Shown piece by piece: positions 1 through 64,000 of a stretch of 64,000 nt of DNA. The notes under the pieces were generated by a model. It saw only the letters and a program-made list of their open reading frames with translations. It did no database searches and was not told the DNA's origin. A program made the translations under genes and the position numbers. The stretch spans positions 814,001 to 878,000 of the forward strand of contig NZ_JAHFVK010000002.1 in assembly GCF_018599195.1 (NCBI RefSeq), given 5' to 3'. Positions within the stretch are counted from its first letter, which is position 1, and the number at the start of each line of letters is the position of its first letter. The stretch is from Croceibacterium selenioxidans (GTDB lineage Bacteria > Pseudomonadota > Alphaproteobacteria > Sphingomonadales > Sphingomonadaceae).

Positions 1-584
1 TGATCGACTTCTGCAACGAGGACCTCAGCGCCTTCTATTTCGACATCCGCAAGGACCGCCTCTATTGCGACGCGCCGACGGATCTGAACCGACGTGCCTA
101 TCGCACGGTTCTCGACACGCTGTTCCAGGCGCTGATCCGCTACGCCGCGCCCGTCATGGTCTTCACCTCCGAGGAAGTGTGGCAGAGCCGCTATCCTGAC
201 AGCGCCAGCGTGCACCTGCTGGTTTGGCCGGACGTCCCTGCCGTAAGCGCCGACACCGTCCGCTGGACCGCCCTGCGCGGGCTGCGCGTGCAGGTGACCG
301 AGGCGATCGAACCGCTGCGGCGCGAAAAGACCGTCCGCTCCAGCCTTGAGGCCGAAGTGACCGTTCCCTCCGAGCTGGTGCCCGAAGGCTTCTCCGACAG
401 CGACCTGGCGGAACTGTTCATCAGCGCCGCCGTACACCGCGCGGATAGCGACACCGTAACCGTGCGCAAAAGCGGAGACGCCAAGTGCGGCCGTTGCTGG
501 CGCTTGCTCCCCGACGTCACCGAGGATGGTGGCCTGTGTGATCGCTGCGAGGATGTCGTGGCCCAACTGGATGCCGTTTCATGA
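1..584 (+). CDS. ileS: Isoleucyl-tRNA synthetase, C-terminal part (5' end outside window)
   Basis: The reading frame is open from the window edge and gives about 193 residues of the C-terminal end of a class I aminoacyl-tRNA synthetase, which charges tRNA-Ile in the cytoplasm. The first residues read IDFCNEDLSAFYFDIRKDRL, typical of the IleRS anticodon-binding domain. The end carries the C-terminal zinc-finger motif CGRCW followed by CDRC (bases about 485-555). The stop overlaps the lspA start by 4 bp (ATGA at 581-584), so the two are probably translationally coupled. The catalytic domain lies outside the window, so only the tail can be judged. Confidence 0.95.
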   Translation, partial: IDFCNEDLSAFYFDIRKDRLYCDAPTDLNRRAYRTVLDTLFQALIRYAAPVMVFTSEEVWQSRYPDSASVHLLVWPDVPAVSADTVRWTALRGLRVQVTEAIEPLRREKTVRSSLEAEVTVPSELVPEGFSDSDLAELFISAAVHRADSDTVTVRKSGDAKCGRCWRLLPDVTEDGGLCDRCEDVVAQLDAVS

Positions 585-1132
585 CCGTCGAAGCTGAACC
601 GAACCCATGGCGTAATCGCCTTGTCGGCCTCGCGCTGGCGGCTGGGGTCTATATCCTGGACCAGTGGATCAAGGGCCGTGTGGTCGGACCATGGAACTTG
701 CGCGAAGTCGGTGTGATCGACTTGCTGCCGTTCTTCGATTTACGCTGGACGCAGAACTTCGGCGTCTCGCTCGGCATGTTCGAAGCGACCTCGCCCGAAA
801 TGCGCTGGGGCCTCGTCGGCGTGACGGGCCTGATCGCACTGGTGGTGTTCGTGTGGATGCTGCGCGAACGCAAGATGTGGGACATCGCCGGCCTCGCGCT
901 GATCCTGGGCGGAGCCATGGGTAATATCCGCGACCGCATCGAACTGGGCTACGTGATCGACTATGCCGACTTCCACATTGGCGAATTCCGCCCGTTCCTC
1001 ATCTTTAACGTCGCCGACGCCGCAATCACCGTCGGCGTGCTGATAATCCTTGCTCGCGCGCTGTTCATGCGCGAGAAACCGGCCGCCTCGCAAGGGGGCC
1101 AAGAGGCGGACAAACCCGCGGAGATTTCCTGA
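581..1132 (+). CDS. lspA: Lipoprotein signal peptidase (signal peptidase II)
   Basis: An inner-membrane aspartic peptidase that removes signal peptides from prolipoproteins after diacylglyceryl modification. The 183-residue length is normal. Four hydrophobic segments are visible (about residues 13-30, 77-95, 100-116, 138-160). The family motifs GNIRDR and FNVADAA are intact and supply the expected aspartates, Asp118 and Asp146. The gene sits between ileS and a lipoprotein gene, and ileS-lspA is a widely conserved pair. Its TGA overlaps the next ATG by one base. Confidence 0.95.
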   Translation: MTVEAEPNPWRNRLVGLALAAGVYILDQWIKGRVVGPWNLREVGVIDLLPFFDLRWTQNFGVSLGMFEATSPEMRWGLVGVTGLIALVVFVWMLRERKMWDIAGLALILGGAMGNIRDRIELGYVIDYADFHIGEFRPFLIFNVADAAITVGVLIILARALFMREKPAASQGGQEADKPAEIS

Positions 1133-1545
1133 TGCGCATGACCACCCGGATCGTTCTTGTCGCCAGCAGCGCGGCCCTGCTTGCCGCGTGCAGCAGCGGC
1201 GACGTGCTCGGCAGCCGTGAACGGCCCGACGAATTTGCAGTGCAACGCCAGGCCCCCCTGGTGGTCCCGCCCGATTTCTCGCTGACGCCGCCTGTTCCGG
1301 GCGCTCCGCGTCCGGCCGATAGTTCGGCTTCGCAGCAGGCGCTCGACGCCCTGTTCGGCGGCCCGGCCCAGCGCAGCGCGGTTGAATCGAACGCCATCAG
1401 CCGCGCCGGCACCTCCGATCCGGGCATCCGCAGCTCGGTCGGCGATCCCAGCACCTACACGGTGGACAAGGGCGGCACGACCCGCACGATCCTCGCCGCG
1501 CCCGAAGGCGATGGCCAGGATGCACGGGCTGTCATCGCTTCCTAG
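1132..1545 (+). CDS. BamF-type outer-membrane lipoprotein (DUF3035)
   Basis: A 137-residue predicted lipoprotein: the signal peptide ends in the lipobox LAAC with Cys20, and is followed by a low-complexity Pro/Ala/Ser-rich body. The segment VPPDFSLTPP is the hallmark of the DUF3035 family, whose Caulobacter member BamF is an accessory part of the beta-barrel assembly machine. Function here is inferred from that motif and size. The start overlaps the lspA stop, so it is co-translated with the peptidase that would process it. A second in-frame ATG at 1138 is possible. A zinc peptidase gene often follows this family, but here a convergent gene does. Confidence 0.75.
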   Translation: MRMTTRIVLVASSAALLAACSSGDVLGSRERPDEFAVQRQAPLVVPPDFSLTPPVPGAPRPADSSASQQALDALFGGPAQRSAVESNAISRAGTSDPGIRSSVGDPSTYTVDKGGTTRTILAAPEGDGQDARAVIAS

Positions 1546-1575
1546 ATATTTGAAAGGGCTCGCTAGCCGGGCCCA

Positions 1576-2208
1576 TCATTCACCCGCTTCGAGGGATTTA
1601 AGCAGCGCGCGCAGGTGCTGCCGGCGCGGCTCGAGCTTCTGCGCCACCTCACGGCTGGCCGCGTAGGGCACATAGACCGCTGACCATACCATGGCGCCCA
1701 TGATGAACAGGTGATGCCACACAGAGAAGCTGGTGTCGGTGTTGATCTGGAACGTGAGCCAATAGAGCAGGGTCGCGCCGATCATGGCGGGGGCGACCCA
1801 CAACACGCCGATGCCCCAGCTTCCGTTGGCGATCTGGAATTCGATCAACGTCAGGCTGCGCCCGATCTCGTCATTCAACGAGTTGCCGAAGCCTCGCTCA
1901 CGCTGTGCCTGGCGCCGGTGGCTCACCCAGAAGGCCACGACCCACAACACGAACAGGAGCGTGCCCATAGCCGCAGCGACGGTCTGCAACACGGGACCGC
2001 GAACGACGACGAGCACCCAGAGCCAGAACCCGGCGAACAGCGCCATCCCGGCACCGCAGACGTATACCATCCACTGATCTCGACGCATCTTGCGCCGGAC
2101 TTTGTCCTGTTCGTTCTGGAGCACCAACTGGAGCAAATCCCGGTTCACTCCGTAGAGCGGCTTGTCGTCCTGGGCGCGCCACGCGTCCATCATCTGGTCA
2201 AAGTTCAT
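1576..2208 (-). CDS. Membrane partner of ECF sigma factor (possible anti-sigma)
   Basis: A 210-residue protein with a cytoplasmic N-terminus of about 45 residues rich in charged and Gln residues, then four hydrophobic segments (about 46-69, 75-95, 128-150, 163-180) and a basic tail. No named enzyme motif is visible. The start codon lies inside the end of the upstream sigma-factor gene (11-bp overlap), so the two are made together. Co-encoded membrane proteins of this layout commonly sequester ECF sigma factors. I infer that role but see no recognisable anti-sigma zinc motif. It ends 30 bp from the convergent BamF-like gene. Confidence 0.6.
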   Translation of the reverse strand: MNFDQMMDAWRAQDDKPLYGVNRDLLQLVLQNEQDKVRRKMRRDQWMVYVCGAGMALFAGFWLWVLVVVRGPVLQTVAAAMGTLLFVLWVVAFWVSHRRQAQRERGFGNSLNDEIGRSLTLIEFQIANGSWGIGVLWVAPAMIGATLLYWLTFQINTDTSFSVWHHLFIMGAMVWSAVYVPYAASREVAQKLEPRRQHLRALLKSLEAGE

Positions 2209-2707
2209 CGTGCTCTTCCTTCGCGAGCTTTTCGGCCAGCGCCGACTTGATACGGTTGATCTTCACCCCGACATTGCTTTCGCTGAGGCCGAGGATTTCG
2301 GACATTTCGCGGTAACTGAACCCGTCCAGCATCAGCAGGGCGAGCGAGCGGTTGACCTCGTCCAGCTCCGCGATGCGCTGGTAGATCCAATCGAGACGCG
2401 GATCGCGCTCTGTCGGGGCGATGAGCACTCCCGAGGCCGCCTCCAGATCGTTGCGCCCGTGGCCGTGCTTCCGCTCTTTCCGGTTCCAGGCCAGCGCCGT
2501 GTTAAGCCCGACACGGTAGATCCAGGTGCCTACCGAGGACTCGCCGCGAAACGCCTCGATCGAGTGCCATACCTGCAACGCGATTTCCTGGAACAGGTCC
2601 TCGCGATCCGTCTGGTTTGCCCCATAGACTCGCGCCACCTTGAACAAGATGGCTTGGTGCCCCTCGATCCATTCCCCGAAGATTCGATTGCGTTCAGCTT
2701 CCACCAT
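2198..2707 (-). CDS. ECF-family RNA polymerase sigma factor
   Basis: A 169-residue sigma-70-family protein containing only regions 2 and 4. Region 2 is seen around DREDLFQEIALQVW and the promoter-melting stretch GTWIYRVGLNTAL (about residues 35-80). Region 4 is the helix-turn-helix GFSYREMSEILGLSESNVGV near residues 125-150. This is the compact ECF layout used for envelope, oxidative or metal stress responses. It is transcribed together with the overlapping membrane protein and divergently from a PilZ gene. The regulon and inducing signal cannot be read from the sequence. Confidence 0.9.
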   Translation of the reverse strand: MVEAERNRIFGEWIEGHQAILFKVARVYGANQTDREDLFQEIALQVWHSIEAFRGESSVGTWIYRVGLNTALAWNRKERKHGHGRNDLEAASGVLIAPTERDPRLDWIYQRIAELDEVNRSLALLMLDGFSYREMSEILGLSESNVGVKINRIKSALAEKLAKEEHDEL

Positions 2708-2836
2708 TCCCCACCTTCGCGCCGTTAGTAGCGGCCCGGGAGGCTTTTCTTACGTCGAGCTACGATGAGCGCGGACTAAGTACATTTCCGAACTGCACCG
2801 GCTTCCAGCTTTCAGGCTAGGAAATGATTTGAAGCC

Positions 2837-3379
2837 ATGTCCAGCGCGCCACCCACTCACCGTCCGCGTCGCGAGCATTCGCGCTTGCGGCTGAACTTAC
2901 CCGCCAGGCTAGTGACGACGGAGGGTGAGAAACTGATCTCCTTGCTCAACCTCTCGCAAGGCGGAGCCCGCGTGAGGCTTCCCGCCGATAAGCAGATCAG
3001 CGGTGGCGTGCTCAAGTGGATGGACAACGAAGTCTATGGCGTAAAAGTCTGGCAAGCCGGACCTGAGGTCGGTCTAAAGTTCGACCACCCTATCGATTGG
3101 AACTGGGTCGTGGCGACGCGGCACTGGCAGCCTCCACGCCGCACGAAGCGCGATGACTCGCTGAGCTACGCCCGCGACTGGGCAAGGGGTGTCAACCAGG
3201 ACAAGTTTGAGACGAATGCACAACTCGACGCACGGGTGCGCCGGAACATAGCTGCGCTCGACATCCACAAGCTACGGAGGTCTGGAGACAGGCTTCGCTG
3301 GGCCCGCCGATGGCTTGCGATCCTTCTTCTCAGTGTTGCGGTCGGCCTGGGCGTGGGACTGTGGGGCAAGCCAATCTAG
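2837..3379 (+). CDS. PilZ-domain protein with C-terminal membrane anchor
   Basis: A 180-residue protein with a PilZ domain in residues about 10-100. It has a basic N-terminal motif (RRxxxR, RREHSR) followed by NLSQGGARV, matching the paired RxxxR and (D/N)xSxxG signatures that bind cyclic di-GMP. After a linker rich in charged residues the protein ends in one hydrophobic helix (about 160-176), so it is probably tail-anchored in the inner membrane. It lies divergent from the ECF sigma gene with 129 bp between them. The output pathway is unknown. Confidence 0.8.
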   Translation: MSSAPPTHRPRREHSRLRLNLPARLVTTEGEKLISLLNLSQGGARVRLPADKQISGGVLKWMDNEVYGVKVWQAGPEVGLKFDHPIDWNWVVATRHWQPPRRTKRDDSLSYARDWARGVNQDKFETNAQLDARVRRNIAALDIHKLRRSGDRLRWARRWLAILLLSVAVGLGVGLWGKPI

Positions 3380-3541
3380 ACGAAGGAAGTCGAGGTCGCC
3401 AATGACGCGCCCGGGACGACTTCGTTTGAAGCTACAGGCCGACCGAGGTTCACGCAGCCAAACTAAGATATGCCCGTCGCTTCCTTCCGGTCCGCAGTTG
3501 CTTGCGCCCCTCGGCAGGCAATTCACCCCAAACCGTCGGCC

Positions 3542-4867
3542 TCACTTCCCCTCAGTGAATGGGTCCGGCTTTTCGCCGACCTGGCAGACCATCAGCTTGT
3601 CGATCTTGCGGCCATCCATGTCGACCACCTCGAATCGCCAGCCCTGGTCTTCAAACCATTCGCCTTCGTGCGGGAGCCGCTTGAGCACCGACAGGACGTA
3701 TCCTGCGGCGGTGGCGAACTCCCGGTCCTCCGAGAGTTCGAGGCCGAGACGCTCGGCCAACACATCGGCCGCCATCGCGCCGGCGATCAGGAGCGAGCCG
3801 TCGGCCCGCTCGACCACGTCGGGGTCGTCGCCTTCGTCCTGGTGGCTGGCGAAGCTGCCGGCGATGGCGCGCAGCAGGTCTGCCGGGGTGACGATACCTT
3901 CGAGGTGGCCATATTCATCATGCACCATGGCCATGGCCGTGCCCGATTGCTGGAGCATGCGCAGCGCGTCCATCGCGTCGAGCTGGTCGGGTACGACCTC
4001 GGTCTTGCGCACGAGGGCCTGCAGATTGGTAGGTTCTCCCGCAAGCATGCGGGCGAGGATGTCGCGCACCTTGACCACGCCGATCATCTTTTCCGGCGAG
4101 CCTTCCGCCACGGGAAGCAGCGAATGCGGAGTCTCGGCGAGCGTTTCGCGGATCTCCTCTTCGCCCGCCGCAACGTCGAGCCAGTCGATCTCGGTTCGGG
4201 GCGTCATCAGCTCGCGCACCGGCCGACTGGCCAGGCGCATGACTCCGGAGAGGATCGCCCGCTCTTCCTCCTCGATAACGCCGGAATGCGTGGCTTCGGC
4301 GAAAAGCATGTGCAGCTCTTCCGCCGTAACGCCGTGTTCGCCGCGGTGACGCACGCCGAGCAGGCGCATGATCAAGCTGGACGACCGGTCGAGCAGCCAG
4401 ACGAACGGGGCGGCGACTTTGGCGAGGATGGCCATGGGCCGCGACATGTAAATGGCGATCGGCACGGCCGCCCGCAGCGCGAACTGCTTGGGCACCAGTT
4501 CGCCCACCACCAGACTGAAATAGGTCGTCAATGCGATGACCAGGGCAAAACCGGCGTCTTCGGCCGTATCCGCGGGAACGCCGAGAGCCACGAGCCACTC
4601 GCCAACGGGACCGCCGAACGTCGCTCCCGAATAGGCACCGGCGATGATCCCGACGAGGGTAATCCCGATTTGGACCGTAGAGAGAAATTTGCCCGGGTCG
4701 GCCGCGAGAGCGAGCGCCGTCTTCGCGCCCTTGCTGCCCCGGTCCGCGGCCACGCGCAGCCGCGCCGGCCGCGCCGAGACGATGGCAAGCTCCGACATCG
4801 AGAAGACCCCGTTGATCAGGATCAGCGCGATCAGGATAGTCAGATCGGACCAGGGAAACGGCGCCAT
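3542..4867 (-). CDS. CNNM/CorC-type membrane protein with CBS domains (hemolysin family)
   Basis: A 441-residue protein with three parts: an N-terminal DUF21 (CNNM) membrane domain with about four hydrophobic segments in residues 1-190, a pair of CBS domains (about 205-330), and a CorC_HlyC domain at the C-terminus (about 345-430). Proteins of this build are linked to magnesium or cobalt efflux and resistance; the old name hemolysin is historical. The motifs IVTPADLLRAI and GYVLSVLKRLPHEGE fit the family. It is a single-gene unit, with a separate convergently oriented PilZ gene on one side and a divergent OmpA-like gene on the other. Confidence 0.85.
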   Translation of the reverse strand: MAPFPWSDLTILIALILINGVFSMSELAIVSARPARLRVAADRGSKGAKTALALAADPGKFLSTVQIGITLVGIIAGAYSGATFGGPVGEWLVALGVPADTAEDAGFALVIALTTYFSLVVGELVPKQFALRAAVPIAIYMSRPMAILAKVAAPFVWLLDRSSSLIMRLLGVRHRGEHGVTAEELHMLFAEATHSGVIEEEERAILSGVMRLASRPVRELMTPRTEIDWLDVAAGEEEIRETLAETPHSLLPVAEGSPEKMIGVVKVRDILARMLAGEPTNLQALVRKTEVVPDQLDAMDALRMLQQSGTAMAMVHDEYGHLEGIVTPADLLRAIAGSFASHQDEGDDPDVVERADGSLLIAGAMAADVLAERLGLELSEDREFATAAGYVLSVLKRLPHEGEWFEDQGWRFEVVDMDGRKIDKLMVCQVGEKPDPFTEGK

Positions 4868-5025
4868 TTGTTCCGCGCAGCTAGCAGATCGTGCCTCGCA
4901 CCGAAACCCGGCACGATGGACTTGTGGAACGCCGGACGCCGCGAGGCGTTTCAGTTCCCATCATTCCCTGCACTCGCGGCGTCTCGCCGCGAATCACTCA
5001 ATCGAAAACAAACGTGAGGACTTCG

Positions 5026-5706
5026 ATGAATACGTCGCGCATTCTTGTTTCCGGCCTGGCGGCCGTCTCCCTGCTCAGCCTGTCCGCTTGCGTCACCGAC
5101 CCGAATACCGGGAAGCAGCACGTGTCCCGCACCGCCATCGGCGGCGTCGGTGGCGCGGGTCTCGGCTACCTGCTCGGCAGCGTGATCGGGGGCAAGACCG
5201 CGCGCATCGTCGGGGCGGGCATCGGCGGCGTGGCCGGCGGCGTGATCGGCTACCAGATGGACCAGCAGATCAAGGAACTGGACGAGGCGACCGCCGGCAG
5301 CGGCGTCGACGTGAGCGAGACTCCCGATGGCAAGGGAATCCTGGTCAGCCTGCCGGACGTCACTTTCGCAGTCGATTCGACCACCATCAGCCCGAACTTC
5401 CGGGCCGCCCTCGATGAAGTGGCGCAAAGCCTGCAGAAATACCCCAACAGTCTGATCGACGTGATGGGTCACACCGATTCAACCGGGTCGGACGCCCACA
5501 ACCAGGATCTCTCGCGCCGCCGCGCCGAATCGGTCGCGGGCTACCTCACCATGCGCGGTGTGCCGAGCGCACGTATCGCCACGATGGGTTATGGCGAGCA
5601 GTATCCGATCGCCGACAACGCCACCGAAGAAGGCCGCGCCCGCAACCGCCGCGTCGAGATTCGCATCACCCCGGTAAGTCAGGATGACGTGAACGCGGCC
5701 CGCTAA
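5026..5706 (+). CDS. OmpA-family lipoprotein with glycine-zipper domain
   Basis: I chose the ATG at 5026 because it follows GAGGA by 7 bases and opens a lipoprotein signal peptide with lipobox LSAC (Cys22); the frame is open further upstream but has no such features. The 226-residue product then has a glycine-zipper membrane segment (about residues 38-78, repeated GG and GxxxG) and an OmpA C-terminal peptidoglycan-binding domain (about 115-220, with GHTDSTG and RRAESVAGYL). It should be an outer-membrane lipoprotein tethered to the cell wall. Its TAA overlaps the stop of the convergent neighbour. Confidence 0.9.
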   Translation: MNTSRILVSGLAAVSLLSLSACVTDPNTGKQHVSRTAIGGVGGAGLGYLLGSVIGGKTARIVGAGIGGVAGGVIGYQMDQQIKELDEATAGSGVDVSETPDGKGILVSLPDVTFAVDSTTISPNFRAALDEVAQSLQKYPNSLIDVMGHTDSTGSDAHNQDLSRRRAESVAGYLTMRGVPSARIATMGYGEQYPIADNATEEGRARNRRVEIRITPVSQDDVNAAR

Positions 5707-6557
5707 ACCGCCGAATACTTCGCAGCGCGCTCCGCCAGTCGCTCCACCGCCGCGCGGTGGATGGCGGGCGCGCTGACGAGGACACCGAAGGCCCGAGGAT
5801 CACGCTTGTTGTAGCTGAGAGCGCGGCCGAAAGCGTCGGATACCGCCGCCCCCGCCTCGCGCGCAATCAGCGTCGCAGCCGCCACGTCCCATTCGTAGCC
5901 CCAGCGCAAGGTGGCAAGGAGGTCGGCCTGGTCGTCCGCCACCATGGCGATGCGTAGGGCGATGGAGTTGGGCCGCTCGACCATCGACAGGTCCTGGTCC
6001 TCCGGCGGTAACGTGCTGGCCGGAACGCGGGCTCCCGGCAGTTCGCGCCGGGTGCTGGCGGAAAGCCTGCGGCCGTTGAGCCAGGCGCCCTGCCCTGCAG
6101 TCGCGGTCCAGGTCTCCTTTCGTGCGGGCGCTTCGAGCAGGCCGATCAACGGCTTGCCGGCGCTGATCAGCGCTACCGACACCGCCCAACCGGGCCGCCC
6201 GGCGATGAAGTCCCGCGTGCCGTCGACCGGATCGACCAGCCAGCAGAGCCCGCGCGCGAGCCGTTCGGGATGGTCGACCGATTCTTCGGACAGCCAGCCC
6301 GCCGAAGGGAGCAGCGCGCAAAGCTCGCGCCGCAGGAACGCATCCACCTCAAGGTCCGCCTGGCAGATCGGGCTGTCGTCGTACTTGCTCCAGCTCTTGA
6401 CCTCGTTCCCGGCACCGGGCCACAGGCGCATGGCCATGCGGCCAGCCTCACGGCAAATTTCGGTTAGTCTGGCGTGATCGAGCATGCCGGGCCAACTGGA
6501 CATGGCGCGAAGGGTTTGCAAGCGCGGCAAGCAATGCTTATGCGCGCCCCAGCGCAT
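5703..6557 (-). CDS. Inositol monophosphatase-family phosphatase (CysQ/IMPase-like)
   Basis: A Mg-dependent phosphatase of the IMPase/FBPase/CysQ superfamily. Visible metal-ligand motifs are [15 protein letters not shown] and [14 protein letters not shown], in that order and spacing. The substrate may be 3'-phosphoadenosine 5'-phosphate (CysQ role) or a sugar or inositol phosphate, and motifs do not decide. The start is uncertain: the ATG at 6557 has GGAG 7 bases upstream, but family members usually begin near [10 protein letters not shown] (ATG at 6485), leaving an unusual 24-residue extension. It is divergent from sucC, with 29 bp between the two farthest starts. Confidence 0.8.
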
Positions 6558-6586
6558 TTCCCGACTCCCGGAAGGCAGATCCCCAG

Positions 6587-7786
<1,200 letters not shown>

Positions 7787-7846
7787 TCTGGACGGCCCGA
7801 TCTTGACCCTTGGCGCAACAAGCGCGATGACTAGCGAAATATTATT

Positions 7847-7864
7847 GCGCACACGTTCGTGCGC
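7847..7864 (+). promoter_or_regulatory. Hairpin just before the etfB ribosome-binding site
   Basis: The arms GCGCAC and GTGCGC pair perfectly over a 6-base loop, ending one base before the TGGAGG ribosome-binding site of etfB. An AT-rich stretch with a TATTAT box (7840-7845) precedes it and could be a -10 element. The hairpin could be the end of the sucC message or a 5' structure modulating etfB translation. No T-run follows, so a classical terminator is unlikely. Confidence 0.4.
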
Positions 7865-7876
7865 TGGAGGATGGCT

Positions 7877-8626
7877 ATGAAGGTCCTCGTGCCCGTGAAG
7901 CGGGTGATCGATTACAATGTCCGCCCGCGGGTGAAAGCGGATGGCAGCGGAGTCGACCTCGCCAACGTCAAGATGAGCATGAACCCGTTCGACGAGATCG
8001 CCGTCGAAGAGGCGATCCGCCTCAAGGAAAAGGGCCATGCGGAAGAGATCATCGCGGTCTCTATCGGCCCGGCCAAGGCGCAGGAAACCCTGCGCACCGC
8101 GCTCGCCATGGGGGCCGACCGGGCAATCCTGGTCGAGACCGACGATGCCGTAGAGCCGCTGGCGGTCGCGAAGATCCTCAAGGCCATTGTCGACGAGGAA
8201 CAGCCGGGCCTGGTCGTGATGGGCAAGCAAGCCATCGACGACGACAGCAACCAGACCGGCCAGATGCTCGCCGCGCTCACGGGCAGGCCGCAAGGCACCT
8301 TCGCCAGCAAGGTGGAGATCGAAGGCGAGAAGGTCACCGTGGTTCGCGAAGTCGACGGCGGGCTTGAGACGGTCTCGCTCAGCCTGCCCGCCATCGTCAC
8401 CACCGACCTGCGCCTCAACGAGCCGCGCTACGCTTCGCTGCCGAACATCATGAAGGCCAAGAAGAAGCCGCTCGACGTGAAGCCCGCGGCGGACTTCGGG
8501 GTGGACCTCACGCCCCGGCTCAAGGTGCTCAAGGTCTCCGAGCCGCCGGTGCGCCAGGCAGGCGTCCAAGTGGGCTCGGTCGACGAGTTGGTGGCTAAGC
8601 TCAAGGTATTGGGATTCGTAGCATGA
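7877..8626 (+). CDS. etfB: Electron transfer flavoprotein beta subunit
   Basis: The ATG at 7877 gives the canonical start [12 protein letters not shown] and sits 6 bases after GGAGG; earlier in-frame starts (7859, 7871) lack spacing from that site. The 249-residue product has the family signatures [16 protein letters not shown], the AMP-binding segment [15 protein letters not shown] and [16 protein letters not shown]. EtfB pairs with EtfA to carry electrons from acyl-CoA and other dehydrogenases to the ETF-quinone oxidoreductase. Its stop overlaps the etfA start by 4 bp. Confidence 0.95.
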
Positions 8627-9558
8627 CGGCGCTGGTATTGGTCGAACACGCTGGCGGCGCCGTCCATGACGCGACGCTCGCCGCCGTTACCGCCGCGGCG
8701 AAGCTCGGGGCGGTCCACGCGCTTGTCGTCGGCGACAGCGCCGAAGCGAAGGCAGCCGGTGAAGCCACGGCAAAGATCGCCGGTGTGGAGAAGGTTCTCG
8801 TCGCTGGTGGTCCCGCGTATGCCGGGATCCTGCCGGAAAACGTCGCCCCGCTCGCCGCGCAGCTGATGGCCGGGTACGACGCTTTCGTTGCTCCCGCGAC
8901 CACGACCGGCAAGAACGTCGCCCCACGCGTCGCCGCGCTGCTTGATGTCATGCAGCTGTCGGAAGTGGTCGGCATCGAGGGTGAGCGCACGTTCACCCGC
9001 CCGATCTATGCCGGCAACGCGATCGCCACCGTCGAGAGCAGCGACCCGAAGCTAGTCCTCACCGTCCGCGCCACCGCGTTCGACAAGGCCGCCCCGGAAG
9101 GCGGCTCCGGGTCGATCGAGGATGTCGCCGGTCCCGGTGATTCGGGCCTGTCGCAGTTCGTCGGCCTCGACGCTTCGAAGAGCGAGCGGCCCGAACTCAC
9201 TAGCGCGGGGATCGTCGTCTCGGGCGGCCGTGCGCTGAAGGACGCAGCGACGTTCGAACAGCTGATCGTCCCTCTCGCCGACAAGCTCGGCGCCGCGGTC
9301 GGTGCCAGCCGCGCGGCGGTCGACGCAGGGTATATCTCGAACGACTTCCAGGTCGGCCAGACCGGCAAGATCGTCGCCCCTTCGCTCTACATTGCCGTCG
9401 GCATCTCCGGTGCGATCCAGCACCTGGCGGGGATGAAGGATTCCAAGACGATCGTCGCCATCAACAAGGATGCCGACGCACCAATCTTTCAGATCGCCGA
9501 CATTGGCCTGGTGGGCGACTTGTTCACGATCGTGCCGGAGCTGACGCAGAAGCTGTAG
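8623..9558 (+). CDS. etfA: Electron transfer flavoprotein alpha subunit
   Basis: A 311-residue EtfA, the FAD-carrying subunit. The C-terminal FAD-binding domain is clear: [42 protein letters not shown] and [20 protein letters not shown]. It is translated from an ATGA overlap with etfB and together they make the soluble heterodimer feeding electrons from beta-oxidation and amino-acid catabolism into the respiratory chain. The dehydrogenases and the quinone oxidoreductase that use it are not in this window. Confidence 0.95.
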
Positions 9559-9607
9559 TTGCCTGATCTCGTGATCCCGATTAGATTCAAATCATTGGGG
9601 GGTTACA

Positions 9608-10486
9608 ATGAGATCGATGGTGATAGCAGCCGGCGCGCTGTGCTTGCTTCAGGCTGGCGTGGCACACGCGCAGAGTGCCTTGCAACTGGCTCCGGCAGAA
9701 GAATGGGAACTGGGTAGCGGGCCCGAAAGCTGCTGGATTTCACGACGCTTCGGCGCCGGCGACAAGGGCCTTTTCGTAAGGATAGAGACGTTCGGAACTC
9801 GTTCGAGCCTCAGGGTCTTCATGCGGGGCAAGCCGCTGCCGCAGCGGGATAGCGGGATTCTGGACTTCCAGACCCAATATAACCCGAACGGCACAGCAAA
9901 TGAGCGGGCGGGCATCTTGAACTGGTCCGGCAACGCGCCGACCCTGACCTTTCTTGAGGCCTTGACGCCGATGGAAGGCGCGGGCTCCACTGCCGATCCT
10001 CAGGGACAAACCTATTCAGGGCTAGAGCGCACGACACGCGAACTCAAATTGACCTTTAGCCGAGGGTCTCCCGTCTCGCTTCAGCTTGGCTCCATGGAAG
10101 CCTCACTCGATCGCTTGCAGGAGTGCGCGCACGGCCTTCCGGCCAAATGGGGGTTCGACGCTGACCAGCAGCGGGCCCTGATCCAGGCGGCGACGCCCAT
10201 CGACGGTGACCGGTGGATCGATCCCGGATCCTTCCCCTGGGAGTACTTGCGCAGTTACCAAAGTGTGGTGCTCAATCTCAGGCTTCTGGTCGACGACGGG
10301 GGGATGCCTACCGATTGCATCGTTCAAGCTCCTCAGTTCGAGCGGGCGGCGTCTGAAATTGCCTGCCGGACCATGATGGCCAACGCCAGGTTCGAACCCG
10401 CGCTCGATGCCGAAGGTGAGCCGGTGGCGAGCTACTATACGACCTCAATCTTCTACCGAACCAAGCGCCGCAACGGGAATTCGTAG
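9608..10486 (+). CDS. Secreted protein of unknown function, TonB-C-like end (paralog 1)
   Basis: A 292-residue protein with a signal peptide (cleavage after AHA, near residue 21). It shares three landmarks with the next gene: an N-terminal Cys-containing block (PESCWISRRF), a central C-x-x-x-L-x-x-x-WGFD block, and a C-terminal region (LLVDDGGMPTDC to EGEPVASYY) that resembles TonB C-terminal-type domains by its two cysteines and the FEPALDAEG pattern. No membrane anchor is seen, so it is probably periplasmic. A GGGGGG run precedes the ATG. A weak promoter-like pair (TTGCCT, 17 bases, TAGATT at 9559-9587) lies directly upstream. Role unknown. Confidence 0.75.
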   Translation: MRSMVIAAGALCLLQAGVAHAQSALQLAPAEEWELGSGPESCWISRRFGAGDKGLFVRIETFGTRSSLRVFMRGKPLPQRDSGILDFQTQYNPNGTANERAGILNWSGNAPTLTFLEALTPMEGAGSTADPQGQTYSGLERTTRELKLTFSRGSPVSLQLGSMEASLDRLQECAHGLPAKWGFDADQQRALIQAATPIDGDRWIDPGSFPWEYLRSYQSVVLNLRLLVDDGGMPTDCIVQAPQFERAASEIACRTMMANARFEPALDAEGEPVASYYTTSIFYRTKRRNGNS

Positions 10487-10589
10487 GTTCGCCCTCGGCC
10501 ATTTGTCTCCAATTGTCGCATTCCCTCGACTCGTCTTGCATCTCCGCTCGCTGGAAATAGTCTCCTCATCGGGATTGGAGAGGATAGCG

Positions 10590-11528
10590 ATGAGGAAGTT
10601 TCTTTCGGCGTGCTCGCTGGTGGGGTTGATCGTTGCGCCTGCGGTTCAGGCGCAGGATGCGGGGGTATTCAAACCAAAAGGTGCGTGGACGGCGGACTAC
10701 GGCGACGAATACTGCCGCTTGGTTCGCACCTTCAGCAACGGGAAGGAGGAGCTCAGCCTGGCGCTGGAGCGCGTGCAGCCGGGTACCGACGTGCGCATGA
10801 TCTTTGTCGGCGGGGGGCTCAGCCCTTTCCGTAATGCCGACACGATCGGGTATCAGTTTGGCCCTTCCGGCGCCGCGGCCAAGTCGGGCTATGCCAAATC
10901 GACTACGCCCGACGGTAAGCCCTTCATGAGTTTCAACCCGGTGACCCTGGCGCCGCCGCAGATGGGTCCGGGGGCCACGCCGGGGTCGCCACCGCCCGCG
11001 TTCGATCCGTCCAAGCCGTTTGTTCCCCCGCCTTACGATCGAGCCAAGGAACAAGAGGCCGCGACAGGCATCAGCGCGATTGCGCTCACCGAAGGGCTTA
11101 CTTCGCCGGTCACGATCGAGACCGGCTCGCTACGCGCTCCGATGGCGGCGATGCAGAACTGCGCCGATGACCTGCTCAAAGTCTGGGGCCTCGATCTGGA
11201 ACAGCACAAGACGATGACCGCCCCTGTGGCCTTGGTACCCAACCCGCAGGGCGTGCTGCCACAAGGCACGATCCCGTTTTCCGAGTTCGGCAAAATGGCC
11301 ACGGGGGGGAACCTGGTCCGCGTGATCGTGGGTGCGGACGGCAAGCCGACCTCCTGCCAGATCTATTCGCCGACGCTCTCCGAAACCCTCAACAGCAAGA
11401 TCTGCAAGCTGGTGATGGACAAGGCTTCGTTCGTCCCGGCCAAGGATGCGGGTGGCCAGGCGATGGCGAGTTTCTGGATGGGCAGCCCGATGTTCCTTGG
11501 CCCACCGTTCCCGGGCGGCCGCCGCTAA
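10590..11528 (+). CDS. Secreted protein of unknown function, TonB-C-like end (paralog 2)
   Basis: The ATG at 10590 follows GAGAGGA and opens a signal peptide (cleavage after VQA, near residue 20); an upstream open frame was discarded. The 312-residue product parallels the preceding protein: DEYCRLVRTF near the N-terminus, NCADDLLKVWGLD in the middle, and a C-terminal block VRVIVGADGKPTSC to FVPAKDAGGQAMASF. A Pro-rich insert (about residues 110-150) is unique to this copy. The pair looks like a tandem duplication of a periplasmic protein, each with its own short leader. Function is not recognised. Confidence 0.75.
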   Translation: MRKFLSACSLVGLIVAPAVQAQDAGVFKPKGAWTADYGDEYCRLVRTFSNGKEELSLALERVQPGTDVRMIFVGGGLSPFRNADTIGYQFGPSGAAAKSGYAKSTTPDGKPFMSFNPVTLAPPQMGPGATPGSPPPAFDPSKPFVPPPYDRAKEQEAATGISAIALTEGLTSPVTIETGSLRAPMAAMQNCADDLLKVWGLDLEQHKTMTAPVALVPNPQGVLPQGTIPFSEFGKMATGGNLVRVIVGADGKPTSCQIYSPTLSETLNSKICKLVMDKASFVPAKDAGGQAMASFWMGSPMFLGPPFPGGRR

Positions 11529-11537
11529 CCGAGGCCG

Positions 11538-12056
11538 CTACCTCGGCAGCCTTTCGAACAGGCGAACAGCACCGCCTTCAGGCAGCTTGGCTTCGCGCAT
11601 GGGCGTGAAGCCCAGCTTGCCGGCAAGGCGTATCGAGGGCTCGTTACCCGGTTCGATCATGCACACGATGCGGCGCCCGCCGTGCTCGCCGCCGAACCAT
11701 TCCAACACCGCTTCCATCGCTTCCCGAGCAAGGCCGCGGCCGACCTGATCGTGACGCAGTATCCATCCAGCCTCCGGCTGATCGTCGAAGTCCGGCCCAA
11801 GTCCGCGCAAGGTGTGAAACACGCCGCAGTTGCCAATGATCTCCTTCTCGCTGCGCAGGCGCACGGTGAAGGCCCCGTAGCCGTAGAGCATCCAACTTCC
11901 GGCATTGCGGCAGAAGCGCGCGAAGTGATCCGCCGGGCCCTTGTGCGCCGCAAGATAGCGAGCCGTCTCCTCGTGGGAGACGATCGCCATGTTGGCGGCA
12001 AAATCGCTTGCGACCGGCGGGCGCAACTCCAGTCGAGCGGTCGTAAGCACCGGCAT
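11538..12056 (-). CDS. GNAT-family N-acetyltransferase
   Basis: The ATG at 12056 gives MPVLTTARLELRPP, the usual start of RimJ/RimL-like GNAT enzymes, and lies 2 bp after the stop of the upstream DUF445 gene; another ATG at 12068 is possible. The 172-residue protein has the acetyl-CoA-binding loop around QVGRGLAREAMEAVLEW and the NEPSIRLAGKLGF motif. Such enzymes acetylate protein N-termini, amines or antibiotics, and the substrate cannot be told. The gene ends 9 bp from the stop of the convergent secreted-protein gene. Confidence 0.8.
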   Translation of the reverse strand: MPVLTTARLELRPPVASDFAANMAIVSHEETARYLAAHKGPADHFARFCRNAGSWMLYGYGAFTVRLRSEKEIIGNCGVFHTLRGLGPDFDDQPEAGWILRHDQVGRGLAREAMEAVLEWFGGEHGGRRIVCMIEPGNEPSIRLAGKLGFTPMREAKLPEGGAVRLFERLPR

Positions 12057-12058
12057 GA

Positions 12059-13303
12059 TCACAGCCATTGCGAAAGCGCGTGGATCACCACGCCCACCAG
12101 GCCACCGACGAGAGTGCCGTTGATGCGGATGAACTGCAGATCGCGACCCACCGCCCGTTCGAGCCGGCTGGTCAGCGTCCGGGCATCCCAGCGGCGCACG
12201 GTTTCGGATACGAGCTGGACGATTTGTGAGCCGTAGCGCGTGGAGATTCCGACCACGGTGCGCCGCGCGAAGCGGTTGACCTGCCATTGCAACGCCGGGT
12301 CCTGCTGCAACGCCTTGCCCAACTCCGAAAGTGCGCCGCCCAGTTGTCCCGCAAGCGCCGCGTCGGGGTTGCGGGCCATGTCGATCAGGGAATGGCGGAG
12401 GTTCTCCCACACGCCCATCCACCATTGGCCCACCGCCGGATTGGCGAGGATATCACGCTTGACCGCTTCGACTTTCTCGCGCGTTTCGGGATCGTGAACC
12501 AGGTCGCGGGCCAACTTCTCGAGCGATTCCTCGACCGTCTTGCGCAGCGGATGCTCGGGATCGACCAGGACTTCGGCGAGCAGACGATACAGACCATCGA
12601 GCACCGAGTTCGCCAACCGCTCGTCCAGGCCCGTCCACCGCAGCACGGCATTGGCGCGTGAGTGTATCATCTGACGCACCATGTCTTCGTTGCGCTCGAG
12701 CGCCACGCCGGCCCAGTGGATGAAGCCGTCCAGCAGGGGCTTGTGACGCCCGTCCGCGATCGCGGCGGACAAGACACTGCCGAGCAAAGGGGATACCTCG
12801 ATCCGCTCCGCCTGGCGCACCAAGCCCGCCTTGACCTGATTGCCGAGCCGTTCGGGATCGAGCGTCTCCAGCAATTCGGCTAGCAGGCCCGCAGCGCCCT
12901 CGCTGATCCGGCCCCGCCCTTCGGCGGGACGCAGGACCAGGAAATCCCCCAGCGCCTTGGCGAGGTTCATGTCTCGCATGCGGCGCGCGACGACCGTCGG
13001 GATGAGGAAGTTGGTCCGCAGGAACCCGGCCATCGTATCGGCGATCCGGTCCTTGTTGGCCGGGATGATCGCGGTGTGCGGGATCGGGATGCCGAACGGA
13101 TGGCGGAATAACGCGGTCACGGCGAACCAGTCGGCCATACCGCCGATCATTCCCGCCTCGGCGAAGGCGCGAACGTAGCCCCAGGCCGGATGCGTGTGCT
13201 CGAACTGCTTCGCCACGACAAAGACGGCCGCCATCAGGACGAGCAACAGGGTGGCGGTGAGGCGCATGGGCCGCGCGCGGTCGACAGGCGGAGCGGCCGT
13301 CAC
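12059..13303 (-). CDS. DUF445 membrane protein
   Basis: A 414-residue protein of the DUF445 family. I chose the GTG at 13303, which follows GGGAG by 8 bases; the frame extends further up from a TTG without a ribosome-binding site. It has one hydrophobic helix near residues 15-33, the family stretch GGMADWFAVTALFRHPFGIPIPHTAIIP, a long alpha-helical soluble part, and a C-terminal hydrophobic helix (GTLVGGLVGVVIHAL). Its function is unknown in the family. It is co-oriented with, and downstream of, the RND efflux genes. Confidence 0.8.
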   Translation of the reverse strand: MTAAPPVDRARPMRLTATLLLVLMAAVFVVAKQFEHTHPAWGYVRAFAEAGMIGGMADWFAVTALFRHPFGIPIPHTAIIPANKDRIADTMAGFLRTNFLIPTVVARRMRDMNLAKALGDFLVLRPAEGRGRISEGAAGLLAELLETLDPERLGNQVKAGLVRQAERIEVSPLLGSVLSAAIADGRHKPLLDGFIHWAGVALERNEDMVRQMIHSRANAVLRWTGLDERLANSVLDGLYRLLAEVLVDPEHPLRKTVEESLEKLARDLVHDPETREKVEAVKRDILANPAVGQWWMGVWENLRHSLIDMARNPDAALAGQLGGALSELGKALQQDPALQWQVNRFARRTVVGISTRYGSQIVQLVSETVRRWDARTLTSRLERAVGRDLQFIRINGTLVGGLVGVVIHALSQWL

Positions 13304-13370
13304 CGCGACAGCTCCCACGGGTCGAGGCGCCGGCAAGGCCGGGACCTGGCCCTCCAGCGGGCCGGGGGCC

Positions 13371-16300
13371 TTACTCGGCGGGATAGGCCTCCGGCGGGCT
13401 GGCCAGATTGTCGCCTTCCTTATAGGTCAGCAGCTTGTCGCGCAGCCACGGTCCGATCCGCTTCTCGAAGCCGTCGGCGAGGCTGAAGCCGGCCGGCACG
13501 ATGATCAACGTGAGCAGCGTGGAGAGCAACAGGCCGCCGATCACCGTCGTGCCCATCGGCGCGCGCCAGGCGGCGTCGCCCGAGAGCGACAGCGCCGTGG
13601 GGATCATGCCCGCGGTCATCGCCACGGTCGTCATCAGGATCGGCTGCGCACGCTTGTGCCCGGCATCGATGATGGCCTCCTTTTTCGGCACGCCGTTGGC
13701 CATTTCTTCGATGGCGAAATCGATCAGCAGGATCGAGTTCTTGGCCACGATCCCGAGGAGCATCAGCAACCCGATATAGACCGAGATCGATATCGGCTGA
13801 CCGAGCGCCGCGATGGCGATCAATCCCCCCAACGGGGCGAGCAGCAGCGAGGTCATGTTCACCAGCGGCGAAACGAAGCGACGGTAGAGCAGGACCAGGA
13901 CCGCGAAGACCATCAGGATGCCGCTGACCACGGCGATGATGAAATTCTGGATCAGCTCCTGCTGCCACTTCTCGTCACCGACCGGGGCATTCGACACGCC
14001 CTGTGGCAGGTTCTTCATAATCGGCAGCGCGTAGATCGCATCCTGGACCGGGCCCTTTACCTCGCCCGGTCCGAGATCGGCGCCCACGAAGATGCGGCGC
14101 GTCTGATTGAAGCGCTGGATCTGCGTCGGACCGGCGCCAAAGCTGATCTCCGCCACGCGGCTTAGCGGTACCGAACCACCAGCGGCCATCGGCACAGGCA
14201 GATTCTCGATCGTCGAGATATCCCTGCGCGCGGTCTTGTCGAGCACGACACGGATCGGCACCTGGCGATCGCTGAGCGAGAACTTGGCGGCGTTCTGGTC
14301 GATTTCGCCCATCGTGGCGATGCGGATGGCCTGGCTCAGCGCCGAAGTCGTGACACCAAGCTGCGCCGCCAAATCGAGGCGTGGAGTGATGATAAGCTCG
14401 GGCCGCTGCAAGTCTGCGGCAATACGCGGCGCCACCAGACCCTTCACGCCCTGCATCTGCTCCACGAGCGTCTGCGCGGTGCGCTGCAGGAGTTGCGGAT
14501 CCGAGCCGGTCAGCATGATCGAGATATCGCGCCCGGTGCCACCACCGCCTTGCCCAGCGAAAGTAACCCTCGCATCGGGCACCAGTTGGAGTTCGGGCAT
14601 GACGCGCCGCTGGAATTCATAGCTGGGGACCGCGCGGTCGGACTTGAGCACGATAAACAGGCGCGCATTGCCTTCGTTGATGCGCTCGAGAATGCGTTCG
14701 ACCTCGGGCTGCTTCTGCATGATCGCGGTGACCTCGTCGGCCACGACCTCGGTCTGCTCGATCGTCGTCCCCGGAACCATCTCGATCGTGAGCTGGCTCG
14801 TGTCCTCGTCCGTCGTCGGCTGGAACTGCTGCGGTATGGTCATGAGCAGCACAACGGTCAGGCCGAGCGCGCCTAAGCCCCCAAGGAACATCCAGAACCG
14901 GTGATCGCGCATCCGCGCCTTCATCCGGCCCACGAAGTATTCGTGCCAATCGGCAAACTGGTCACCGAACACGTTGGCAATCATGCGAATCACGACCCGC
15001 ACAACGAGTGCGGCCACCACGGCAACGGCCAGCTTCAAGACCAGGACACCCCAGCCCGGCAGAGTATCCGCCGGAATAACCAGGCCACCATAGGCAAAGA
15101 CGACGTAAAGAACGGCAACGAGAAGCGCGGCAAAAACGATCTCGATCAGATAGAACCACCCGTGACCCTGAACCGGCTGCAGCCGGGCCCGATAGGCTTC
15201 CACCTTTTCCTCGTTAAGCGTCCAGGTCAGGAGCTTGAGGTAACCCGCCATCAAGGGGCCGCCCGCGTGCTCCGCGTGGCCTTTCGCCTTGAGGAAGTAG
15301 GCCGCGATCATCGGCGTGATCATACGCGCGACCGTAAGGCTCATGATGACGGCGGCAACCACGGTCAGACCGAAGTTCTTGAAGAACTGCCCGGAAATAC
15401 CCGGCATCAGGCCCACGGGCAGGAACACCGCCACGATCGACATGGTGGTCGCGACCACGGCAAGGCCGATTTCGTCGGCCGCGTCGATGGCGGCCTGATA
15501 GGCGCTTTTGCCCATGCGCATGTGGCGCACGATATTCTCGATCTCCACGATCGCGTCGTCGACCAGGACGCCGGCCACGAGGCTCAGCGCCAGCAGCGAC
15601 AGCTCGTTGAGCGTGAAGCCGAGCATGTCCATGAACCAGAAGGTCGGAATTGCCGATAGCGGGATCGCCATCGCAGAGATCACCGTGGCTCGCCAGTCGC
15701 GCAGGAACAGGAACACCACGATGACCGCGAGGATCGAGCCCTCGATCATCGCTTCCATCGAACTGACGTACTGTTCCTTGGTATAGTCGACGCTGGTGTA
15801 GAGTTGCGTGAAGCGTATCCCCGGGTTTTCCTTCTGGATATTCTTCATTTCCGCAATCGCGGCGTCGTAGACCGTAACGTCGGACGCGCCCTTGGCTCGC
15901 TCGATCCCGAAGGTCACCACCTGGCGGCCCGCGAGCTTGGCGATCGAAGTCTGTTCAGAATAGCCATCGAAAACGTCGGCGATGTCGTCGAGCCGGATCG
16001 ACCGGCCCCCACTCAGGCTGATGCGGGTATTGGCCAGCTGCAGCGCCGTATCGGCATTGCCTAGCACGCGGACCGACTGACGTGAGCCGGCGATCTCAGC
16101 CGCGCCGCCGGCAGCGTCGGTGTTGACCTGACGCACCGCCTGGTTGACCTGCGATGCCGTGACCCCCATCGCCTGCATGCGAGCCGGGTCGAGCACGACG
16201 CGGATTTCGCGGTCGACACCGCCCGCGCGGCTTACCGCCGCCATGCCTGGAAGCGAAAGCAAGCGTCGAGAAACCTGGTCGTCAATGAACCAGCTGAGCT

Positions 16301-16766
16301 GCTCCATCGTCATGTCGTCGGCACTGACCGCGAAATAGCCGATCGGTCCGCTGCCCCCGATCTCGACCTTCGACACGAACGGCTCGAGAATGCCGTCGGG
16401 CAAGTCACTGCGAACCTGGTCGACCGCGTTCTTGACCTCGTTCACGGCTTCGTTCGAATCGGTGCCGATCACGAACTGGACCATGGTGTTGCTGCTGCCC
16501 TCGCGGGCCGTGGACTGGATTTCGTCCACGCCGTTGACCGAGCGCACCGCGGCTTCGATCTTCTGGGTGATCTGCGTCTCGATCTCGGTCGGGGCGGCGC
16601 CCGGCTGGCTGATCGTGACGTTGACGGCCGGGAAGTCGATGTCCGGGCTGCCGTTCACATCCATGCGGCTGAACGAAACGAGCCCGGCCAGCGTCAGGCC
16701 GATGAAAAGAACTATCGGGACGATCGGATTACGGATCGACCATGCGGAGATATTCCGGAAGTTCAT
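13371..16766 (-). CDS. RND efflux permease (AcrB-type inner-membrane pump)
   Basis: A 1131-residue proton-driven multidrug pump of the HAE1/AcrB type. The proton-relay pair is seen as LVDDAIVEIEN (Asp403-Asp404), with periplasmic porter domains at about residues 40-330 and 650-860. It is 80-100 residues longer than typical AcrB. The extra length lies between the sixth and seventh expected membrane helices (about residues 515-620) and contains two additional hydrophobic stretches. The start overlaps the adaptor gene by 4 bp. No outer-membrane channel gene is nearby, so a TolC-like partner must come from elsewhere. Confidence 0.92.
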   Translation of the reverse strand: MNFRNISAWSIRNPIVPIVLFIGLTLAGLVSFSRMDVNGSPDIDFPAVNVTISQPGAAPTEIETQITQKIEAAVRSVNGVDEIQSTAREGSSNTMVQFVIGTDSNEAVNEVKNAVDQVRSDLPDGILEPFVSKVEIGGSGPIGYFAVSADDMTMEQLSWFIDDQVSRRLLSLPGMAAVSRAGGVDREIRVVLDPARMQAMGVTASQVNQAVRQVNTDAAGGAAEIAGSRQSVRVLGNADTALQLANTRISLSGGRSIRLDDIADVFDGYSEQTSIAKLAGRQVVTFGIERAKGASDVTVYDAAIAEMKNIQKENPGIRFTQLYTSVDYTKEQYVSSMEAMIEGSILAVIVVFLFLRDWRATVISAMAIPLSAIPTFWFMDMLGFTLNELSLLALSLVAGVLVDDAIVEIENIVRHMRMGKSAYQAAIDAADEIGLAVVATTMSIVAVFLPVGLMPGISGQFFKNFGLTVVAAVIMSLTVARMITPMIAAYFLKAKGHAEHAGGPLMAGYLKLLTWTLNEEKVEAYRARLQPVQGHGWFYLIEIVFAALLVAVLYVVFAYGGLVIPADTLPGWGVLVLKLAVAVVAALVVRVVIRMIANVFGDQFADWHEYFVGRMKARMRDHRFWMFLGGLGALGLTVVLLMTIPQQFQPTTDEDTSQLTIEMVPGTTIEQTEVVADEVTAIMQKQPEVERILERINEGNARLFIVLKSDRAVPSYEFQRRVMPELQLVPDARVTFAGQGGGGTGRDISIMLTGSDPQLLQRTAQTLVEQMQGVKGLVAPRIAADLQRPELIITPRLDLAAQLGVTTSALSQAIRIATMGEIDQNAAKFSLSDRQVPIRVVLDKTARRDISTIENLPVPMAAGGSVPLSRVAEISFGAGPTQIQRFNQTRRIFVGADLGPGEVKGPVQDAIYALPIMKNLPQGVSNAPVGDEKWQQELIQNFIIAVVSGILMVFAVLVLLYRRFVSPLVNMTSLLLAPLGGLIAIAALGQPISISVYIGLLMLLGIVAKNSILLIDFAIEEMANGVPKKEAIIDAGHKRAQPILMTTVAMTAGMIPTALSLSGDAAWRAPMGTTVIGGLLLSTLLTLIIVPAGFSLADGFEKRIGPWLRDKLLTYKEGDNLASPPEAYPAE

Positions 16767-17971
16767 TGACCGGGTGCCTGATTGCCCCTGTTCGCGGCGA
16801 CAGCATTCACCTTATCGCCCGGGTTGAGGAACCCGCCGGCGCGTTCGACCACTTTCTCCGAACCGCTTAGCCCGGAAGTGACGGTGATCCCCTCTTCGGT
16901 GACCACCCCGGTCGTAACCGCGCGCCGTTCGACGCGGCTGTCCTTGTTCACGACGAAGACGAAGCTGCCCTTCTCGTCAGACTGGATGGCGCTTTCGGGC
17001 AGACGAGGCGCAACGACCTGCCCGCGCGAAATCTGCGCCGAAGCGAAGCCGCCCGGACGGATCGCCTTGTCGTAAGGCAAGGCAATACGAGCGACGCCCT
17101 GGCGGTTCTGCGCGTCGATGACCGGGGCAAGCTGCCAGATCTGGCCGACGAAACTCTTGCCGCTGCCCACGGGAACGACCGTTGCCGCCGAACCGACCGA
17201 GACGGCAGCGAGGTCGCTCTCACTCAGGTTCGCGAGCAGTTCCATTTGACCGCCGCGAGCGATCGAGAACAGCACGCCAGAGCCGCTACCGACGACTTGC
17301 GCCGGCTCGACATTGCGTTCGAGTACAAGGCCGGCATCCGGCGCGACGATGTTGAGCCGCGCATTGCGGGCCAGCAGTTCGCGATATTGAGCTTCGGCCA
17401 CCTTGACCCGTGCCCGCGCCGCGTCACGCGTCGCGGTCAGCCGGTCAACATCGGCCTTGCTGATGAAGCCGCGATCCACGAGCTGCAGCGCGCGATCGAG
17501 ATTGGACTGGGCAAGCTGCGCATCGGCCTTGGCCACATCGACGGATGCGGCCGAGCTGCGGGCCTGTTCGGTCTGCACCGAGCGGTCGATCACGGCCAAC
17601 ACCTGTCCGGCGCCGACCCAGTCGCCCGGCTCTACGAGTACGCTCACGACCCGGCCGCCTTCACCCACCACGCCAACAGGAAGTTCGCGACGGGCGGCCA
17701 GAGTGCCGGTGGCATTGATGGTTCCGGCGACGTTCGACCGGCCGGGCGCCACGACCGTTACGGTCGGGACCTGTTCACCGTCGGGAGCGGGAAACGGGGA
17801 TTCCTCTTCACCGCCCATCAAGGCGACGGCGCCGCCGATCAGCAAGGCAGCCAGCACAATGACGGCAACCACCGTCCAGCGCTTACGCGTACGGCGCGAG
17901 CCGCTATCGAAATCCTCGACTTGCACTTCGGGAGCGCCGCTGAGGTCCGCAACTTTCGCTTCGTAATTCAT
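16763..17971 (-). CDS. RND efflux periplasmic adaptor (membrane fusion protein)
   Basis: A 402-residue adaptor. A short cytoplasmic N-terminus is followed by one membrane helix (about residues 35-54), then the lipoyl/barrel-sandwich halves (RELPVGVVGEGGRVVSVLVEPGDWVGAG region and NIVAPDAGLVLERNVEPAQVV), an alpha-helical hairpin between them, and beta-barrel and membrane-proximal domains at the C-terminus. It connects the permease to an outer-membrane channel. It overlaps the permease gene by 4 bp (ATGA). No divergent regulator gene is present; the 258-bp upstream gap holds only a 27-codon ORF. Confidence 0.9.
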   Translation of the reverse strand: MNYEAKVADLSGAPEVQVEDFDSGSRRTRKRWTVVAVIVLAALLIGGAVALMGGEEESPFPAPDGEQVPTVTVVAPGRSNVAGTINATGTLAARRELPVGVVGEGGRVVSVLVEPGDWVGAGQVLAVIDRSVQTEQARSSAASVDVAKADAQLAQSNLDRALQLVDRGFISKADVDRLTATRDAARARVKVAEAQYRELLARNARLNIVAPDAGLVLERNVEPAQVVGSGSGVLFSIARGGQMELLANLSESDLAAVSVGSAATVVPVGSGKSFVGQIWQLAPVIDAQNRQGVARIALPYDKAIRPGGFASAQISRGQVVAPRLPESAIQSDEKGSFVFVVNKDSRVERRAVTTGVVTEEGITVTSGLSGSEKVVERAGGFLNPGDKVNAVAANRGNQAPGQ

Positions 17972-18028
17972 CAGCGCATCAGCCTTGTAGCTTCAACCCA
18001 CGCTTTTGCGGGCGAGGCCATACCATGT

Positions 18029-18112
18029 TTATTGCCGCAGCGCACCGGAAGCCTGCGGCTTGTCGCGTGCCGCATATACGGCCTCGCGCTGCACCGCAAC
18101 GTACTGCTCCAT
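18029..18112 (-). CDS. Possible 27-residue leader peptide upstream of the RND operon
   Basis: A short frame starts at ATG 18112, 6 bases after GGGAAG, and ends with TAA at 18029, 57 bp before the adaptor gene. Its product (MEQYVAVQREAVYAARDKPQ followed by seven residues) has a coding-like composition but matches nothing I recognise. It may be a genuine small protein, a leader peptide, or the remnant of a regulator. The evidence is only the ribosome-binding site and position. Confidence 0.3.
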   Translation of the reverse strand: MEQYVAVQREAVYAARDKPQASGALRQ

Positions 18113-18165
18113 CAAGGACTTCCCTGAATCGACGAAAGACTAGGGCCCTGACCCCGCTCTCCCGC

Positions 18166-18199
18166 AGAAATAGGCGGGCCGCCTGCGCGACCCGCCCGC
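18166..18199 (-). terminator. Candidate terminator after the GlsB-like gene
   Basis: On the minus strand, arms GGCGGG and CCCGCC pair across a 12-base loop about 30 bp after the stop of the gene at 18230, and are followed by TATTTCT. The U-tract is short, so efficiency is uncertain. Confidence 0.4.
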
Positions 18200-18229
18200 T
18201 GTACTATTTTGTATCAAATTGTCCGCGGC

Positions 18230-18496
18230 TTATCGGACCCGTCCTCTCTGGACGAGGTTCACGATCCCCAGCAGCACGACCGCCCCGATCACCGCAATGA
18301 TGAAGCCGGTCAGGTTGAACGACTGGATCGAGCCCTGGACGTTGAAGAGAACGCCGGCCAGCACGTTACCGAGCAGCGCACCGACGATACCGACGATAAT
18401 GTTCATGAAGATGCCCATGGACGCGTCACGGTTCATAACCATGCTGGCAAGCCAGCCCGCCACGCCCCCGACGATTATAGCGATTATCCAACCCAT
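18230..18496 (-). CDS. GlsB/YeaQ/YmgE-family small membrane protein
   Basis: An 88-residue, very hydrophobic protein with three membrane segments and the glycine-rich repeats of the transglycosylase-associated/GlsB family (IVGGVAGWLAS, NIIVGIVGALLGN, IIAVIGAVVLLGIVNLV). Members are induced in stationary phase or stress in several bacteria, but a biochemical role is not established. A strong AGGAGG site precedes the ATG. It lies downstream of sciP on the same strand with 122 bp between, which include a GC-rich hairpin. Confidence 0.88.
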   Translation of the reverse strand: MGWIIAIIVGGVAGWLASMVMNRDASMGIFMNIIVGIVGALLGNVLAGVLFNVQGSIQSFNLTGFIIAVIGAVVLLGIVNLVQRGRVR

Positions 18497-18566
18497 TGGT
18501 CAGGTCCTCCTGCTTGTCGCACCTCTCGTGCGCACATGCCCCTAACGGAGGCTGCGCAGATGCGTT

Positions 18567-18593
18567 CCCCGGCGGCCCACGACGAAGCCGGGG
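18567..18593 (-). terminator. GC-rich hairpin between sciP and the GlsB-like gene
   Basis: Arms CCCCGGC and GCCGGGG pair over a 13-base loop 26 bp beyond the sciP stop. There is no U-run, so it may be a weak terminator, an RNA stabilising structure or part of a dispersed repeat. Confidence 0.35.
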
Positions 18594-18618
18594 CCCAATG
18601 GGCGGAGGATGGGTGAAG

Positions 18619-18918
18619 TCAGTACTTGAGCTGACGCTCGTACAGGTCGCGATAGTGCTGGATTCGGGTGACGCGCAGGCCCTGCATACCCGAGCGATCG
18701 ACGGCGCGCTGCCAGCCGGCAAACTCTTCGAGCGTCAAATTGTAGCGCTCGAGCACCTCGTCGATGGTCAGCAGGCCCCCGTTCACCGCGGCCACAACCT
18801 CGGCCTTCCGGCGCACGACCCAACGCTTGGTGTTGGGCGGCGGCAAGCTGGCGATCGTCAGCGGTTCGCCAAGAGGTCCGATAACTTTCGCCGGCCGGAT
18901 ATTCTGGTTTTCGATCAT
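18619..18918 (-). CDS. sciP: SciP, CtrA-inhibiting DNA-binding protein (DUF1153)
   Basis: A 99-residue helix-turn-helix protein. The sequence GPLGEPLTIASLPPPNTKRW, then VRRKAEVVAAVNGGLL and EEFAGWQRAVDRSGMQGLRVTR, matches the SciP/DUF1153 family. In Caulobacter, SciP binds CtrA at target promoters and blocks RNA polymerase recruitment, helping set cell-cycle timing. Its ATG follows directly on the TAA of the preceding small gene with no bases between, so the two are very likely coupled. Confidence 0.9.
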   Translation of the reverse strand: MIENQNIRPAKVIGPLGEPLTIASLPPPNTKRWVVRRKAEVVAAVNGGLLTIDEVLERYNLTLEEFAGWQRAVDRSGMQGLRVTRIQHYRDLYERQLKY

Positions 18919-19248
18919 TTACTTCCTCACGGCGCCCTGGGAGACGTTGCTTCCGGCATCAATTATTGAAGTCGCGGCATTGCACGCGACGCTTTTGAAA
19001 TTGGCTGAACCTTCAAGGTTAATCGTCGGTTTGCCATTGTGGTGAGCCGCGATCTTTCGTGCCGAATCGGCATCGAAACTGCCTTCTCCGCCCTGATCGA
19101 CCCCAAGCCATTCGGCATGCAAGTCACGTGCGGCCGACAGGCGCGCCACCAGTTCGTCCCACCGCAGTGGACGCAGATTTCCGGCTTCGCAACCCTCGCT
19201 TTCCAGCGGGTACGACGCGTCGGGCAGGGGTGGCTTTCCTTCGATCAT
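18919..19248 (-). CDS. Small conserved-looking protein coupled to sciP, function unknown
   Basis: A 109-residue soluble protein beginning [20 protein letters not shown], then [23 protein letters not shown], and ending in a Ser/Ala/Asn-rich tail. I recognise no domain. The stop codon abuts the sciP start exactly, and the intergenic region to divergent mnmA contains an inverted repeat that could be an operator for this two-gene unit. Its middle part resembles short helical proteins of sphingomonad genomes, but I cannot confirm a family. The coupling suggests a role tied to the cell cycle or SciP dosage. Confidence 0.65.
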
Positions 19249-19280
19249 GCCGCTGGATTAGCCCCCTAACGTCAAGAACA

Positions 19281-19299
19281 GGTAAAGCGGCAGTTTACC
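19281..19299. promoter_or_regulatory. Inverted repeat GGTAAA-N7-TTTACC between sciP unit and mnmA
   Basis: Two perfect 6-base arms separated by 7 bases lie in the 113-bp divergent gap. A third GGTAAA copy occurs at 19313-19318, 32 bp (about three helical turns) after the first. This is the size of a dimeric regulator site. Which factor binds, if any, is unknown; it is not a match to the CtrA box TTAA-N7-TTAA. Confidence 0.4.
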
Positions 19300-19361
19300 C
19301 TGCGTTAGGTTCGGTAAACGGCGCTGGAGGATACGGCTCTCCGGGTGTAAAGGCGCGCCGC

Positions 19362-20546
19362 ATGAATCCCGCCTTCAATCTTGCCCGGGTTTCGGCCGAA
19401 CAGGCCGCAGCCTTGTTCGACTTGCCGCGCGCGGCTGCGCAATGCCGCGTGGTCGTGGCGATGTCGGGTGGTGTCGACAGCTCGGTCGTCGCGGCTCTGG
19501 CGGCGGCCAGCGGGGCCGAAGTGATCGGGGTGACGTTGCAGCTCTACGATTACGGCGCCGCTACCGGTCGTAAGGGAGCGTGCTGCGCGGGCGACGATAT
19601 CCGCGATGCCCGCAAGGTCTCCGACCGCCTCGGCATCGCGCATTACGTGTTCGATCACGAAAGCCAGTTCCGTGAAGAAGTGGTTGAGCGGTTCGCCGAG
19701 GACTATCTCGCCGGGCGCACCCCGATCCCCTGCATCCGCTGCAACATGGGGCCGAAATTCACCGATTTGCTGCGCATGGCGCGCGAGCTTGGCGCGGATT
19801 GCCTCGCCACCGGCCACTATGTCCGCCGTGTGGAAGGCCCGGCCGGGCCAGAACTGCACCGCGCACTCGATCCGGCGCGGGACCAGTCCTATTTTCTTTA
19901 CGGGACGACCGAGGAGCAGCTCGACTTCCTCCGCTTCCCGCTGGGCGGCATGCCCAAGCAAGAGGTGCGCCGAATCGCCGAAGAGTTCGGCCTCGCGGTC
20001 GCCGCCAAGCCCGACAGTCAGGATATCTGCTTCGTCCCCGACGGCGATTACGCGCGCATCGTCAAATCGGTTCGGCCCGAGGGGGCGCGAACCGGCAAGA
20101 TCGTCCATGCCGAAACCGGCGAGACCCTCGGCGAGCATGCCGGCGTCATCCATTATACCGTCGGCCAGCGCCGCGGGCTGGAGATCGGCGGCCAGGCAGA
20201 GCCGCTCTATGTCGTAGCGCTCGATGCCGGATCCGCGGAGGTGCGGGTCGGCCCCAAGCGTCTGCTCGCCGTCGGATCGGCCCGGATCGCCGAAACCAAC
20301 CGGATCGGCCCCCTGCCGGACGTGCCGCTAACGGCAAAAGTGCGCTCGTTGGCAAAACCCGTGCCCGTCACGCTCGAAGGGCCATTTGGAGAGGGAGCGG
20401 AGGTCACAATCCGCTTCGCCGACCCCGAATTTGGCGTCGCGCCAGGCCAGGCGGCAGTGCTCTATGCTGGCGACAGGGTGGTCGGCGGCGGGTGGATCGA
20501 GGCGACCGAGCCCTATTCCTCCCAGGAATCGAGCACGCAGCCGTAA
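19362..20546 (+). CDS. mnmA: tRNA 2-thiouridine(34) synthase
   Basis: The ATG at 19362 gives a 394-residue MnmA with the PP-loop motif MSGGVDSS at residues 34-41, the catalytic cysteines in IPCIRCN and [11 protein letters not shown], and the C-terminal beta-barrel region ([14 protein letters not shown] onward). It places sulfur on the wobble uridine of Lys, Glu and Gln tRNAs using ATP and a sulfur relay. The frame is open upstream, but that extension has no family features. Its 3' end overlaps the convergent small gene by 34 bp. Confidence 0.95.
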
Positions 20547-20851
20547 CCGTCGCGGTAACGGGCCGTGTCGCTGGCGATCAACGGCACGCTCGCGGTCACA
20601 CTCTTGGCCTCTTCGTCGTCGCTAAGAAAAACCACTTCCATGCCGGGCTCAAAGTCCTTCTTGCAGTCGCCCAGACTACGCCCGGCGACGTAGCGGCATG
20701 AACAAGCCGTGCGAGCGCCATAAGCCGTACCGACCGTGGTGTAGCCCGCGATAGGCTCGCGGTAGATCCACGCCAGCACACCGCCGAGAACAAGGAGCCC
20801 AAGCAAGACCGAGGGCCATAGCCTGCGCTTATACCCAGTTGTGCGCGCCAT
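20513..20851 (-). CDS. Small membrane-anchored Cys-rich protein, divergent from serine hydrolase
   Basis: A 112-residue protein from ATG 20851 with one N-terminal membrane helix (about residues 11-31) and a periplasmic part containing [14 protein letters not shown]. That motif resembles the cysteine-containing N-terminal segment (C-S-x-x-F-V-x-G-R) that I recall preceding the hydrolase domain in longer serine hydrolases. The next gene, divergent by 65 bp, is a serine hydrolase lacking that segment, so the two may be a split pair. This is an inference from motif memory and position. The gene overlaps the 3' end of mnmA. Confidence 0.6.
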
Positions 20852-20916
20852 GCTTCGCCCACTCGTTCGCTTTGCGGTTGCCATCGTCCAGTGCCTGTTG
20901 GAATAGGTGCGCGCCG

Positions 20917-22044
20917 ATGCCGCGCCCTGCCCTCACTAGCTTCCTTGCCGCCGCCCTGCCAGCCCTGCTCTTGGCGAGTTGTGGCGATGGCTCGTCCACG
21001 TCCGAGCCACCGGTGCCGCCCGCTGCGCTCAAGGCGGTGGTCGAGAACCCGGGCGTCAACCGCGAGAAGCTCGCCCGCGCCGTGGACGAAGCCTTCACTC
21101 GAGAAGGTATCGGCGAGACGCGCGCGCTCATCGTGATGCACGGGGGCGAGGTCGTGGCCGAGCGTTACGGCGAGGGTTACGGGCCGGAGACGCGCTTCCT
21201 TGGCTGGTCGATGTCCAAGACGGTGACGGGGGTGTTGATCGGCCTGCTCGTAGCCGACGGGCGCCTCCACCTTGATGAGCCGCCTCCCATCCCGCGCTGG
21301 CAGCGCGCAGGCGATCCTCGCGGCGAGATTACGCTGCGCCAGCTGCTGCAGATGCGCTCTGGCCTTCGACACGAAGAGAAGGCGGAGCCGGTCTACACTT
21401 CGGGCGAAGTGCGGATGATGTTCCTCGACGGGCGCGACAACATGGCCGGCTGGGCCGAGGCGCAGCCACTCGAAAGCGAGCCGGGGCGCAAGTTCAAGTA
21501 TTCAACGCCCGATGCGATGATCCTCTCCGACGTAGCCGGTCGTGTCGTGGCGCCGGACGCCGGAACGGCGGCGGAACGGCAGCGGTTGATGGCGGACTAC
21601 CTCGACGCTCGCCTGGCCGTGCCGCTCGGAATGAAGTCACTCACTGCCGAATACGATCGGGCTGGGACGATGATGGGCGGCAGCATGGTCTGGGCGACCG
21701 CTCCGGACTGGGCCCGTTTTGGCGAATTCCTGCGCCGGAAAGGCTCGGTCAAAGGAGCGCAGATCGTACCGCGGGCCTGGATCGAGTTCATGACCAAGCC
21801 GAGTCCGCGCTCGTCCGACTATGGCGCCACCGTGTGGCTCAACCGCGATTCGGGCGGTGACCGCGAGGTGCTGTTCCCCGAAGAGGGCCCCGGCGATCTG
21901 TTCGCGGCGGTCGGCCATCTTGGACAGTACGTTCTTGTCTCGCCGAGCCGCCAGCTTACCGTGGTCCGCCTCGGCAAGACCGACGAGCCCGATCGGGCCG
22001 CGCTCGTCGAGACACTGGCAAGGATCGTCGACCTCTACCGCTAG
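20917..22044 (+). CDS. Serine hydrolase lipoprotein, beta-lactamase/class C fold
   Basis: A 375-residue lipoprotein (lipobox LASC, Cys22) with the penicillin-binding-type catalytic motif SMSK (Ser98, Lys101), a YST motif as second element, and a conserved GxxxTLRQLLQMRSG region. It belongs to the beta-lactamase-related esterases, amidases and peptidases. A role as true beta-lactamase is not implied. The ATG at 20917 was chosen because the lipoprotein signal follows it. The stop codon shares the palindrome CTAG with the convergent PhzF gene. Confidence 0.85.
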   Translation: MPRPALTSFLAAALPALLLASCGDGSSTSEPPVPPAALKAVVENPGVNREKLARAVDEAFTREGIGETRALIVMHGGEVVAERYGEGYGPETRFLGWSMSKTVTGVLIGLLVADGRLHLDEPPPIPRWQRAGDPRGEITLRQLLQMRSGLRHEEKAEPVYTSGEVRMMFLDGRDNMAGWAEAQPLESEPGRKFKYSTPDAMILSDVAGRVVAPDAGTAAERQRLMADYLDARLAVPLGMKSLTAEYDRAGTMMGGSMVWATAPDWARFGEFLRRKGSVKGAQIVPRAWIEFMTKPSPRSSDYGATVWLNRDSGGDREVLFPEEGPGDLFAAVGHLGQYVLVSPSRQLTVVRLGKTDEPDRAALVETLARIVDLYR

Positions 22045-22841
22045 AGGTAGAAGTTACCCTCAACGACGGTGACGCACTCTCCGCCCAGCCACGCCTGATC
22101 CCCGTCGAGCCGGCAGGTGAGGTCACCGCCACGTGCCGATGCCTGGTGCGCGGTGAAGCTGGAGCGCCTGAACCTAGCCGCCCAGAACGCCGTCAGCACG
22201 GCATGGGCGGAACCCGTGACGCTATCCTCATCGACCCCGCCGCCCGGTACGAAAACCCGGCTGACGACGTCGAAATCGCGACCGGGCGCAGTGCAGATGA
22301 ATTGATCATCGCCCAATTGGCCAAGGCCGCGCAAATCGGGCGTGAGTGCCCGGACCTGATCTTCGTTCTCAAACACGAACACGTTGTAACGGTCGGGATT
22401 CCGCCAGACTTCAAGCGGCTTCGCACCGAGAAGAGCGACCGCCTCCGGCCATTCGCCGGGCGTGGTCGGGATCACCGGCAGGGCGAGTTCGTAACCACCC
22501 TCTGCGAGGCGCCGCACTTCGAGCACTCCGGCTTTGCGTGTCCGGAACGTGACCCGCTCGCCGCCGTCCCGCCCGAGCAAGACATGTCCGCTGGCGAGCG
22601 TGGCATGCCCGCACAGCCGAATCTCGCACGTGGGCGTGAACCAGCGCAGTTCCCAGTCGGCCTCCCCGCTCGCGTCGGGCACCACGAAGGCAGTTTCGGC
22701 GAAGTTGTTCTCCTCCCCGATGGCCTGCAGCACTGCGTCGGGCAGCCATTCCGCCAGTGGCATGACCGCCGCCTGGTTCCCCGCGAAGGGACGATCGGCG
22801 AAGGCATCGACATGCCAGTAGGGAAAGGACACGCGAGTCAC
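22041..22841 (-). CDS. PhzF-family isomerase/epimerase
   Basis: A 266-residue protein with a diaminopimelate-epimerase-like fold: N-terminal FPYWHVDAFADRPFAGNQAAV, the catalytic-type glutamate in NNFAETAFV (Glu49), and GHATLASGHVLL. PhzF proteins isomerise small acidic substrates; most genomic members have no assigned substrate and no phenazine link. The GTG start overlaps the stop of the CDF transporter by 4 bp (GTGA), making a three-gene chain with pdxH. Confidence 0.88.
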   Translation of the reverse strand: MTRVSFPYWHVDAFADRPFAGNQAAVMPLAEWLPDAVLQAIGEENNFAETAFVVPDASGEADWELRWFTPTCEIRLCGHATLASGHVLLGRDGGERVTFRTRKAGVLEVRRLAEGGYELALPVIPTTPGEWPEAVALLGAKPLEVWRNPDRYNVFVFENEDQVRALTPDLRGLGQLGDDQFICTAPGRDFDVVSRVFVPGGGVDEDSVTGSAHAVLTAFWAARFRRSSFTAHQASARGGDLTCRLDGDQAWLGGECVTVVEGNFYL

Positions 22842-23773
22842 GGCTTGGTCTCCAGCTTGGTGAATTCATCGGATTCGACCAGCTTGTTGCCCGGTTCGTC
22901 GACATGCCCGGCAGGGTCGATATGGATCAGCAGTTCGAGCCCGGGAAAAGCCGAACACAAGTCCGCTTCGACACGCTCGATGATGTCGTGCGCTTCGGCG
23001 ACGGTCATTTCGGGCGGAAGATCGACGTGGAACTGGGCGAAATCGCTTCCGCCACTGGTGCGGGTGCGCAAGTCGTGCAGCTTGCTGAGTTCGGGGTGCT
23101 GGGCCGCGCGTTCCACGAAGCGCTGGCGCTTCTCCTCCGGCCACTCGCGATCCATCAGGTGATCGATCGCCTCGGTCGAGGCACGCCACGCCCCCCATGC
23201 GAGCCATGCTGCAATGCCGAGCCCGAACAGCGGGTCCGCCCGTGTAAAACCGAGATATTGGTCGAGCACCAGCGCCGCGATCACCGCGAGGTTGAGAAAC
23301 AGGTCCGACTTGTAGTGCAGGTTGTCGGTCCTGATGGCGATCGAACCGGTGCGACGGATCACGTGGTTCTGCCAGGCAAGCAGCCCCATCGTCGCGCCGA
23401 TGGCAATGATCGAGACGAGGATGCCCTGTCCAGCCGCCTCGGTCCGGCCGCCTTCGATCAGCGCCGTCACAGCCCGCAAGCCGATAGCGCCTGCCGATAG
23501 GACGATCAGGATTACCTGAAACATCGCGGCCAGGGACTCGGCCTTGCCGTGGCCGAACCGGTGGCTTTCGTCCGCCGGCTGCGCCGCGACCCACACTCCG
23601 ATCAGCGTGGCAAGGCTGGCGATCATGTCGAGCACGGTGTCCGCAAGGCTGCCGAGCATGGCGGTCGAGGACGTGGTCCAGGCCGCCCAGCCCTTCAGAA
23701 TCGCCAGGAACAGCGCCATCCCCAGCGAGGCGAAGGCCGCACTACGAGTGAGCAAGGCGCGATCTTCGGTCAT
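22838..23773 (-). CDS. Cation diffusion facilitator (CDF) metal transporter
   Basis: A 311-residue inner-membrane divalent-metal/proton antiporter. Membrane segments occupy about residues 10-200, with ligand motifs SLADTVLDM and HRFGHGKAE, and a cytoplasmic C-terminal domain (HDLRTRTSGGSDFAQFHVDLPPE) of the ferredoxin-like CDF type. FieF-like members export Zn or Fe. I chose the ATG at 23773 because it overlaps the pdxH stop by 4 bp; an upstream in-frame start at 23797 would lie inside pdxH. It is translationally coupled on both sides. Confidence 0.9.
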   Translation of the reverse strand: MTEDRALLTRSAAFASLGMALFLAILKGWAAWTTSSTAMLGSLADTVLDMIASLATLIGVWVAAQPADESHRFGHGKAESLAAMFQVILIVLSAGAIGLRAVTALIEGGRTEAAGQGILVSIIAIGATMGLLAWQNHVIRRTGSIAIRTDNLHYKSDLFLNLAVIAALVLDQYLGFTRADPLFGLGIAAWLAWGAWRASTEAIDHLMDREWPEEKRQRFVERAAQHPELSKLHDLRTRTSGGSDFAQFHVDLPPEMTVAEAHDIIERVEADLCSAFPGLELLIHIDPAGHVDEPGNKLVESDEFTKLETKP

Positions 23774-24369
23774 GGGTACAGCAGCACGCTCGTCCAATCG
23801 CCACCGGCGCGGACATACTGGCGCCGCTCGTGCAGCCGGTGCTCTCGTGACAGCCAGAACTCCATCCGTTCGGGGACAAGGCGAAAGCCCGTCCAGTGCG
23901 GCGGGCGCGGCACACCCTCCCCGTGGCGCGCCCGCAAGTCCTCGACCCGGTCAAGGTAAGTCTTGCGACTGTCGAGGGGGCGCGACTGATCCGAAGCCGC
24001 CGATCCGAGCCGCGAATCGGGGTGCCGCGAAGCGAAGTAGGCGTCGGCCATCTCGGGCCCGACCTCCTCGAGCCGACCTTCGATCCGGATTTGCCTCCCG
24101 AGCGACTTCCAGTGGAACAGCAGCGCCGCGCGCGGATTGGCCCGAATCTCCCCGCCTTTGCGGCTCTCGGCATTGGTATAGAACACGTAGCCCTGGGGCC
24201 CGTGCTCCTTCAGCAGCACCATGCGCACCGAGGGCATGCCGTCCGCGGAGGCCGTGGCCAGCGCCATGGCATTCGCATCGTTCGGCTCGCTGGCCCGCGC
24301 CTCCGCGAACCAGGATTCGAACAACTCGTAAGGATCGCCATGCGGGATCGCGTCCTGTTCATCCTTCAC
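23770..24369 (-). CDS. pdxH: Pyridoxamine 5'-phosphate oxidase
   Basis: A 199-residue FMN enzyme making pyridoxal 5'-phosphate, the vitamin B6 cofactor. Family segments are ANAMALATASADGMPSVRMVLLK, YTNAESRKGGE, the FMN-binding stretch AALLFHWKSLGRQIRIEG and the C-terminal RLHERRQYVR. The GTG at 24369 is preferred: GGAAAGG lies 9 bases upstream. The longer frame begins with TTG and has no ribosome-binding site. It heads the pdxH-CDF-phzF chain and is divergent from the dnaJ-like gene. Confidence 0.92.
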   Translation of the reverse strand: MKDEQDAIPHGDPYELFESWFAEARASEPNDANAMALATASADGMPSVRMVLLKEHGPQGYVFYTNAESRKGGEIRANPRAALLFHWKSLGRQIRIEGRLEEVGPEMADAYFASRHPDSRLGSAASDQSRPLDSRKTYLDRVEDLRARHGEGVPRPPHWTGFRLVPERMEFWLSREHRLHERRQYVRAGGDWTSVLLYP

Positions 24370-24617
24370 GGCGCAGGGCCTTTCCAAGTTGACAGGGGGT
24401 GACGGGGTGACACGGTTCTGACCGAATGTTGGGGACGCCCCCCGAAACTGTCAATTTGCGCAATTTTGTGGAGTTCGAGGCGGCGCGAAAAGTCATGTAA
24501 AGACGCCTAACGCCTCGATCGCCTGTAGGAAATACATAGCGGCGGTTTTGGGCCAGCGTGAGACGATCAGCACAGCCTCGCTTGCGCCTTGCCACTGTTC
24601 TGCCTAGCTAACACGCC

Positions 24618-25583
24618 ATGGCCGATCCCTATTCCACTCTGGGCGTGCAGCGCGGTGCGAGCGAGAAGGACATCAAGTCCGCCTATCGCAAGCTGGCCAA
24701 GGAGCTCCACCCGGATCGCAACAAGGACAATCCCAAGTCATCCGAGCGCTTCGCCGAAGTGACTCGGGCCTACGATCTGCTGTCCGACAAAGACAAGCGG
24801 GCCAAGTTCGACCGTGGCGAAATCGACGCGGACGGTAACCCGGCCATGCCCTTCGGCGGGACGGGCGGCTTTCGTCCAGGTCCCGGCGGCGGAGCGCGCA
24901 GCTATTCGGCGCGTGACTTCCAGGGTTTTGGCGCCGGGGAAGAAACCGACATCAGCGACTTGTTCGAAGGCCTGTTCGGGCGCGGCTCAGGCGGTTTCGG
25001 CGCGCGCGGCGAAGCGCCTGGCGGCATGGGCGGCTTCGGCGGCCGGCGGCAAGCGTCACCGCAACGCGGGGCCAACACCAGCTATCGCCTGAAAGTGCCG
25101 TTCGTCGACGCGGCGACGCTGAAGCCCCAGCGCATTACCTTGTCGACAGGCAACACCATCGACCTCAAGCTGCCCCCCGGCGTCGAGGACGGCACGCAGA
25201 TGCGCCTCAAGGGCAAAGGCGATCCGGGCCCCGCTGGCAGCGGCGACGCGCTGGTGACCATAATGGTCGAATCTCACCCCTTCTACACCCGCGACGGCGA
25301 CGACGTGCGGCTCGACTTGCCGATCACCCTCGACGAAGCGGTGCGTGGCGCGAAAGTGAAAGTGCCCACCGTCGAAGGCCCGGTAATGCTGACAATCGTG
25401 CCCGGCTCCGACTCCGGAAAGGTCTTGCGCCTCAAGGGCCGCGGTTTTTCGAGCAAGAACGGCGGGCGCGGCGACCAGCTTGTGAGGCTTGAGATCCACC
25501 TGCCCGAAAATCTCACGGATCTCACCGAACGGCTCGAAGGCTGGAGCGATGGCACCGGAGTGCGGAACCGGCTGGGCGTCTAA
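24618..25583 (+). CDS. DnaJ-family co-chaperone without zinc finger (CbpA-like)
   Basis: A 321-residue co-chaperone. The J domain (residues 3-65) has the HPD motif at 31-33 that stimulates DnaK ATPase. A Gly/Phe-rich linker (about 70-140) and two C-terminal peptide-binding beta domains (about 150-310) follow; the Cys-rich zinc domain of true DnaJ is absent, which is the type II or CbpA layout. It is followed at 39 bp by the BrkB-like gene and then fabI. No heat-shock promoter stands out in the 248-bp divergent region upstream. Confidence 0.9.
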   Translation: MADPYSTLGVQRGASEKDIKSAYRKLAKELHPDRNKDNPKSSERFAEVTRAYDLLSDKDKRAKFDRGEIDADGNPAMPFGGTGGFRPGPGGGARSYSARDFQGFGAGEETDISDLFEGLFGRGSGGFGARGEAPGGMGGFGGRRQASPQRGANTSYRLKVPFVDAATLKPQRITLSTGNTIDLKLPPGVEDGTQMRLKGKGDPGPAGSGDALVTIMVESHPFYTRDGDDVRLDLPITLDEAVRGAKVKVPTVEGPVMLTIVPGSDSGKVLRLKGRGFSSKNGGRGDQLVRLEIHLPENLTDLTERLEGWSDGTGVRNRLGV

Positions 25584-25622
25584 ACCATTGCGAATGGGAT
25601 GAAGCCGGTTAGGAGGGGTTGG

Positions 25623-26696
25623 ATGGCTCCCGGACTTACGGACCATGACCGACCCGGCCCGCCGGTACCCGATCGCTCCCCAGAGGCGCGGCGCAAGGAA
25701 GCGTTGAGGCATAGGGCGGGACTACCCGCCGATGTTGCCCGGGCGATCGCGCCGGGAAGCCGCCCGCGGCGAGTTGTCGAGCGGGTCCTGACCGGCGCCT
25801 ACAACGACGGCTTCATCCACGCCGGCAATCTCGCCTACATGACGTTGCTGGCGATCTTCCCTTTTGCCATCACGGCCGGAGCGATTTTCACCGCGATCTT
25901 CGAAGAAGGCGATCGCATGGCCATGATCGATGCGGTCCTCGCCGCCGTGCCGCCAGTCGTGGCGGAGGTGATCGAGCCCGTCGCTCGTGACGTGGTGATT
26001 GCGCGAAGCGGCTGGTTTCTCTGGGCCGCGGCGTTTGCCGGCCTGTGGACGGTAGGTAGCCTGATCGAAACGATCCGCGACATCCTCCGCCGGGCCTATG
26101 GCACGCGCCCGACGCAAGCCTTTTGGAAATACCGCGTCTTTTCGACCGGCATCATCCTGGCCGCGGTGGTCTTGCTGATGCTCAGCCTGCTTGCGCAGGT
26201 GTTGATCGGCGCGGCGCAAGAAGTGATCTCCGTCTGGTTCCCCGAGCTCGACGGCGCGATGGGCACGCTCACTTATTCTCGCATGCTGACCGCCGCCGGC
26301 CTCTACGTCTCGCTCTACATGCTGTTCTACATTCTGACGCCGGCCGCCTATCGCAAGCCACGCTATCCCAAATGGCCCGGCGCCTTGCTCGTGACGGTGT
26401 GGTGGGCTGGCGTCACCCTGGCGCTCCCACCCCTGCTGCGGACCGTTTTTGCCTATGACCTGACCTATGGCTCGCTTGCCGGGTTCATGATCGTGCTTTT
26501 CTTTTTCTGGCTGGTGGGCCTAGGGATGGTGATGGGCGCCGAACTCAACGCGGCCCTGGCCGAGACTCCTGAGGAGGAGGAGGACCGGATAGGCCAGACC
26601 GACAACAGGGTTCGCGTGAAAAACGGCGCCGGGAAAGACACCAAGACGGACGGCAAGGAGAACACGATGACGGAGGCTGAGAAGGGAAGCCGATGA
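25623..26696 (+). CDS. YihY/BrkB-family inner-membrane protein
   Basis: A 357-residue protein with about six hydrophobic segments between residues 60 and 310 and the family pattern DGFIHAGNLAYMTLLAIFPF. The start at 25623 follows AGGAGG by 6 bases; a further ATG at 25599 lacks such a site. Family function is unsettled (once called ribonuclease BN; linked to envelope or serum resistance in some species). The C-terminal tail is highly charged (Glu/Asp/Lys-rich). Its TGA overlaps the fabI ATG by 4 bp. Confidence 0.88.
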   Translation: MAPGLTDHDRPGPPVPDRSPEARRKEALRHRAGLPADVARAIAPGSRPRRVVERVLTGAYNDGFIHAGNLAYMTLLAIFPFAITAGAIFTAIFEEGDRMAMIDAVLAAVPPVVAEVIEPVARDVVIARSGWFLWAAAFAGLWTVGSLIETIRDILRRAYGTRPTQAFWKYRVFSTGIILAAVVLLMLSLLAQVLIGAAQEVISVWFPELDGAMGTLTYSRMLTAAGLYVSLYMLFYILTPAAYRKPRYPKWPGALLVTVWWAGVTLALPPLLRTVFAYDLTYGSLAGFMIVLFFFWLVGLGMVMGAELNAALAETPEEEEDRIGQTDNRVRVKNGAGKDTKTDGKENTMTEAEKGSR

Positions 26697-27499
26697 CATC
26701 TGGATTGATGGTTGGAAAGCGGGGGCTGATCATGGGCCTCGCGAATGAGAAATCGCTGGCCTGGGGCATCGCGCAAAAGCTGCGGGAGCATGGCGCGGAA
26801 CTGGCCTTTTCCTATCAGGGGGAAGCTCTTGAGAAGCGGGTACGCCCGCTGGCGGAACAGCTGGGATCGGACTTCTGCTTCGACTGTGACGTTTCGAGCA
26901 TGGAAGCGCTCGATGCGGCGTTCGAGACCTTGAAGTCGCGCTGGGACACGATCGACTTCGTCGTCCACGCGATCGGCTTTTCCGACAAGACCGAGCTGCG
27001 CGGAAAGTATGTCGACACCAGCCTCGACAACTTCCTGATGACGATGAACATTTCGGCCTACTCGTTGGTCGCGGTGACCAGGCGCGCGCGGGAGATGATG
27101 CCGAACGGCGGTTCGATCCTGACGCTGACCTACTACGGCGCCGAGAAGGTTGTACCGCACTACAACGTCATGGGCGTGGCCAAGGCAGCGCTGGAAACCA
27201 GCGTGAAGTACCTGGCCAACGACCTCGGTCCGGAGAACATTCGCGTCAACGCTATCAGCGCGGGCCCGATCAAGACCCTCGCCGCGAGCGGGATCGGCGA
27301 CTTCCGGTACATCCTCAAGTGGAACGAGCTGAACTCTCCCCTTCGCCGCAATACCACGATCGAGGATGTCGGCGGGGCCGGTCTCTACATGCTCAGCGAC
27401 TTGTCGAGTGGCGTTACGGGCGAAGTCCATCATGTGGATTCCGGCTATCACGTCGTCGGCATGAAGCAGGAAGACGCGCCGGATATCTCGCTCGTCTAG
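26693..27499 (+). CDS. fabI: Enoyl-ACP reductase (NADH), fatty-acid synthesis
   Basis: A 268-residue short-chain-dehydrogenase-fold enzyme. The N-terminal nucleotide-binding motif GLIMGLANEKSLAWGIA is FabI-specific, and the catalytic pair is Tyr157 and Lys164 in YNVMGVAK. It performs the last reduction of each elongation cycle in type II fatty-acid synthesis and is the target of triclosan-type inhibitors. It is translationally coupled to the BrkB-like membrane protein. A variant with several substitutions, or FabV, was considered and is not needed to explain the motifs. Confidence 0.95.
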   Translation: MTSGLMVGKRGLIMGLANEKSLAWGIAQKLREHGAELAFSYQGEALEKRVRPLAEQLGSDFCFDCDVSSMEALDAAFETLKSRWDTIDFVVHAIGFSDKTELRGKYVDTSLDNFLMTMNISAYSLVAVTRRAREMMPNGGSILTLTYYGAEKVVPHYNVMGVAKAALETSVKYLANDLGPENIRVNAISAGPIKTLAASGIGDFRYILKWNELNSPLRRNTTIEDVGGAGLYMLSDLSSGVTGEVHHVDSGYHVVGMKQEDAPDISLV

Positions 27500-27564
27500 C
27501 GGGTCTTTTCTAGCACCTTCGTTCCTGATATGTTCTCATCGTCGATTCGCGATGGAGGATGATC

Positions 27565-27966
27565 ATGGCCGAGTCCGGAGGATGCCAGTGCGGCGCCGTA
27601 CGTTATGAGATAGAGGGGGAGCCGGCGCACAACGCTGTCTGCCACTGCGCGGATTGCCGTGCCGCTGCCGGCGCACCGATGGTAACGTGGTTGGCGGTGA
27701 AGGAAGATCAGTTTCACCTGCAACAGGGAGAGCTGACGACCTATCACGGCAAGAACGGCGCCGAACGGCAGTTCTGCCCGACCTGCGGCACCGGCCTGTT
27801 CTATCGCAACGCCGGGGTGCTGCCGGGAATTGTCGACGTCCAGTCGGCCACTCTCGACAATGCTGCGGCGATGCCGCCCGGCGCGCAGATCCAGGTCGCC
27901 GAACGGCTGCCGTGGATGAAGGACCTTTCCGCGCTGCCTGAATTTGAGCGGTACCCGGGAGGCTGA
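27565..27966 (+). CDS. GFA-family zinc protein (glutathione-dependent formaldehyde-activating-like)
   Basis: A 133-residue protein with the paired cysteine motifs of the GFA/CENP-V fold: GGCQCGAVRY, CHCADCR and FCPTCGTGLFY, which bind zinc. Most members are of unknown substrate; the name derives from a formaldehyde-glutathione activity. I chose ATG 27565 because it lies 6 bases after GGAGG; the ATG at 27559 touches that site. It is a stand-alone gene between fabI and a repeat-containing gap. Confidence 0.88.
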   Translation: MAESGGCQCGAVRYEIEGEPAHNAVCHCADCRAAAGAPMVTWLAVKEDQFHLQQGELTTYHGKNGAERQFCPTCGTGLFYRNAGVLPGIVDVQSATLDNAAAMPPGAQIQVAERLPWMKDLSALPEFERYPGG

Positions 27967-27984
27967 ATTCGCTCGTCCTCTTGA

Positions 27985-28076
27985 GACAGGGAGTGGTGCC
28001 GCAGGCGCGGAGGGTGAGGGGCCACTAGCTTTCGTCTAACGCCCTCGTCCCCAACCTTCTCCCCAGGGGGGAAGGG
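27985..28076. repeat. Palindromic GC-rich intergenic repeat (REP-like)
   Basis: The gap between the GFA gene and wecC contains a GTGG...CCAC block (GTGGTGCCGCAGGCG, then GGAGGGTGAGGGGCCAC) and an imperfect 10-bp stem at 28055-28075 (CCTTCTCCCC against GGGGGGAAGG). Such paired C-rich and G-rich stretches are typical of dispersed palindromic elements in sphingomonad genomes. The stem may also end transcription from wecC. Only one copy of this exact form is seen in the window. Confidence 0.45.
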
Positions 28077-28079
28077 CTA

Positions 28080-29381
28080 TTACCCTGCCTTGCGCAGGGC
28101 CTCGGGCTCCCGAGCAGCCGGTTGGTCCGGCCAGATACCGCGGGTGTCATAGACGGCCTTGCCCGCCCGCTCCGCTAACGGGACCGAGCGGAATACGTCG
28201 TGGTCGACGAGGACGATCAGGACGTCGCAGCTTTCAAGCGCGGTATCGATGTCGACCAGCGCGGCGCCGGTCCCCTCGAACTCGCGCGGCAGCTCGGCTG
28301 CGTAGGGTTCGACCACAGAGATGCGGCTGCCGTAACGACGCGCGAGAGTGGCGGCGACGAGCCGCGCCGGGCTTTCGCGGAAATCGTCGATGTTGGCCTT
28401 GAACGCCAGACCGAGGCAGGCGACGCCGGCGCCCGGATGAGCTTCCACGAGTGCCGTCGCGCGAGCGATCGCGTGATGGATCTTGGCATCGTTGACGCCA
28501 CGAGCGGTGCGGATGAGCGGTGTCTGCTCCGGCGCGCCGTGGACGATGAACCACGGATCGACCGCGATACAATGTCCGCCGACGCCGGGACCCGGCGATA
28601 GGATGTTCACGCGAGGATGCCGGTTGGCGAGGCGGATCACTTCCCACACGTCGAGTTCCATCGCGTCCGCCACCATCGAGAGCTCATTGGCGAAGGCGAT
28701 GTTGACGTCGCGATAGGCGTTCTCGACCAGCTTGGTCATCTCCGCGCTGCGCGCGTCGGTCGTGACGCAAGTGCCGCGCACGAAACGCTTGTAGAATGAC
28801 AGCGCCTTGCGCGCGCAACGTGGCGTCACGCCGCCAATCGAGCGGTCGTTGTCGGTCAGCTCCTGGAGAATCCGGCCGGGAAGCACACGCTCCGGACAGT
28901 AGGCCAGCGAAACGTCCGGTATGCCGTCGCATAATCCGGGCATGCGCAGGTCAGGCCGCTCGATTGCGATCAGATCGCGCATGGCCTCGGTAGTGCCGAC
29001 CGGCGAAGTCGATTCGAGGATCACCGTGTCGCCCGGCTTGAGCACCTTCGCCACAGCGCGGGCCGCGGCCAGCACGTAGGAGATGTCGGGCGTATGTTTG
29101 CCGTCCTTGGCGAAAGGCGTCGGTACCGCAATGACGAAGACGTCCGCCGGCTCGACCCCGGTCGCCGCGGAGAGCAGGCCGCGCTGGACGACGCCCTGAA
29201 CGAGGCCATCGAGATCGACCTCCTCGATATGGATCGCACCGCGGTTGATCGTGTCGACCACCTCCTGCGACACGTCCACGCCCTGCACGCGCATCCCGGC
29301 CCGCGCGACGATGGCCGCGGTGGGAAGGCCGATATAACCGAGCCCGATTACACTGACTGTGGGTAAAGCTTCACCCCGCAC
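28080..29381 (-). CDS. wecC: UDP-N-acetyl-D-mannosamine dehydrogenase
   Basis: A 433-residue UDP-sugar dehydrogenase. It has an N-terminal NAD-binding motif GLGYIGLPTA, a central domain, and the catalytic cysteine segment GGHCIAVDPWF, then a C-terminal UDP-binding domain (CLGLAFKANIDDFRESPA). Paired with the epimerase gene upstream, it should oxidise UDP-ManNAc to UDP-ManNAcA for a surface polysaccharide. A GTG start at 29381 is used. Related UDP-GlcNAc or UDP-GalNAc dehydrogenases cannot be fully excluded by motif alone. Confidence 0.88.
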   Translation of the reverse strand: MRGEALPTVSVIGLGYIGLPTAAIVARAGMRVQGVDVSQEVVDTINRGAIHIEEVDLDGLVQGVVQRGLLSAATGVEPADVFVIAVPTPFAKDGKHTPDISYVLAAARAVAKVLKPGDTVILESTSPVGTTEAMRDLIAIERPDLRMPGLCDGIPDVSLAYCPERVLPGRILQELTDNDRSIGGVTPRCARKALSFYKRFVRGTCVTTDARSAEMTKLVENAYRDVNIAFANELSMVADAMELDVWEVIRLANRHPRVNILSPGPGVGGHCIAVDPWFIVHGAPEQTPLIRTARGVNDAKIHHAIARATALVEAHPGAGVACLGLAFKANIDDFRESPARLVAATLARRYGSRISVVEPYAAELPREFEGTGAALVDIDTALESCDVLIVLVDHDVFRSVPLAERAGKAVYDTRGIWPDQPAAREPEALRKAG

Positions 29382-29444
29382 TGACGACCCCTTCGCAAGA
29401 ACCAGAGCTGGCCATCGCGCAAAAGGGTGAAAGAAGCGGTAACG

Positions 29445-30581
29445 TTAACCTCGGGCCAGCAACTCCACGATCCGCGCCGAGCTCTTGCCGTCGCCGAACG
29501 GGTTATGGGCCCGCGCCATCGCCGCATAGGCGGCAGGGTCATCGAGGAGCCGCTCCGCCTCGGCCACGATGCGGTCTTCGTCGGTGCCCACCAACCGGGC
29601 CGTGCCCGCCTCGATTCCTTCCGGCCGTTCGGTCGTCTCGCGCATCACCAGCACCGGCTTGCCCAGCGCCGGCGCCTCCTCCTGCACTCCTCCGCTGTCG
29701 CTCAGCATCAGTGTGGCGAGACCCAGCAAGTGCGCGAAATGCGGATAGTCGAGCGGTTCGATAAGCGCGACGTTGTCGAGGCCGGCAAGCTCGGCGTTCA
29801 TGACCTGGCGGACGTTGGGATTGAGGTGGACCGGGAAGATCACCGCCACGTCCTGGCGGGCTGCAAGACGACGGATAGCTCCGGCGATCGCCTCCATGCC
29901 CCCGCCGAAGTTCTCCCGGCGATGGCTGGTGACGCCGATCACCCGCTTGCCTCCAAACTTCCGCTCGAGCTCACTTAGCCCCGACGCCAACTCGGGCTGC
30001 TCCGCGATCCGCGCGGTGATCCAGTGCAGGGCGTCGATTACAGTGTTGCCGGTGACATGCACCGTGGCCCGATCGACCGTCTCGCGCCGCAGCGCTTCGG
30101 CGGCGGTCTCGGTCGGGGCACAGTGAAGCGCGGCGATCGTGCCGATTATCCGGCGGTTGATCTCTTCGGGCCAGGGATGATGGATATTGCCGCTGCGCAG
30201 CCCCGCCTCGACGTGGCAGACCGGAATTTTGCGGTAATAGGCCGCGAGCGCGCCAGCCATCGCCGTGGCCGTGTCGCCCTGCACGACGACCCATTCGGGC
30301 CGCTCGACGTCCATGACCTGACCGAGGCCGGTGAGAAGGGCTGCGGTCAGCGCATCAAGCGATTGATCCGGCCGCATGAGATTGAGATCGTAGTCTGGCA
30401 CCAGGCCGGAGATCGCCAGCACCTGATCGAGCATGCCCCGATGCTGCCCGCTGACGCAGACACGGCTCTCGAAGCGCGGATCGGCCTCCAGCGCGTGAAC
30501 CAGCGGGAACAGCTTGATCGCCTCCGGTCGAGTGCCGAAGACGGTAAGGATTCGCGACGGGAAGGTTGCGGGAGCATTCAT
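29445..30581 (-). CDS. wecB: UDP-N-acetylglucosamine 2-epimerase (non-hydrolysing)
   Basis: A 378-residue GT-B-fold epimerase that interconverts UDP-GlcNAc and UDP-ManNAc. Landmarks are FGTRPEAIKLFPLVHAL at the start, VVQGDTATAMAGALAAYY, HVEAGLRSGNIHHPWPEE, the GVTSHRRENFG segment and LSDSGGVQEEAPALGKPVLVMR. It lies 63 bp ahead of wecC, forming the two-enzyme route to UDP-ManNAcA. No glycosyltransferase, flippase or polymerase gene for the polysaccharide is adjacent. Confidence 0.95.
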   Translation of the reverse strand: MNAPATFPSRILTVFGTRPEAIKLFPLVHALEADPRFESRVCVSGQHRGMLDQVLAISGLVPDYDLNLMRPDQSLDALTAALLTGLGQVMDVERPEWVVVQGDTATAMAGALAAYYRKIPVCHVEAGLRSGNIHHPWPEEINRRIIGTIAALHCAPTETAAEALRRETVDRATVHVTGNTVIDALHWITARIAEQPELASGLSELERKFGGKRVIGVTSHRRENFGGGMEAIAGAIRRLAARQDVAVIFPVHLNPNVRQVMNAELAGLDNVALIEPLDYPHFAHLLGLATLMLSDSGGVQEEAPALGKPVLVMRETTERPEGIEAGTARLVGTDEDRIVAEAERLLDDPAAYAAMARAHNPFGDGKSSARIVELLARG

Positions 30582-30600
30582 TGCCCCCGCGACTACCGTA

Positions 30601-30619
30601 GACGGGTTAAGAGCCCGTC
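30601..30619 (-). terminator. Hairpin downstream of the secreted-protein gene at 30628
   Basis: Perfect 6-bp arms (GACGGG and CCCGTC) flank a 7-base loop, 9 bp beyond the stop codon on the minus strand and 20 bp ahead of wecB. There is no U-run, so it is a weak candidate terminator separating this gene from wecB. Confidence 0.35.
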
Positions 30620-30627
30620 AAACGCCC

Positions 30628-31227
30628 TTACGGAGAGGGCGGAATGGCCAGCGGGTCGACCGTGCGCGGAGCGGCCGTCGGAGCGGCTTCGGGGACCGGG
30701 GTGCCCGCGGCATCCTGCTCCCGGCGTTGGCGTTCCATGTATTCCTGCTCGGCCTGTTCGACGCGGGCCTGGGTCTCCGCCGCCTCGGCATCGAGGGTCG
30801 CAAGACGCTCCGCGCGCTGGTCGGCGATCAGCTGGCTGAAGCGAACGTCGGTGCCTTCGCGCTTCGCGGCGTAGGCCGCTTCGATGAATTGGGCCGTGCA
30901 CCCGGTCTGGCCCCCGCCGCCCACCGGAGTGCAAGACATCGGGCCGAACGCACCGACCGTCTCGTACGACTTCACGCGTTGGGCCCAGGACTGGTTCGAG
31001 GGGCTGCTGCTTTCCCTCAGCGGTTCGGGAATGCGGAATCGCTCGCTTTCATCCATGCGCGCGCAAACCACGATTTCCCCGGCGACCGAGGGCGGACATT
31101 CGTCGTCGCCGTAAATGATCACCGTATTGACCTTGTCGCCGGCCTGGTCCTGGGCCGCGGCAGGCGCAGGCAACAGGGCGATCGAGGCGGCGATCGCAAC
31201 CATCGAGGGGGCAAGCAGGCGAGTCAT
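30628..31227 (-). CDS. Secreted protein of unknown function with Glu/Gln-rich coiled-coil
   Basis: The ATG at 31227 follows a GGAAGGAAC site and opens a signal peptide (cleavage near AAAQ, residue 26). The 199-residue product has a segment VNTVIIYGDDECPPSVAGEIVVCARMDESERFRIP, a pattern common in sphingomonad periplasmic proteins, then a Cys/Gly-rich turn (SCTPVGGGGQTGC) and a helical Glu/Gln/Arg-rich region (about 130-175), ending in Pro/Ala. No enzyme motif is seen. The frame extends 65 codons upstream, but that part lacks a plausible start context. Confidence 0.7.
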   Translation of the reverse strand: MTRLLAPSMVAIAASIALLPAPAAAQDQAGDKVNTVIIYGDDECPPSVAGEIVVCARMDESERFRIPEPLRESSSPSNQSWAQRVKSYETVGAFGPMSCTPVGGGGQTGCTAQFIEAAYAAKREGTDVRFSQLIADQRAERLATLDAEAAETQARVEQAEQEYMERQRREQDAAGTPVPEAAPTAAPRTVDPLAIPPSP

Positions 31228-31324
31228 TGTCCGTTCCTTCCAGCGAGGGGAGCCCCGCAATCCGCATAGGCGCTTTGGCCCGTGAACCCATAGTGAAGCG
31301 CCGCAGCCGCGCCCACGGTTCCCC

Positions 31325-31852
31325 TTAAATCTTCTCCGACAAGCGGATCGCCGCCCGGCATCCGAATCTGATCGCGGCGGAAAGCAACGGATAGGCCGGG
31401 GCCCGTTCCGCGCCAGCGGCAATCGCGGCGTCGTGGTGGGCCCGCTCGTCTTCCCTGAACCGCTCGATCATATCGGCAAGCTCAGGATCATCCTCCGCCG
31501 TTCCCCTGTCTTGCGCAAGCTTTTCCAGCTGGCGCGAATAGTGACGATCGATTTCCGTTTCGACGGCCGCAGTACAGGCCATGGCCGCTTCCGGGCCGAT
31601 CAGCGCGGTCGCCGCGCCCAAAGCATATCCGGCGACGGACCATATCGGCTGTAGCGCCGTGGGGCGAACGCCCCGCTTCGCCATGAGGGCATCGAACTCT
31701 GCCTTGTGGCCTGCCTCCTGCTCCGCCATCGCGCGAATCTCGCCCGAATGCGGCGCACGATCGCCCATGACCGCCAGCTGGCCGGCATAGATCCGCGTCG
31801 CGCCGTATTCACCGGCCTGGTCCACACGGATCATTTGCGCGCGATCGGTCAT
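31325..31852 (-). CDS. coq7: Demethoxyubiquinone hydroxylase
   Basis: A 175-residue diiron monooxygenase of ubiquinone synthesis that hydroxylates demethoxyubiquinone. The iron-ligand helices are visible: RVDQAGEYGA with Glu, EQEAGHKAEF with the E-x-x-H pair, VETEIDRHY, and REDERAHHD. The size matches bacterial Coq7. The ATG overlaps the dsbB stop by 4 bp, continuing the run from nadD to coq7. Confidence 0.92.
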   Translation of the reverse strand: MTDRAQMIRVDQAGEYGATRIYAGQLAVMGDRAPHSGEIRAMAEQEAGHKAEFDALMAKRGVRPTALQPIWSVAGYALGAATALIGPEAAMACTAAVETEIDRHYSRQLEKLAQDRGTAEDDPELADMIERFREDERAHHDAAIAAGAERAPAYPLLSAAIRFGCRAAIRLSEKI

Positions 31853-32319
31853 GCTCGGCGACCCTTAACCAGAAGAACGAATATCGCTATCGCTGAAACT
31901 ACTGAAATCAGCGCGTTGAAACCCGCCAAGGAGATACCACCCAGGGTCCATGCCGGTACGTCGCACCGGACCAGCGGCGCATTCATGATCGCGTCGAGCG
32001 GATCGCCCCCGCCCGCTCCCAGAGGGCCCGAGCACGTCGTCAGACCTTGCCACCAGCCATATTCCACACCCGCATGAAAACCGCCGATCAGGCCGGACAC
32101 GAACACGGCCAGGCCCGCCAGGCCGATCCACAGCGTTCGTGGAGGGATCAACGTCGAAAGGAGCGCCAGCCCCACGGCCGCAAAGTGGGGATAGCGCTGC
32201 CACCAGCACATCTCGCACGGATAGAGGCCAAAGCCGTATTGCGAGAGATAGGCGCCCGCGAGCAGCAGCGCGGGCACTCCGAGCGCGAGGCGCTGCGCGA
32301 GCTTTTGCGAAGGGTTCAT
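31849..32319 (-). CDS. DsbB-family disulfide bond formation protein
   Basis: A 156-residue four-helix membrane protein. The redox motif CEMC lies in the first periplasmic loop (YPCEMCWW), and the second pair is present as TTCSGP and VRCDVP in the second loop. It passes electrons from a DsbA-like oxidase to quinone, which fits its coupling to the ubiquinone enzyme Coq7. I chose ATG 32319; the longer frame begins at a TTG before the end of the preceding gene. Confidence 0.85.
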   Translation of the reverse strand: MNPSQKLAQRLALGVPALLLAGAYLSQYGFGLYPCEMCWWQRYPHFAAVGLALLSTLIPPRTLWIGLAGLAVFVSGLIGGFHAGVEYGWWQGLTTCSGPLGAGGGDPLDAIMNAPLVRCDVPAWTLGGISLAGFNALISVVSAIAIFVLLVKGRRA

Positions 32320-32338
32320 CAGCGCGGCGTAGCTGAAC

Positions 32339-33688
32339 TCACTTGCTCCGTGCAATCACCGAACCGCCGGTGCGGCGCAGGGTTCTGAGTGCGTAATCGA
32401 GCTGGAAGTCATCGATGCCCTGCTTTTCGAGCTGTTCCGCAGTCAGCTTGAAGCGCGGATCGTCGATCCGGTCGGCCTCGAGCTGATCGTCCTCGAGCGC
32501 TACTTCGTTGACCAGGTGGCCGCGCAAGTCGCTTTCGCGCATCAGGTACTGAGAGCGCTTGGCGGCATCGGGATCACTGAGCTGCGGGACGCGGATGTCG
32601 GGTTCGATTCCGCCTTCCTGCACCGAACGGCCCGACGGCGTGTAGTAACGCGCCGTAGTGAGCTTCAGCGCCGAATCGCGCGTCAGCGGTAGGAGCGTTT
32701 GAACGCTGCCCTTGCCGAAACTGCGTTCGCCCATGACGAGAGCGCGATGCTGGTCTTGCAGTGCCCCGGCGACGATCTCGCTAGCGGAGGCCGAACCGGC
32801 ATCGATCAGCACGATGATCGGCAGGCCTGCCGCGGCATCGCCGCGATAGACGCTCTCCGCTTCGTAATAGACCGAATCGCGGCGGTTGCGTCCGCGCTGG
32901 GACACGATCTGCCCTTCGGAAAGGAACAGGTCGCTGAGCGCTACTGCTTCGTCGAGCGAGCCCCCCGGGTTCTTGCGCAAGTCGAGGACCAGGCCCGTCA
33001 GCTTGCCACCGGCGTCGCGACGCAGCGAGGCAATCGCATCGTTCACGTCGACCCCCACGTCGCGGCTGAATTCGTTGACACTGATCACGCCGATGCCGCC
33101 GGGCTTGAGTTCGAACGTAACCGGCTCCAGTTCGACCACGCCCCGTGTAACGCTGACATCGAACGGCTCTTCGCGGCCCGGACGGAAGATCGACAGGCGC
33201 ACCGCGGTGCCCGCCGGTCCGCGCATCTGCTTGACCGCTTCGTCAAGCTCGAGCCCGTAGATCAGCTTGCCTTCGATATGGGTGATGTAATCGCCGGCCT
33301 TGATCCCCGCCTTATCGGCCGGGCTACCCTTGAAAGGCGACACCACCTTCACGGCACCGTCGTCCATCTGTACCGAGATGCCGAGCCCTTCATAATTGCC
33401 ATCGATCATCGTTTCGAGCCGCTCCAGCGCGGCCCCGTCGAGATAGGCCGAGTGCGGATCGAGCGCGGCAAGCATCCCGTCGATGGCGCCGCGGATCAGG
33501 ACCTCATCGTCAACCGGTTCGACGTAGCTCGACTTGATCCGCTGGTAGGTGGCGAAGAGCTTGGCGAATTCGGGAGAAGACCGGCTCTCGACCTGGGCGA
33601 ACACCGCGGTCGTCGTGGGAAGCAGCGCAACGGCCGTCACCAGCGCGGCAGCGCGCACGGAGCCGGCGAACTTCGGGGCAAGCTTCAT
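32339..33688 (-). CDS. ctpA: C-terminal processing peptidase, S41 family
   Basis: A 449-residue periplasmic serine peptidase. It has an N-terminal signal or anchor helix (about residues 9-32), a PDZ domain (about 95-175, GLGISVQMDDGAVKVVSPFKGSPADKAG region), and the Ser-Lys catalytic dyad in GSASASEIVAGAL and GERSFGKGSVQT. It degrades or trims envelope proteins, often peptidoglycan hydrolases; the neighbouring gene encodes an EnvC-like hydrolase activator. They are 80 bp apart. Confidence 0.93.
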   Translation of the reverse strand: MKLAPKFAGSVRAAALVTAVALLPTTTAVFAQVESRSSPEFAKLFATYQRIKSSYVEPVDDEVLIRGAIDGMLAALDPHSAYLDGAALERLETMIDGNYEGLGISVQMDDGAVKVVSPFKGSPADKAGIKAGDYITHIEGKLIYGLELDEAVKQMRGPAGTAVRLSIFRPGREEPFDVSVTRGVVELEPVTFELKPGGIGVISVNEFSRDVGVDVNDAIASLRRDAGGKLTGLVLDLRKNPGGSLDEAVALSDLFLSEGQIVSQRGRNRRDSVYYEAESVYRGDAAAGLPIIVLIDAGSASASEIVAGALQDQHRALVMGERSFGKGSVQTLLPLTRDSALKLTTARYYTPSGRSVQEGGIEPDIRVPQLSDPDAAKRSQYLMRESDLRGHLVNEVALEDDQLEADRIDDPRFKLTAEQLEKQGIDDFQLDYALRTLRRTGGSVIARSK

Positions 33689-33768
33689 GAATCGAATTCC
33701 TTGAATGGCTGCTCCAGTTTATCGCGCCACCCCGCTTAACGCCAGATGAGGCAGGCAAACGCCGGATA

Positions 33769-34998
33769 TCAGCCGACAAAGCGCAATGGATTGACCGGTT
33801 CGCCTTCGTGGCGGAGCTCAAGCGTCACTTTTGGACCGCCCTGCGCCGCCACTCCGAGCGGGGTTCCGGACACGACCGATTCTCCCACTTCGGCATTAGT
33901 CCGGGCCAGACCGGTGACGAGGCTGGTCCACCCGCCGGGGTGCTCGACGATCACGATGCGGCCGTATCCGCGAAAGGGCCCTGCGAAGACGATCCTACCC
34001 GCGGCGGGCGCCACCACTTGCGCTCCAGCCCGGGGAACGAACGTCACGCCTTTACTGACACTGCCGCCCTGCGGGGCGCCGAAGCCCACGATGGTGCGCC
34101 CGGTCACTGGCAGCATGTAGGGAGCTGGCGGAGCCGTGGCCGAGGCGTCGGGCAGCGCTTCTTGCGGCAGGGAAGTGAGGCCAGGCTCGCCCGGCCGGGC
34201 CGGGCGCATCAGCGGCCCGGGGAGCGCGGCAAGGCGCGCCCTCAAGCTGCCGGCACGGTCCAGCTCGCCGATGAGGGTGTCGAGGTCCCGCGCTTCCTCT
34301 GCCAACGCGAGCGCGCGTTCGGCCTCGCGGTCCGCGCTACTGCTGGTGGTCCGCAAAGCGAGGCGTTGAGTAGTCTCGAGTTCGGCCAATTCGCGTTGGC
34401 GCGCCGACAGGCGGCCTTCTTCCGACCGCAGGACGGCCAGGGCTTCCTCCGCTTCCTGGCGCAACTGCGCCATTCGGCCAAGGCTGGTGCGCAAGCCCGC
34501 CGTGCGCCTTTCGATTTCGGGCGTGGCGCTATCGAGCATGGCCCGCAAGTAGACGGTCTCCGTGACCGATCCGGGCCGCAGAACAGAGAGCGCCAGCGGG
34601 CGGCGGGCGAATTGCTGGAGCGCGGCGATGAGATGCGCCATCGGCTGCTGCTGGCGACCCAACTCTTCGCGCAAACGGGTTCGCTCGGTGTTCGCCAGTT
34701 CGAGACGAGCCTCCGCCGCGGAAATTCCCGCTTCGGCCTCCTGAATCCGGGCGGCGAGAGCGGCTGCCTGGCGCGCCGTCTTGTCGGCGGCATCTCGCAT
34801 GGCCGCCGCCTCGCGTTCGAGCCGTTCGCTACGCGCTTGGGCGTTGCGCCGCTCGGCCAGTGCCTGCCGCAGCGCGCTGCGCGTCTCGCCGATACTGACC
34901 CGTTCCTGGTCTGCGGCCGAATTTTCCGTCTGGCCATGCAAGGCCACGGCGCTCGACGCGAGCAGCAGGCTGAGGACAAGGGTGAGGCTTTTGTTCAC
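33769..34998 (-). CDS. EnvC-like murein hydrolase activator (degenerate LytM domain)
   Basis: A 409-residue secreted protein: signal peptide (about 1-22, GTG start), a long coiled coil (about 25-250), and a C-terminal M23/LytM domain (about 300-405). The zinc ligands of active M23 enzymes are missing. Where an active enzyme has HxGxD there is GVTFVP, and where it has HxH there is TLELRH. This matches EnvC-type proteins, which switch on amidases instead of cutting peptidoglycan themselves. It lies between rlmH and ctpA, the usual order in the order Sphingomonadales. Confidence 0.88.
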   Translation of the reverse strand: MNKSLTLVLSLLLASSAVALHGQTENSAADQERVSIGETRSALRQALAERRNAQARSERLEREAAAMRDAADKTARQAAALAARIQEAEAGISAAEARLELANTERTRLREELGRQQQPMAHLIAALQQFARRPLALSVLRPGSVTETVYLRAMLDSATPEIERRTAGLRTSLGRMAQLRQEAEEALAVLRSEEGRLSARQRELAELETTQRLALRTTSSSADREAERALALAEEARDLDTLIGELDRAGSLRARLAALPGPLMRPARPGEPGLTSLPQEALPDASATAPPAPYMLPVTGRTIVGFGAPQGGSVSKGVTFVPRAGAQVVAPAAGRIVFAGPFRGYGRIVIVEHPGGWTSLVTGLARTNAEVGESVVSGTPLGVAAQGGPKVTLELRHEGEPVNPLRFVG

Positions 34999-35007
34999 GC
35001 GTCAGGC

Positions 35008-35430
35008 CTATCCTGACCGATGATAGGGATGGCCGGCAAGGATGCTAGTCGCCCGGAACAACTGCTCCATGACCATCGCACGAACCAGCAGGTGCGGCCA
35101 GGTCGCACGCCCGAAAGCCACGAGGCGATCCGCCGCATCGCGCTCCGCACGGCCGTGGCCGTCGGCCGGCCCAATGATAAAGCGGGTCTCGCGAATGCCA
35201 TTGTCGCGCCAGCCGCTGAGCAATTCGGCCAGCTCTTCGGATGAAATCTGCGAACCGCGTTCGTCCAACAGGATCGTGCGATAAGGCGTAGGCGGTTCGG
35301 GCACCCGCCCGCCGTTCTCCGGCAGCTCGGTGATCTTGAGCGGCCAGGCGATCCGCTTCACATAACGCTCGACCAACTCCGCCTCGGGCGTGCGGGCGAT
35401 CTTGCCGCGAGCAATGACGTGGAGCTGCAT
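35008..35430 (-). CDS. rlmH: 23S rRNA (pseudouridine1915-N3) methyltransferase
   Basis: A 140-residue SPOUT-fold enzyme that methylates pseudouridine 1915 in helix 69 of 23S rRNA. The motif FIIGPADGHG is the SAM-binding knot region, with LDERGSQISSEELAELL before it and the C-terminal LLVRAMVMEQLFRATSILAGHPYHR typical of the family. It follows rsfS, both acting on the large ribosomal subunit. Confidence 0.95.
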   Translation of the reverse strand: MQLHVIARGKIARTPEAELVERYVKRIAWPLKITELPENGGRVPEPPTPYRTILLDERGSQISSEELAELLSGWRDNGIRETRFIIGPADGHGRAERDAADRLVAFGRATWPHLLVRAMVMEQLFRATSILAGHPYHRSG

Positions 35431-35484
35431 GAGCCGGTCTTAGCGACCCACGCTCTCCAATGAAATCCTAAGGCCGTTTACGAC

Positions 35485-35856
35485 TCAGGCTCGGCCGGCA
35501 GCCGTCGCGCCTTCGTCGCCGAAGCCCCACATCCGTTCGAGGCTGTAGAAGCTGCGTACTTCGGGCCGGAACAAGTGGACGACGACGTCGCCGGCATCGA
35601 TCAGCACCCAGTCCGCCGCGGGCAGCCCTTCGATGCGTGCCGTGCCGTGGCCCTCCTTCTTCAGCCGCTCGGCGAGCTTCATGGCCATCGCCGCTACCTG
35701 GCGCGTGGAGCGCCCGGATGCGATCACCATGTAGTCGGCGATGCTCGACTTACCCTCGAGAGGGATCGAAACGACGTCTTGAGCCTGGTCTTCATCGAGC
35801 TGGTGAAGAACCAGCGCGTGAACGGTTCCGTCGATGGGTTGAGTGGTGCTGGGCAT
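35485..35856 (-). CDS. rsfS: Ribosome silencing factor
   Basis: A 123-residue RsfS (Iojap-like) protein that binds ribosomal protein uL14 and blocks subunit joining under poor nutrition. The core SIPLEGKSSIADYMVIASGRSTRQVAAMA and the DWVLIDAGDVVVHLFRPEVRSFYSLERMW end are diagnostic. The ATG at 35856 is chosen on homology of length; the frame is open to an ATG at 35931, but that leader looks intergenic. The ribosome-binding site is weak. It follows nadD, the widespread nadD-rsfS order. Confidence 0.92.
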   Translation of the reverse strand: MPSTTQPIDGTVHALVLHQLDEDQAQDVVSIPLEGKSSIADYMVIASGRSTRQVAAMAMKLAERLKKEGHGTARIEGLPAADWVLIDAGDVVVHLFRPEVRSFYSLERMWGFGDEGATAAGRA

Positions 35857-35990
35857 ATCAGTCAGATGAACGATGGTCGAAAAGCCGGTTGGTTCCGGCC
35901 GGGCTTGCGCCCCTGTGCCTTCGAGGGTCATCGCAGCAGATCATGCTCCTGGTTTCGGGATCGGACGATAAGGCATGAGCGCGCAGCGCG

Positions 35991-36644
35991 TCATGCGCCA
36001 CCTGCCCTTGCGACATCGTGAATTGGGGAATGCGTCACCCCGTCCCTGGCCGATAGTCCGATATAACGGCTGGCCCAGTCAGGATCCGATCGGCGCACCT
36101 GCGTGGCGGACCGTGGATCAGGGTCGAAACGCAATTCAATCAGCGCGGGAGCGCTCCATCCACCCCGGTTTCGAAATCCAGCCGCGGACAACCGGTAGCG
36201 CCGCAGCCAGGCCATCGCGGGGCTCGCGAGGGCAGCTGCATCATAGCCGGGGCGAGCTATTACCGCAATCGGCATCTCGTGCGCTATTCGGCGCCAGTTC
36301 TTCCACAGGTGGAACTGGGCGAGATTATCCGCTCCCATCAGCCAGACGAACCGGCGACGGGGGTAGCGGCGCTTGAGGGCACGAAGGGTGTCGACGGTGA
36401 AGCGTGTGCCGAGCTCGCGCTCGATGGCGGTGACGCGGATCGGGGCGCGCCGAGCCACGGCCTTCGCGGATTGTACCCGGATAGCCAGCGGCGCCATTCC
36501 AGCCTTGGGCTTGAGTGGGTTGCCAGGCGACACGAGCCACCACACTTCGTCGAGACCGAGCGCGTCGAGGGCGAACAGGCTAACCGCCCGATGACCGCCG
36601 TGGGCCGGATTGAAGCTGCCGCCGAGGAGCCCGGTCAGCTTCAC
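35991..36644 (-). CDS. nadD: Nicotinate-nucleotide adenylyltransferase
   Basis: A 217-residue nucleotidyltransferase of NAD synthesis. The dinucleotide-binding motif GGSFNPAHGGH is at residues 8-18, and WLMGADNLAQFHLWKNW is also typical. The GTG start overlaps the stop of the aldo/keto reductase gene by 4 bp (GTGA), tying it to that gene. It opens the conserved nadD-rsfS-rlmH-envC-ctpA block. Confidence 0.95.
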   Translation of the reverse strand: MKLTGLLGGSFNPAHGGHRAVSLFALDALGLDEVWWLVSPGNPLKPKAGMAPLAIRVQSAKAVARRAPIRVTAIERELGTRFTVDTLRALKRRYPRRRFVWLMGADNLAQFHLWKNWRRIAHEMPIAVIARPGYDAAALASPAMAWLRRYRLSAAGFRNRGGWSAPALIELRFDPDPRSATQVRRSDPDWASRYIGLSARDGVTHSPIHDVARAGGA

Positions 36645-37693
36645 TTCGGCAGGCGGCGTTCGGAGATTCTGCCGCTGACGTAGGCTCCCTGCGTCTGAAG
36701 CATCCAGCCGGGGTACTCCCGAGGCAGGGCGCTCAGGCCATCCAATTCGGCAAGTTCGGCCTGCTCCAACTCAACGTCGCAAGCCGCGATATTGTCGGAC
36801 AGCTGGTCCGCACGCTTGGCCCCGACGATGACGGTCGACACGACGGGCTGATAGAGCAACCAGGCGAGCGCAATCTGCGCGACGGACACGCCGCGCTTGT
36901 CGCCCATCCTGCGCATGGCTTCGACAAGCGTGGCCGCACGATCGAGATCGACCGGGGGGAAATCGAAGTTTGCCCTGCGCCCCTCTCCGCTGGTTCCCTC
37001 GGGCGTGAAATCATACTTTCCGCTCAAGAGCCCTCCGGCGAGCGGCGACCAGACCATGAGCCCCAGCCCCTCGCTCAGGAGCATGGGGGCGAGTTCGCGT
37101 TCGAGGTCCCGTCCCGCCACGGTGTAGTAGGCCTGTAGCGACACGAACTTCGCGAAACCGCGCCGTTCGGAGATTCCCAGGGCCTTGACGATCTGCCACG
37201 CCGCCCAGTTCGAAACCCCGACGTATCGGGCCCGCCCCGACCGAACGATGTCGTTGAGGGCCTCGAGCGCTTCCTCGATCGGCGTGACGGGATCCCAGCC
37301 GTGAATCTGGTAGAGATCGACGTGGTCGAGCTGCAGGCGCTTCAGGCTGGCATCGATCTGGTCGAGCATGTGCTTGCGACCGGTTCCGGCATCGTTCCTG
37401 CCTTCGCCCATCGTGCCCATGGCCTTGGTCGCGACCACGATCTCGGAACGCTTCAGACCCAGGGCCTTGAGCGCGCCTCCGACGAACTCTTCCGACTGGC
37501 CGGTCGTGTAGACGTTGGCCGTGTCGATGAAGTTGATGCCGCCGTCGATCGCCTGGCGGACCAAGGCGGTCGACGCATCCTGATCTAGGCCATGGACATG
37601 ACCGAACCGGCCCGGATTGGTTCCGAAAGTCATAGCACCGAGGCAAAGCTCGGAAACGATCAGGCCCGTGTTGCCGAACTGGTTGTAGCGCAT
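36641..37693 (-). CDS. Aldo/keto reductase
   Basis: A 350-residue TIM-barrel NADPH oxidoreductase. The catalytic tetrad is recognisable: Asp and Tyr in DTANVYTTGQSEE, Lys in VVATKAMG, His in YQIHGWDP. The layout resembles YajO/YghZ-type reductases acting on aldehydes. It sits between proA and nadD, an unusual place, and is coupled to nadD by a 4-bp overlap. Substrate unknown. Confidence 0.9.
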   Translation of the reverse strand: MRYNQFGNTGLIVSELCLGAMTFGTNPGRFGHVHGLDQDASTALVRQAIDGGINFIDTANVYTTGQSEEFVGGALKALGLKRSEIVVATKAMGTMGEGRNDAGTGRKHMLDQIDASLKRLQLDHVDLYQIHGWDPVTPIEEALEALNDIVRSGRARYVGVSNWAAWQIVKALGISERRGFAKFVSLQAYYTVAGRDLERELAPMLLSEGLGLMVWSPLAGGLLSGKYDFTPEGTSGEGRRANFDFPPVDLDRAATLVEAMRRMGDKRGVSVAQIALAWLLYQPVVSTVIVGAKRADQLSDNIAACDVELEQAELAELDGLSALPREYPGWMLQTQGAYVSGRISERRLPK

Positions 37694-37740
37694 GAGGTCT
37701 CTCCTGTTCGCCGCTGTCTAGGCGGACAACACAGGGGGCT

Positions 37741-39015
37741 TCAAGCGCGCGCTTCGCCGTGGCCGCGGACTTGCCACTTGTAGGTGGTCAGTCCTTCGAG
37801 CGCGACCGGGCCGCGCGCGTGGAGCCGCCCCGTGGCGATGCCAATTTCAGCGCCTAGCCCGAACTCCCCGCCATCGGCGAACTGAGTCGAGGCGTTGACC
37901 ATCACGATCGCACTGTCGACTTCAGCGAGGAAACGTTCCGCGACATCGGCATCAGAGGTGAGGATGGCATCGGTGTGCCCCGACGAGTGCCGTTCGATAT
38001 GGTCGAGGGCCGCGTCGAGTCCGTCGACCACCGCCACGGACAGCACGGCGTCAAGATATTCGGTATCCCAGTCATTGGCGCTGGCCCGTCCTATGCGCGG
38101 ATCGATCGCCTGGGCCCGCGCGTCGCCGCGAAGTTCGCAACCGGCATCCAACAGCGCGCCCACGACCTGGCCGCTGGCGGGAAAGTTCGCGTCGAGCAGC
38201 AGCGTCTCCATCGCTCCGCAGATCCCCGTGCGGCGCATCTTCGCGTTGAGCGCGAGCGTGGTCGCCATCGCCGGATCGGCAGAGGAATGAACGTAGGTGT
38301 GGCAGATGCCATCGAGGTGTGCGAGCACCGGCACGCGCGCGTCGTTCTGCACGCGCTCTACCAACCCCTTGCCGCCACGGGGCACGATCATGTCGATCAG
38401 CCCCGCCGCGCGCAGCATGGCGCCCACGGCCTCGCGGTCCTGTGTGGGAAGGAGCTGGACGGCTTCGGCAGGCACACCGGCCGCCGCAAGTCCCTCGGCC
38501 AACGCCGCATGGATCGCCCGGTTGGAATTGACCGCTTCGCTCCCGCCACGCAGCAGCACGGCGTTGCCGCTGCGCAGGCACAACGCGGCCGCATCGGCGG
38601 TGACGTTGGGACGGCTTTCGTAGATGATTCCGATCAGCCCGATAGGGATGCGGACACGGCTCAATTCCATGCCGGCAGGGGCCGTGTTGCGATCGATGAC
38701 CTGGCCGACGGGGTCAGGCAGCGAAGCGACTGCCTCCACCGCCGAAGCAATTGATTCCAGACGCTTTTCATCGAGCCGCAAGCGATCGAGCATCGCAGGC
38801 GTGAGACCGTTGGTTTCCCCTGCCGCGATGTCGCGGGCATTGGCTTCGAGAATCCGCGGCATATGCGCTCTTAGCGCCGCTGCGGCAGAGCGCAGCGCCG
38901 CTTCCTTCGCCGGCCCGTCGAGCCGCGCCAGATGGCGCTGCGCCGCGCGTCCGGCTTTCGCCAGAGCAGCAATGGTTTCGTCGTGATTTGCGGCGGTCTG
39001 TAGCTGGGTCGACAT
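37741..39015 (-). CDS. proA: Gamma-glutamyl phosphate reductase, proline synthesis
   Basis: A 424-residue NADPH enzyme reducing glutamyl-5-phosphate to the semialdehyde. Aldehyde-dehydrogenase-fold landmarks are IGLIGIIYESRPNVTADAAALC and the catalytic cysteine in MRRTGICGAMETLLLD, with HSSGHTDAI near the C-terminus. proB is not adjacent. A hairpin (GTTCGCC and GGCGGAC, 37707-37728) lies between proA and the aldo/keto reductase gene. The 231-bp upstream gap is shared with the divergent M23 gene. Confidence 0.95.
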   Translation of the reverse strand: MSTQLQTAANHDETIAALAKAGRAAQRHLARLDGPAKEAALRSAAAALRAHMPRILEANARDIAAGETNGLTPAMLDRLRLDEKRLESIASAVEAVASLPDPVGQVIDRNTAPAGMELSRVRIPIGLIGIIYESRPNVTADAAALCLRSGNAVLLRGGSEAVNSNRAIHAALAEGLAAAGVPAEAVQLLPTQDREAVGAMLRAAGLIDMIVPRGGKGLVERVQNDARVPVLAHLDGICHTYVHSSADPAMATTLALNAKMRRTGICGAMETLLLDANFPASGQVVGALLDAGCELRGDARAQAIDPRIGRASANDWDTEYLDAVLSVAVVDGLDAALDHIERHSSGHTDAILTSDADVAERFLAEVDSAIVMVNASTQFADGGEFGLGAEIGIATGRLHARGPVALEGLTTYKWQVRGHGEARA

Positions 39016-39064
39016 GGTGCGCCTGTAGCACCGTTGCGCCCTGCTGTCAGTCCAGGGAAATGCC

Positions 39065-39184
39065 GATTCGATTCAAGTCAATCCGTTACACTTCTGAGGT
39101 GCTGTGGATGCTTTTTGTTATATGCCACAACTCGTCGTGAATCAGGATCGACTCGGCCCAAAGCCCAAGATTCCGATTCGACTC
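39065..39184. promoter_or_regulatory. Cluster of seven GANTC (CcrM-type) sites before the M23-bactofilin operon
   Basis: GANTC occurs at 39065, 39070, 39139, 39150, 39169, 39175 and 39180, that is seven times in 120 bp, where chance gives about 0.5. GANTC is the target of the cell-cycle methyltransferase CcrM in alphaproteobacteria, and methylated sites near promoters are read by GcrA. The cluster lies in the proA/M23 divergent gap, and the last sites are about 63 bp before the M23 start. A clear -10/-35 pair was not identified. Confidence 0.65.
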
Positions 39185-39246
39185 TATTAACGCCAAGGGT
39201 CTAGCCAGCCCGCCAAGACTTGTACGGGAAAGTCGGGGTCCGAATT

Positions 39247-40419
39247 TTGACAAACGCAACCGTGAGCGGTCTGCTTGACCGCGTGCGGGGTTGGTTTCCG
39301 GAGCGTGAGTTTTTCATGCGCTCGCAGGGCCAGGTCCGTTTCATCACGATTACTTCACGTATGCAGATGGTTGCTGCAGGTCTCGCTGTCGCCGTTGTCG
39401 GCGGCTGGGGCCTTTCAGTAGGCGTCATGGCGATCAGTCAGTATCAGGCTGTGTCGGAGCGGCTCTCGCTGCTCGAGCGTGAAGCGCACGTCGCGACGGC
39501 GGAGAGCCGGGTGAAGGCCTATCGTGACGACGTGAACGAAGTGGCGACAGACGTCGGGCGGCGCATGGACTTCATTGAGAAGGTCCTGCCGATGCTCCCG
39601 GACGATGTCGTCGCCGAGGAAACGGTTAGCGACAGCAGCGGCGAAGCCGCGAAAACCGTCGAGAAGGTCAGCGCGCTGATGCCCGAAGCTGCGGCGATCG
39701 CCCGCATCGAGCAGCGCCAGTTGGCCCTCGTCGAGCGCCTGACCCGCTATGCCGACCGCCGCGCCGCCCGCGCTGAAGCGGCCATTCGTGAACTCGGCCT
39801 CGATCCTCGCGCCATGCTCCGCGCCTCGCGCACCGCACAGGGCGGTCCGCTGCAGAAGCTTTCGACCGAAAGCGACGGCTCACTCGATCCTCGCTTCCAG
39901 CGCCTCGGCCTCAGCCTTGCGCGGATGGATGCGCTCGAGCAGGGTCTCACCGGCATTCCCCAGGTCATGCCGGCCGACATGAACATGATCTCCTCGGGCT
40001 TCGGCTATCGCAGCGACCCCTTCACGGGCGGTGCCGCCCTGCACGCCGGGCTCGACTTCCGCGGCCAGATCGGCGCTCCGATTCACGCGGCGGCCAAGGG
40101 CCGGGTTTCCTTCGTCGGAATCAAGTCCGGTTACGGAAAAGTAATCGAAGTCAGTCACGGCAACGGCCTGATGACCCGTTACGCCCACATGTCGGCCTGG
40201 CGCGCCCGCGTCGGCCAGGAAGTCGAAGCCGGCGATGTCATCGGCGCGATCGGCAGCACCGGTCGTTCAACCGGACCGCACTTGCACTTCGAGGTCCGCA
40301 TCAATGGCCGCGCGGTCAATCCGCGTCCTTTCCTGGAGACCGCCCCACATGTTCTCGAAGAAGCCCGAACCGACACTCCCGAGCGCAGCACCGCGAAAAA
40401 CGGCGCGGCCCGTGGCTAA
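39247..40419 (+). CDS. M23 peptidoglycan endopeptidase, membrane-anchored
   Basis: A 390-residue protein with one membrane helix (about residues 38-62), a coiled-coil region (about 70-200) and a complete C-terminal M23 domain: zinc and catalytic residues in LHAGLDFRG, YAHMSAW and HLHFEVRIN. It should cut peptide cross-links in peptidoglycan. The start is uncertain: TTG 39247 has a GGGG 8 bases upstream; TTG 39220 and a later ATG are alternatives. Its 3' end overlaps the bactofilin gene by 71 bp, so the pair is probably a shape or division unit. Confidence 0.9.
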   Translation: MTNATVSGLLDRVRGWFPEREFFMRSQGQVRFITITSRMQMVAAGLAVAVVGGWGLSVGVMAISQYQAVSERLSLLEREAHVATAESRVKAYRDDVNEVATDVGRRMDFIEKVLPMLPDDVVAEETVSDSSGEAAKTVEKVSALMPEAAAIARIEQRQLALVERLTRYADRRAARAEAAIRELGLDPRAMLRASRTAQGGPLQKLSTESDGSLDPRFQRLGLSLARMDALEQGLTGIPQVMPADMNMISSGFGYRSDPFTGGAALHAGLDFRGQIGAPIHAAAKGRVSFVGIKSGYGKVIEVSHGNGLMTRYAHMSAWRARVGQEVEAGDVIGAIGSTGRSTGPHLHFEVRINGRAVNPRPFLETAPHVLEEARTDTPERSTAKNGAARG

Positions 40420-40801
40420 TGGCGGTTCGACTTTCTCCGTGATCGGTGCTGACGTAACCATCCGGGGGGATATCGAAGCCTCGGCGGACCTCCATGTCGA
40501 CGGAACGATTGAGGGCGATCTCTCCTGCACCTCGCTGGTCCAGGGTGAATCGAGCTGCGTGGAAGGCGCGATCAACGCGGAGTCAGCGCGTCTTTCGGGC
40601 ACCGTGAAAGGCACGATCACCGTGCGCGATCTCGTGATCCTGCGAAGTGCGCGGATCGATGGTGACGTGCATTACGAGACCCTGACGATTGAGCAGGGCG
40701 CCAACGTCAACGGCCGGTTCGCGCCTGACGCGCTCAAGGCCGCCAAGGCTTCGCTCGACAGGGTTGAAGACGGCGAACAACGCCTGACACTCGCGGGTTG
40801 A
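40349..40801 (+). CDS. Bactofilin (cytoskeletal polymer, DUF583)
   Basis: A 150-residue protein. A Pro/Ala/Lys-rich N-terminal tail is followed by the beta-helical bactofilin core (about residues 28-130: FSVIGADVTIRGDIEASADL, HVDGTIEGDL, SARLSGTVKG, RIDGDVHYETLTIEQGA). Bactofilins form membrane-associated filaments that position peptidoglycan enzymes, which fits the adjoining M23 gene. The ATG at 40349 lies inside the M23 coding region; a terminator follows 21 bp after the stop. Confidence 0.92.
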   Translation: MFSKKPEPTLPSAAPRKTARPVANGGSTFSVIGADVTIRGDIEASADLHVDGTIEGDLSCTSLVQGESSCVEGAINAESARLSGTVKGTITVRDLVILRSARIDGDVHYETLTIEQGANVNGRFAPDALKAAKASLDRVEDGEQRLTLAG

Positions 40802-40822
40802 ACCCGATCAACAATTCATAGC

Positions 40823-40858
40823 AAAAAGGGCCGGCCCCGCGGGGGACCGGCCCTTTTT
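40823..40858. terminator. Strong bidirectional Rho-independent terminator
   Basis: AAAAAGGGCCGG pairs with CCGGCCCTTTTT around a short GC-rich loop, so it has a U-run on both strands. It ends the M23-bactofilin transcript on the plus strand and trcR on the minus strand. Confidence 0.9.
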
Positions 40859-40880
40859 GTTTGGGTTCAATCGCGAGCGA

Positions 40881-41588
40881 TCAATCGTCAGCGTTGGCTT
40901 CCGCAGCTCGCTTGGCCAGCAGCCACGCCTCGGCTTCGGCTTCCTGCGCCGCTTCGACAGCCGCCTTGGCCGACGCGTCGCGTTCGGCGCGCAGCTCCGA
41001 GATCAGTTCGGCGCGTTCGTCGCGGCTTTCCGCGACCGCAATCTCCGCCTCGTCGCCCATCACAACCCCGCGCTTGGCGGCCTTGGCGACCGCAGCGTCA
41101 AGTTCACGCTGCGAACACAGGCCGAGCGTCACGGGGTCCTTTGCCTGGATGTTGGCGATGTTCCAGTGGCTCCGCTCGCGGATCGCGTTGATCGTGTTGC
41201 GCGTCGTACCGATCAGCTTGCCGATCTGCGCGTCCGAGATCTCCGGGTGATTGCGGATGATCCAGGCGATGCCGTCGGGCTTGTCCTGCCGCTTGGACAC
41301 CGGCGTATAGCGCGGCCCCTTGGTGCGGCTGACGTCGACCGGTGCGCGCTGCATCTTGAGCTTGTAGTTCGGATCGGCCTGGCCCTTCTCGATCTCGTCG
41401 TGATTGAGCTCGCCCGAATGGACCGGATCGCGACCGGTGTACTTCGAACTGGCAAGATCGTCCGCCATCGCCTGGACTTCGAGGATATGCAGCCCGCAGA
41501 ACTCTGCGATCTGTTCGAAGCTCAGCGCGGTGTTGTCGACCAGCCAGGAAGCGGTCGCGTGCGGCATCAGGGGAGTGGGCTGGGCCAC
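40881..41588 (-). CDS. TrcR, cell-cycle transcriptional regulator (DUF1013)
   Basis: A 235-residue protein with the DUF1013 layout: MPHATASWLVDNTALSFEQIAEFCGLH, the helix-turn-helix stretch SDAQIGKLIGTTRNTINAIRERSHWN and a C-terminal coiled coil (Glu/Ala/Arg-rich, about 190-235). The GTG at 41588 follows GGAGAG; the frame extends upstream but that part encodes the terminator. In Caulobacter, TrcR is a conserved cell-cycle regulator. It is convergent with the bactofilin operon. Confidence 0.85.
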   Translation of the reverse strand: MAQPTPLMPHATASWLVDNTALSFEQIAEFCGLHILEVQAMADDLASSKYTGRDPVHSGELNHDEIEKGQADPNYKLKMQRAPVDVSRTKGPRYTPVSKRQDKPDGIAWIIRNHPEISDAQIGKLIGTTRNTINAIRERSHWNIANIQAKDPVTLGLCSQRELDAAVAKAAKRGVVMGDEAEIAVAESRDERAELISELRAERDASAKAAVEAAQEAEAEAWLLAKRAAEANADD

Positions 41589-41603
41589 GGTTTCTCTCCG
41601 GTA

Positions 41604-41635
41604 GAAAAAGAAGGGCCGCCCCTCACGGAGCGGCC
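41604..41635 (-). terminator. Terminator of the glycosyltransferase/phosphoesterase transcript
   Basis: On the minus strand, arms GGCCGC and GCGGCC (10-base loop) are followed by CTTCTTTTTC. It separates the PlcP-Agt-like pair from trcR. It lies only 15 bases before the trcR start, so it could also act as a leader structure for that gene. Confidence 0.65.
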
Positions 41636-41691
41636 GACACCGGGACGATGTAGGGAATTTACCCGCGAACGGCAAGCAAACTCGCCGCAAG

Positions 41692-42729
41692 TCAGGCGGC
41701 ACGCAGCTCGTACAGCGCAGGTTGCGGACTTTCGGGCGTCAGACCGGCGAGGAACTGGTCGGTGCTCGCCTCCCACGTGAAGCTGCGGCCGTGCGTCCGG
41801 CAATGCTCGCGATTCCGCTGCAGGGCACCGGCAATCGCCTGTTCAAGCGATTCGGCCATGCATCCGCTCGCTGCCGTCAGCACGTCGAGCGGACCGGGAA
41901 CGGGATAGGCGGCGACCGGGGTTCCGGAGGCCAGCGCTTCGATCATCACCAGGCCAAAGGTGTCCGTGCGACTCGGAAAGACGAACACGTCGGCTCCCGC
42001 ATAACAGGCCGCCAGAGCGCGACCGCTCTGGCGGCCGACAAAGATCGTGTCGGGAAACTGGACCTGCAACCTCGCGAGGGCGGGACCGTCGCCGACCACG
42101 ACTTTCGAGCCGGGATGGCGGGTAGAGAGGAAGGCCTCGACGTTCTTTTCAACCGCGACCCTGCCGACATAGAGCTGGACCGGCCGCGGCAACTGCAGGA
42201 ACAAGTCGGGCGGGGCCACGTCCTGACCGAATTGCTCGAGATCGACCCCGCGACCCCAGGGGCGCAGCCGGGTCAGGCCGTGGGCTGCGAGCTGCTCGCG
42301 CAAGGTCGCCGTTGCGGCCATTATCCCGCTGGACGGCGCATGAAAGTGCCGGATGTAGGGCCAGAACATCGCCGCCGGCAGGTGGGAGCGGCGAGCGAGG
42401 TATTCGGGAAACTGGGTATGATAGGCGGTCGTGAACTGCCGCCCTTGCGCCAAACACCAACGCCGGGCTGCCCAGCCGAGCGGACCTTCGGTGGAGATGT
42501 GGATCGCCTCCGGACAAAAGGCAGCGAGGCGCTCACCCACCGCCTGCGATCCAGCAAGCGCGAGGCGTATTTCAGGATAAGTGGGGCAGGGCACCGAGCG
42601 AAACTGACACGGCGCGATCACCTCCACCTCGTGCCCCCGCCGAGAAAGCTCGACCGTAAGGGCGTGCAAGGTGCGCACGACGCCGTTGACCTGCGGGTCC
42701 CAGGCATCGGTTACGATGGCGATGCGCAT
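41692..42729 (-). CDS. GT4-family glycosyltransferase, probable diacylglycerol glycosyltransferase (Agt-like)
   Basis: A 345-residue GT-B glycosyltransferase. N-terminal MRIAIVTDAWDPQVNGVVRTLHAL, the NDP-sugar domain with FPSRTDTFGLVMIEALASGTPVAAYPVPGP near residues 255-285. The sequence style and its coupling to a PlcP-like phosphoesterase (TGATG overlap) suggest Agt, which adds sugar to diacylglycerol during phosphate starvation. The alternative is a mannosyltransferase of the MgtA type; acceptor specificity cannot be read from sequence. Confidence 0.75.
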   Translation of the reverse strand: MRIAIVTDAWDPQVNGVVRTLHALTVELSRRGHEVEVIAPCQFRSVPCPTYPEIRLALAGSQAVGERLAAFCPEAIHISTEGPLGWAARRWCLAQGRQFTTAYHTQFPEYLARRSHLPAAMFWPYIRHFHAPSSGIMAATATLREQLAAHGLTRLRPWGRGVDLEQFGQDVAPPDLFLQLPRPVQLYVGRVAVEKNVEAFLSTRHPGSKVVVGDGPALARLQVQFPDTIFVGRQSGRALAACYAGADVFVFPSRTDTFGLVMIEALASGTPVAAYPVPGPLDVLTAASGCMAESLEQAIAGALQRNREHCRTHGRSFTWEASTDQFLAGLTPESPQPALYELRAA

Positions 42730-43634
42730 CAGGCCGCTCGCGCCATGGCCTCGCCGGAAACCGCGAGCGCGGCCAGCGCCTCGCGACGGGCAATTTCCTC
42801 CGGCCAGTGGAGGATTTCCATCCGACCGTCAAAATGCTCGACCAGCGCGGTGCAGCCTTCGACCCAGTCGCCATCGTTGTAGTACTCGACGCCATCGAGT
42901 TCGCGCATCTCCGCGGTGTGGATGTGCCCGCAGACCACCCCATCAACCTTGCGGGCAGCGGCGGCCCGGGCGACCACTTCTTCGTAACGATAGATGAACT
43001 CGACCGCGTTCTTGACCTTGTGTTTGGCCATCTTGCTGAGCGACCAGTACGGCATTCCGAATTTCCTCCGGACCAGGTTGACCCAATGACTGAGGCCCAT
43101 CAGCAGTTCGTAGAGGGCGTCACCCACGACAGCGAGCCAGCGGTGCGCCAGCATCACACCATCGAATTCGTCGCCGTGCAGCACCAGCAGGCGCCGGCCA
43201 TCGGCGGTCTCGTGCACAGCGGCGCGGCGGATCTCGACCCCGCCGAAGTTGAGACCGGAAAACTGGCGGAACATCTCGTCGTGATTGCCCGGGATGTAGA
43301 CAATCCGTGTTCCGCGCCGTGCGCGCTTGAGAATGCGCCAGACGATGTCGTTGTGCGAGGCTGGCCAGTAGAACTTCTTCTTGAGCCGCCAGCCGTCGAC
43401 GATATCGCCGACCAGGTACATCGTCTCGCTGTCGGTTGAATCGAGGAAGTCGATCAGCAGGTCGGCATTGCAGCCTTTGGTCCCGAGGTGGACATCGCTG
43501 ATCCAGATCGTGCGATAGCGTCGCCGGCCCTCGGCCGAACGCTCGGGCACGACCGGTTCGTGGCTGTCGAAATGCGGAAAGGCGGTGAGGACTCCGCTAT
43601 TTCCGACCGCCCCTTGGAAGTAGCTCGCCAACAT
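42729..43634 (-). CDS. Metallophosphoesterase, probable phospholipase C-type PlcP
   Basis: A 301-residue calcineurin-like phosphoesterase with the metal motifs SDVHLG (Asp47, His49), GDIVDG (Asp77), GNHDE (Asn117, His118), LHGDEFD and GHIH. Such proteins are often annotated UDP-2,3-diacylglucosamine diphosphatase; the adjacent glycosyltransferase points instead to PlcP, which releases diacylglycerol from phospholipids in phosphate-limited marine bacteria and rhizobia. The start is ATG 43634; a TTG at 43661 is possible. A PHO-box-like sequence lies about 95 bp upstream. Confidence 0.75.
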   Translation of the reverse strand: MLASYFQGAVGNSGVLTAFPHFDSHEPVVPERSAEGRRRYRTIWISDVHLGTKGCNADLLIDFLDSTDSETMYLVGDIVDGWRLKKKFYWPASHNDIVWRILKRARRGTRIVYIPGNHDEMFRQFSGLNFGGVEIRRAAVHETADGRRLLVLHGDEFDGVMLAHRWLAVVGDALYELLMGLSHWVNLVRRKFGMPYWSLSKMAKHKVKNAVEFIYRYEEVVARAAAARKVDGVVCGHIHTAEMRELDGVEYYNDGDWVEGCTALVEHFDGRMEILHWPEEIARREALAALAVSGEAMARAA

Positions 43635-43728
43635 CGGCCACAGACCCTTGATAGCCTCCAATGGCTACGAGTCTATGGATGAGGAATATGACGCCAGAAT
43701 CGCAGTTCCGGGTCTGTTTCAAGACTTT

Positions 43729-43746
43729 ATGACAGTCCTGGGTCAG
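43729..43746 (-). promoter_or_regulatory. Candidate PHO box upstream of the PlcP-like gene
   Basis: On the minus strand the sequence is CTGACCC-AGGA-CTGTCAT. The second half is a perfect match to the CTGTCAT repeat and the first matches 4 of 7, with the correct 11-bp repeat spacing. It overlaps the stop codon of the GST gene. No clear -10 follows. It would make the phosphoesterase/glycosyltransferase pair a PhoB target. Confidence 0.5.
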
Positions 43747-44357
43747 TCAAGAGTCACGTGACCGGACTGGCCTTCCACGCGCGTCAGCCAGTTCACTACC
43801 GCAGGATAATCGGCCAACCGGTACCCGCCTTCCTCGCAAGTATGGGTATAGGCGTAGAGGCAGATATCGGCGACCGAGAACCGACCCGCGACGAGGAAAT
43901 CGTGCTGCGCTAGGTGGTCGTCCATAAGCTTGAGCGCATCGAGCCCCGCGGCACGCTTTAGGGGCAAGGCGATGCGCTGGAAATCGGTGAAGTTGTCTTC
44001 CCCGATCCAGCCGAACCAGAAGCGCAGGGTCGCGACGTTGGGTTCGTGATTGTACTGTTCCCAGAACATCCAGCGAAGCGTGTCCGCCTGCTCGAACGGG
44101 TCCTGCGGTATCAGCGGCGTACCCGTGGCGAGGAACCAGCAGGCGGCGTTGCTCTCCGGTACGAGGCGTTCCCCCACCTGCAGCACGGGGATGCGGCCGT
44201 TTGGGTTGACCTGCGAGAGGAACTCGGTCGTGCGCGTCTCGCCCTTCATGATATCGTACTCGCGCCGCTCGAGCGGGAGACCGAGGTGGGCCGCGGTCAG
44301 GCGGATCTTGTAGCAGTTGCCCGAGCGGGCGTACTCATGCAGGACCAGCCGCTCCAC
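43743..44357 (-). CDS. Glutathione S-transferase family protein
   Basis: A 204-residue GST with an N-terminal thioredoxin-fold domain (LHEYARSGNCYKIRLTAAHLG, VNPNGRIPVLQVG, the ESNA glutathione site) and an all-helical C-terminal domain. Ser in ARSGN is a plausible catalytic residue. The GTG start follows directly on the stop of the preceding gene (TGA then GTG), so it is coupled to the NTF2-like gene. Substrate unknown. Confidence 0.9.
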   Translation of the reverse strand: MERLVLHEYARSGNCYKIRLTAAHLGLPLERREYDIMKGETRTTEFLSQVNPNGRIPVLQVGERLVPESNAACWFLATGTPLIPQDPFEQADTLRWMFWEQYNHEPNVATLRFWFGWIGEDNFTDFQRIALPLKRAAGLDALKLMDDHLAQHDFLVAGRFSVADICLYAYTHTCEEGGYRLADYPAVVNWLTRVEGQSGHVTLD

Positions 44358-45245
44358 TCATCCCTCCCAAGGCGAAGGCATGTTGTAAGGGACGGTTACG
44401 AATACCGCCTCGACCCCTGCTATCTTGCCATCGACGATCTTGAACATTTCCAGCAGCGCGAAGCTGTGGGGGAAGTGGAACACCGACTTGGTCTTCGTCA
44501 CCCCATCGGTCCAGGTCACGTCGACCACCTTGCCGCAGTGATCGATGAAGCCCGCGGCAACTACGATGCCCTTCTCCTCGTCGACCAGCGGAAAGCGCCG
44601 GCCCCGCAGGCGGTCGTCGTAGATGTACTGCCCGAGGCGGAACTGCTCGGCGCAGCCCATCGCCGCGATCGGATAGCCTTCGATGTTCGGGTTGTTAGTC
44701 GTTTGCAACCCATTCTCGACCCGGTCGCAATCGTCCGTGAATTCGGTGAACAGCGTCCCGTCATTGAGCTGCAACGTGTCGAAATAGCCGTCGGCGACCG
44801 AGATCATGCGCGCCCGTTCGCGTCGCTGACCGTCCGGTACGTCCGCTAGCATCAGCGGGCGAGGCGAAACATAAGTCTCGATGCTGGGGAACGGACCGAA
44901 CTCCATCGAGCGGCATACGATCGTCTCGACCTCGGCGATCAGGCCCGCGACGATGCCGAGCCGCAGCCCCATGATGGCCGGGTGCCCATGTTCCTCGACC
45001 AGGCCGAACCAGCTGACCTGGCCCGTTTGCGGATCCGCGGCCTTAAGATCGTAAGTGCGGCGCCGGGCGCTGATCGTGTTCCACAGCCCATCACCAATTG
45101 CGAGCTGGACATTGTTCTCCGTGAACACGACTTTGTCGGCCCAAGCCAGGCGTGAGGGATCCTGCGCCTCCAGCGCATCGAGATAGGCCTCGGCGTGAGC
45201 ATAGAGAGCTTCGCGGGTCGTCGGTTCGGATGGCCTTGAATTCAT
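44358..45245 (-). CDS. NTF2-like (SnoaL/DUF8021-type) protein, function unknown
   Basis: A 295-residue soluble protein, read as two NTF2-like cone domains in tandem: one around EALYAHAEAYLDALEAQDPSRLAWADKVVFTENN (about 15-50) and a second around RMISVADGYFDTLQLNDGTLFTEFTDDCDRVENG (about 145-185). NTF2 cups bind or isomerise hydrophobic small molecules. The ATG overlaps the stop of the quinone oxidoreductase gene (TGATG). No activity can be named. Confidence 0.75.
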   Translation of the reverse strand: MNSRPSEPTTREALYAHAEAYLDALEAQDPSRLAWADKVVFTENNVQLAIGDGLWNTISARRRTYDLKAADPQTGQVSWFGLVEEHGHPAIMGLRLGIVAGLIAEVETIVCRSMEFGPFPSIETYVSPRPLMLADVPDGQRRERARMISVADGYFDTLQLNDGTLFTEFTDDCDRVENGLQTTNNPNIEGYPIAAMGCAEQFRLGQYIYDDRLRGRRFPLVDEEKGIVVAAGFIDHCGKVVDVTWTDGVTKTKSVFHFPHSFALLEMFKIVDGKIAGVEAVFVTVPYNMPSPWEG

Positions 45246-46261
45246 CACGCGTGAGTCTCTCCTGATACTTCGAGCACGATCTTACCGACGTGCTCGCCCG
45301 CTTCCATCCGGGCATGGGCCGCCGCCGCCTCGATCAGCGGAAACACAGCGTCCAGTGCCGGTCGCAGCTTGCCTTCTTCCACCAGCGGCCACACTTCCCG
45401 GGCGATCTCGTCCGCGAGCAGCCCCTTGAAGGCATCGGAACGTCCCCGGAGGGTTGAGCCGGTCACCGTGTGCCGGCGGACCATGAGCTTGGCCATGTTG
45501 ATCGTCGCCTCAGCCCCACCGAGAACTGCAATCGTCACCAACCGCCCCGCTTCGACCAGGCAGTCGAGGTTCCGCTGGGTGTAGCTTCCGGCGACCATGT
45601 CGAGCACGAGATCGACGCCCCGGCCCTCGGTAATGGCCTTGACGTCATCCACGAAATCACGGGTGCGGTAGTCAATTGCGTGGTCGGCCCCTAGCGTGAG
45701 AGCCGCGGCGCATTTGGCTTCGGTGCCGCAGGTGACGATCACCGTGAGATCGAACAGCTTGCCAAGCTTGATCGCCATCGAACCTATGCCGCTGGTGCCC
45801 CCGTGGACCAACAGGGTCTCGCCCGGGGTAGCCCACCCGCGCTCGAACACGTTGTGCCAGACGGTGAAGAGCGTCTCCGGCAAAGCCGCCGCTTCGGCGA
45901 GCGACAGGCCTTCCGGCACGGGCAGACAGTGCTCCATCCTGGCGACACAGAATTCCGCATAACCCCCGCCAGTTACGAGCGCGCAGACTCTGGTCCCGAG
46001 CAGATCTTCCGCCCCATGTCCGGCTGCCACAACGGTGCCGGAAATCTCGAGGCCCGGGATGTCGGATGCGCCGGGAGGGGGCGGATAGCGGCCCATGCGC
46101 TGGAGCACGTCGGGTCGGTTGACCCCGGCATAAGCGACCTCGATCAGGACTTGCCCCGGCCCCGGCTCCGGCAGACCGCGCCGCTCAGGCACCAGCACTT
46201 CGGGACCACCCGGGGTAGCGATCGTTACCGCAGTCATCGTATCAGTCTGCACCGCGGCCAT
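45245..46261 (-). CDS. NAD(P)H-quinone oxidoreductase, zinc-free MDR (PIG3-like)
   Basis: A 338-residue medium-chain dehydrogenase/reductase. Catalytic-domain motif VAYAGVNRPDVLQRMGRYPPPPG and the nucleotide-binding motif LVHGGTSGIGSMAIKLGK are typical of the PIG3-like quinone oxidoreductase group, which lacks structural zinc. The ATG at 46261 follows a G-rich site; ATG 46237 is also possible. It begins the coupled oxidoreductase-NTF2-GST chain. It probably acts on quinones or enones. Confidence 0.88.
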   Translation of the reverse strand: MAAVQTDTMTAVTIATPGGPEVLVPERRGLPEPGPGQVLIEVAYAGVNRPDVLQRMGRYPPPPGASDIPGLEISGTVVAAGHGAEDLLGTRVCALVTGGGYAEFCVARMEHCLPVPEGLSLAEAAALPETLFTVWHNVFERGWATPGETLLVHGGTSGIGSMAIKLGKLFDLTVIVTCGTEAKCAAALTLGADHAIDYRTRDFVDDVKAITEGRGVDLVLDMVAGSYTQRNLDCLVEAGRLVTIAVLGGAEATINMAKLMVRRHTVTGSTLRGRSDAFKGLLADEIAREVWPLVEEGKLRPALDAVFPLIEAAAAHARMEAGEHVGKIVLEVSGETHA

Positions 46262-46306
46262 GCACCCCACCCCCCTGTAGCCTTGTTGCCACGCTCCACA
46301 GCCGTA

Positions 46307-46558
46307 ATGGCACCCCCCATTGACAGCAAGCGGGGCGCACTCGATTTTGTACTCATGGAGGACGATCTCCCCCGGGTCCGCGGTGACTTCGCGAGCCGGT
46401 TGGCCGGCGAGCCGCTCGACGCCTATTCCCAGGACGAGCTGATGGATCGTATCGCCATGCTCGAGGCAGAGATCGAACGGGTCAAATCGCATCATGCCAA
46501 GGCCGCGAGCCACATGAAGCTGGCCGATGCCCTGTTCAAACCGCGAGAGCCAAGCTGA
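46307..46558 (+). CDS. Small DUF1192-family protein
   Basis: An 83-residue protein with a short helical motif EPLDAYSQDELMDRIAMLEAEIERVKSHHAKAASHMKLADALF characteristic of DUF1192, found across alphaproteobacteria without a known role. The upstream part of the longer reading frame (from 45803) is antisense to the oxidoreductase and is not coding. It is divergent from that gene. Confidence 0.8.
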   Translation: MAPPIDSKRGALDFVLMEDDLPRVRGDFASRLAGEPLDAYSQDELMDRIAMLEAEIERVKSHHAKAASHMKLADALFKPREPS

Positions 46559-46716
46559 TGGGCCCCCTCGTGGCCCGCCCCCACTCGCAATCGCGCTACC
46601 AGCGCACCATATTGTCCTTAACAGAAGACTGGCAGAGCCGTTTCGTGCGCGTTCAGCCGGCGATTCGCAAAATCTCAACTCTCGGATCGTATCCAACCAG
46701 TGTGGATTGACTAACT

Positions 46717-49050
46717 ATGCCCAGTTTCGCCCAGAGCCTCGAAAAGACCCTGCACACCGCCTTGCAGCATGCCACCGACCGGTCGCACGAGTATGCAACG
46801 CTCGAGCACTTGTTGCTGGCCCTCGTGGACGACCCCGATGCCGCCGAGGTCATGAACGCCTGCGGTGTCGACTTGGCCGAACTTTCGACCGTGGTCCGCC
46901 AGTACCTCGACCAGGAATACCAGTCGCTCAAGACCGACGAGGAAGGGGATCCGCAGCCGACTGCCGGTTTCCAGCGCGTGATCCAGCGGGCGATCCTCCA
47001 CGTCCAGTCTAGCGGCAAGGACACCGTAACCGGCGCCAACGTGCTTGTGGCGCTGTTTTCCGAACGGGACAGCTACGCCGTCTACTTCCTGCAACAGCAG
47101 GACATGAGCCGCCTCGATGCTGTCAGCTTCATCAGCCACGGCATCGGCAAGGGTGGCCGCCAGGTCGAAAGCCGTAACCCGCAAGGTTCGGAAGAGCCCG
47201 AGGCCAAGAGCGAAGAGAAGCCGGACAAGAACAAGAAGGATTCCGCGCTCGACCAGTTCTGTATCAACCTCAACCAGAAGGCGCTGGACGGAAAAGTCGA
47301 TCCGCTGATCGGCCGCGGGCCCGAAGTGGACCGCACGATCCAGATCCTCTGCCGCCGTTCGAAGAACAACCCGCTCTATGTGGGTGACCCGGGCGTGGGC
47401 AAGACCGCCATCGCCGAAGGCCTGGCGCGCAAGATCGTCGAAGGCGACGTGCCCGAAGTTCTCCAGAACGCGGTGATCTACTCGCTCGACATGGGCGCAC
47501 TGCTGGCCGGCACGCGTTATCGCGGCGACTTCGAGGAGCGCCTGAAGCAGGTTGTCTCGGAGCTCGAAAAGCTTCCCGAGGCCGTGCTCTTCATCGACGA
47601 GATCCACACCGTGATCGGCGCTGGCGCGACCAGCGGCGGGGCGATGGACGCTTCCAACCTGCTCAAGCCAGCGCTCTCGGGCGGAACGATCCGTTGCATC
47701 GGCTCGACCACCTACAAGGAGTTCCGCAACCACTTCGAGAAGGACCGGGCCCTGCTCCGTCGCTTCCAGAAGATCGACGTCAATGAGCCGACGGTGGAGG
47801 ACACCATCAAGATCCTCCGCGGCCTGCGCACGGCGTTCGAGGAGCACCACAAGGTCAAGTACACGCCCGACGCGATCAAGACCGCGGTCGAGCTCAGCGC
47901 GCGCTACATCAACGACCGCAAGTTGCCCGACAAGGCGATCGACGTGATCGACGAAGTCGGCGCGATGCAGATGCTGGTGCCGCCAAGCAAGCGGAAGAAG
48001 AAGATCACCTCGAAGGAAATCGAGGCGGTGATCGCAACCATGGCGCGTATCCCTCCCAAGTCGGTCAGCACCGACGACAAGGCTGCGCTCGCCAGCCTGG
48101 AGAAGGACCTGAAGCGCGTCGTGTTCGGCCAGGACAAGGCGATCGAGGTCCTCTCGACCGCCATGAAGTTGAGCCGTGCGGGCCTGCGCGATCCGGACAA
48201 GCCGATCGGCAGCTTCCTGTTTTCGGGCCCGACCGGTGTCGGCAAGACCGAAGTCGCGCGCCAGCTCGCCTCCATCATGGGCATCGAACTCAAGCGCTTC
48301 GACATGTCGGAGTACATGGAACGGCACTCGGTCAGCCGCCTGATCGGCGCGCCTCCGGGCTATGTCGGCTATGATCAGGGCGGCCTGCTGACCGACGCGA
48401 TCGACCAGCACCCGCACTGCGTCCTGTTGCTCGACGAGATCGAGAAGGCGCACCCCGACCTGTTCAACATCCTGTTGCAGGTCATGGACCATGGGCGCTT
48501 GACCGATCACCACGGCAAGACGGTGGATTTCCGCAACGTCGTGCTGATCATGACGACCAATGCCGGTGCGTCCGACGCAGCGAAGCAGGGTATCGGCTTC
48601 GGCGCCGGCACCAAGACGGATGCGAGCGAAGAGGCGGTGAAGCGGATGTTCACCCCCGAGTTCCGCAACCGTCTCGATGCGATCGTGCCGTTCGATTACC
48701 TCGGCACCGAAACCGTCAGCCGGGTGGTCGACAAGTTCATCCTCCAGCTGGAACTGCAACTGGCGGAGCAGAACGTGCACATCCAGTTCGACTCCGACGC
48801 CCGCGCGTGGCTCGCCAAGCGCGGCTACGACAAGCTCTACGGTGCCCGGCCGATGGCCCGCCTGATCCAGGACAAGATCAAGCAGCCGCTGGCCGAGGAA
48901 CTGCTGTTCGGTAAGCTGGCTCACGGCGGCGAGGTACACGTCAGTATCAAGGACGATGTGCCTGCCTTCGAAGTGACCCCGGCGGCGCCCAAGGACAGCA
49001 AGCCGCGTCCGAAGGCGACCAAGGCCAGGAAGCCGCAGCCGGAGGAATAG
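46717..49050 (+). CDS. clpA: ClpA, ATPase subunit of Clp protease
   Basis: A 777-residue AAA+ unfoldase. It has an N-domain (1-145), a first ATPase with Walker A GDPGVGKT at 223-230, and a second with GPTGVGKT near residue 504. The ClpP-docking loop is GIGFG near residue 625. It feeds substrates to ClpP; the adaptor ClpS, usually adjacent, is not present in the window. The C-terminus is Lys/Pro-rich. A 2-kb antisense frame across it is a GC-rich artefact. Confidence 0.95.
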   Translation: MPSFAQSLEKTLHTALQHATDRSHEYATLEHLLLALVDDPDAAEVMNACGVDLAELSTVVRQYLDQEYQSLKTDEEGDPQPTAGFQRVIQRAILHVQSSGKDTVTGANVLVALFSERDSYAVYFLQQQDMSRLDAVSFISHGIGKGGRQVESRNPQGSEEPEAKSEEKPDKNKKDSALDQFCINLNQKALDGKVDPLIGRGPEVDRTIQILCRRSKNNPLYVGDPGVGKTAIAEGLARKIVEGDVPEVLQNAVIYSLDMGALLAGTRYRGDFEERLKQVVSELEKLPEAVLFIDEIHTVIGAGATSGGAMDASNLLKPALSGGTIRCIGSTTYKEFRNHFEKDRALLRRFQKIDVNEPTVEDTIKILRGLRTAFEEHHKVKYTPDAIKTAVELSARYINDRKLPDKAIDVIDEVGAMQMLVPPSKRKKKITSKEIEAVIATMARIPPKSVSTDDKAALASLEKDLKRVVFGQDKAIEVLSTAMKLSRAGLRDPDKPIGSFLFSGPTGVGKTEVARQLASIMGIELKRFDMSEYMERHSVSRLIGAPPGYVGYDQGGLLTDAIDQHPHCVLLLDEIEKAHPDLFNILLQVMDHGRLTDHHGKTVDFRNVVLIMTTNAGASDAAKQGIGFGAGTKTDASEEAVKRMFTPEFRNRLDAIVPFDYLGTETVSRVVDKFILQLELQLAEQNVHIQFDSDARAWLAKRGYDKLYGARPMARLIQDKIKQPLAEELLFGKLAHGGEVHVSIKDDVPAFEVTPAAPKDSKPRPKATKARKPQPEE

Positions 49051-49063
49051 GCCTCTAGGCGGC

Positions 49064-49107
49064 GCCCACCCCAGCCCCTCCCGCTTGCGGGAGGGGCTGG
49101 GGTGGGC
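49064..49107. repeat. Perfect 21-bp palindromic element after clpA
   Basis: Bases 49064-49084 pair without mismatch with 49087-49107 around a 2-base centre, giving a stem of 21 bp (CCCACCCCAGCCCC and its complement). It may be a terminator for clpA or a dispersed REP-like element. No U-run follows. Confidence 0.7.
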
Positions 49108-49154
49108 CCGCTAAAGGCTGGAACCCATTGAGCGGTCCACCTATTTCCTAAGAC

Positions 49155-50159
49155 ATGATCGCCGACTTCGCATGGATCCGGCCTGAGCCCCACGGCATCC
49201 ATGTCGTTCCCGCCGATTGCTGGATCGATCCTTCACAAGCCGTCGCTAATGCCCTGGTGACCCACGGCCACGCCGATCATGCGCGCGGGGGACACGGGCG
49301 CACGGTCGCGACACCCGAGACGCTGGCGATCATGGAACTGCGCTACCAGACGCGCGAGGGTGCGCTTCCGGTGCGGTATGGCGAGACAATCCGCCTTCCT
49401 GGCGAAGTCGACGTGACTTACGTTCCCGCCGGCCATGTGCTCGGCTCCGCCCAGATCGTCCTTGAGCATGCGGGGGAACGAGTGGTGGTGACCGGCGACT
49501 ACAAACGCCGGCCTGACCCGACATGCCCTCCATTCGAAGTCGTGCCGTGCGACGTCTTCATCACCGAGGCCACATTCGGCCTTCCGGTATTCTGCCATCC
49601 GCCAATCGAGACCGAGATCGCCAAGCTGCTCAAGGCCCGCGCCGACCACCTTGACCGCTGCGTGCTCGTCGGCGCCTACGCCCTGGGCAAAGCCCAGCGC
49701 CTGATCGCCGAACTCCGCCGGGCCGGCCACCATGACGTCATCTGGCTGCACGGCGCCATGGAGCGGATGTGCCGGCTCTATGAGGAGTGGGGTGTTGGTC
49801 TGGGTGAGCTACGGCTGGTGACCGACGCGACCAAGGACGAACTGCGCGGGGCGATAGTAGTCTGCCCGCCTTCGGCGCTCAACGACCGCTGGAGCCGTCG
49901 CTTGCCTGATCCGATCACTGCAATGGCGAGTGGCTGGATGCGCGTCCGTCAGCGAGCCCGCCAGCGTAATGTCGAATTGCCTCTCGTCATCTCAGACCAT
50001 GCCGACTGGGGCGAGCTCACTCGCACGATCGAGGAGGTCAACCCGAGTGAAAGCTGGATCACTCACGGCCGCGAGGAAGCCCTGCTGCGCTGGTGCCAAC
50101 TCCACCAACGGCGGGCGCGAGCGTTAGCCCTGGTGGGGTATGAGGATGAGGATGACTAG
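49155..50159 (+). CDS. Ligase-associated DNA repair exonuclease (metallo-beta-lactamase fold)
   Basis: A 334-residue MBL/beta-CASP-type nuclease. The metal motif is THGHADH at residues 36-42, with PAGHVLGSAQIVL and TGDYKRRPDP as further family segments. It belongs to the ligase-associated exonuclease (LigB-linked, Lhr cluster) and acts on DNA ends. The stop directly abuts the GTG of the ligase gene with no bases between. The usual partner helicase and phosphoesterase genes are absent here. Confidence 0.9.
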   Translation: MIADFAWIRPEPHGIHVVPADCWIDPSQAVANALVTHGHADHARGGHGRTVATPETLAIMELRYQTREGALPVRYGETIRLPGEVDVTYVPAGHVLGSAQIVLEHAGERVVVTGDYKRRPDPTCPPFEVVPCDVFITEATFGLPVFCHPPIETEIAKLLKARADHLDRCVLVGAYALGKAQRLIAELRRAGHHDVIWLHGAMERMCRLYEEWGVGLGELRLVTDATKDELRGAIVVCPPSALNDRWSRRLPDPITAMASGWMRVRQRARQRNVELPLVISDHADWGELTRTIEEVNPSESWITHGREEALLRWCQLHQRRARALALVGYEDEDD

Positions 50160-51755
50160 GTGGAGAAGTTTGCCGCCCTCGTCGATGCGCTCGTCTACAC
50201 CCGCAGCCGCAACGGTAAGCTGCAACTCATCGCCGATTACCTCCGCAGCACGCCTGACCCCGATCGCGGCTGGGCTCTCGCGGCGCTGACCGAAGGCTTG
50301 AGCTTTCCGGCCGTCAAACCCGGCCCAATCCGCAACCTGATGATGGAGCGTGTCGATCCCGTGTTGTTCGCGTTGAGCCGCGACTTCGTCGGCGACACGG
50401 CGGAGACCGTGAGCCTGCTCTGGCCGGCGCCGGATACTGACGGCAAGACACCACCGACCGTGAGTGAAGCTGTTGATTTACTGCGACATATGACCCGGAA
50501 CTCGGTGATGCGTGAGCTTCCGGACTTGCTCGATCGCCTCCATCCCGAAGGCCGATACGCCTTGCTCAAGCTCGCGACCGGCGCGATGCGCGTCGGCATT
50601 TCCGCACGGCTTGCCAAGACCGCCTTCGCCCAGGCCTTTGAGGTTTCGGTCGAAGACGTCGAGGAATACTGGCACGCCCTCGCCCCGCCCTATGCCGATC
50701 TCTTCGCCTGGGCAGCGGAAGGGGCCGACCCGCCCGACACGTCGGACCGACCTCTGTTTCGCCCGTTCATGCTTGCCCATCCGCTCGAGGACACGGTGCT
50801 CGACCTCGACGACTACGTCGCCGAATGGAAATGGGACGGTATCAGGGTGCAGGTTGTCCATGCCGGCGGCGAAACGCGGCTCTATTCGCGCACGGGGGAC
50901 GATGTGACCGGGAGCTTTCCCGAGATGTCCGATGCGCTGGATCTACCCGCCGTGCTTGACGGCGAACTTCTGGTCCGCGGCGCCCACCAGGGGGGCGAGG
51001 CCGGTGGCGCAGCGAGCTTCAATGCCCTCCAGCAGCGCCTCGGTCGCAAGACGGTATCGAAGACGATGCTTGCGGAGTTCCCAGCCTTCGTACGGCTCTA
51101 TGACGTCCTCCTGCTCGAAGGCGAAGATCTGCGCGACTTGCCCTGGCACGAGCGCCGGGGAAGGCTGGAAGCGCTGATGCCGCGTCTGCCCTCGAACCGC
51201 TTTGACCTTTCTCCCGTTGTCGACGCCGATCACTTCGGTGACCTTGCCGAAATCCGCGCTAGCGCCCGCGACGATGCGATCGAGGGCCTCATGCTCAAGC
51301 GCCGCGATTCCCCTTACGTCGCGGGGCGCAGGACAGGCCTGTGGTACAAGTGGAAACGCGACCCTCTGCTGGTCGACTGCGTGTTGATGTACGCCCAGCG
51401 CGGCAGCGGCAAGCGCTCGAGCTTCTACTCCGATTACACCTTCGGCTGCTGGGATGGGGATCCGGATGGTGGGGCCGAGCTGCTGCCGGTCGGGAAAGCC
51501 TACTTCGGCTTCACCGACGAGGAGCTGCGCGAACTCGACCGTTATGTTCGCAACCATACGGTCAATCGCTTCGGCCCAGTGCGTGAGACCGACAAGAGCC
51601 TGGTGTTCGAGGTCGCCTTCGATAGCGTCCATGAGAGCAAACGCCACAAATCGGGCCTCGCCATGCGTTTCCCGCGCATCAGCCGGATCCGCTGGGACAA
51701 GCCGGCGCACGAGGCCGATCGGATCGAGGCACTCCGTGCCTTGGTGCGGGATTGA
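50160..51755 (+). CDS. ATP-dependent DNA ligase (cisplatin damage response type)
   Basis: A 531-residue ligase. It has an N-terminal DNA-binding domain (1-200), the adenylation motif EWKWDGIRV with catalytic Lys224, and further nucleotidyltransferase motifs (YSRTGDDVTGSFPEM, LDGELLV, EGLMLKRRDSPYVAGRR, WYKWKRDP). The C-terminal OB-fold ends near residue 525. The GTG start abuts the exonuclease stop. In other bacteria this pair is DNA-damage linked; here it is followed at 32 bp by a DUF1275 gene. Confidence 0.92.
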   Translation: MEKFAALVDALVYTRSRNGKLQLIADYLRSTPDPDRGWALAALTEGLSFPAVKPGPIRNLMMERVDPVLFALSRDFVGDTAETVSLLWPAPDTDGKTPPTVSEAVDLLRHMTRNSVMRELPDLLDRLHPEGRYALLKLATGAMRVGISARLAKTAFAQAFEVSVEDVEEYWHALAPPYADLFAWAAEGADPPDTSDRPLFRPFMLAHPLEDTVLDLDDYVAEWKWDGIRVQVVHAGGETRLYSRTGDDVTGSFPEMSDALDLPAVLDGELLVRGAHQGGEAGGAASFNALQQRLGRKTVSKTMLAEFPAFVRLYDVLLLEGEDLRDLPWHERRGRLEALMPRLPSNRFDLSPVVDADHFGDLAEIRASARDDAIEGLMLKRRDSPYVAGRRTGLWYKWKRDPLLVDCVLMYAQRGSGKRSSFYSDYTFGCWDGDPDGGAELLPVGKAYFGFTDEELRELDRYVRNHTVNRFGPVRETDKSLVFEVAFDSVHESKRHKSGLAMRFPRISRIRWDKPAHEADRIEALRALVRD

Positions 51756-51786
51756 ATAGTCACGCCAGCCGCGCAATCATGGGCCG

Positions 51787-52428
51787 ATGCACCGCTACGA
51801 CAGCTCGCGCCGATTGCTCGCCTATGGCATCGCCGGGCTTGCCGGTTTCGTCGATGCGACAGGGTTCCTGGCGGCCGACGGCTACTTCGTCTCGTTCATG
51901 TCGGGCAATACAACGCGGCTCGGGGTCGATATCGGCACCCGAGCCAGCGCAGCGATAGTTCCGGCCCTTTTGATCTTCGGCTTCGTCTGCGGCGTGACCC
52001 TGGGGGCGCTCGTGTCAGAGACAGTGAGCCGGTCGCGCAAGTCGGCGGTCCTGGGGCTTTCCGGCGCGTTGATCGTTACCGCCGCGATGGGACACGCGCT
52101 GGGCAGCAAGCTGCTGTTCCTCGGCGGATCGGTGATGGCGATGGGTGCGATCAACAACATGTTCCGCAAGGACGGCGAGGTGGCCGTTGGCGTGACCTAC
52201 ATGACCGGCGCCTTGGTCCGCCTCGGGCAAGGCCTGGCAGCTCGCGTGCAGCGCCGGCCGTTCGACGGAGCGGCGGCGAGCTTCGCGCTCTGGGGTAGCC
52301 TGGCCGTGGGCGCGATAGGAGGCACCTGGGCGACTGGCGCTATCCCGGCCTGGGCCCCATGGATCCCGGTGATGGCCTCTCTCGCGCTGCTGGGCGCCGC
52401 GCTTCGGCTCGAGCTTCGCCCAGCCTAG
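51787..52428 (+). CDS. DUF1275 (YoaK-family) membrane protein
   Basis: A 213-residue protein with about six hydrophobic segments, beginning MHRYDSSRRLLAYGIAGLAGFVDATGFLAADGYFVSFMSGN, where the pattern GFVDA...FVSFMSGNTT is diagnostic of DUF1275/YoaK. Function unknown. It shares the stop codon palindrome CTAG with the convergent DUF167 gene and is close to the ligase gene, but its role there is not evident. Confidence 0.88.
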   Translation: MHRYDSSRRLLAYGIAGLAGFVDATGFLAADGYFVSFMSGNTTRLGVDIGTRASAAIVPALLIFGFVCGVTLGALVSETVSRSRKSAVLGLSGALIVTAAMGHALGSKLLFLGGSVMAMGAINNMFRKDGEVAVGVTYMTGALVRLGQGLAARVQRRPFDGAAASFALWGSLAVGAIGGTWATGAIPAWAPWIPVMASLALLGAALRLELRPA

Positions 52429-52703
52429 GAAACCTGCACCAGTTTGTTGCGCGAAGTTGCGCCGCGCAACAGGCGAAGTCGTGAGATGGCCACTCCAAGT
52501 GCATCGGCGAGCAATTCCAGCACCGCCTCATTGGCCGCACCCTCCTGCGGCTTGGCGCGAACTTTTACCTGCAGAACACCGTCCCCCAGCTCGATACCCT
52601 CGGTACGGGAACCGGGCGTGACACGCAGGGCCAAACGGCCCTCGCTATCGGCCAGCGCACGAATGGCCTCCGCGGGAGGGAACTCAGGCCGCGGTTTCGC
52701 CAC
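52425..52703 (-). CDS. DUF167-family protein
   Basis: A 92-residue protein with GRLALRVTPGSRTEGIEL, LQVKVRAKPQEGAANEAVLELLADALGVA and ending in LLRGATSRNKLVQV, the DUF167/YggU signature. The structure is a small alpha/beta fold; function is unknown. The GTG at 52703 lies within the end of the gamma-carbonic anhydrase gene (20-bp overlap). The long upstream frame is an artefact of that gene. Confidence 0.85.
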   Translation of the reverse strand: MAKPRPEFPPAEAIRALADSEGRLALRVTPGSRTEGIELGDGVLQVKVRAKPQEGAANEAVLELLADALGVAISRLRLLRGATSRNKLVQVS

Positions 52704-53259
52704 GCAGCGCTGCCAGGTGCCGCTGCGCCAGTCGGCAATAGCGCTCTGTCTGGAACCGGATTTTCTCGACCTGAGCTTCGTCCTGCGTGCGCAGGAACTT
52801 CGCCGGACGGCCAACCCAGATCTCCCTCGGCGGAATCGTCTTCCCCGGGCTAAGCAGCGCGCCAGCGGCGAGCATTGCCCCTTCGCCGATCCGGCAATCG
52901 TCCATCGCCACGGCCCCCATGCCGACGAAAGCCCGGTTCTCCAAAGTTGCGCCATGGACCACAGCCATGTGGCCGATCACGCAATCCTCGCCGATGATCG
53001 TCGGGCACCCTTCCGTGTCGGGCCGGGGTCCCTCGACATGGAAGACGCTGCCATCCTGCACATTGGAGCGGGCGCCGACTTCGATCCTGTGGATGTCCCC
53101 GCGCAGCACGCAGTTGTACCAGACGCTGGCTTCGGGCCCGATGGTCACGTCGCCGATGATCCGCGCGCCCGGTGCGATGAACGCTGTTTCGTGGATCCGG
53201 GGTTCCATGCCCTCGAACGAGAGGATCGTGGCCCAGGGAAAACGCTCGGCGGGCGTCAT
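52684..53259 (-). CDS. Gamma-carbonic anhydrase-family protein (hexapeptide repeat)
   Basis: A 191-residue left-handed beta-helix protein with the hexapeptide pattern (FIAPGARIIGDVTIGPEASVWYNCVLRGDIHRIEVGARSNVQDGSVFHV) and histidines in HRIEVG, FHVEG and IGHMAVVHG that fit the metal site. Members include YrdA/PaaY proteins, mostly of unproven carbonic anhydrase activity. ATG 53259 overlaps the GNAT stop by 4 bp. It is coupled to DUF167. Confidence 0.87.
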   Translation of the reverse strand: MTPAERFPWATILSFEGMEPRIHETAFIAPGARIIGDVTIGPEASVWYNCVLRGDIHRIEVGARSNVQDGSVFHVEGPRPDTEGCPTIIGEDCVIGHMAVVHGATLENRAFVGMGAVAMDDCRIGEGAMLAAGALLSPGKTIPPREIWVGRPAKFLRTQDEAQVEKIRFQTERYCRLAQRHLAALRGETAA

Positions 53260-53819
53260 GCACGCCACTCGTCGCGGGCGATCGAATAGACGATCGTATC
53301 GCGCAACTCCGGATCATAGCGATCGTCGGGGAAGTCGAGGTCCTCGCGGCGGCGCATGCCGAGCCTCTTCATCAGGCCCCAGCTCGCCTCGTTCTGGATC
53401 ACCGTAAGCGCAACCACCTCCTCGGCCCCGAAACGATCGAAACCAGCGTCGAGCGAGGCCGTGGCCGCCTCCCTGGCATAGCCCCTTCCCCAGGAATCCT
53501 CGCGCATGCGCCAGCCAATTTCGAAACTGCCCGGGACCGGGCAACCGGGAGCATCGGCCCGCTTGAGCCCACAGAAGCCAAGCATCTCCCCCGACAAGTG
53601 ACCGCCGTCTGCCTTGCGTTGGACGGCCCAAAAGCAGTGGCCATGTTGCGCGGCGCAACTCTCGACGCGCGCGCGTTGAGCCTGTTGCTTGGCCTCGTCC
53701 ATCCAGCCGAGCCAGCGCATGACCGCTGGCGTATTGGTCAGTCGGAAGAACTCGGCCCAATCTTCCTCGCGCCATCCCCTGAGGACCAGCCGATCGGTCT
53801 CGAGCCGAAACTCAGTCAT
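53256..53819 (-). CDS. GNAT-family N-acetyltransferase
   Basis: A 187-residue GNAT. It starts MTEFRLETDRLVLRGW, has the acetyl-CoA-binding loop around SWGRGYAREAATASLDAGFDRFG and the NEASWGLMKRLGMRRREDLDF motif, like RimJ/RimL enzymes. It acetylates an unknown substrate. It lies 16 bp after the fused spermidine-synthase gene and is coupled to the gamma-carbonic anhydrase gene. Confidence 0.88.
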   Translation of the reverse strand: MTEFRLETDRLVLRGWREEDWAEFFRLTNTPAVMRWLGWMDEAKQQAQRARVESCAAQHGHCFWAVQRKADGGHLSGEMLGFCGLKRADAPGCPVPGSFEIGWRMREDSWGRGYAREAATASLDAGFDRFGAEEVVALTVIQNEASWGLMKRLGMRRREDLDFPDDRYDPELRDTIVYSIARDEWRA

Positions 53820-53834
53820 CGCGAGCCAAACTCC

Positions 53835-58708
<4,874 letters not shown>

Positions 58709-58897
58709 CTCCCGATAATTCCGTGGGGAATTGCGACCCGACCCGGCGGTATCTCTGTCAAAAGCCTGTGCCGGGATAAAGTTAATTTGCTCTAAACCCC
58801 GACCAGCCGAGTCCACTCTGCGGCGGGTCGAATCCCGGGGCACAGCCAATAACGCTGCCTTGCGCATGACGCAGACCGGCCCCACACTGGCTACACT

Positions 58898-61408
58898 GTG
58901 AGTAAGACCCGTTCCGACAGCCGGTTGCGCGCCGTCCTGGGCCCGACCAATACCGGCAAGACCCACCTCGCCATCGAACGGCTTTGCGGCCACTCGAGCG
59001 GCGCGATCGGCTTCCCGTTGCGGCTGCTGGCGCGCGAGGTTTACGACAAGGTCCGTGCGATCAAGAGCGATGGCCAGGTCGCCCTGATAACAGGGGAGGA
59101 GCGGATTGAGCCGCCGGGCGCGCGCTATTTCCTCTGTACTGCTGAAGCCATGCCACGCACTGCCGGAGAACTTGCCTTCGTCGCGGTGGACGAAGTGCAA
59201 CTCGCCGCGGATCGCGAGCGAGGACATATCTTCACCGATCGACTGCTCCACGCCCGCGGTCGGGAGGAGACGATGCTGCTTGGCTCGTCCACCGTCGAAC
59301 CCATGGTGCGCGCCCTTCTGCCGGGCATCGAAGTTGAAACCCGCCCGCGCTTTTCGACCCTCAGCCACGCCGGTTCGTGCAAGCTCTCCCGCCTGCCGCC
59401 CCGTTCCGCCGTCGTCGCGTTCTCGGTCGAGCAGGTCTATGCCGTGGCGGAAATGCTGCGCCGGTTCCGGGGCGGGTCCGCCGTCGTCATGGGTGCGCTG
59501 AGCCCGGAAACGCGCAATCGTCAGGTCGAATTGTTCCAATCAGGCGAGGTGGACTACATCGTCGCCACTGACGCCATCGGCATGGGCCTGAACCTTGACG
59601 TCAGCCACGTCGCCTTCGCTTCGCTGAGCAAGTTCGACGGAGTGCGTCAGCGGCGCCTGACTCCTGCAGAAATGGCGCAGATCGCCGGCCGGGCCGGGCG
59701 TCACCAGCAAGACGGGACGTTCGGAACACTCGGCGGCAGCCGTAACGGGGGCGCGCTGGAATTCGCCGACGACGAGGTCTACGCGATCGAGCAGCACCGC
59801 TTCGCCCCGCTGACGCACTTGTTCTGGCGCGAGGCAGAACCGCGCTTCGATTCCCTTGCGACGCTGATCGCCGATCTCGAGGCCAAGTCCGGCATTCCAG
59901 AGCTCGCTGCGGCGCCTGAGGCGATCGACCTTGCGGTTCTAAGGCGCCTGGTGGACGATCCCGCGATCGCTGAAGGCGTCAAGACGTCGGGTTTGGTCCG
60001 CCGGTTCTGGGAAACGTGCCAGCTGCCCGACTTCCGGCAGCAAGGTCCGGACCTCCATGCGCGTTTCGTGGCCCGCCTGTGGCAAGACTTGCGCGAAGGG
60101 CAGATCGGAGTGGACTTCGTGGCCGCCCGCATCGCAGAGCTTGACCGCACCGAAGGCGACATCGACACGCTGCAGGGGCGCATCGCGGCAATCCGCAGCT
60201 GGGCCTATATATGCCAGCGGCCCGACTGGGTTCTGGCGCGGGATGAGATGGCAGCCCGCGCTCGGGCGGCCGAGGCGCGCTTGTCGGACGCGTTGCACCA
60301 AAGGCTAACCGAGCGGTTCGTCAACCGCCGTACAGCCATCTTGATGAAGACCGTGGGGAAGGACGCCGGAATGCTGCGAGTAACGCTTGATGAGGCCGGA
60401 CAGGTCATGGTCGAGGACCAACCCATCGGGCATCTCGAGGGCTTCCGCTTCGTGGTCGACGCCGGCGCCAGCCACGAAGACCGCAAACTCATGCTCGCCG
60501 CAGCCGAGCGTCATCTCCCACAACTTCTGGCGCTGAAGGCGCAGGCCCTGGTGCGCGAAGAACTGGGCGAGCTCACCATCGAAAAGGGCCAGGTCCTTCG
60601 CGAAGGTCGGGCGGTGGCGCAGCTCGAACGGGGCAAGTCCGCCAGCCGACCGCGTCTGCTTCTAGCGCGCGAATTGGCCGTACTCGATCACGCGCAGAAG
60701 GCGCGTCTTACAGGGGCGCTGGAGGTGTGGCTGGAAAGCTCGCTCGTACCGCTGGCCCCTTTGCGTGCCCTTGAAGAAGGCGCGCTGTCCCCAGAGGCCG
60801 GCAGCGAGGTTCGCGCGCTGCTCCTGACCCTCGCCGCTGGGGGCGGCTCGATCGGTCGGGAGGCCGCTGGGCTGGCCCATGTGCCGAAGGATAAGCGGCC
60901 CTTGTTGCGCAGGCTTGGGGTCACCATTGGCGCGCTCGACGTATTCGTACCCGCGTTGCTGAAGCCCGCCCCGCGACAGTTGCTCAACGCGATCGGAGTC
61001 GATCGGCGTCCGCTTCGCGAACGGATGGAGCCTGTCATTTCACTCAAAGGCCCTCTCCCGGCGGGTTACCGCCGGGCAGGAAGCCAGGCGATCCGGGTCG
61101 ACATGGCGGAAAAGCTGTTTCGTGCGGCCCACGACCAACGAGCCAGGTCGCCGGGACGCGGCTTTTCGATCGATGTCGCGCTGGCGACTTCGATGGGACT
61201 CTCGCCTGACAACTTCCGCCTGCTCATGCGCGACGCGGGATTTCGACCCGGGGTTGCCCGGCAACTGGCCGAGGGCGCGTTCGGGCCGCCTACGCCGGTG
61301 CGCTGGAGTTGGCGCCCTCCGCGGAAGGATCGGTCCGCGCCACAGTCCGCTCCGCGACCCGCGCCCCAAGGCAGCGCGTTTGCCGCTTTGGCGGACCTCG
61401 TCCGCTAG
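58898..61408 (+). CDS. SUV3-like DEAD-box-related RNA helicase
   Basis: An 836-residue superfamily 2 helicase. Motif I is LGPTNTGKTHLA (Gly15-Thr22), motif II AVDEVQLA, motif VI QIAGRAGRH, and it resembles mitochondrial SUV3. The C-terminal half (about 330-830) is alpha-helical and family-typical, with a Pro/Arg-rich tail. A role in RNA degradation or ribosome assembly is plausible. The GTG start has a weak ribosome-binding site. It starts the helicase-S4-ferredoxin chain. Confidence 0.9.
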   Translation: MSKTRSDSRLRAVLGPTNTGKTHLAIERLCGHSSGAIGFPLRLLAREVYDKVRAIKSDGQVALITGEERIEPPGARYFLCTAEAMPRTAGELAFVAVDEVQLAADRERGHIFTDRLLHARGREETMLLGSSTVEPMVRALLPGIEVETRPRFSTLSHAGSCKLSRLPPRSAVVAFSVEQVYAVAEMLRRFRGGSAVVMGALSPETRNRQVELFQSGEVDYIVATDAIGMGLNLDVSHVAFASLSKFDGVRQRRLTPAEMAQIAGRAGRHQQDGTFGTLGGSRNGGALEFADDEVYAIEQHRFAPLTHLFWREAEPRFDSLATLIADLEAKSGIPELAAAPEAIDLAVLRRLVDDPAIAEGVKTSGLVRRFWETCQLPDFRQQGPDLHARFVARLWQDLREGQIGVDFVAARIAELDRTEGDIDTLQGRIAAIRSWAYICQRPDWVLARDEMAARARAAEARLSDALHQRLTERFVNRRTAILMKTVGKDAGMLRVTLDEAGQVMVEDQPIGHLEGFRFVVDAGASHEDRKLMLAAAERHLPQLLALKAQALVREELGELTIEKGQVLREGRAVAQLERGKSASRPRLLLARELAVLDHAQKARLTGALEVWLESSLVPLAPLRALEEGALSPEAGSEVRALLLTLAAGGGSIGREAAGLAHVPKDKRPLLRRLGVTIGALDVFVPALLKPAPRQLLNAIGVDRRPLRERMEPVISLKGPLPAGYRRAGSQAIRVDMAEKLFRAAHDQRARSPGRGFSIDVALATSMGLSPDNFRLLMRDAGFRPGVARQLAEGAFGPPTPVRWSWRPPRKDRSAPQSAPRPAPQGSAFAALADLVR

Positions 61409-61414
61409 CTGGAA

Positions 61415-61744
61415 ATGCGGATCGACCGCCTCCTATTCTTCTTGCGGTTCGCGCGCAGCCGCGCCGTTGCGCAGCGTTGGATCGCTGAAGGTCACATCCG
61501 GCACAACGGGCAGCGCGTGGTGCGGCAGGATCTCGCGGTACAACCGGGAGACGTCCTCACTCTGCCGTTGTCGAAAGTCGTGTTGGTCATCGAATTGCTG
61601 CGTCTTCCCACCCGGCGCGGGCCGGCGGCCGAAGCCCACGAATGTTATCGCCCGCTTGACGGTGGGCAGCCAATGGACCTAGGCGGCGGCGACGCGCGGG
61701 ATGACAACGGGGCGCGGCAAGAAGAAGGGAACGTTGAGCAATGA
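61415..61744 (+). CDS. S4-domain RNA-binding protein (Hsp15-like)
   Basis: A 109-residue protein beginning [50 protein letters not shown], the S4 fold that binds structured RNA, followed by an unstructured acidic/polar tail. It resembles Hsp15/HslR-type proteins of ribosome recycling. It lies 6 bp after the helicase gene and overlaps fdxA by 4 bp. Confidence 0.88.
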
Positions 61745-62079
61745 CCTATGTCGTCACCGATGCATGCATCAAGTGCAAGTACACGGACTGCGTCGAGGTC
61801 TGCCCTGTCGACTGTTTCTACGAAGGAGAGACCATGCTGGTCATCAATCCTTCGGAGTGCATCGATTGTGGCGTGTGCGAACCCGAATGCCCTGCGGAAG
61901 CGATCTTGCCCGACACCGAAGGCGGTTTGGAGCAATGGCTTGAGCTGAACTCGAAGTTTTCCGCCGAGTGGCCCAACATTACCGAACGCAAGGATCCGCC
62001 GGAAGATGCCGACGATCACAAGGGCGAAGAAGGGAAGTTCGAAAAGTACTTCACTCCCGAACCTGGCGAAGGCGACTGA
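61741..62079 (+). CDS. fdxA: 7Fe ferredoxin (FdxA type)
   Basis: A 112-residue ferredoxin with two cluster motifs: [17 protein letters not shown], and [12 protein letters not shown], giving a 3Fe-4S and a 4Fe-4S cluster. The acidic C-terminal extension is usual for the alphaproteobacterial type. It is translationally coupled to the S4 protein (ATGA). The electron partner is not identified. Confidence 0.95.
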
Positions 62080-62131
62080 TAGCCCCCGCGGGCTCGCCAT
62101 CGAGCTAATCGTGCCAGATTCTTTGCCGCTT

Positions 62132-62149
62132 CACCCACGCCGGTGGGTG
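62132..62149. other. Hairpin downstream of fdxA
   Basis: CACCCAC and GTGGGTG pair over a 4-base loop about 55 bp after fdxA. Together with a shorter AGCCC/GGGCT hairpin at 62080-62093 it may slow or end fdxA transcription. No U-run follows directly. Confidence 0.4.
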
Positions 62150-62152
62150 GGG

Positions 62153-62183
62153 TGGCAATTTTCGTGCGAATCTGCTATATAAT
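62153..62183 (+). promoter_or_regulatory. Candidate sigma-70-type promoter of carD
   Basis: TGGCAA at 62153-62158 and TATATAAT at 62176-62183 are 17 bases apart (to TATATA) and lie about 165 bp before the carD start, leaving a long leader. A TGGGGG/CCCCCA hairpin (62183-62199) lies just downstream, at or near the transcript start. Confidence 0.6.
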
Positions 62184-62348
62184 GGGGGAACTGCCCCCAA
62201 TTCGGGTCGGGCGGCAGGCTATAAAGGAAGGCAGGCCCCTCCAGCAGCGTTGAAAAGTTGGACCAACCAGGCCGCTTTCCAGACCTTTGCGGCCGGTTTT
62301 GCTGTTGACGCTCACTGCCCCAGGCTTGCCGGTGTGAAAGGATAATAA

Positions 62349-62885
62349 ATGGCTGCGAATGCACCCGCCTTCGACGTCGGCGATTACGTGGTATACCCAA
62401 AGCACGGCGTGGGCCGTGTGATCGAGCTACAGAGCGAAGAAATCGCCGGAATGAAGCTCGAACTTTATGTGCTTCGTTTTGAAAAGGAGCGGATGACGCT
62501 CCGCGTGCCGGTCAACAAGGTTGAATCGATCGGCATGCGCAAGCTTTCCAGCGACAAGACGCTGAAGGAAGCGATGGAAACCCTCAAGGGCAAGCCCAAG
62601 GTCAAGCGCACCATGTGGTCGCGCCGCGCCCAGGAATACGAAGCCAAGATCAACTCGGGCGATCTGGTTTCGATCGCCGAAGTGACCCGTGACCTGTTCC
62701 GGCCAGAAGACCAGCCGGAACAGAGCTATTCCGAACGCCAGATCTTCGAAGCGGCTTCCAGCCGCTTGGCGCGCGAACTGGCGGCGATGGAAAAGACTGA
62801 CGAGCCCGCTGCACTCGCCAAGATCCTGGACGTGCTGAAGACGCACGCGCCGCAATATTACGAGAGCACCACCGAAGACGCCTGA
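62349..62885 (+). CDS. carD: CarD-family transcriptional regulator
   Basis: A 178-residue protein with an N-terminal RNA-polymerase-interacting (TRCF-like) domain, FDVGDYVVYPKHGVGRVIELQ, and a helical C-terminal DNA-binding domain ending in KILDVLKTHAPQYYE. CarD binds the RNA polymerase beta subunit and stabilises open promoter complexes, influencing rRNA transcription and stress. It is transcribed from its own leader and followed by a terminator. Confidence 0.93.
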   Translation: MAANAPAFDVGDYVVYPKHGVGRVIELQSEEIAGMKLELYVLRFEKERMTLRVPVNKVESIGMRKLSSDKTLKEAMETLKGKPKVKRTMWSRRAQEYEAKINSGDLVSIAEVTRDLFRPEDQPEQSYSERQIFEAASSRLARELAAMEKTDEPAALAKILDVLKTHAPQYYESTTEDA

Positions 62886-62907
62886 GCCAGGCGCTTTGGG
62901 GCTGGAA

Positions 62908-62939
62908 GGGCCGCCGGGGGAATCCTCGGCGGCCCTTTT
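62908..62939 (+). terminator. Rho-independent terminator of carD
   Basis: GGGCCGCCG and CGGCGGCCC form a 9-bp stem over a 10-base loop, followed by TTTT, 22 bp after the carD stop. Confidence 0.85.
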
Positions 62940-63065
62940 CGTATGGGCGGGAACTCCCTCCCCCTTACCGCTTCGTCGAACTTCCCATCGCATTCGACGA
63001 ACCGCGATTGTCGTTAGCTGCTTGCTGTATTATACCAGTAATACGGAACAGAATGGAGGCCACCC

Positions 63066-63809
63066 ATGCACACCGGCCGGTTTGTGAGGTCATTCGCTTC
63101 GATCGCGGTGTTCGCGATTGCCGGCGCTCTCGCCGGATGCTCGATGGGATTCGATGGAGAAGGTGTTCCGCTTGAGGAACTGGACCTAGCGGGAGAAGCT
63201 CCAACGGGTGTGGCCTTGCTTGGGCCCGACAAGGTCATCATTACCGAAGGGACACCCTTCCGCGTGACAGCCGAAGGGGAAGAGGCAGACAAGCTGCGCT
63301 TTACCCTCAATCACGGCACTTTAGGCGTTTCGCGTGCGACCTCGATGTGGAGCGAGTGGGGCGGAAAACCCGCGACGGTCAGGGTTACGATGCCGGCACC
63401 ACGCAATCTGACGCTCGTCGGTTCAGGCCACATGACGACTTCGGCCCTCGCCAATCAGGCGGAAGTATCGGTGACCGGTTCCGGCACGCTGGAAGCGCCG
63501 AGGATCGCAGTCTCGCGGCTGGAGGTTTCAATCACCGGTAGCGGCGATTTTATCGGCAGCGGCCTCGCCGAAGCGCTGACGCTGTCCATTGCCGGCAGCG
63601 GCAATGCCAGGATGGAGGGCCTCAAGACCCAACGGGCGGAGGTCAACATCATGGGATCGGGCAACGCGGCTTTCATGTCCGACGGCGAAGTGGAGGCCAA
63701 TATCATGGGGTCGGGAGACGTTACCGTCACTGGCAACGCCCGCTGCAAAGCCAACAAAATGGGTTCCGGCTCCGTGAAGTGCCAGGGAGTCGCCCAGCCC
63801 GCCGAATGA
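63066..63809 (+). CDS. Head-GIN-domain lipoprotein (DUF2807)
   Basis: A 247-residue lipoprotein with lipobox LAGC (Cys25). The C-terminal half is a right-handed repeat of the type T-G-S-G: VTGSGTL, ITGSGDF, IAGSGNA, IMGSGNA, IMGSGDV and MGSGSV, the DUF2807 signature. It is thought to be an envelope-anchored beta-helix with unknown function. A second gene with a similar signal peptide starts 64 bp downstream, so the pair may be a duplication. Confidence 0.88.
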   Translation: MHTGRFVRSFASIAVFAIAGALAGCSMGFDGEGVPLEELDLAGEAPTGVALLGPDKVIITEGTPFRVTAEGEEADKLRFTLNHGTLGVSRATSMWSEWGGKPATVRVTMPAPRNLTLVGSGHMTTSALANQAEVSVTGSGTLEAPRIAVSRLEVSITGSGDFIGSGLAEALTLSIAGSGNARMEGLKTQRAEVNIMGSGNAAFMSDGEVEANIMGSGDVTVTGNARCKANKMGSGSVKCQGVAQPAE

Positions 63810-63872
63810 AGGCAGGCATTGACTACATCTGTAATCGTTTATACCCCTCCATCGGTTGTGGGAGAGATTGCG

Positions 63873-64000
63873 ATGCGGACATTAGTTGCAGCCATGTCGC
63901 TTGGCGCGGCACTGGCGTTTGGCACGACCCTTGGAATGGCGCAGGAGGGTGCGGCGGTCGAGGCGCCTGCCGGAACACGCAGCTATAGCGTCGGAGCATT
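63873..64000 (+). CDS. Secreted protein, N-terminal fragment (probably a second head-GIN protein; cut by window edge)
   Basis: The ATG at 63873 follows GGGAGAGA and opens a signal peptide (MRTLVAAMSLGAALAFGTTL, then cleavage near AQE). The frame then reads APAGTRSYSVGA and runs off the window. Start position, signal peptide and the GTRSYSVGA opening resemble head-GIN proteins, but the diagnostic repeats lie outside. Confidence 0.6.
   Translation, partial: MRTLVAAMSLGAALAFGTTLGMAQEGAAVEAPAGTRSYSVGA

Follow-up and report, generated by a model that had tools for sequence, protein, structure and literature searches.

A probable PhoB-controlled plcP-agt operon in Croceibacterium selenioxidans, predicted to turn phospholipids into sugar lipids under phosphate scarcity

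In a 64,000-nucleotide stretch of Croceibacterium selenioxidans DNA (contig NZ_JAHFVK010000002.1, positions 814,001 to 878,000; hereafter the window), two overlapping genes on the reverse strand encode a calcineurin-like phosphoesterase and a GT4 glycosyltransferase (GT). The genes and the signals that delimit them, numbered from the first letter of the window, are the following:

42729..43634 (-): plcP, encoding a calcineurin-like phosphoesterase of 301 aa, a predicted phospholipase C
41692..42729 (-): agt, encoding a GT4 glycosyltransferase of 345 aa, predicted to transfer sugar from UDP-sugars to diacylglycerol
42727..42731 (-): TGATG, in which the stop of plcP overlaps the start of agt and couples the two genes
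41604..41635 (-): intrinsic terminator, a GC-rich 9-pair hairpin and T-run, between agt and a TrcR-family gene

A first, sequence-only reading of this DNA had described a phosphoesterase with full metal motifs, coupled by TGATG to a GT4 gene and followed by a terminator, and this layout is indeed present. The last base of the plcP stop codon, TGA, is the A of the agt ATG (42731-42727), and the pair is followed by a hairpin (stem 41635-41614, fold z -2.84) with its T-run. The metal motifs DxH, GDxxD, GNHDE, H, and GHIH are complete and invariant across 14 aligned rows. The open reading frame of the phosphoesterase covers 42729-43661 (-), being open as far as a TTG at 43661; since an ATG occupies the place of 43634 in five of six aligned relatives, the start is likely to be ATG 43634, which gives a protein of 301 aa. 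The upstream neighbour of plcP, a glutathione-transferase-like (GST-like) gene, is also on the (-) strand. A 296-aa open reading frame at 44358-45248 (-) matches nothing in Pfam or NCBIfam at 1e-3, and in three related loci (L005-L007), plcP is directly preceded, as judged by eye, by the end of a gene resembling it.

Public records label homologues of the phosphoesterase “UDP-2,3-diacylglucosamine diphosphatase”, and so the protein might be read as an LpxH-like UDP-2,3-diacylglucosamine hydrolase acting in lipid A synthesis, with the GT as an unrelated neighbour. The protein does match two NCBIfam LpxH models, at 35.7 and 30.8 bits, but these scores are far below the respective cut-offs of 134 and 190.35 bits (the latter being that of TIGR01854). 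Its alignment was expected to favour PlcP over LpxH, as it does: the identity is 51% both to Sinorhizobium meliloti PlcP (259 residues aligned) and to Pseudomonas aeruginosa PlcP (248 residues aligned), and only 22% to Escherichia coli LpxH. Clustering with LpxH had been named beforehand as a refutation; in a tree of 32 chosen rows (with L057 omitted, its PlcP reading frame having run over), the phosphoesterase falls instead with the characterised PlcPs, and a branch with a support of 99/95 separates the four LpxH rows from every PlcP row. A further branch, with a support of 100/99, lies beyond the Bacteroides LpxH-like row; because long branches meet among the outgroups, only the split between LpxH and PlcP is used here. 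A PDB sequence search with PlcP gave no match at E 0.01.

The content of the genome, which is 99.98% complete, bears on the same question: searches for LpxC, LpxH, and LpxI found no match at E 0.001, while control searches for LpxH, LpxI, and LpxC gave matches in 3, 1, and 4 of 14 named genomes, respectively (the LpxH model being less sensitive when run against the genome than in the protein scan, as even the window PlcP was not listed). With none of the three found, an LpxH would have no pathway to serve, and such a role makes little sense. Together with the strict pairing of PlcP with Agt (see below), this renders the LpxH explanation hardly credible. By its sequence, then, the first protein is a PlcP, not an LpxH, and a predicted phospholipase C, and the warning of the sequence-only reading that an LpxH-like annotation would mislead was borne out, given that the homologues carry this label in a genome without the lipid A genes tested. 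As regards the organism itself (G000), the lack of matches to LpxC, LpxH, and LpxI also means that its envelope is probably free of lipid A.

The two named PlcP anchors were drawn from a plasmid collection. In the S. meliloti record (L060), plcP, whose product has the full motif set, lies near an acyl-homoserine-lactone synthase gene and a LuxR-type regulator gene, which we take to be the place of SMc00171 beside sinI/sinR; unlike the window, this locus has no glycosyltransferase annotated beside plcP. In the P. aeruginosa segment (L061), the phosphoesterase is coupled to a glycosyltransferase and adjoins cyaB, which is the neighbour of PA3219-PA3218. The latter names are those given to the P. 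aeruginosa plcP-agt1 pair in the work describing it (PMC8528852), where a Pho box is reported upstream; the order and overlap of the genes are as in the window, and the two proteins are 51% and 50% identical to those encoded there. The L061 record is that of the P. aeruginosa plasmid pHOU1-1, in which plcP and agt1 occupy an apparently chromosomal segment.

The second protein of the window had been proposed to be Agt, the glycosyltransferase that acts on the diacylglycerol released by PlcP, and several lines of evidence agree with this. Over 330 residues, the window GT shares 50% identity with P. aeruginosa Agt1; with the product of the gene next to plcR in L070, taken here to be Agt2 (PA0842), it shares 29%. 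Residues that GTcp, the SAR11 enzyme, requires have been published (PMC8231724), and a comparison by published residue numbers and motifs, not by alignment, finds eleven of these key residues at equal numbers in the window GT (G16, G82, G85, H104, R190, K195, D256, T257, F258, G259, and E264) along with both UDP-sugar motifs, GRVAxEKN and FPSxTDTFG. From their context, R160 and W319 of the window GT stand for Arg163 and Trp320 of GTcp, and Thr162 is replaced by Gly. In P. aeruginosa Agt1 itself, Thr162-Arg163 is replaced by Arg-Lys and Phe258 by Tyr, so functional enzymes differ at positions 162, 163, and 258. In a tree of 35 chosen rows (L057 and the L037 GT, which ran off its locus, being omitted), Agt1 and the window GT fall in one group of 31 rows, apart from Agt2 and three paralogues from the genome of the window, with a support of 91/89, a value that is not starred in a tree with long outgroup branches. 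The genome has no second close copy of the GT, the next match being 31% identical, and a PDB sequence search returned other GT4 proteins only. GlcN-PG synthase, which was the best NCBIfam match of the GT, was set aside, its score of 70.3 bits being far below the cut-off of 480. The sequence, the key residues, and the gene order thus support the GT being Agt-like and a predicted diacylglycerol glycosyltransferase.

Another possibility is that the GT glycosylates ceramide rather than diacylglycerol, as do Sgt1 and Sgt2 of Caulobacter, and that PlcP serves a separate purpose. Such a substrate would suit a genome in which no lipid A genes were found among those tested, given the Sphingomonas species described as having glycosphingolipids that replace LPS (PMC6445935). 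The same source describes Sgt1 and Sgt2 (CCNA_00792/00793), the products of two neighbouring genes, as PhoB-regulated GT4 lipid glycosyltransferases that have ceramide as a substrate and their best outside relatives in the Sphingomonadaceae (PMC6445935); their likeness to the window GT is one of description. However, the window GT shares its clade, and 50% identity, with the diacylglycerol enzyme Agt1, has the TDTFG signature of GTcp, and is coupled to PlcP. Moreover, in a Caulobacter species (L145), the orthologue of the window GT lies beside plcP and is the only GT there that the window GT matches, a comparison in which Sgt1 and Sgt2 are known by description only. We therefore consider ceramide as the substrate of this GT to be very improbable and retain diacylglycerol as the predicted one.

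The association between the two genes extends well beyond the window. Of 59 relatives, 33 have PlcP; among 289 genomes of the class, PlcP was found in 103 (E 1e-10) and the GT in 114 (E 1e-60), with every PlcP-positive genome also having the GT, 11 genomes having the GT alone, and 175 having neither. Given the 11 genomes with Agt and no PlcP match, dependence of Agt on PlcP is not obligatory. A GT gene lies downstream on the shared strand in 55 of the 58 best-scoring PlcP loci (the window counted); of the exceptions, L034 lacks one because its contig ends there, and the genomes of L033 and L036 have the GT elsewhere. Conversely, PlcP lies upstream in 71 of the best 80 named Agt loci. The other nine Agt-like loci (L129, L137, L141, L159, L160, L093, L131, L154, and L156), five of which belong by name to the Caulobacteraceae, have no plcP upstream, and such loci and genomes imply another source of diacylglycerol. 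In the single contig (C1) of one relative, G012, PlcP occurs in pieces at both ends, perhaps as an assembly artefact. A different partner for a PlcP-like enzyme is seen on a Pannonibacter plasmid (L169, 2872-4913), where a phosphoesterase 30% identical to that of the window is coupled to an annotated ceramide glucosyltransferase gene.

The control of the pair could be based on elements upstream of plcP, which are the following:

43729..43746 (-): candidate PHO box of the sequence-only reading, CTGACCC-AGGA-CTGTCAT on the coding strand
43688..43727 (-): 11-bp-phased half-sites AAGTCTT, CAGACCC, CTGCGAT, and GCGTCAT, the last at the place of the relatives' CTGT(A/C)ACA-(A/T)T core, of which it is a weak copy
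43672..43677 (-): -10-like CATAGA at a conserved (C/T)AT element 10 bp past the core, its role as a -10 being putative

The site at 43746-43729, which overlaps the stop codon of the GST-like gene, matches CTGTCAT-N4-CTGTCAT at 11 of 14 positions and lies 95 bp before ATG 43634. Across both strands of the 64 kb, only one other site scores at least 11; this is rarer than chance for one named promoter, although the candidate was chosen after the fact. Its half-site CTGTCAT (43735-43729) is kept in four of six aligned relatives (as CCGTCAC twice, GTGTCAC, and GAGTCAT) and not in L005 or L006; the upstream partner of this half-site is seen, among the aligned relatives, only in L002 and L003 (CTGACTC).

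Half-site spacing was tested over periods of 8-16 bp. In 32 Sphingomonadales loci, the mean coding-strand score at the 11-bp period was 9.88, as against 8.23 (sd 0.14) in first-order Markov resamples, and a score of 11 was reached in nine loci at this period and in zero to four at the others. In 40 named loci, the 11-bp period was less marked, with five loci at period 11 and five also at period 13. Motif discovery was performed on 66 promoters from outside the genus of the window, using 25 random starts and one PHO-seeded start and leaving out of the training L112 (where plcP runs off the contig edge) and the near-identical L002, L003, and L083. The best solutions, reached from six of the 25 random starts and from the seeded start, were shifts of CTGT(A/C)ACA-(A/T)T followed by the CAT element, and the next-best, from five more random starts, were a PHO box, in which CTGTCAC is followed by another GTCA at a distance of 11 bp. 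Weaker half-sites recur upstream of the core at 11-bp steps in the promoters of the relatives. The matrix scored at least 6 in 66 of 70 promoters and at least 13 in 47, and the cores of the held-out genus members L004-L006 scored 16.8-18.3. The window core, GCGTCAT (43694-43688), has only 7.9 bits, a score that 21 sites, this core among them, reach or exceed when both strands of the 64 kb are counted. The proposed PHO box therefore exists as it was described, with its CTGTCAT half kept in most of the aligned relatives, but the evidence supports placing the best conserved box some 40 bp further downstream, at 43727-43688, in a copy that is weak in the window.

An important question is then whether this element has to do with PhoB. 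The genome encodes a PhoB (341.8 bits against a cut-off of 296.2), the gene for which lies within a 12-kb pst-pho locus, where phoB and pstB were assigned by family tests, and phoR, a porin gene, pstS, pstC, pstA, and phoU were read from their translations. The plcP matrix, run along the gene strand of this locus, finds four sites of at least 8 bits, all of which lie at most 100 bp upstream of a gene: phoR (8.5), the porin gene (12.4), pstS (8.1), and phoB (10.0). These four sites fall within the 664 positions upstream of the eight genes, for which 0.10 would be expected from the density in the window and 0.30 from that in the locus. Speaking against such a link, the opposite strand of the locus has seven sites, one of which is inside the promoter stretch of the porin gene. 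This last, at 8446 (+) of L079, is the strongest plcP-matrix site in the locus (15.0 bits) and is perhaps a second, divergent PhoB site.

Because the matrix derived from plcP promoters marks those of the pst and pho genes, control of plcP-agt by PhoB through a main box in the downstream position is supported as a prediction, the site in the window itself being weak. This weakness invites a further explanation, in which the plcP-agt operon is genuine but under little or no control by phosphate in this lineage, with the PHO-like sites as remnants. Indeed, the window core is degraded (GCGTCAT, 7.9 bits) in comparison with the strong copies in the genus members L004-L006. However, its score is near those of pstS (8.1) and phoR (8.5) in the same genome, and the other phased half-sites and the CTGTCAT half-site are still present. 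Loss of phosphate control is thus unlikely, with a small chance of being right, and we keep to predicted control by PhoB.

Elsewhere, PlcP is reported to yield diacylglycerol under phosphate stress and Agt to make monoglucosyl- and/or glucuronosyl-diacylglycerol, as described for Agrobacterium tumefaciens, SAR11, P. aeruginosa, and Methylosinus (PMC3972451, PMC4796936, PMC8231724, PMC8528852, PMC9239053). In P. aeruginosa, the glucuronosyl lipid is ascribed to a second enzyme, Agt2 (PMC8528852), to which the window GT is 29% identical. Erythrobacter sp. NAP1 and SAR11 HTCC7211 are described as having agt downstream of plcP (context type 2 in PMC4796936), as in the window, and phosphorus-starved cells of NAP1 as containing MGDG, GADG, and DGTS; the same source predicts Pho boxes in plcP clusters in general (PMC4796936). 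NAP1, which is likened here to the window by description and not by sequence, differs in making the betaine lipid DGTS, whereas a search for BtaA in the genome of the window found no match (the control giving a match in one of 14 named genomes), so that diacylglycerol has no known betaine-lipid outlet here. Of 26 marine strains, which include one member of the Erythrobacteraceae, most are reported to have plcP (PMC11165706). Since the named relatives of the window GT include, among the matches listed, Altererythrobacter and Erythrobacter loci, the pair in the window is a further member of the described system; literature on a plcP-agt operon in Altererythrobacter-like genera was not found among the matches listed.

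The locus is thus read, with a probability of roughly 0.87, as a PhoB-controlled plcP-agt operon that would convert phospholipids into sugar lipids during phosphate shortage. At low phosphate, PhoB would bind the half-site array upstream and turn on both genes; PlcP would then cleave membrane phospholipids into diacylglycerol and a phospho-alcohol, and Agt would use UDP-sugars to attach glucose and/or glucuronic acid to the diacylglycerol, yielding phosphorus-free glycolipids. The basis of this reading lies in family membership, key residues, gene order, and a promoter element common to the pst and pho genes, and it is from these that we infer the substrates, the sugars, and the induction. A bolder proposal, which we regard as improbable, is that, in an envelope without lipid A, PhoB-induced glucuronosyl and glucosyl lipids, perhaps made on ceramide too, might remodel both the inner membrane and a sphingolipid-based outer leaflet; if this were true, the operon would supply the surface charge that is carried elsewhere by lipid A.

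This pathway has been described before, also for a related marine bacterium, and the window offers an ordinary, commonly mislabelled example of it. Automatic annotation, which makes the first protein a lipid A enzyme, is contradicted by the content of the genome, in which no lipid A genes were found among those tested, and the gene context gives the right function where the annotation misleads. The analysis also provides a promoter signature for phosphate control in the Sphingomonadales that may be put to the test.
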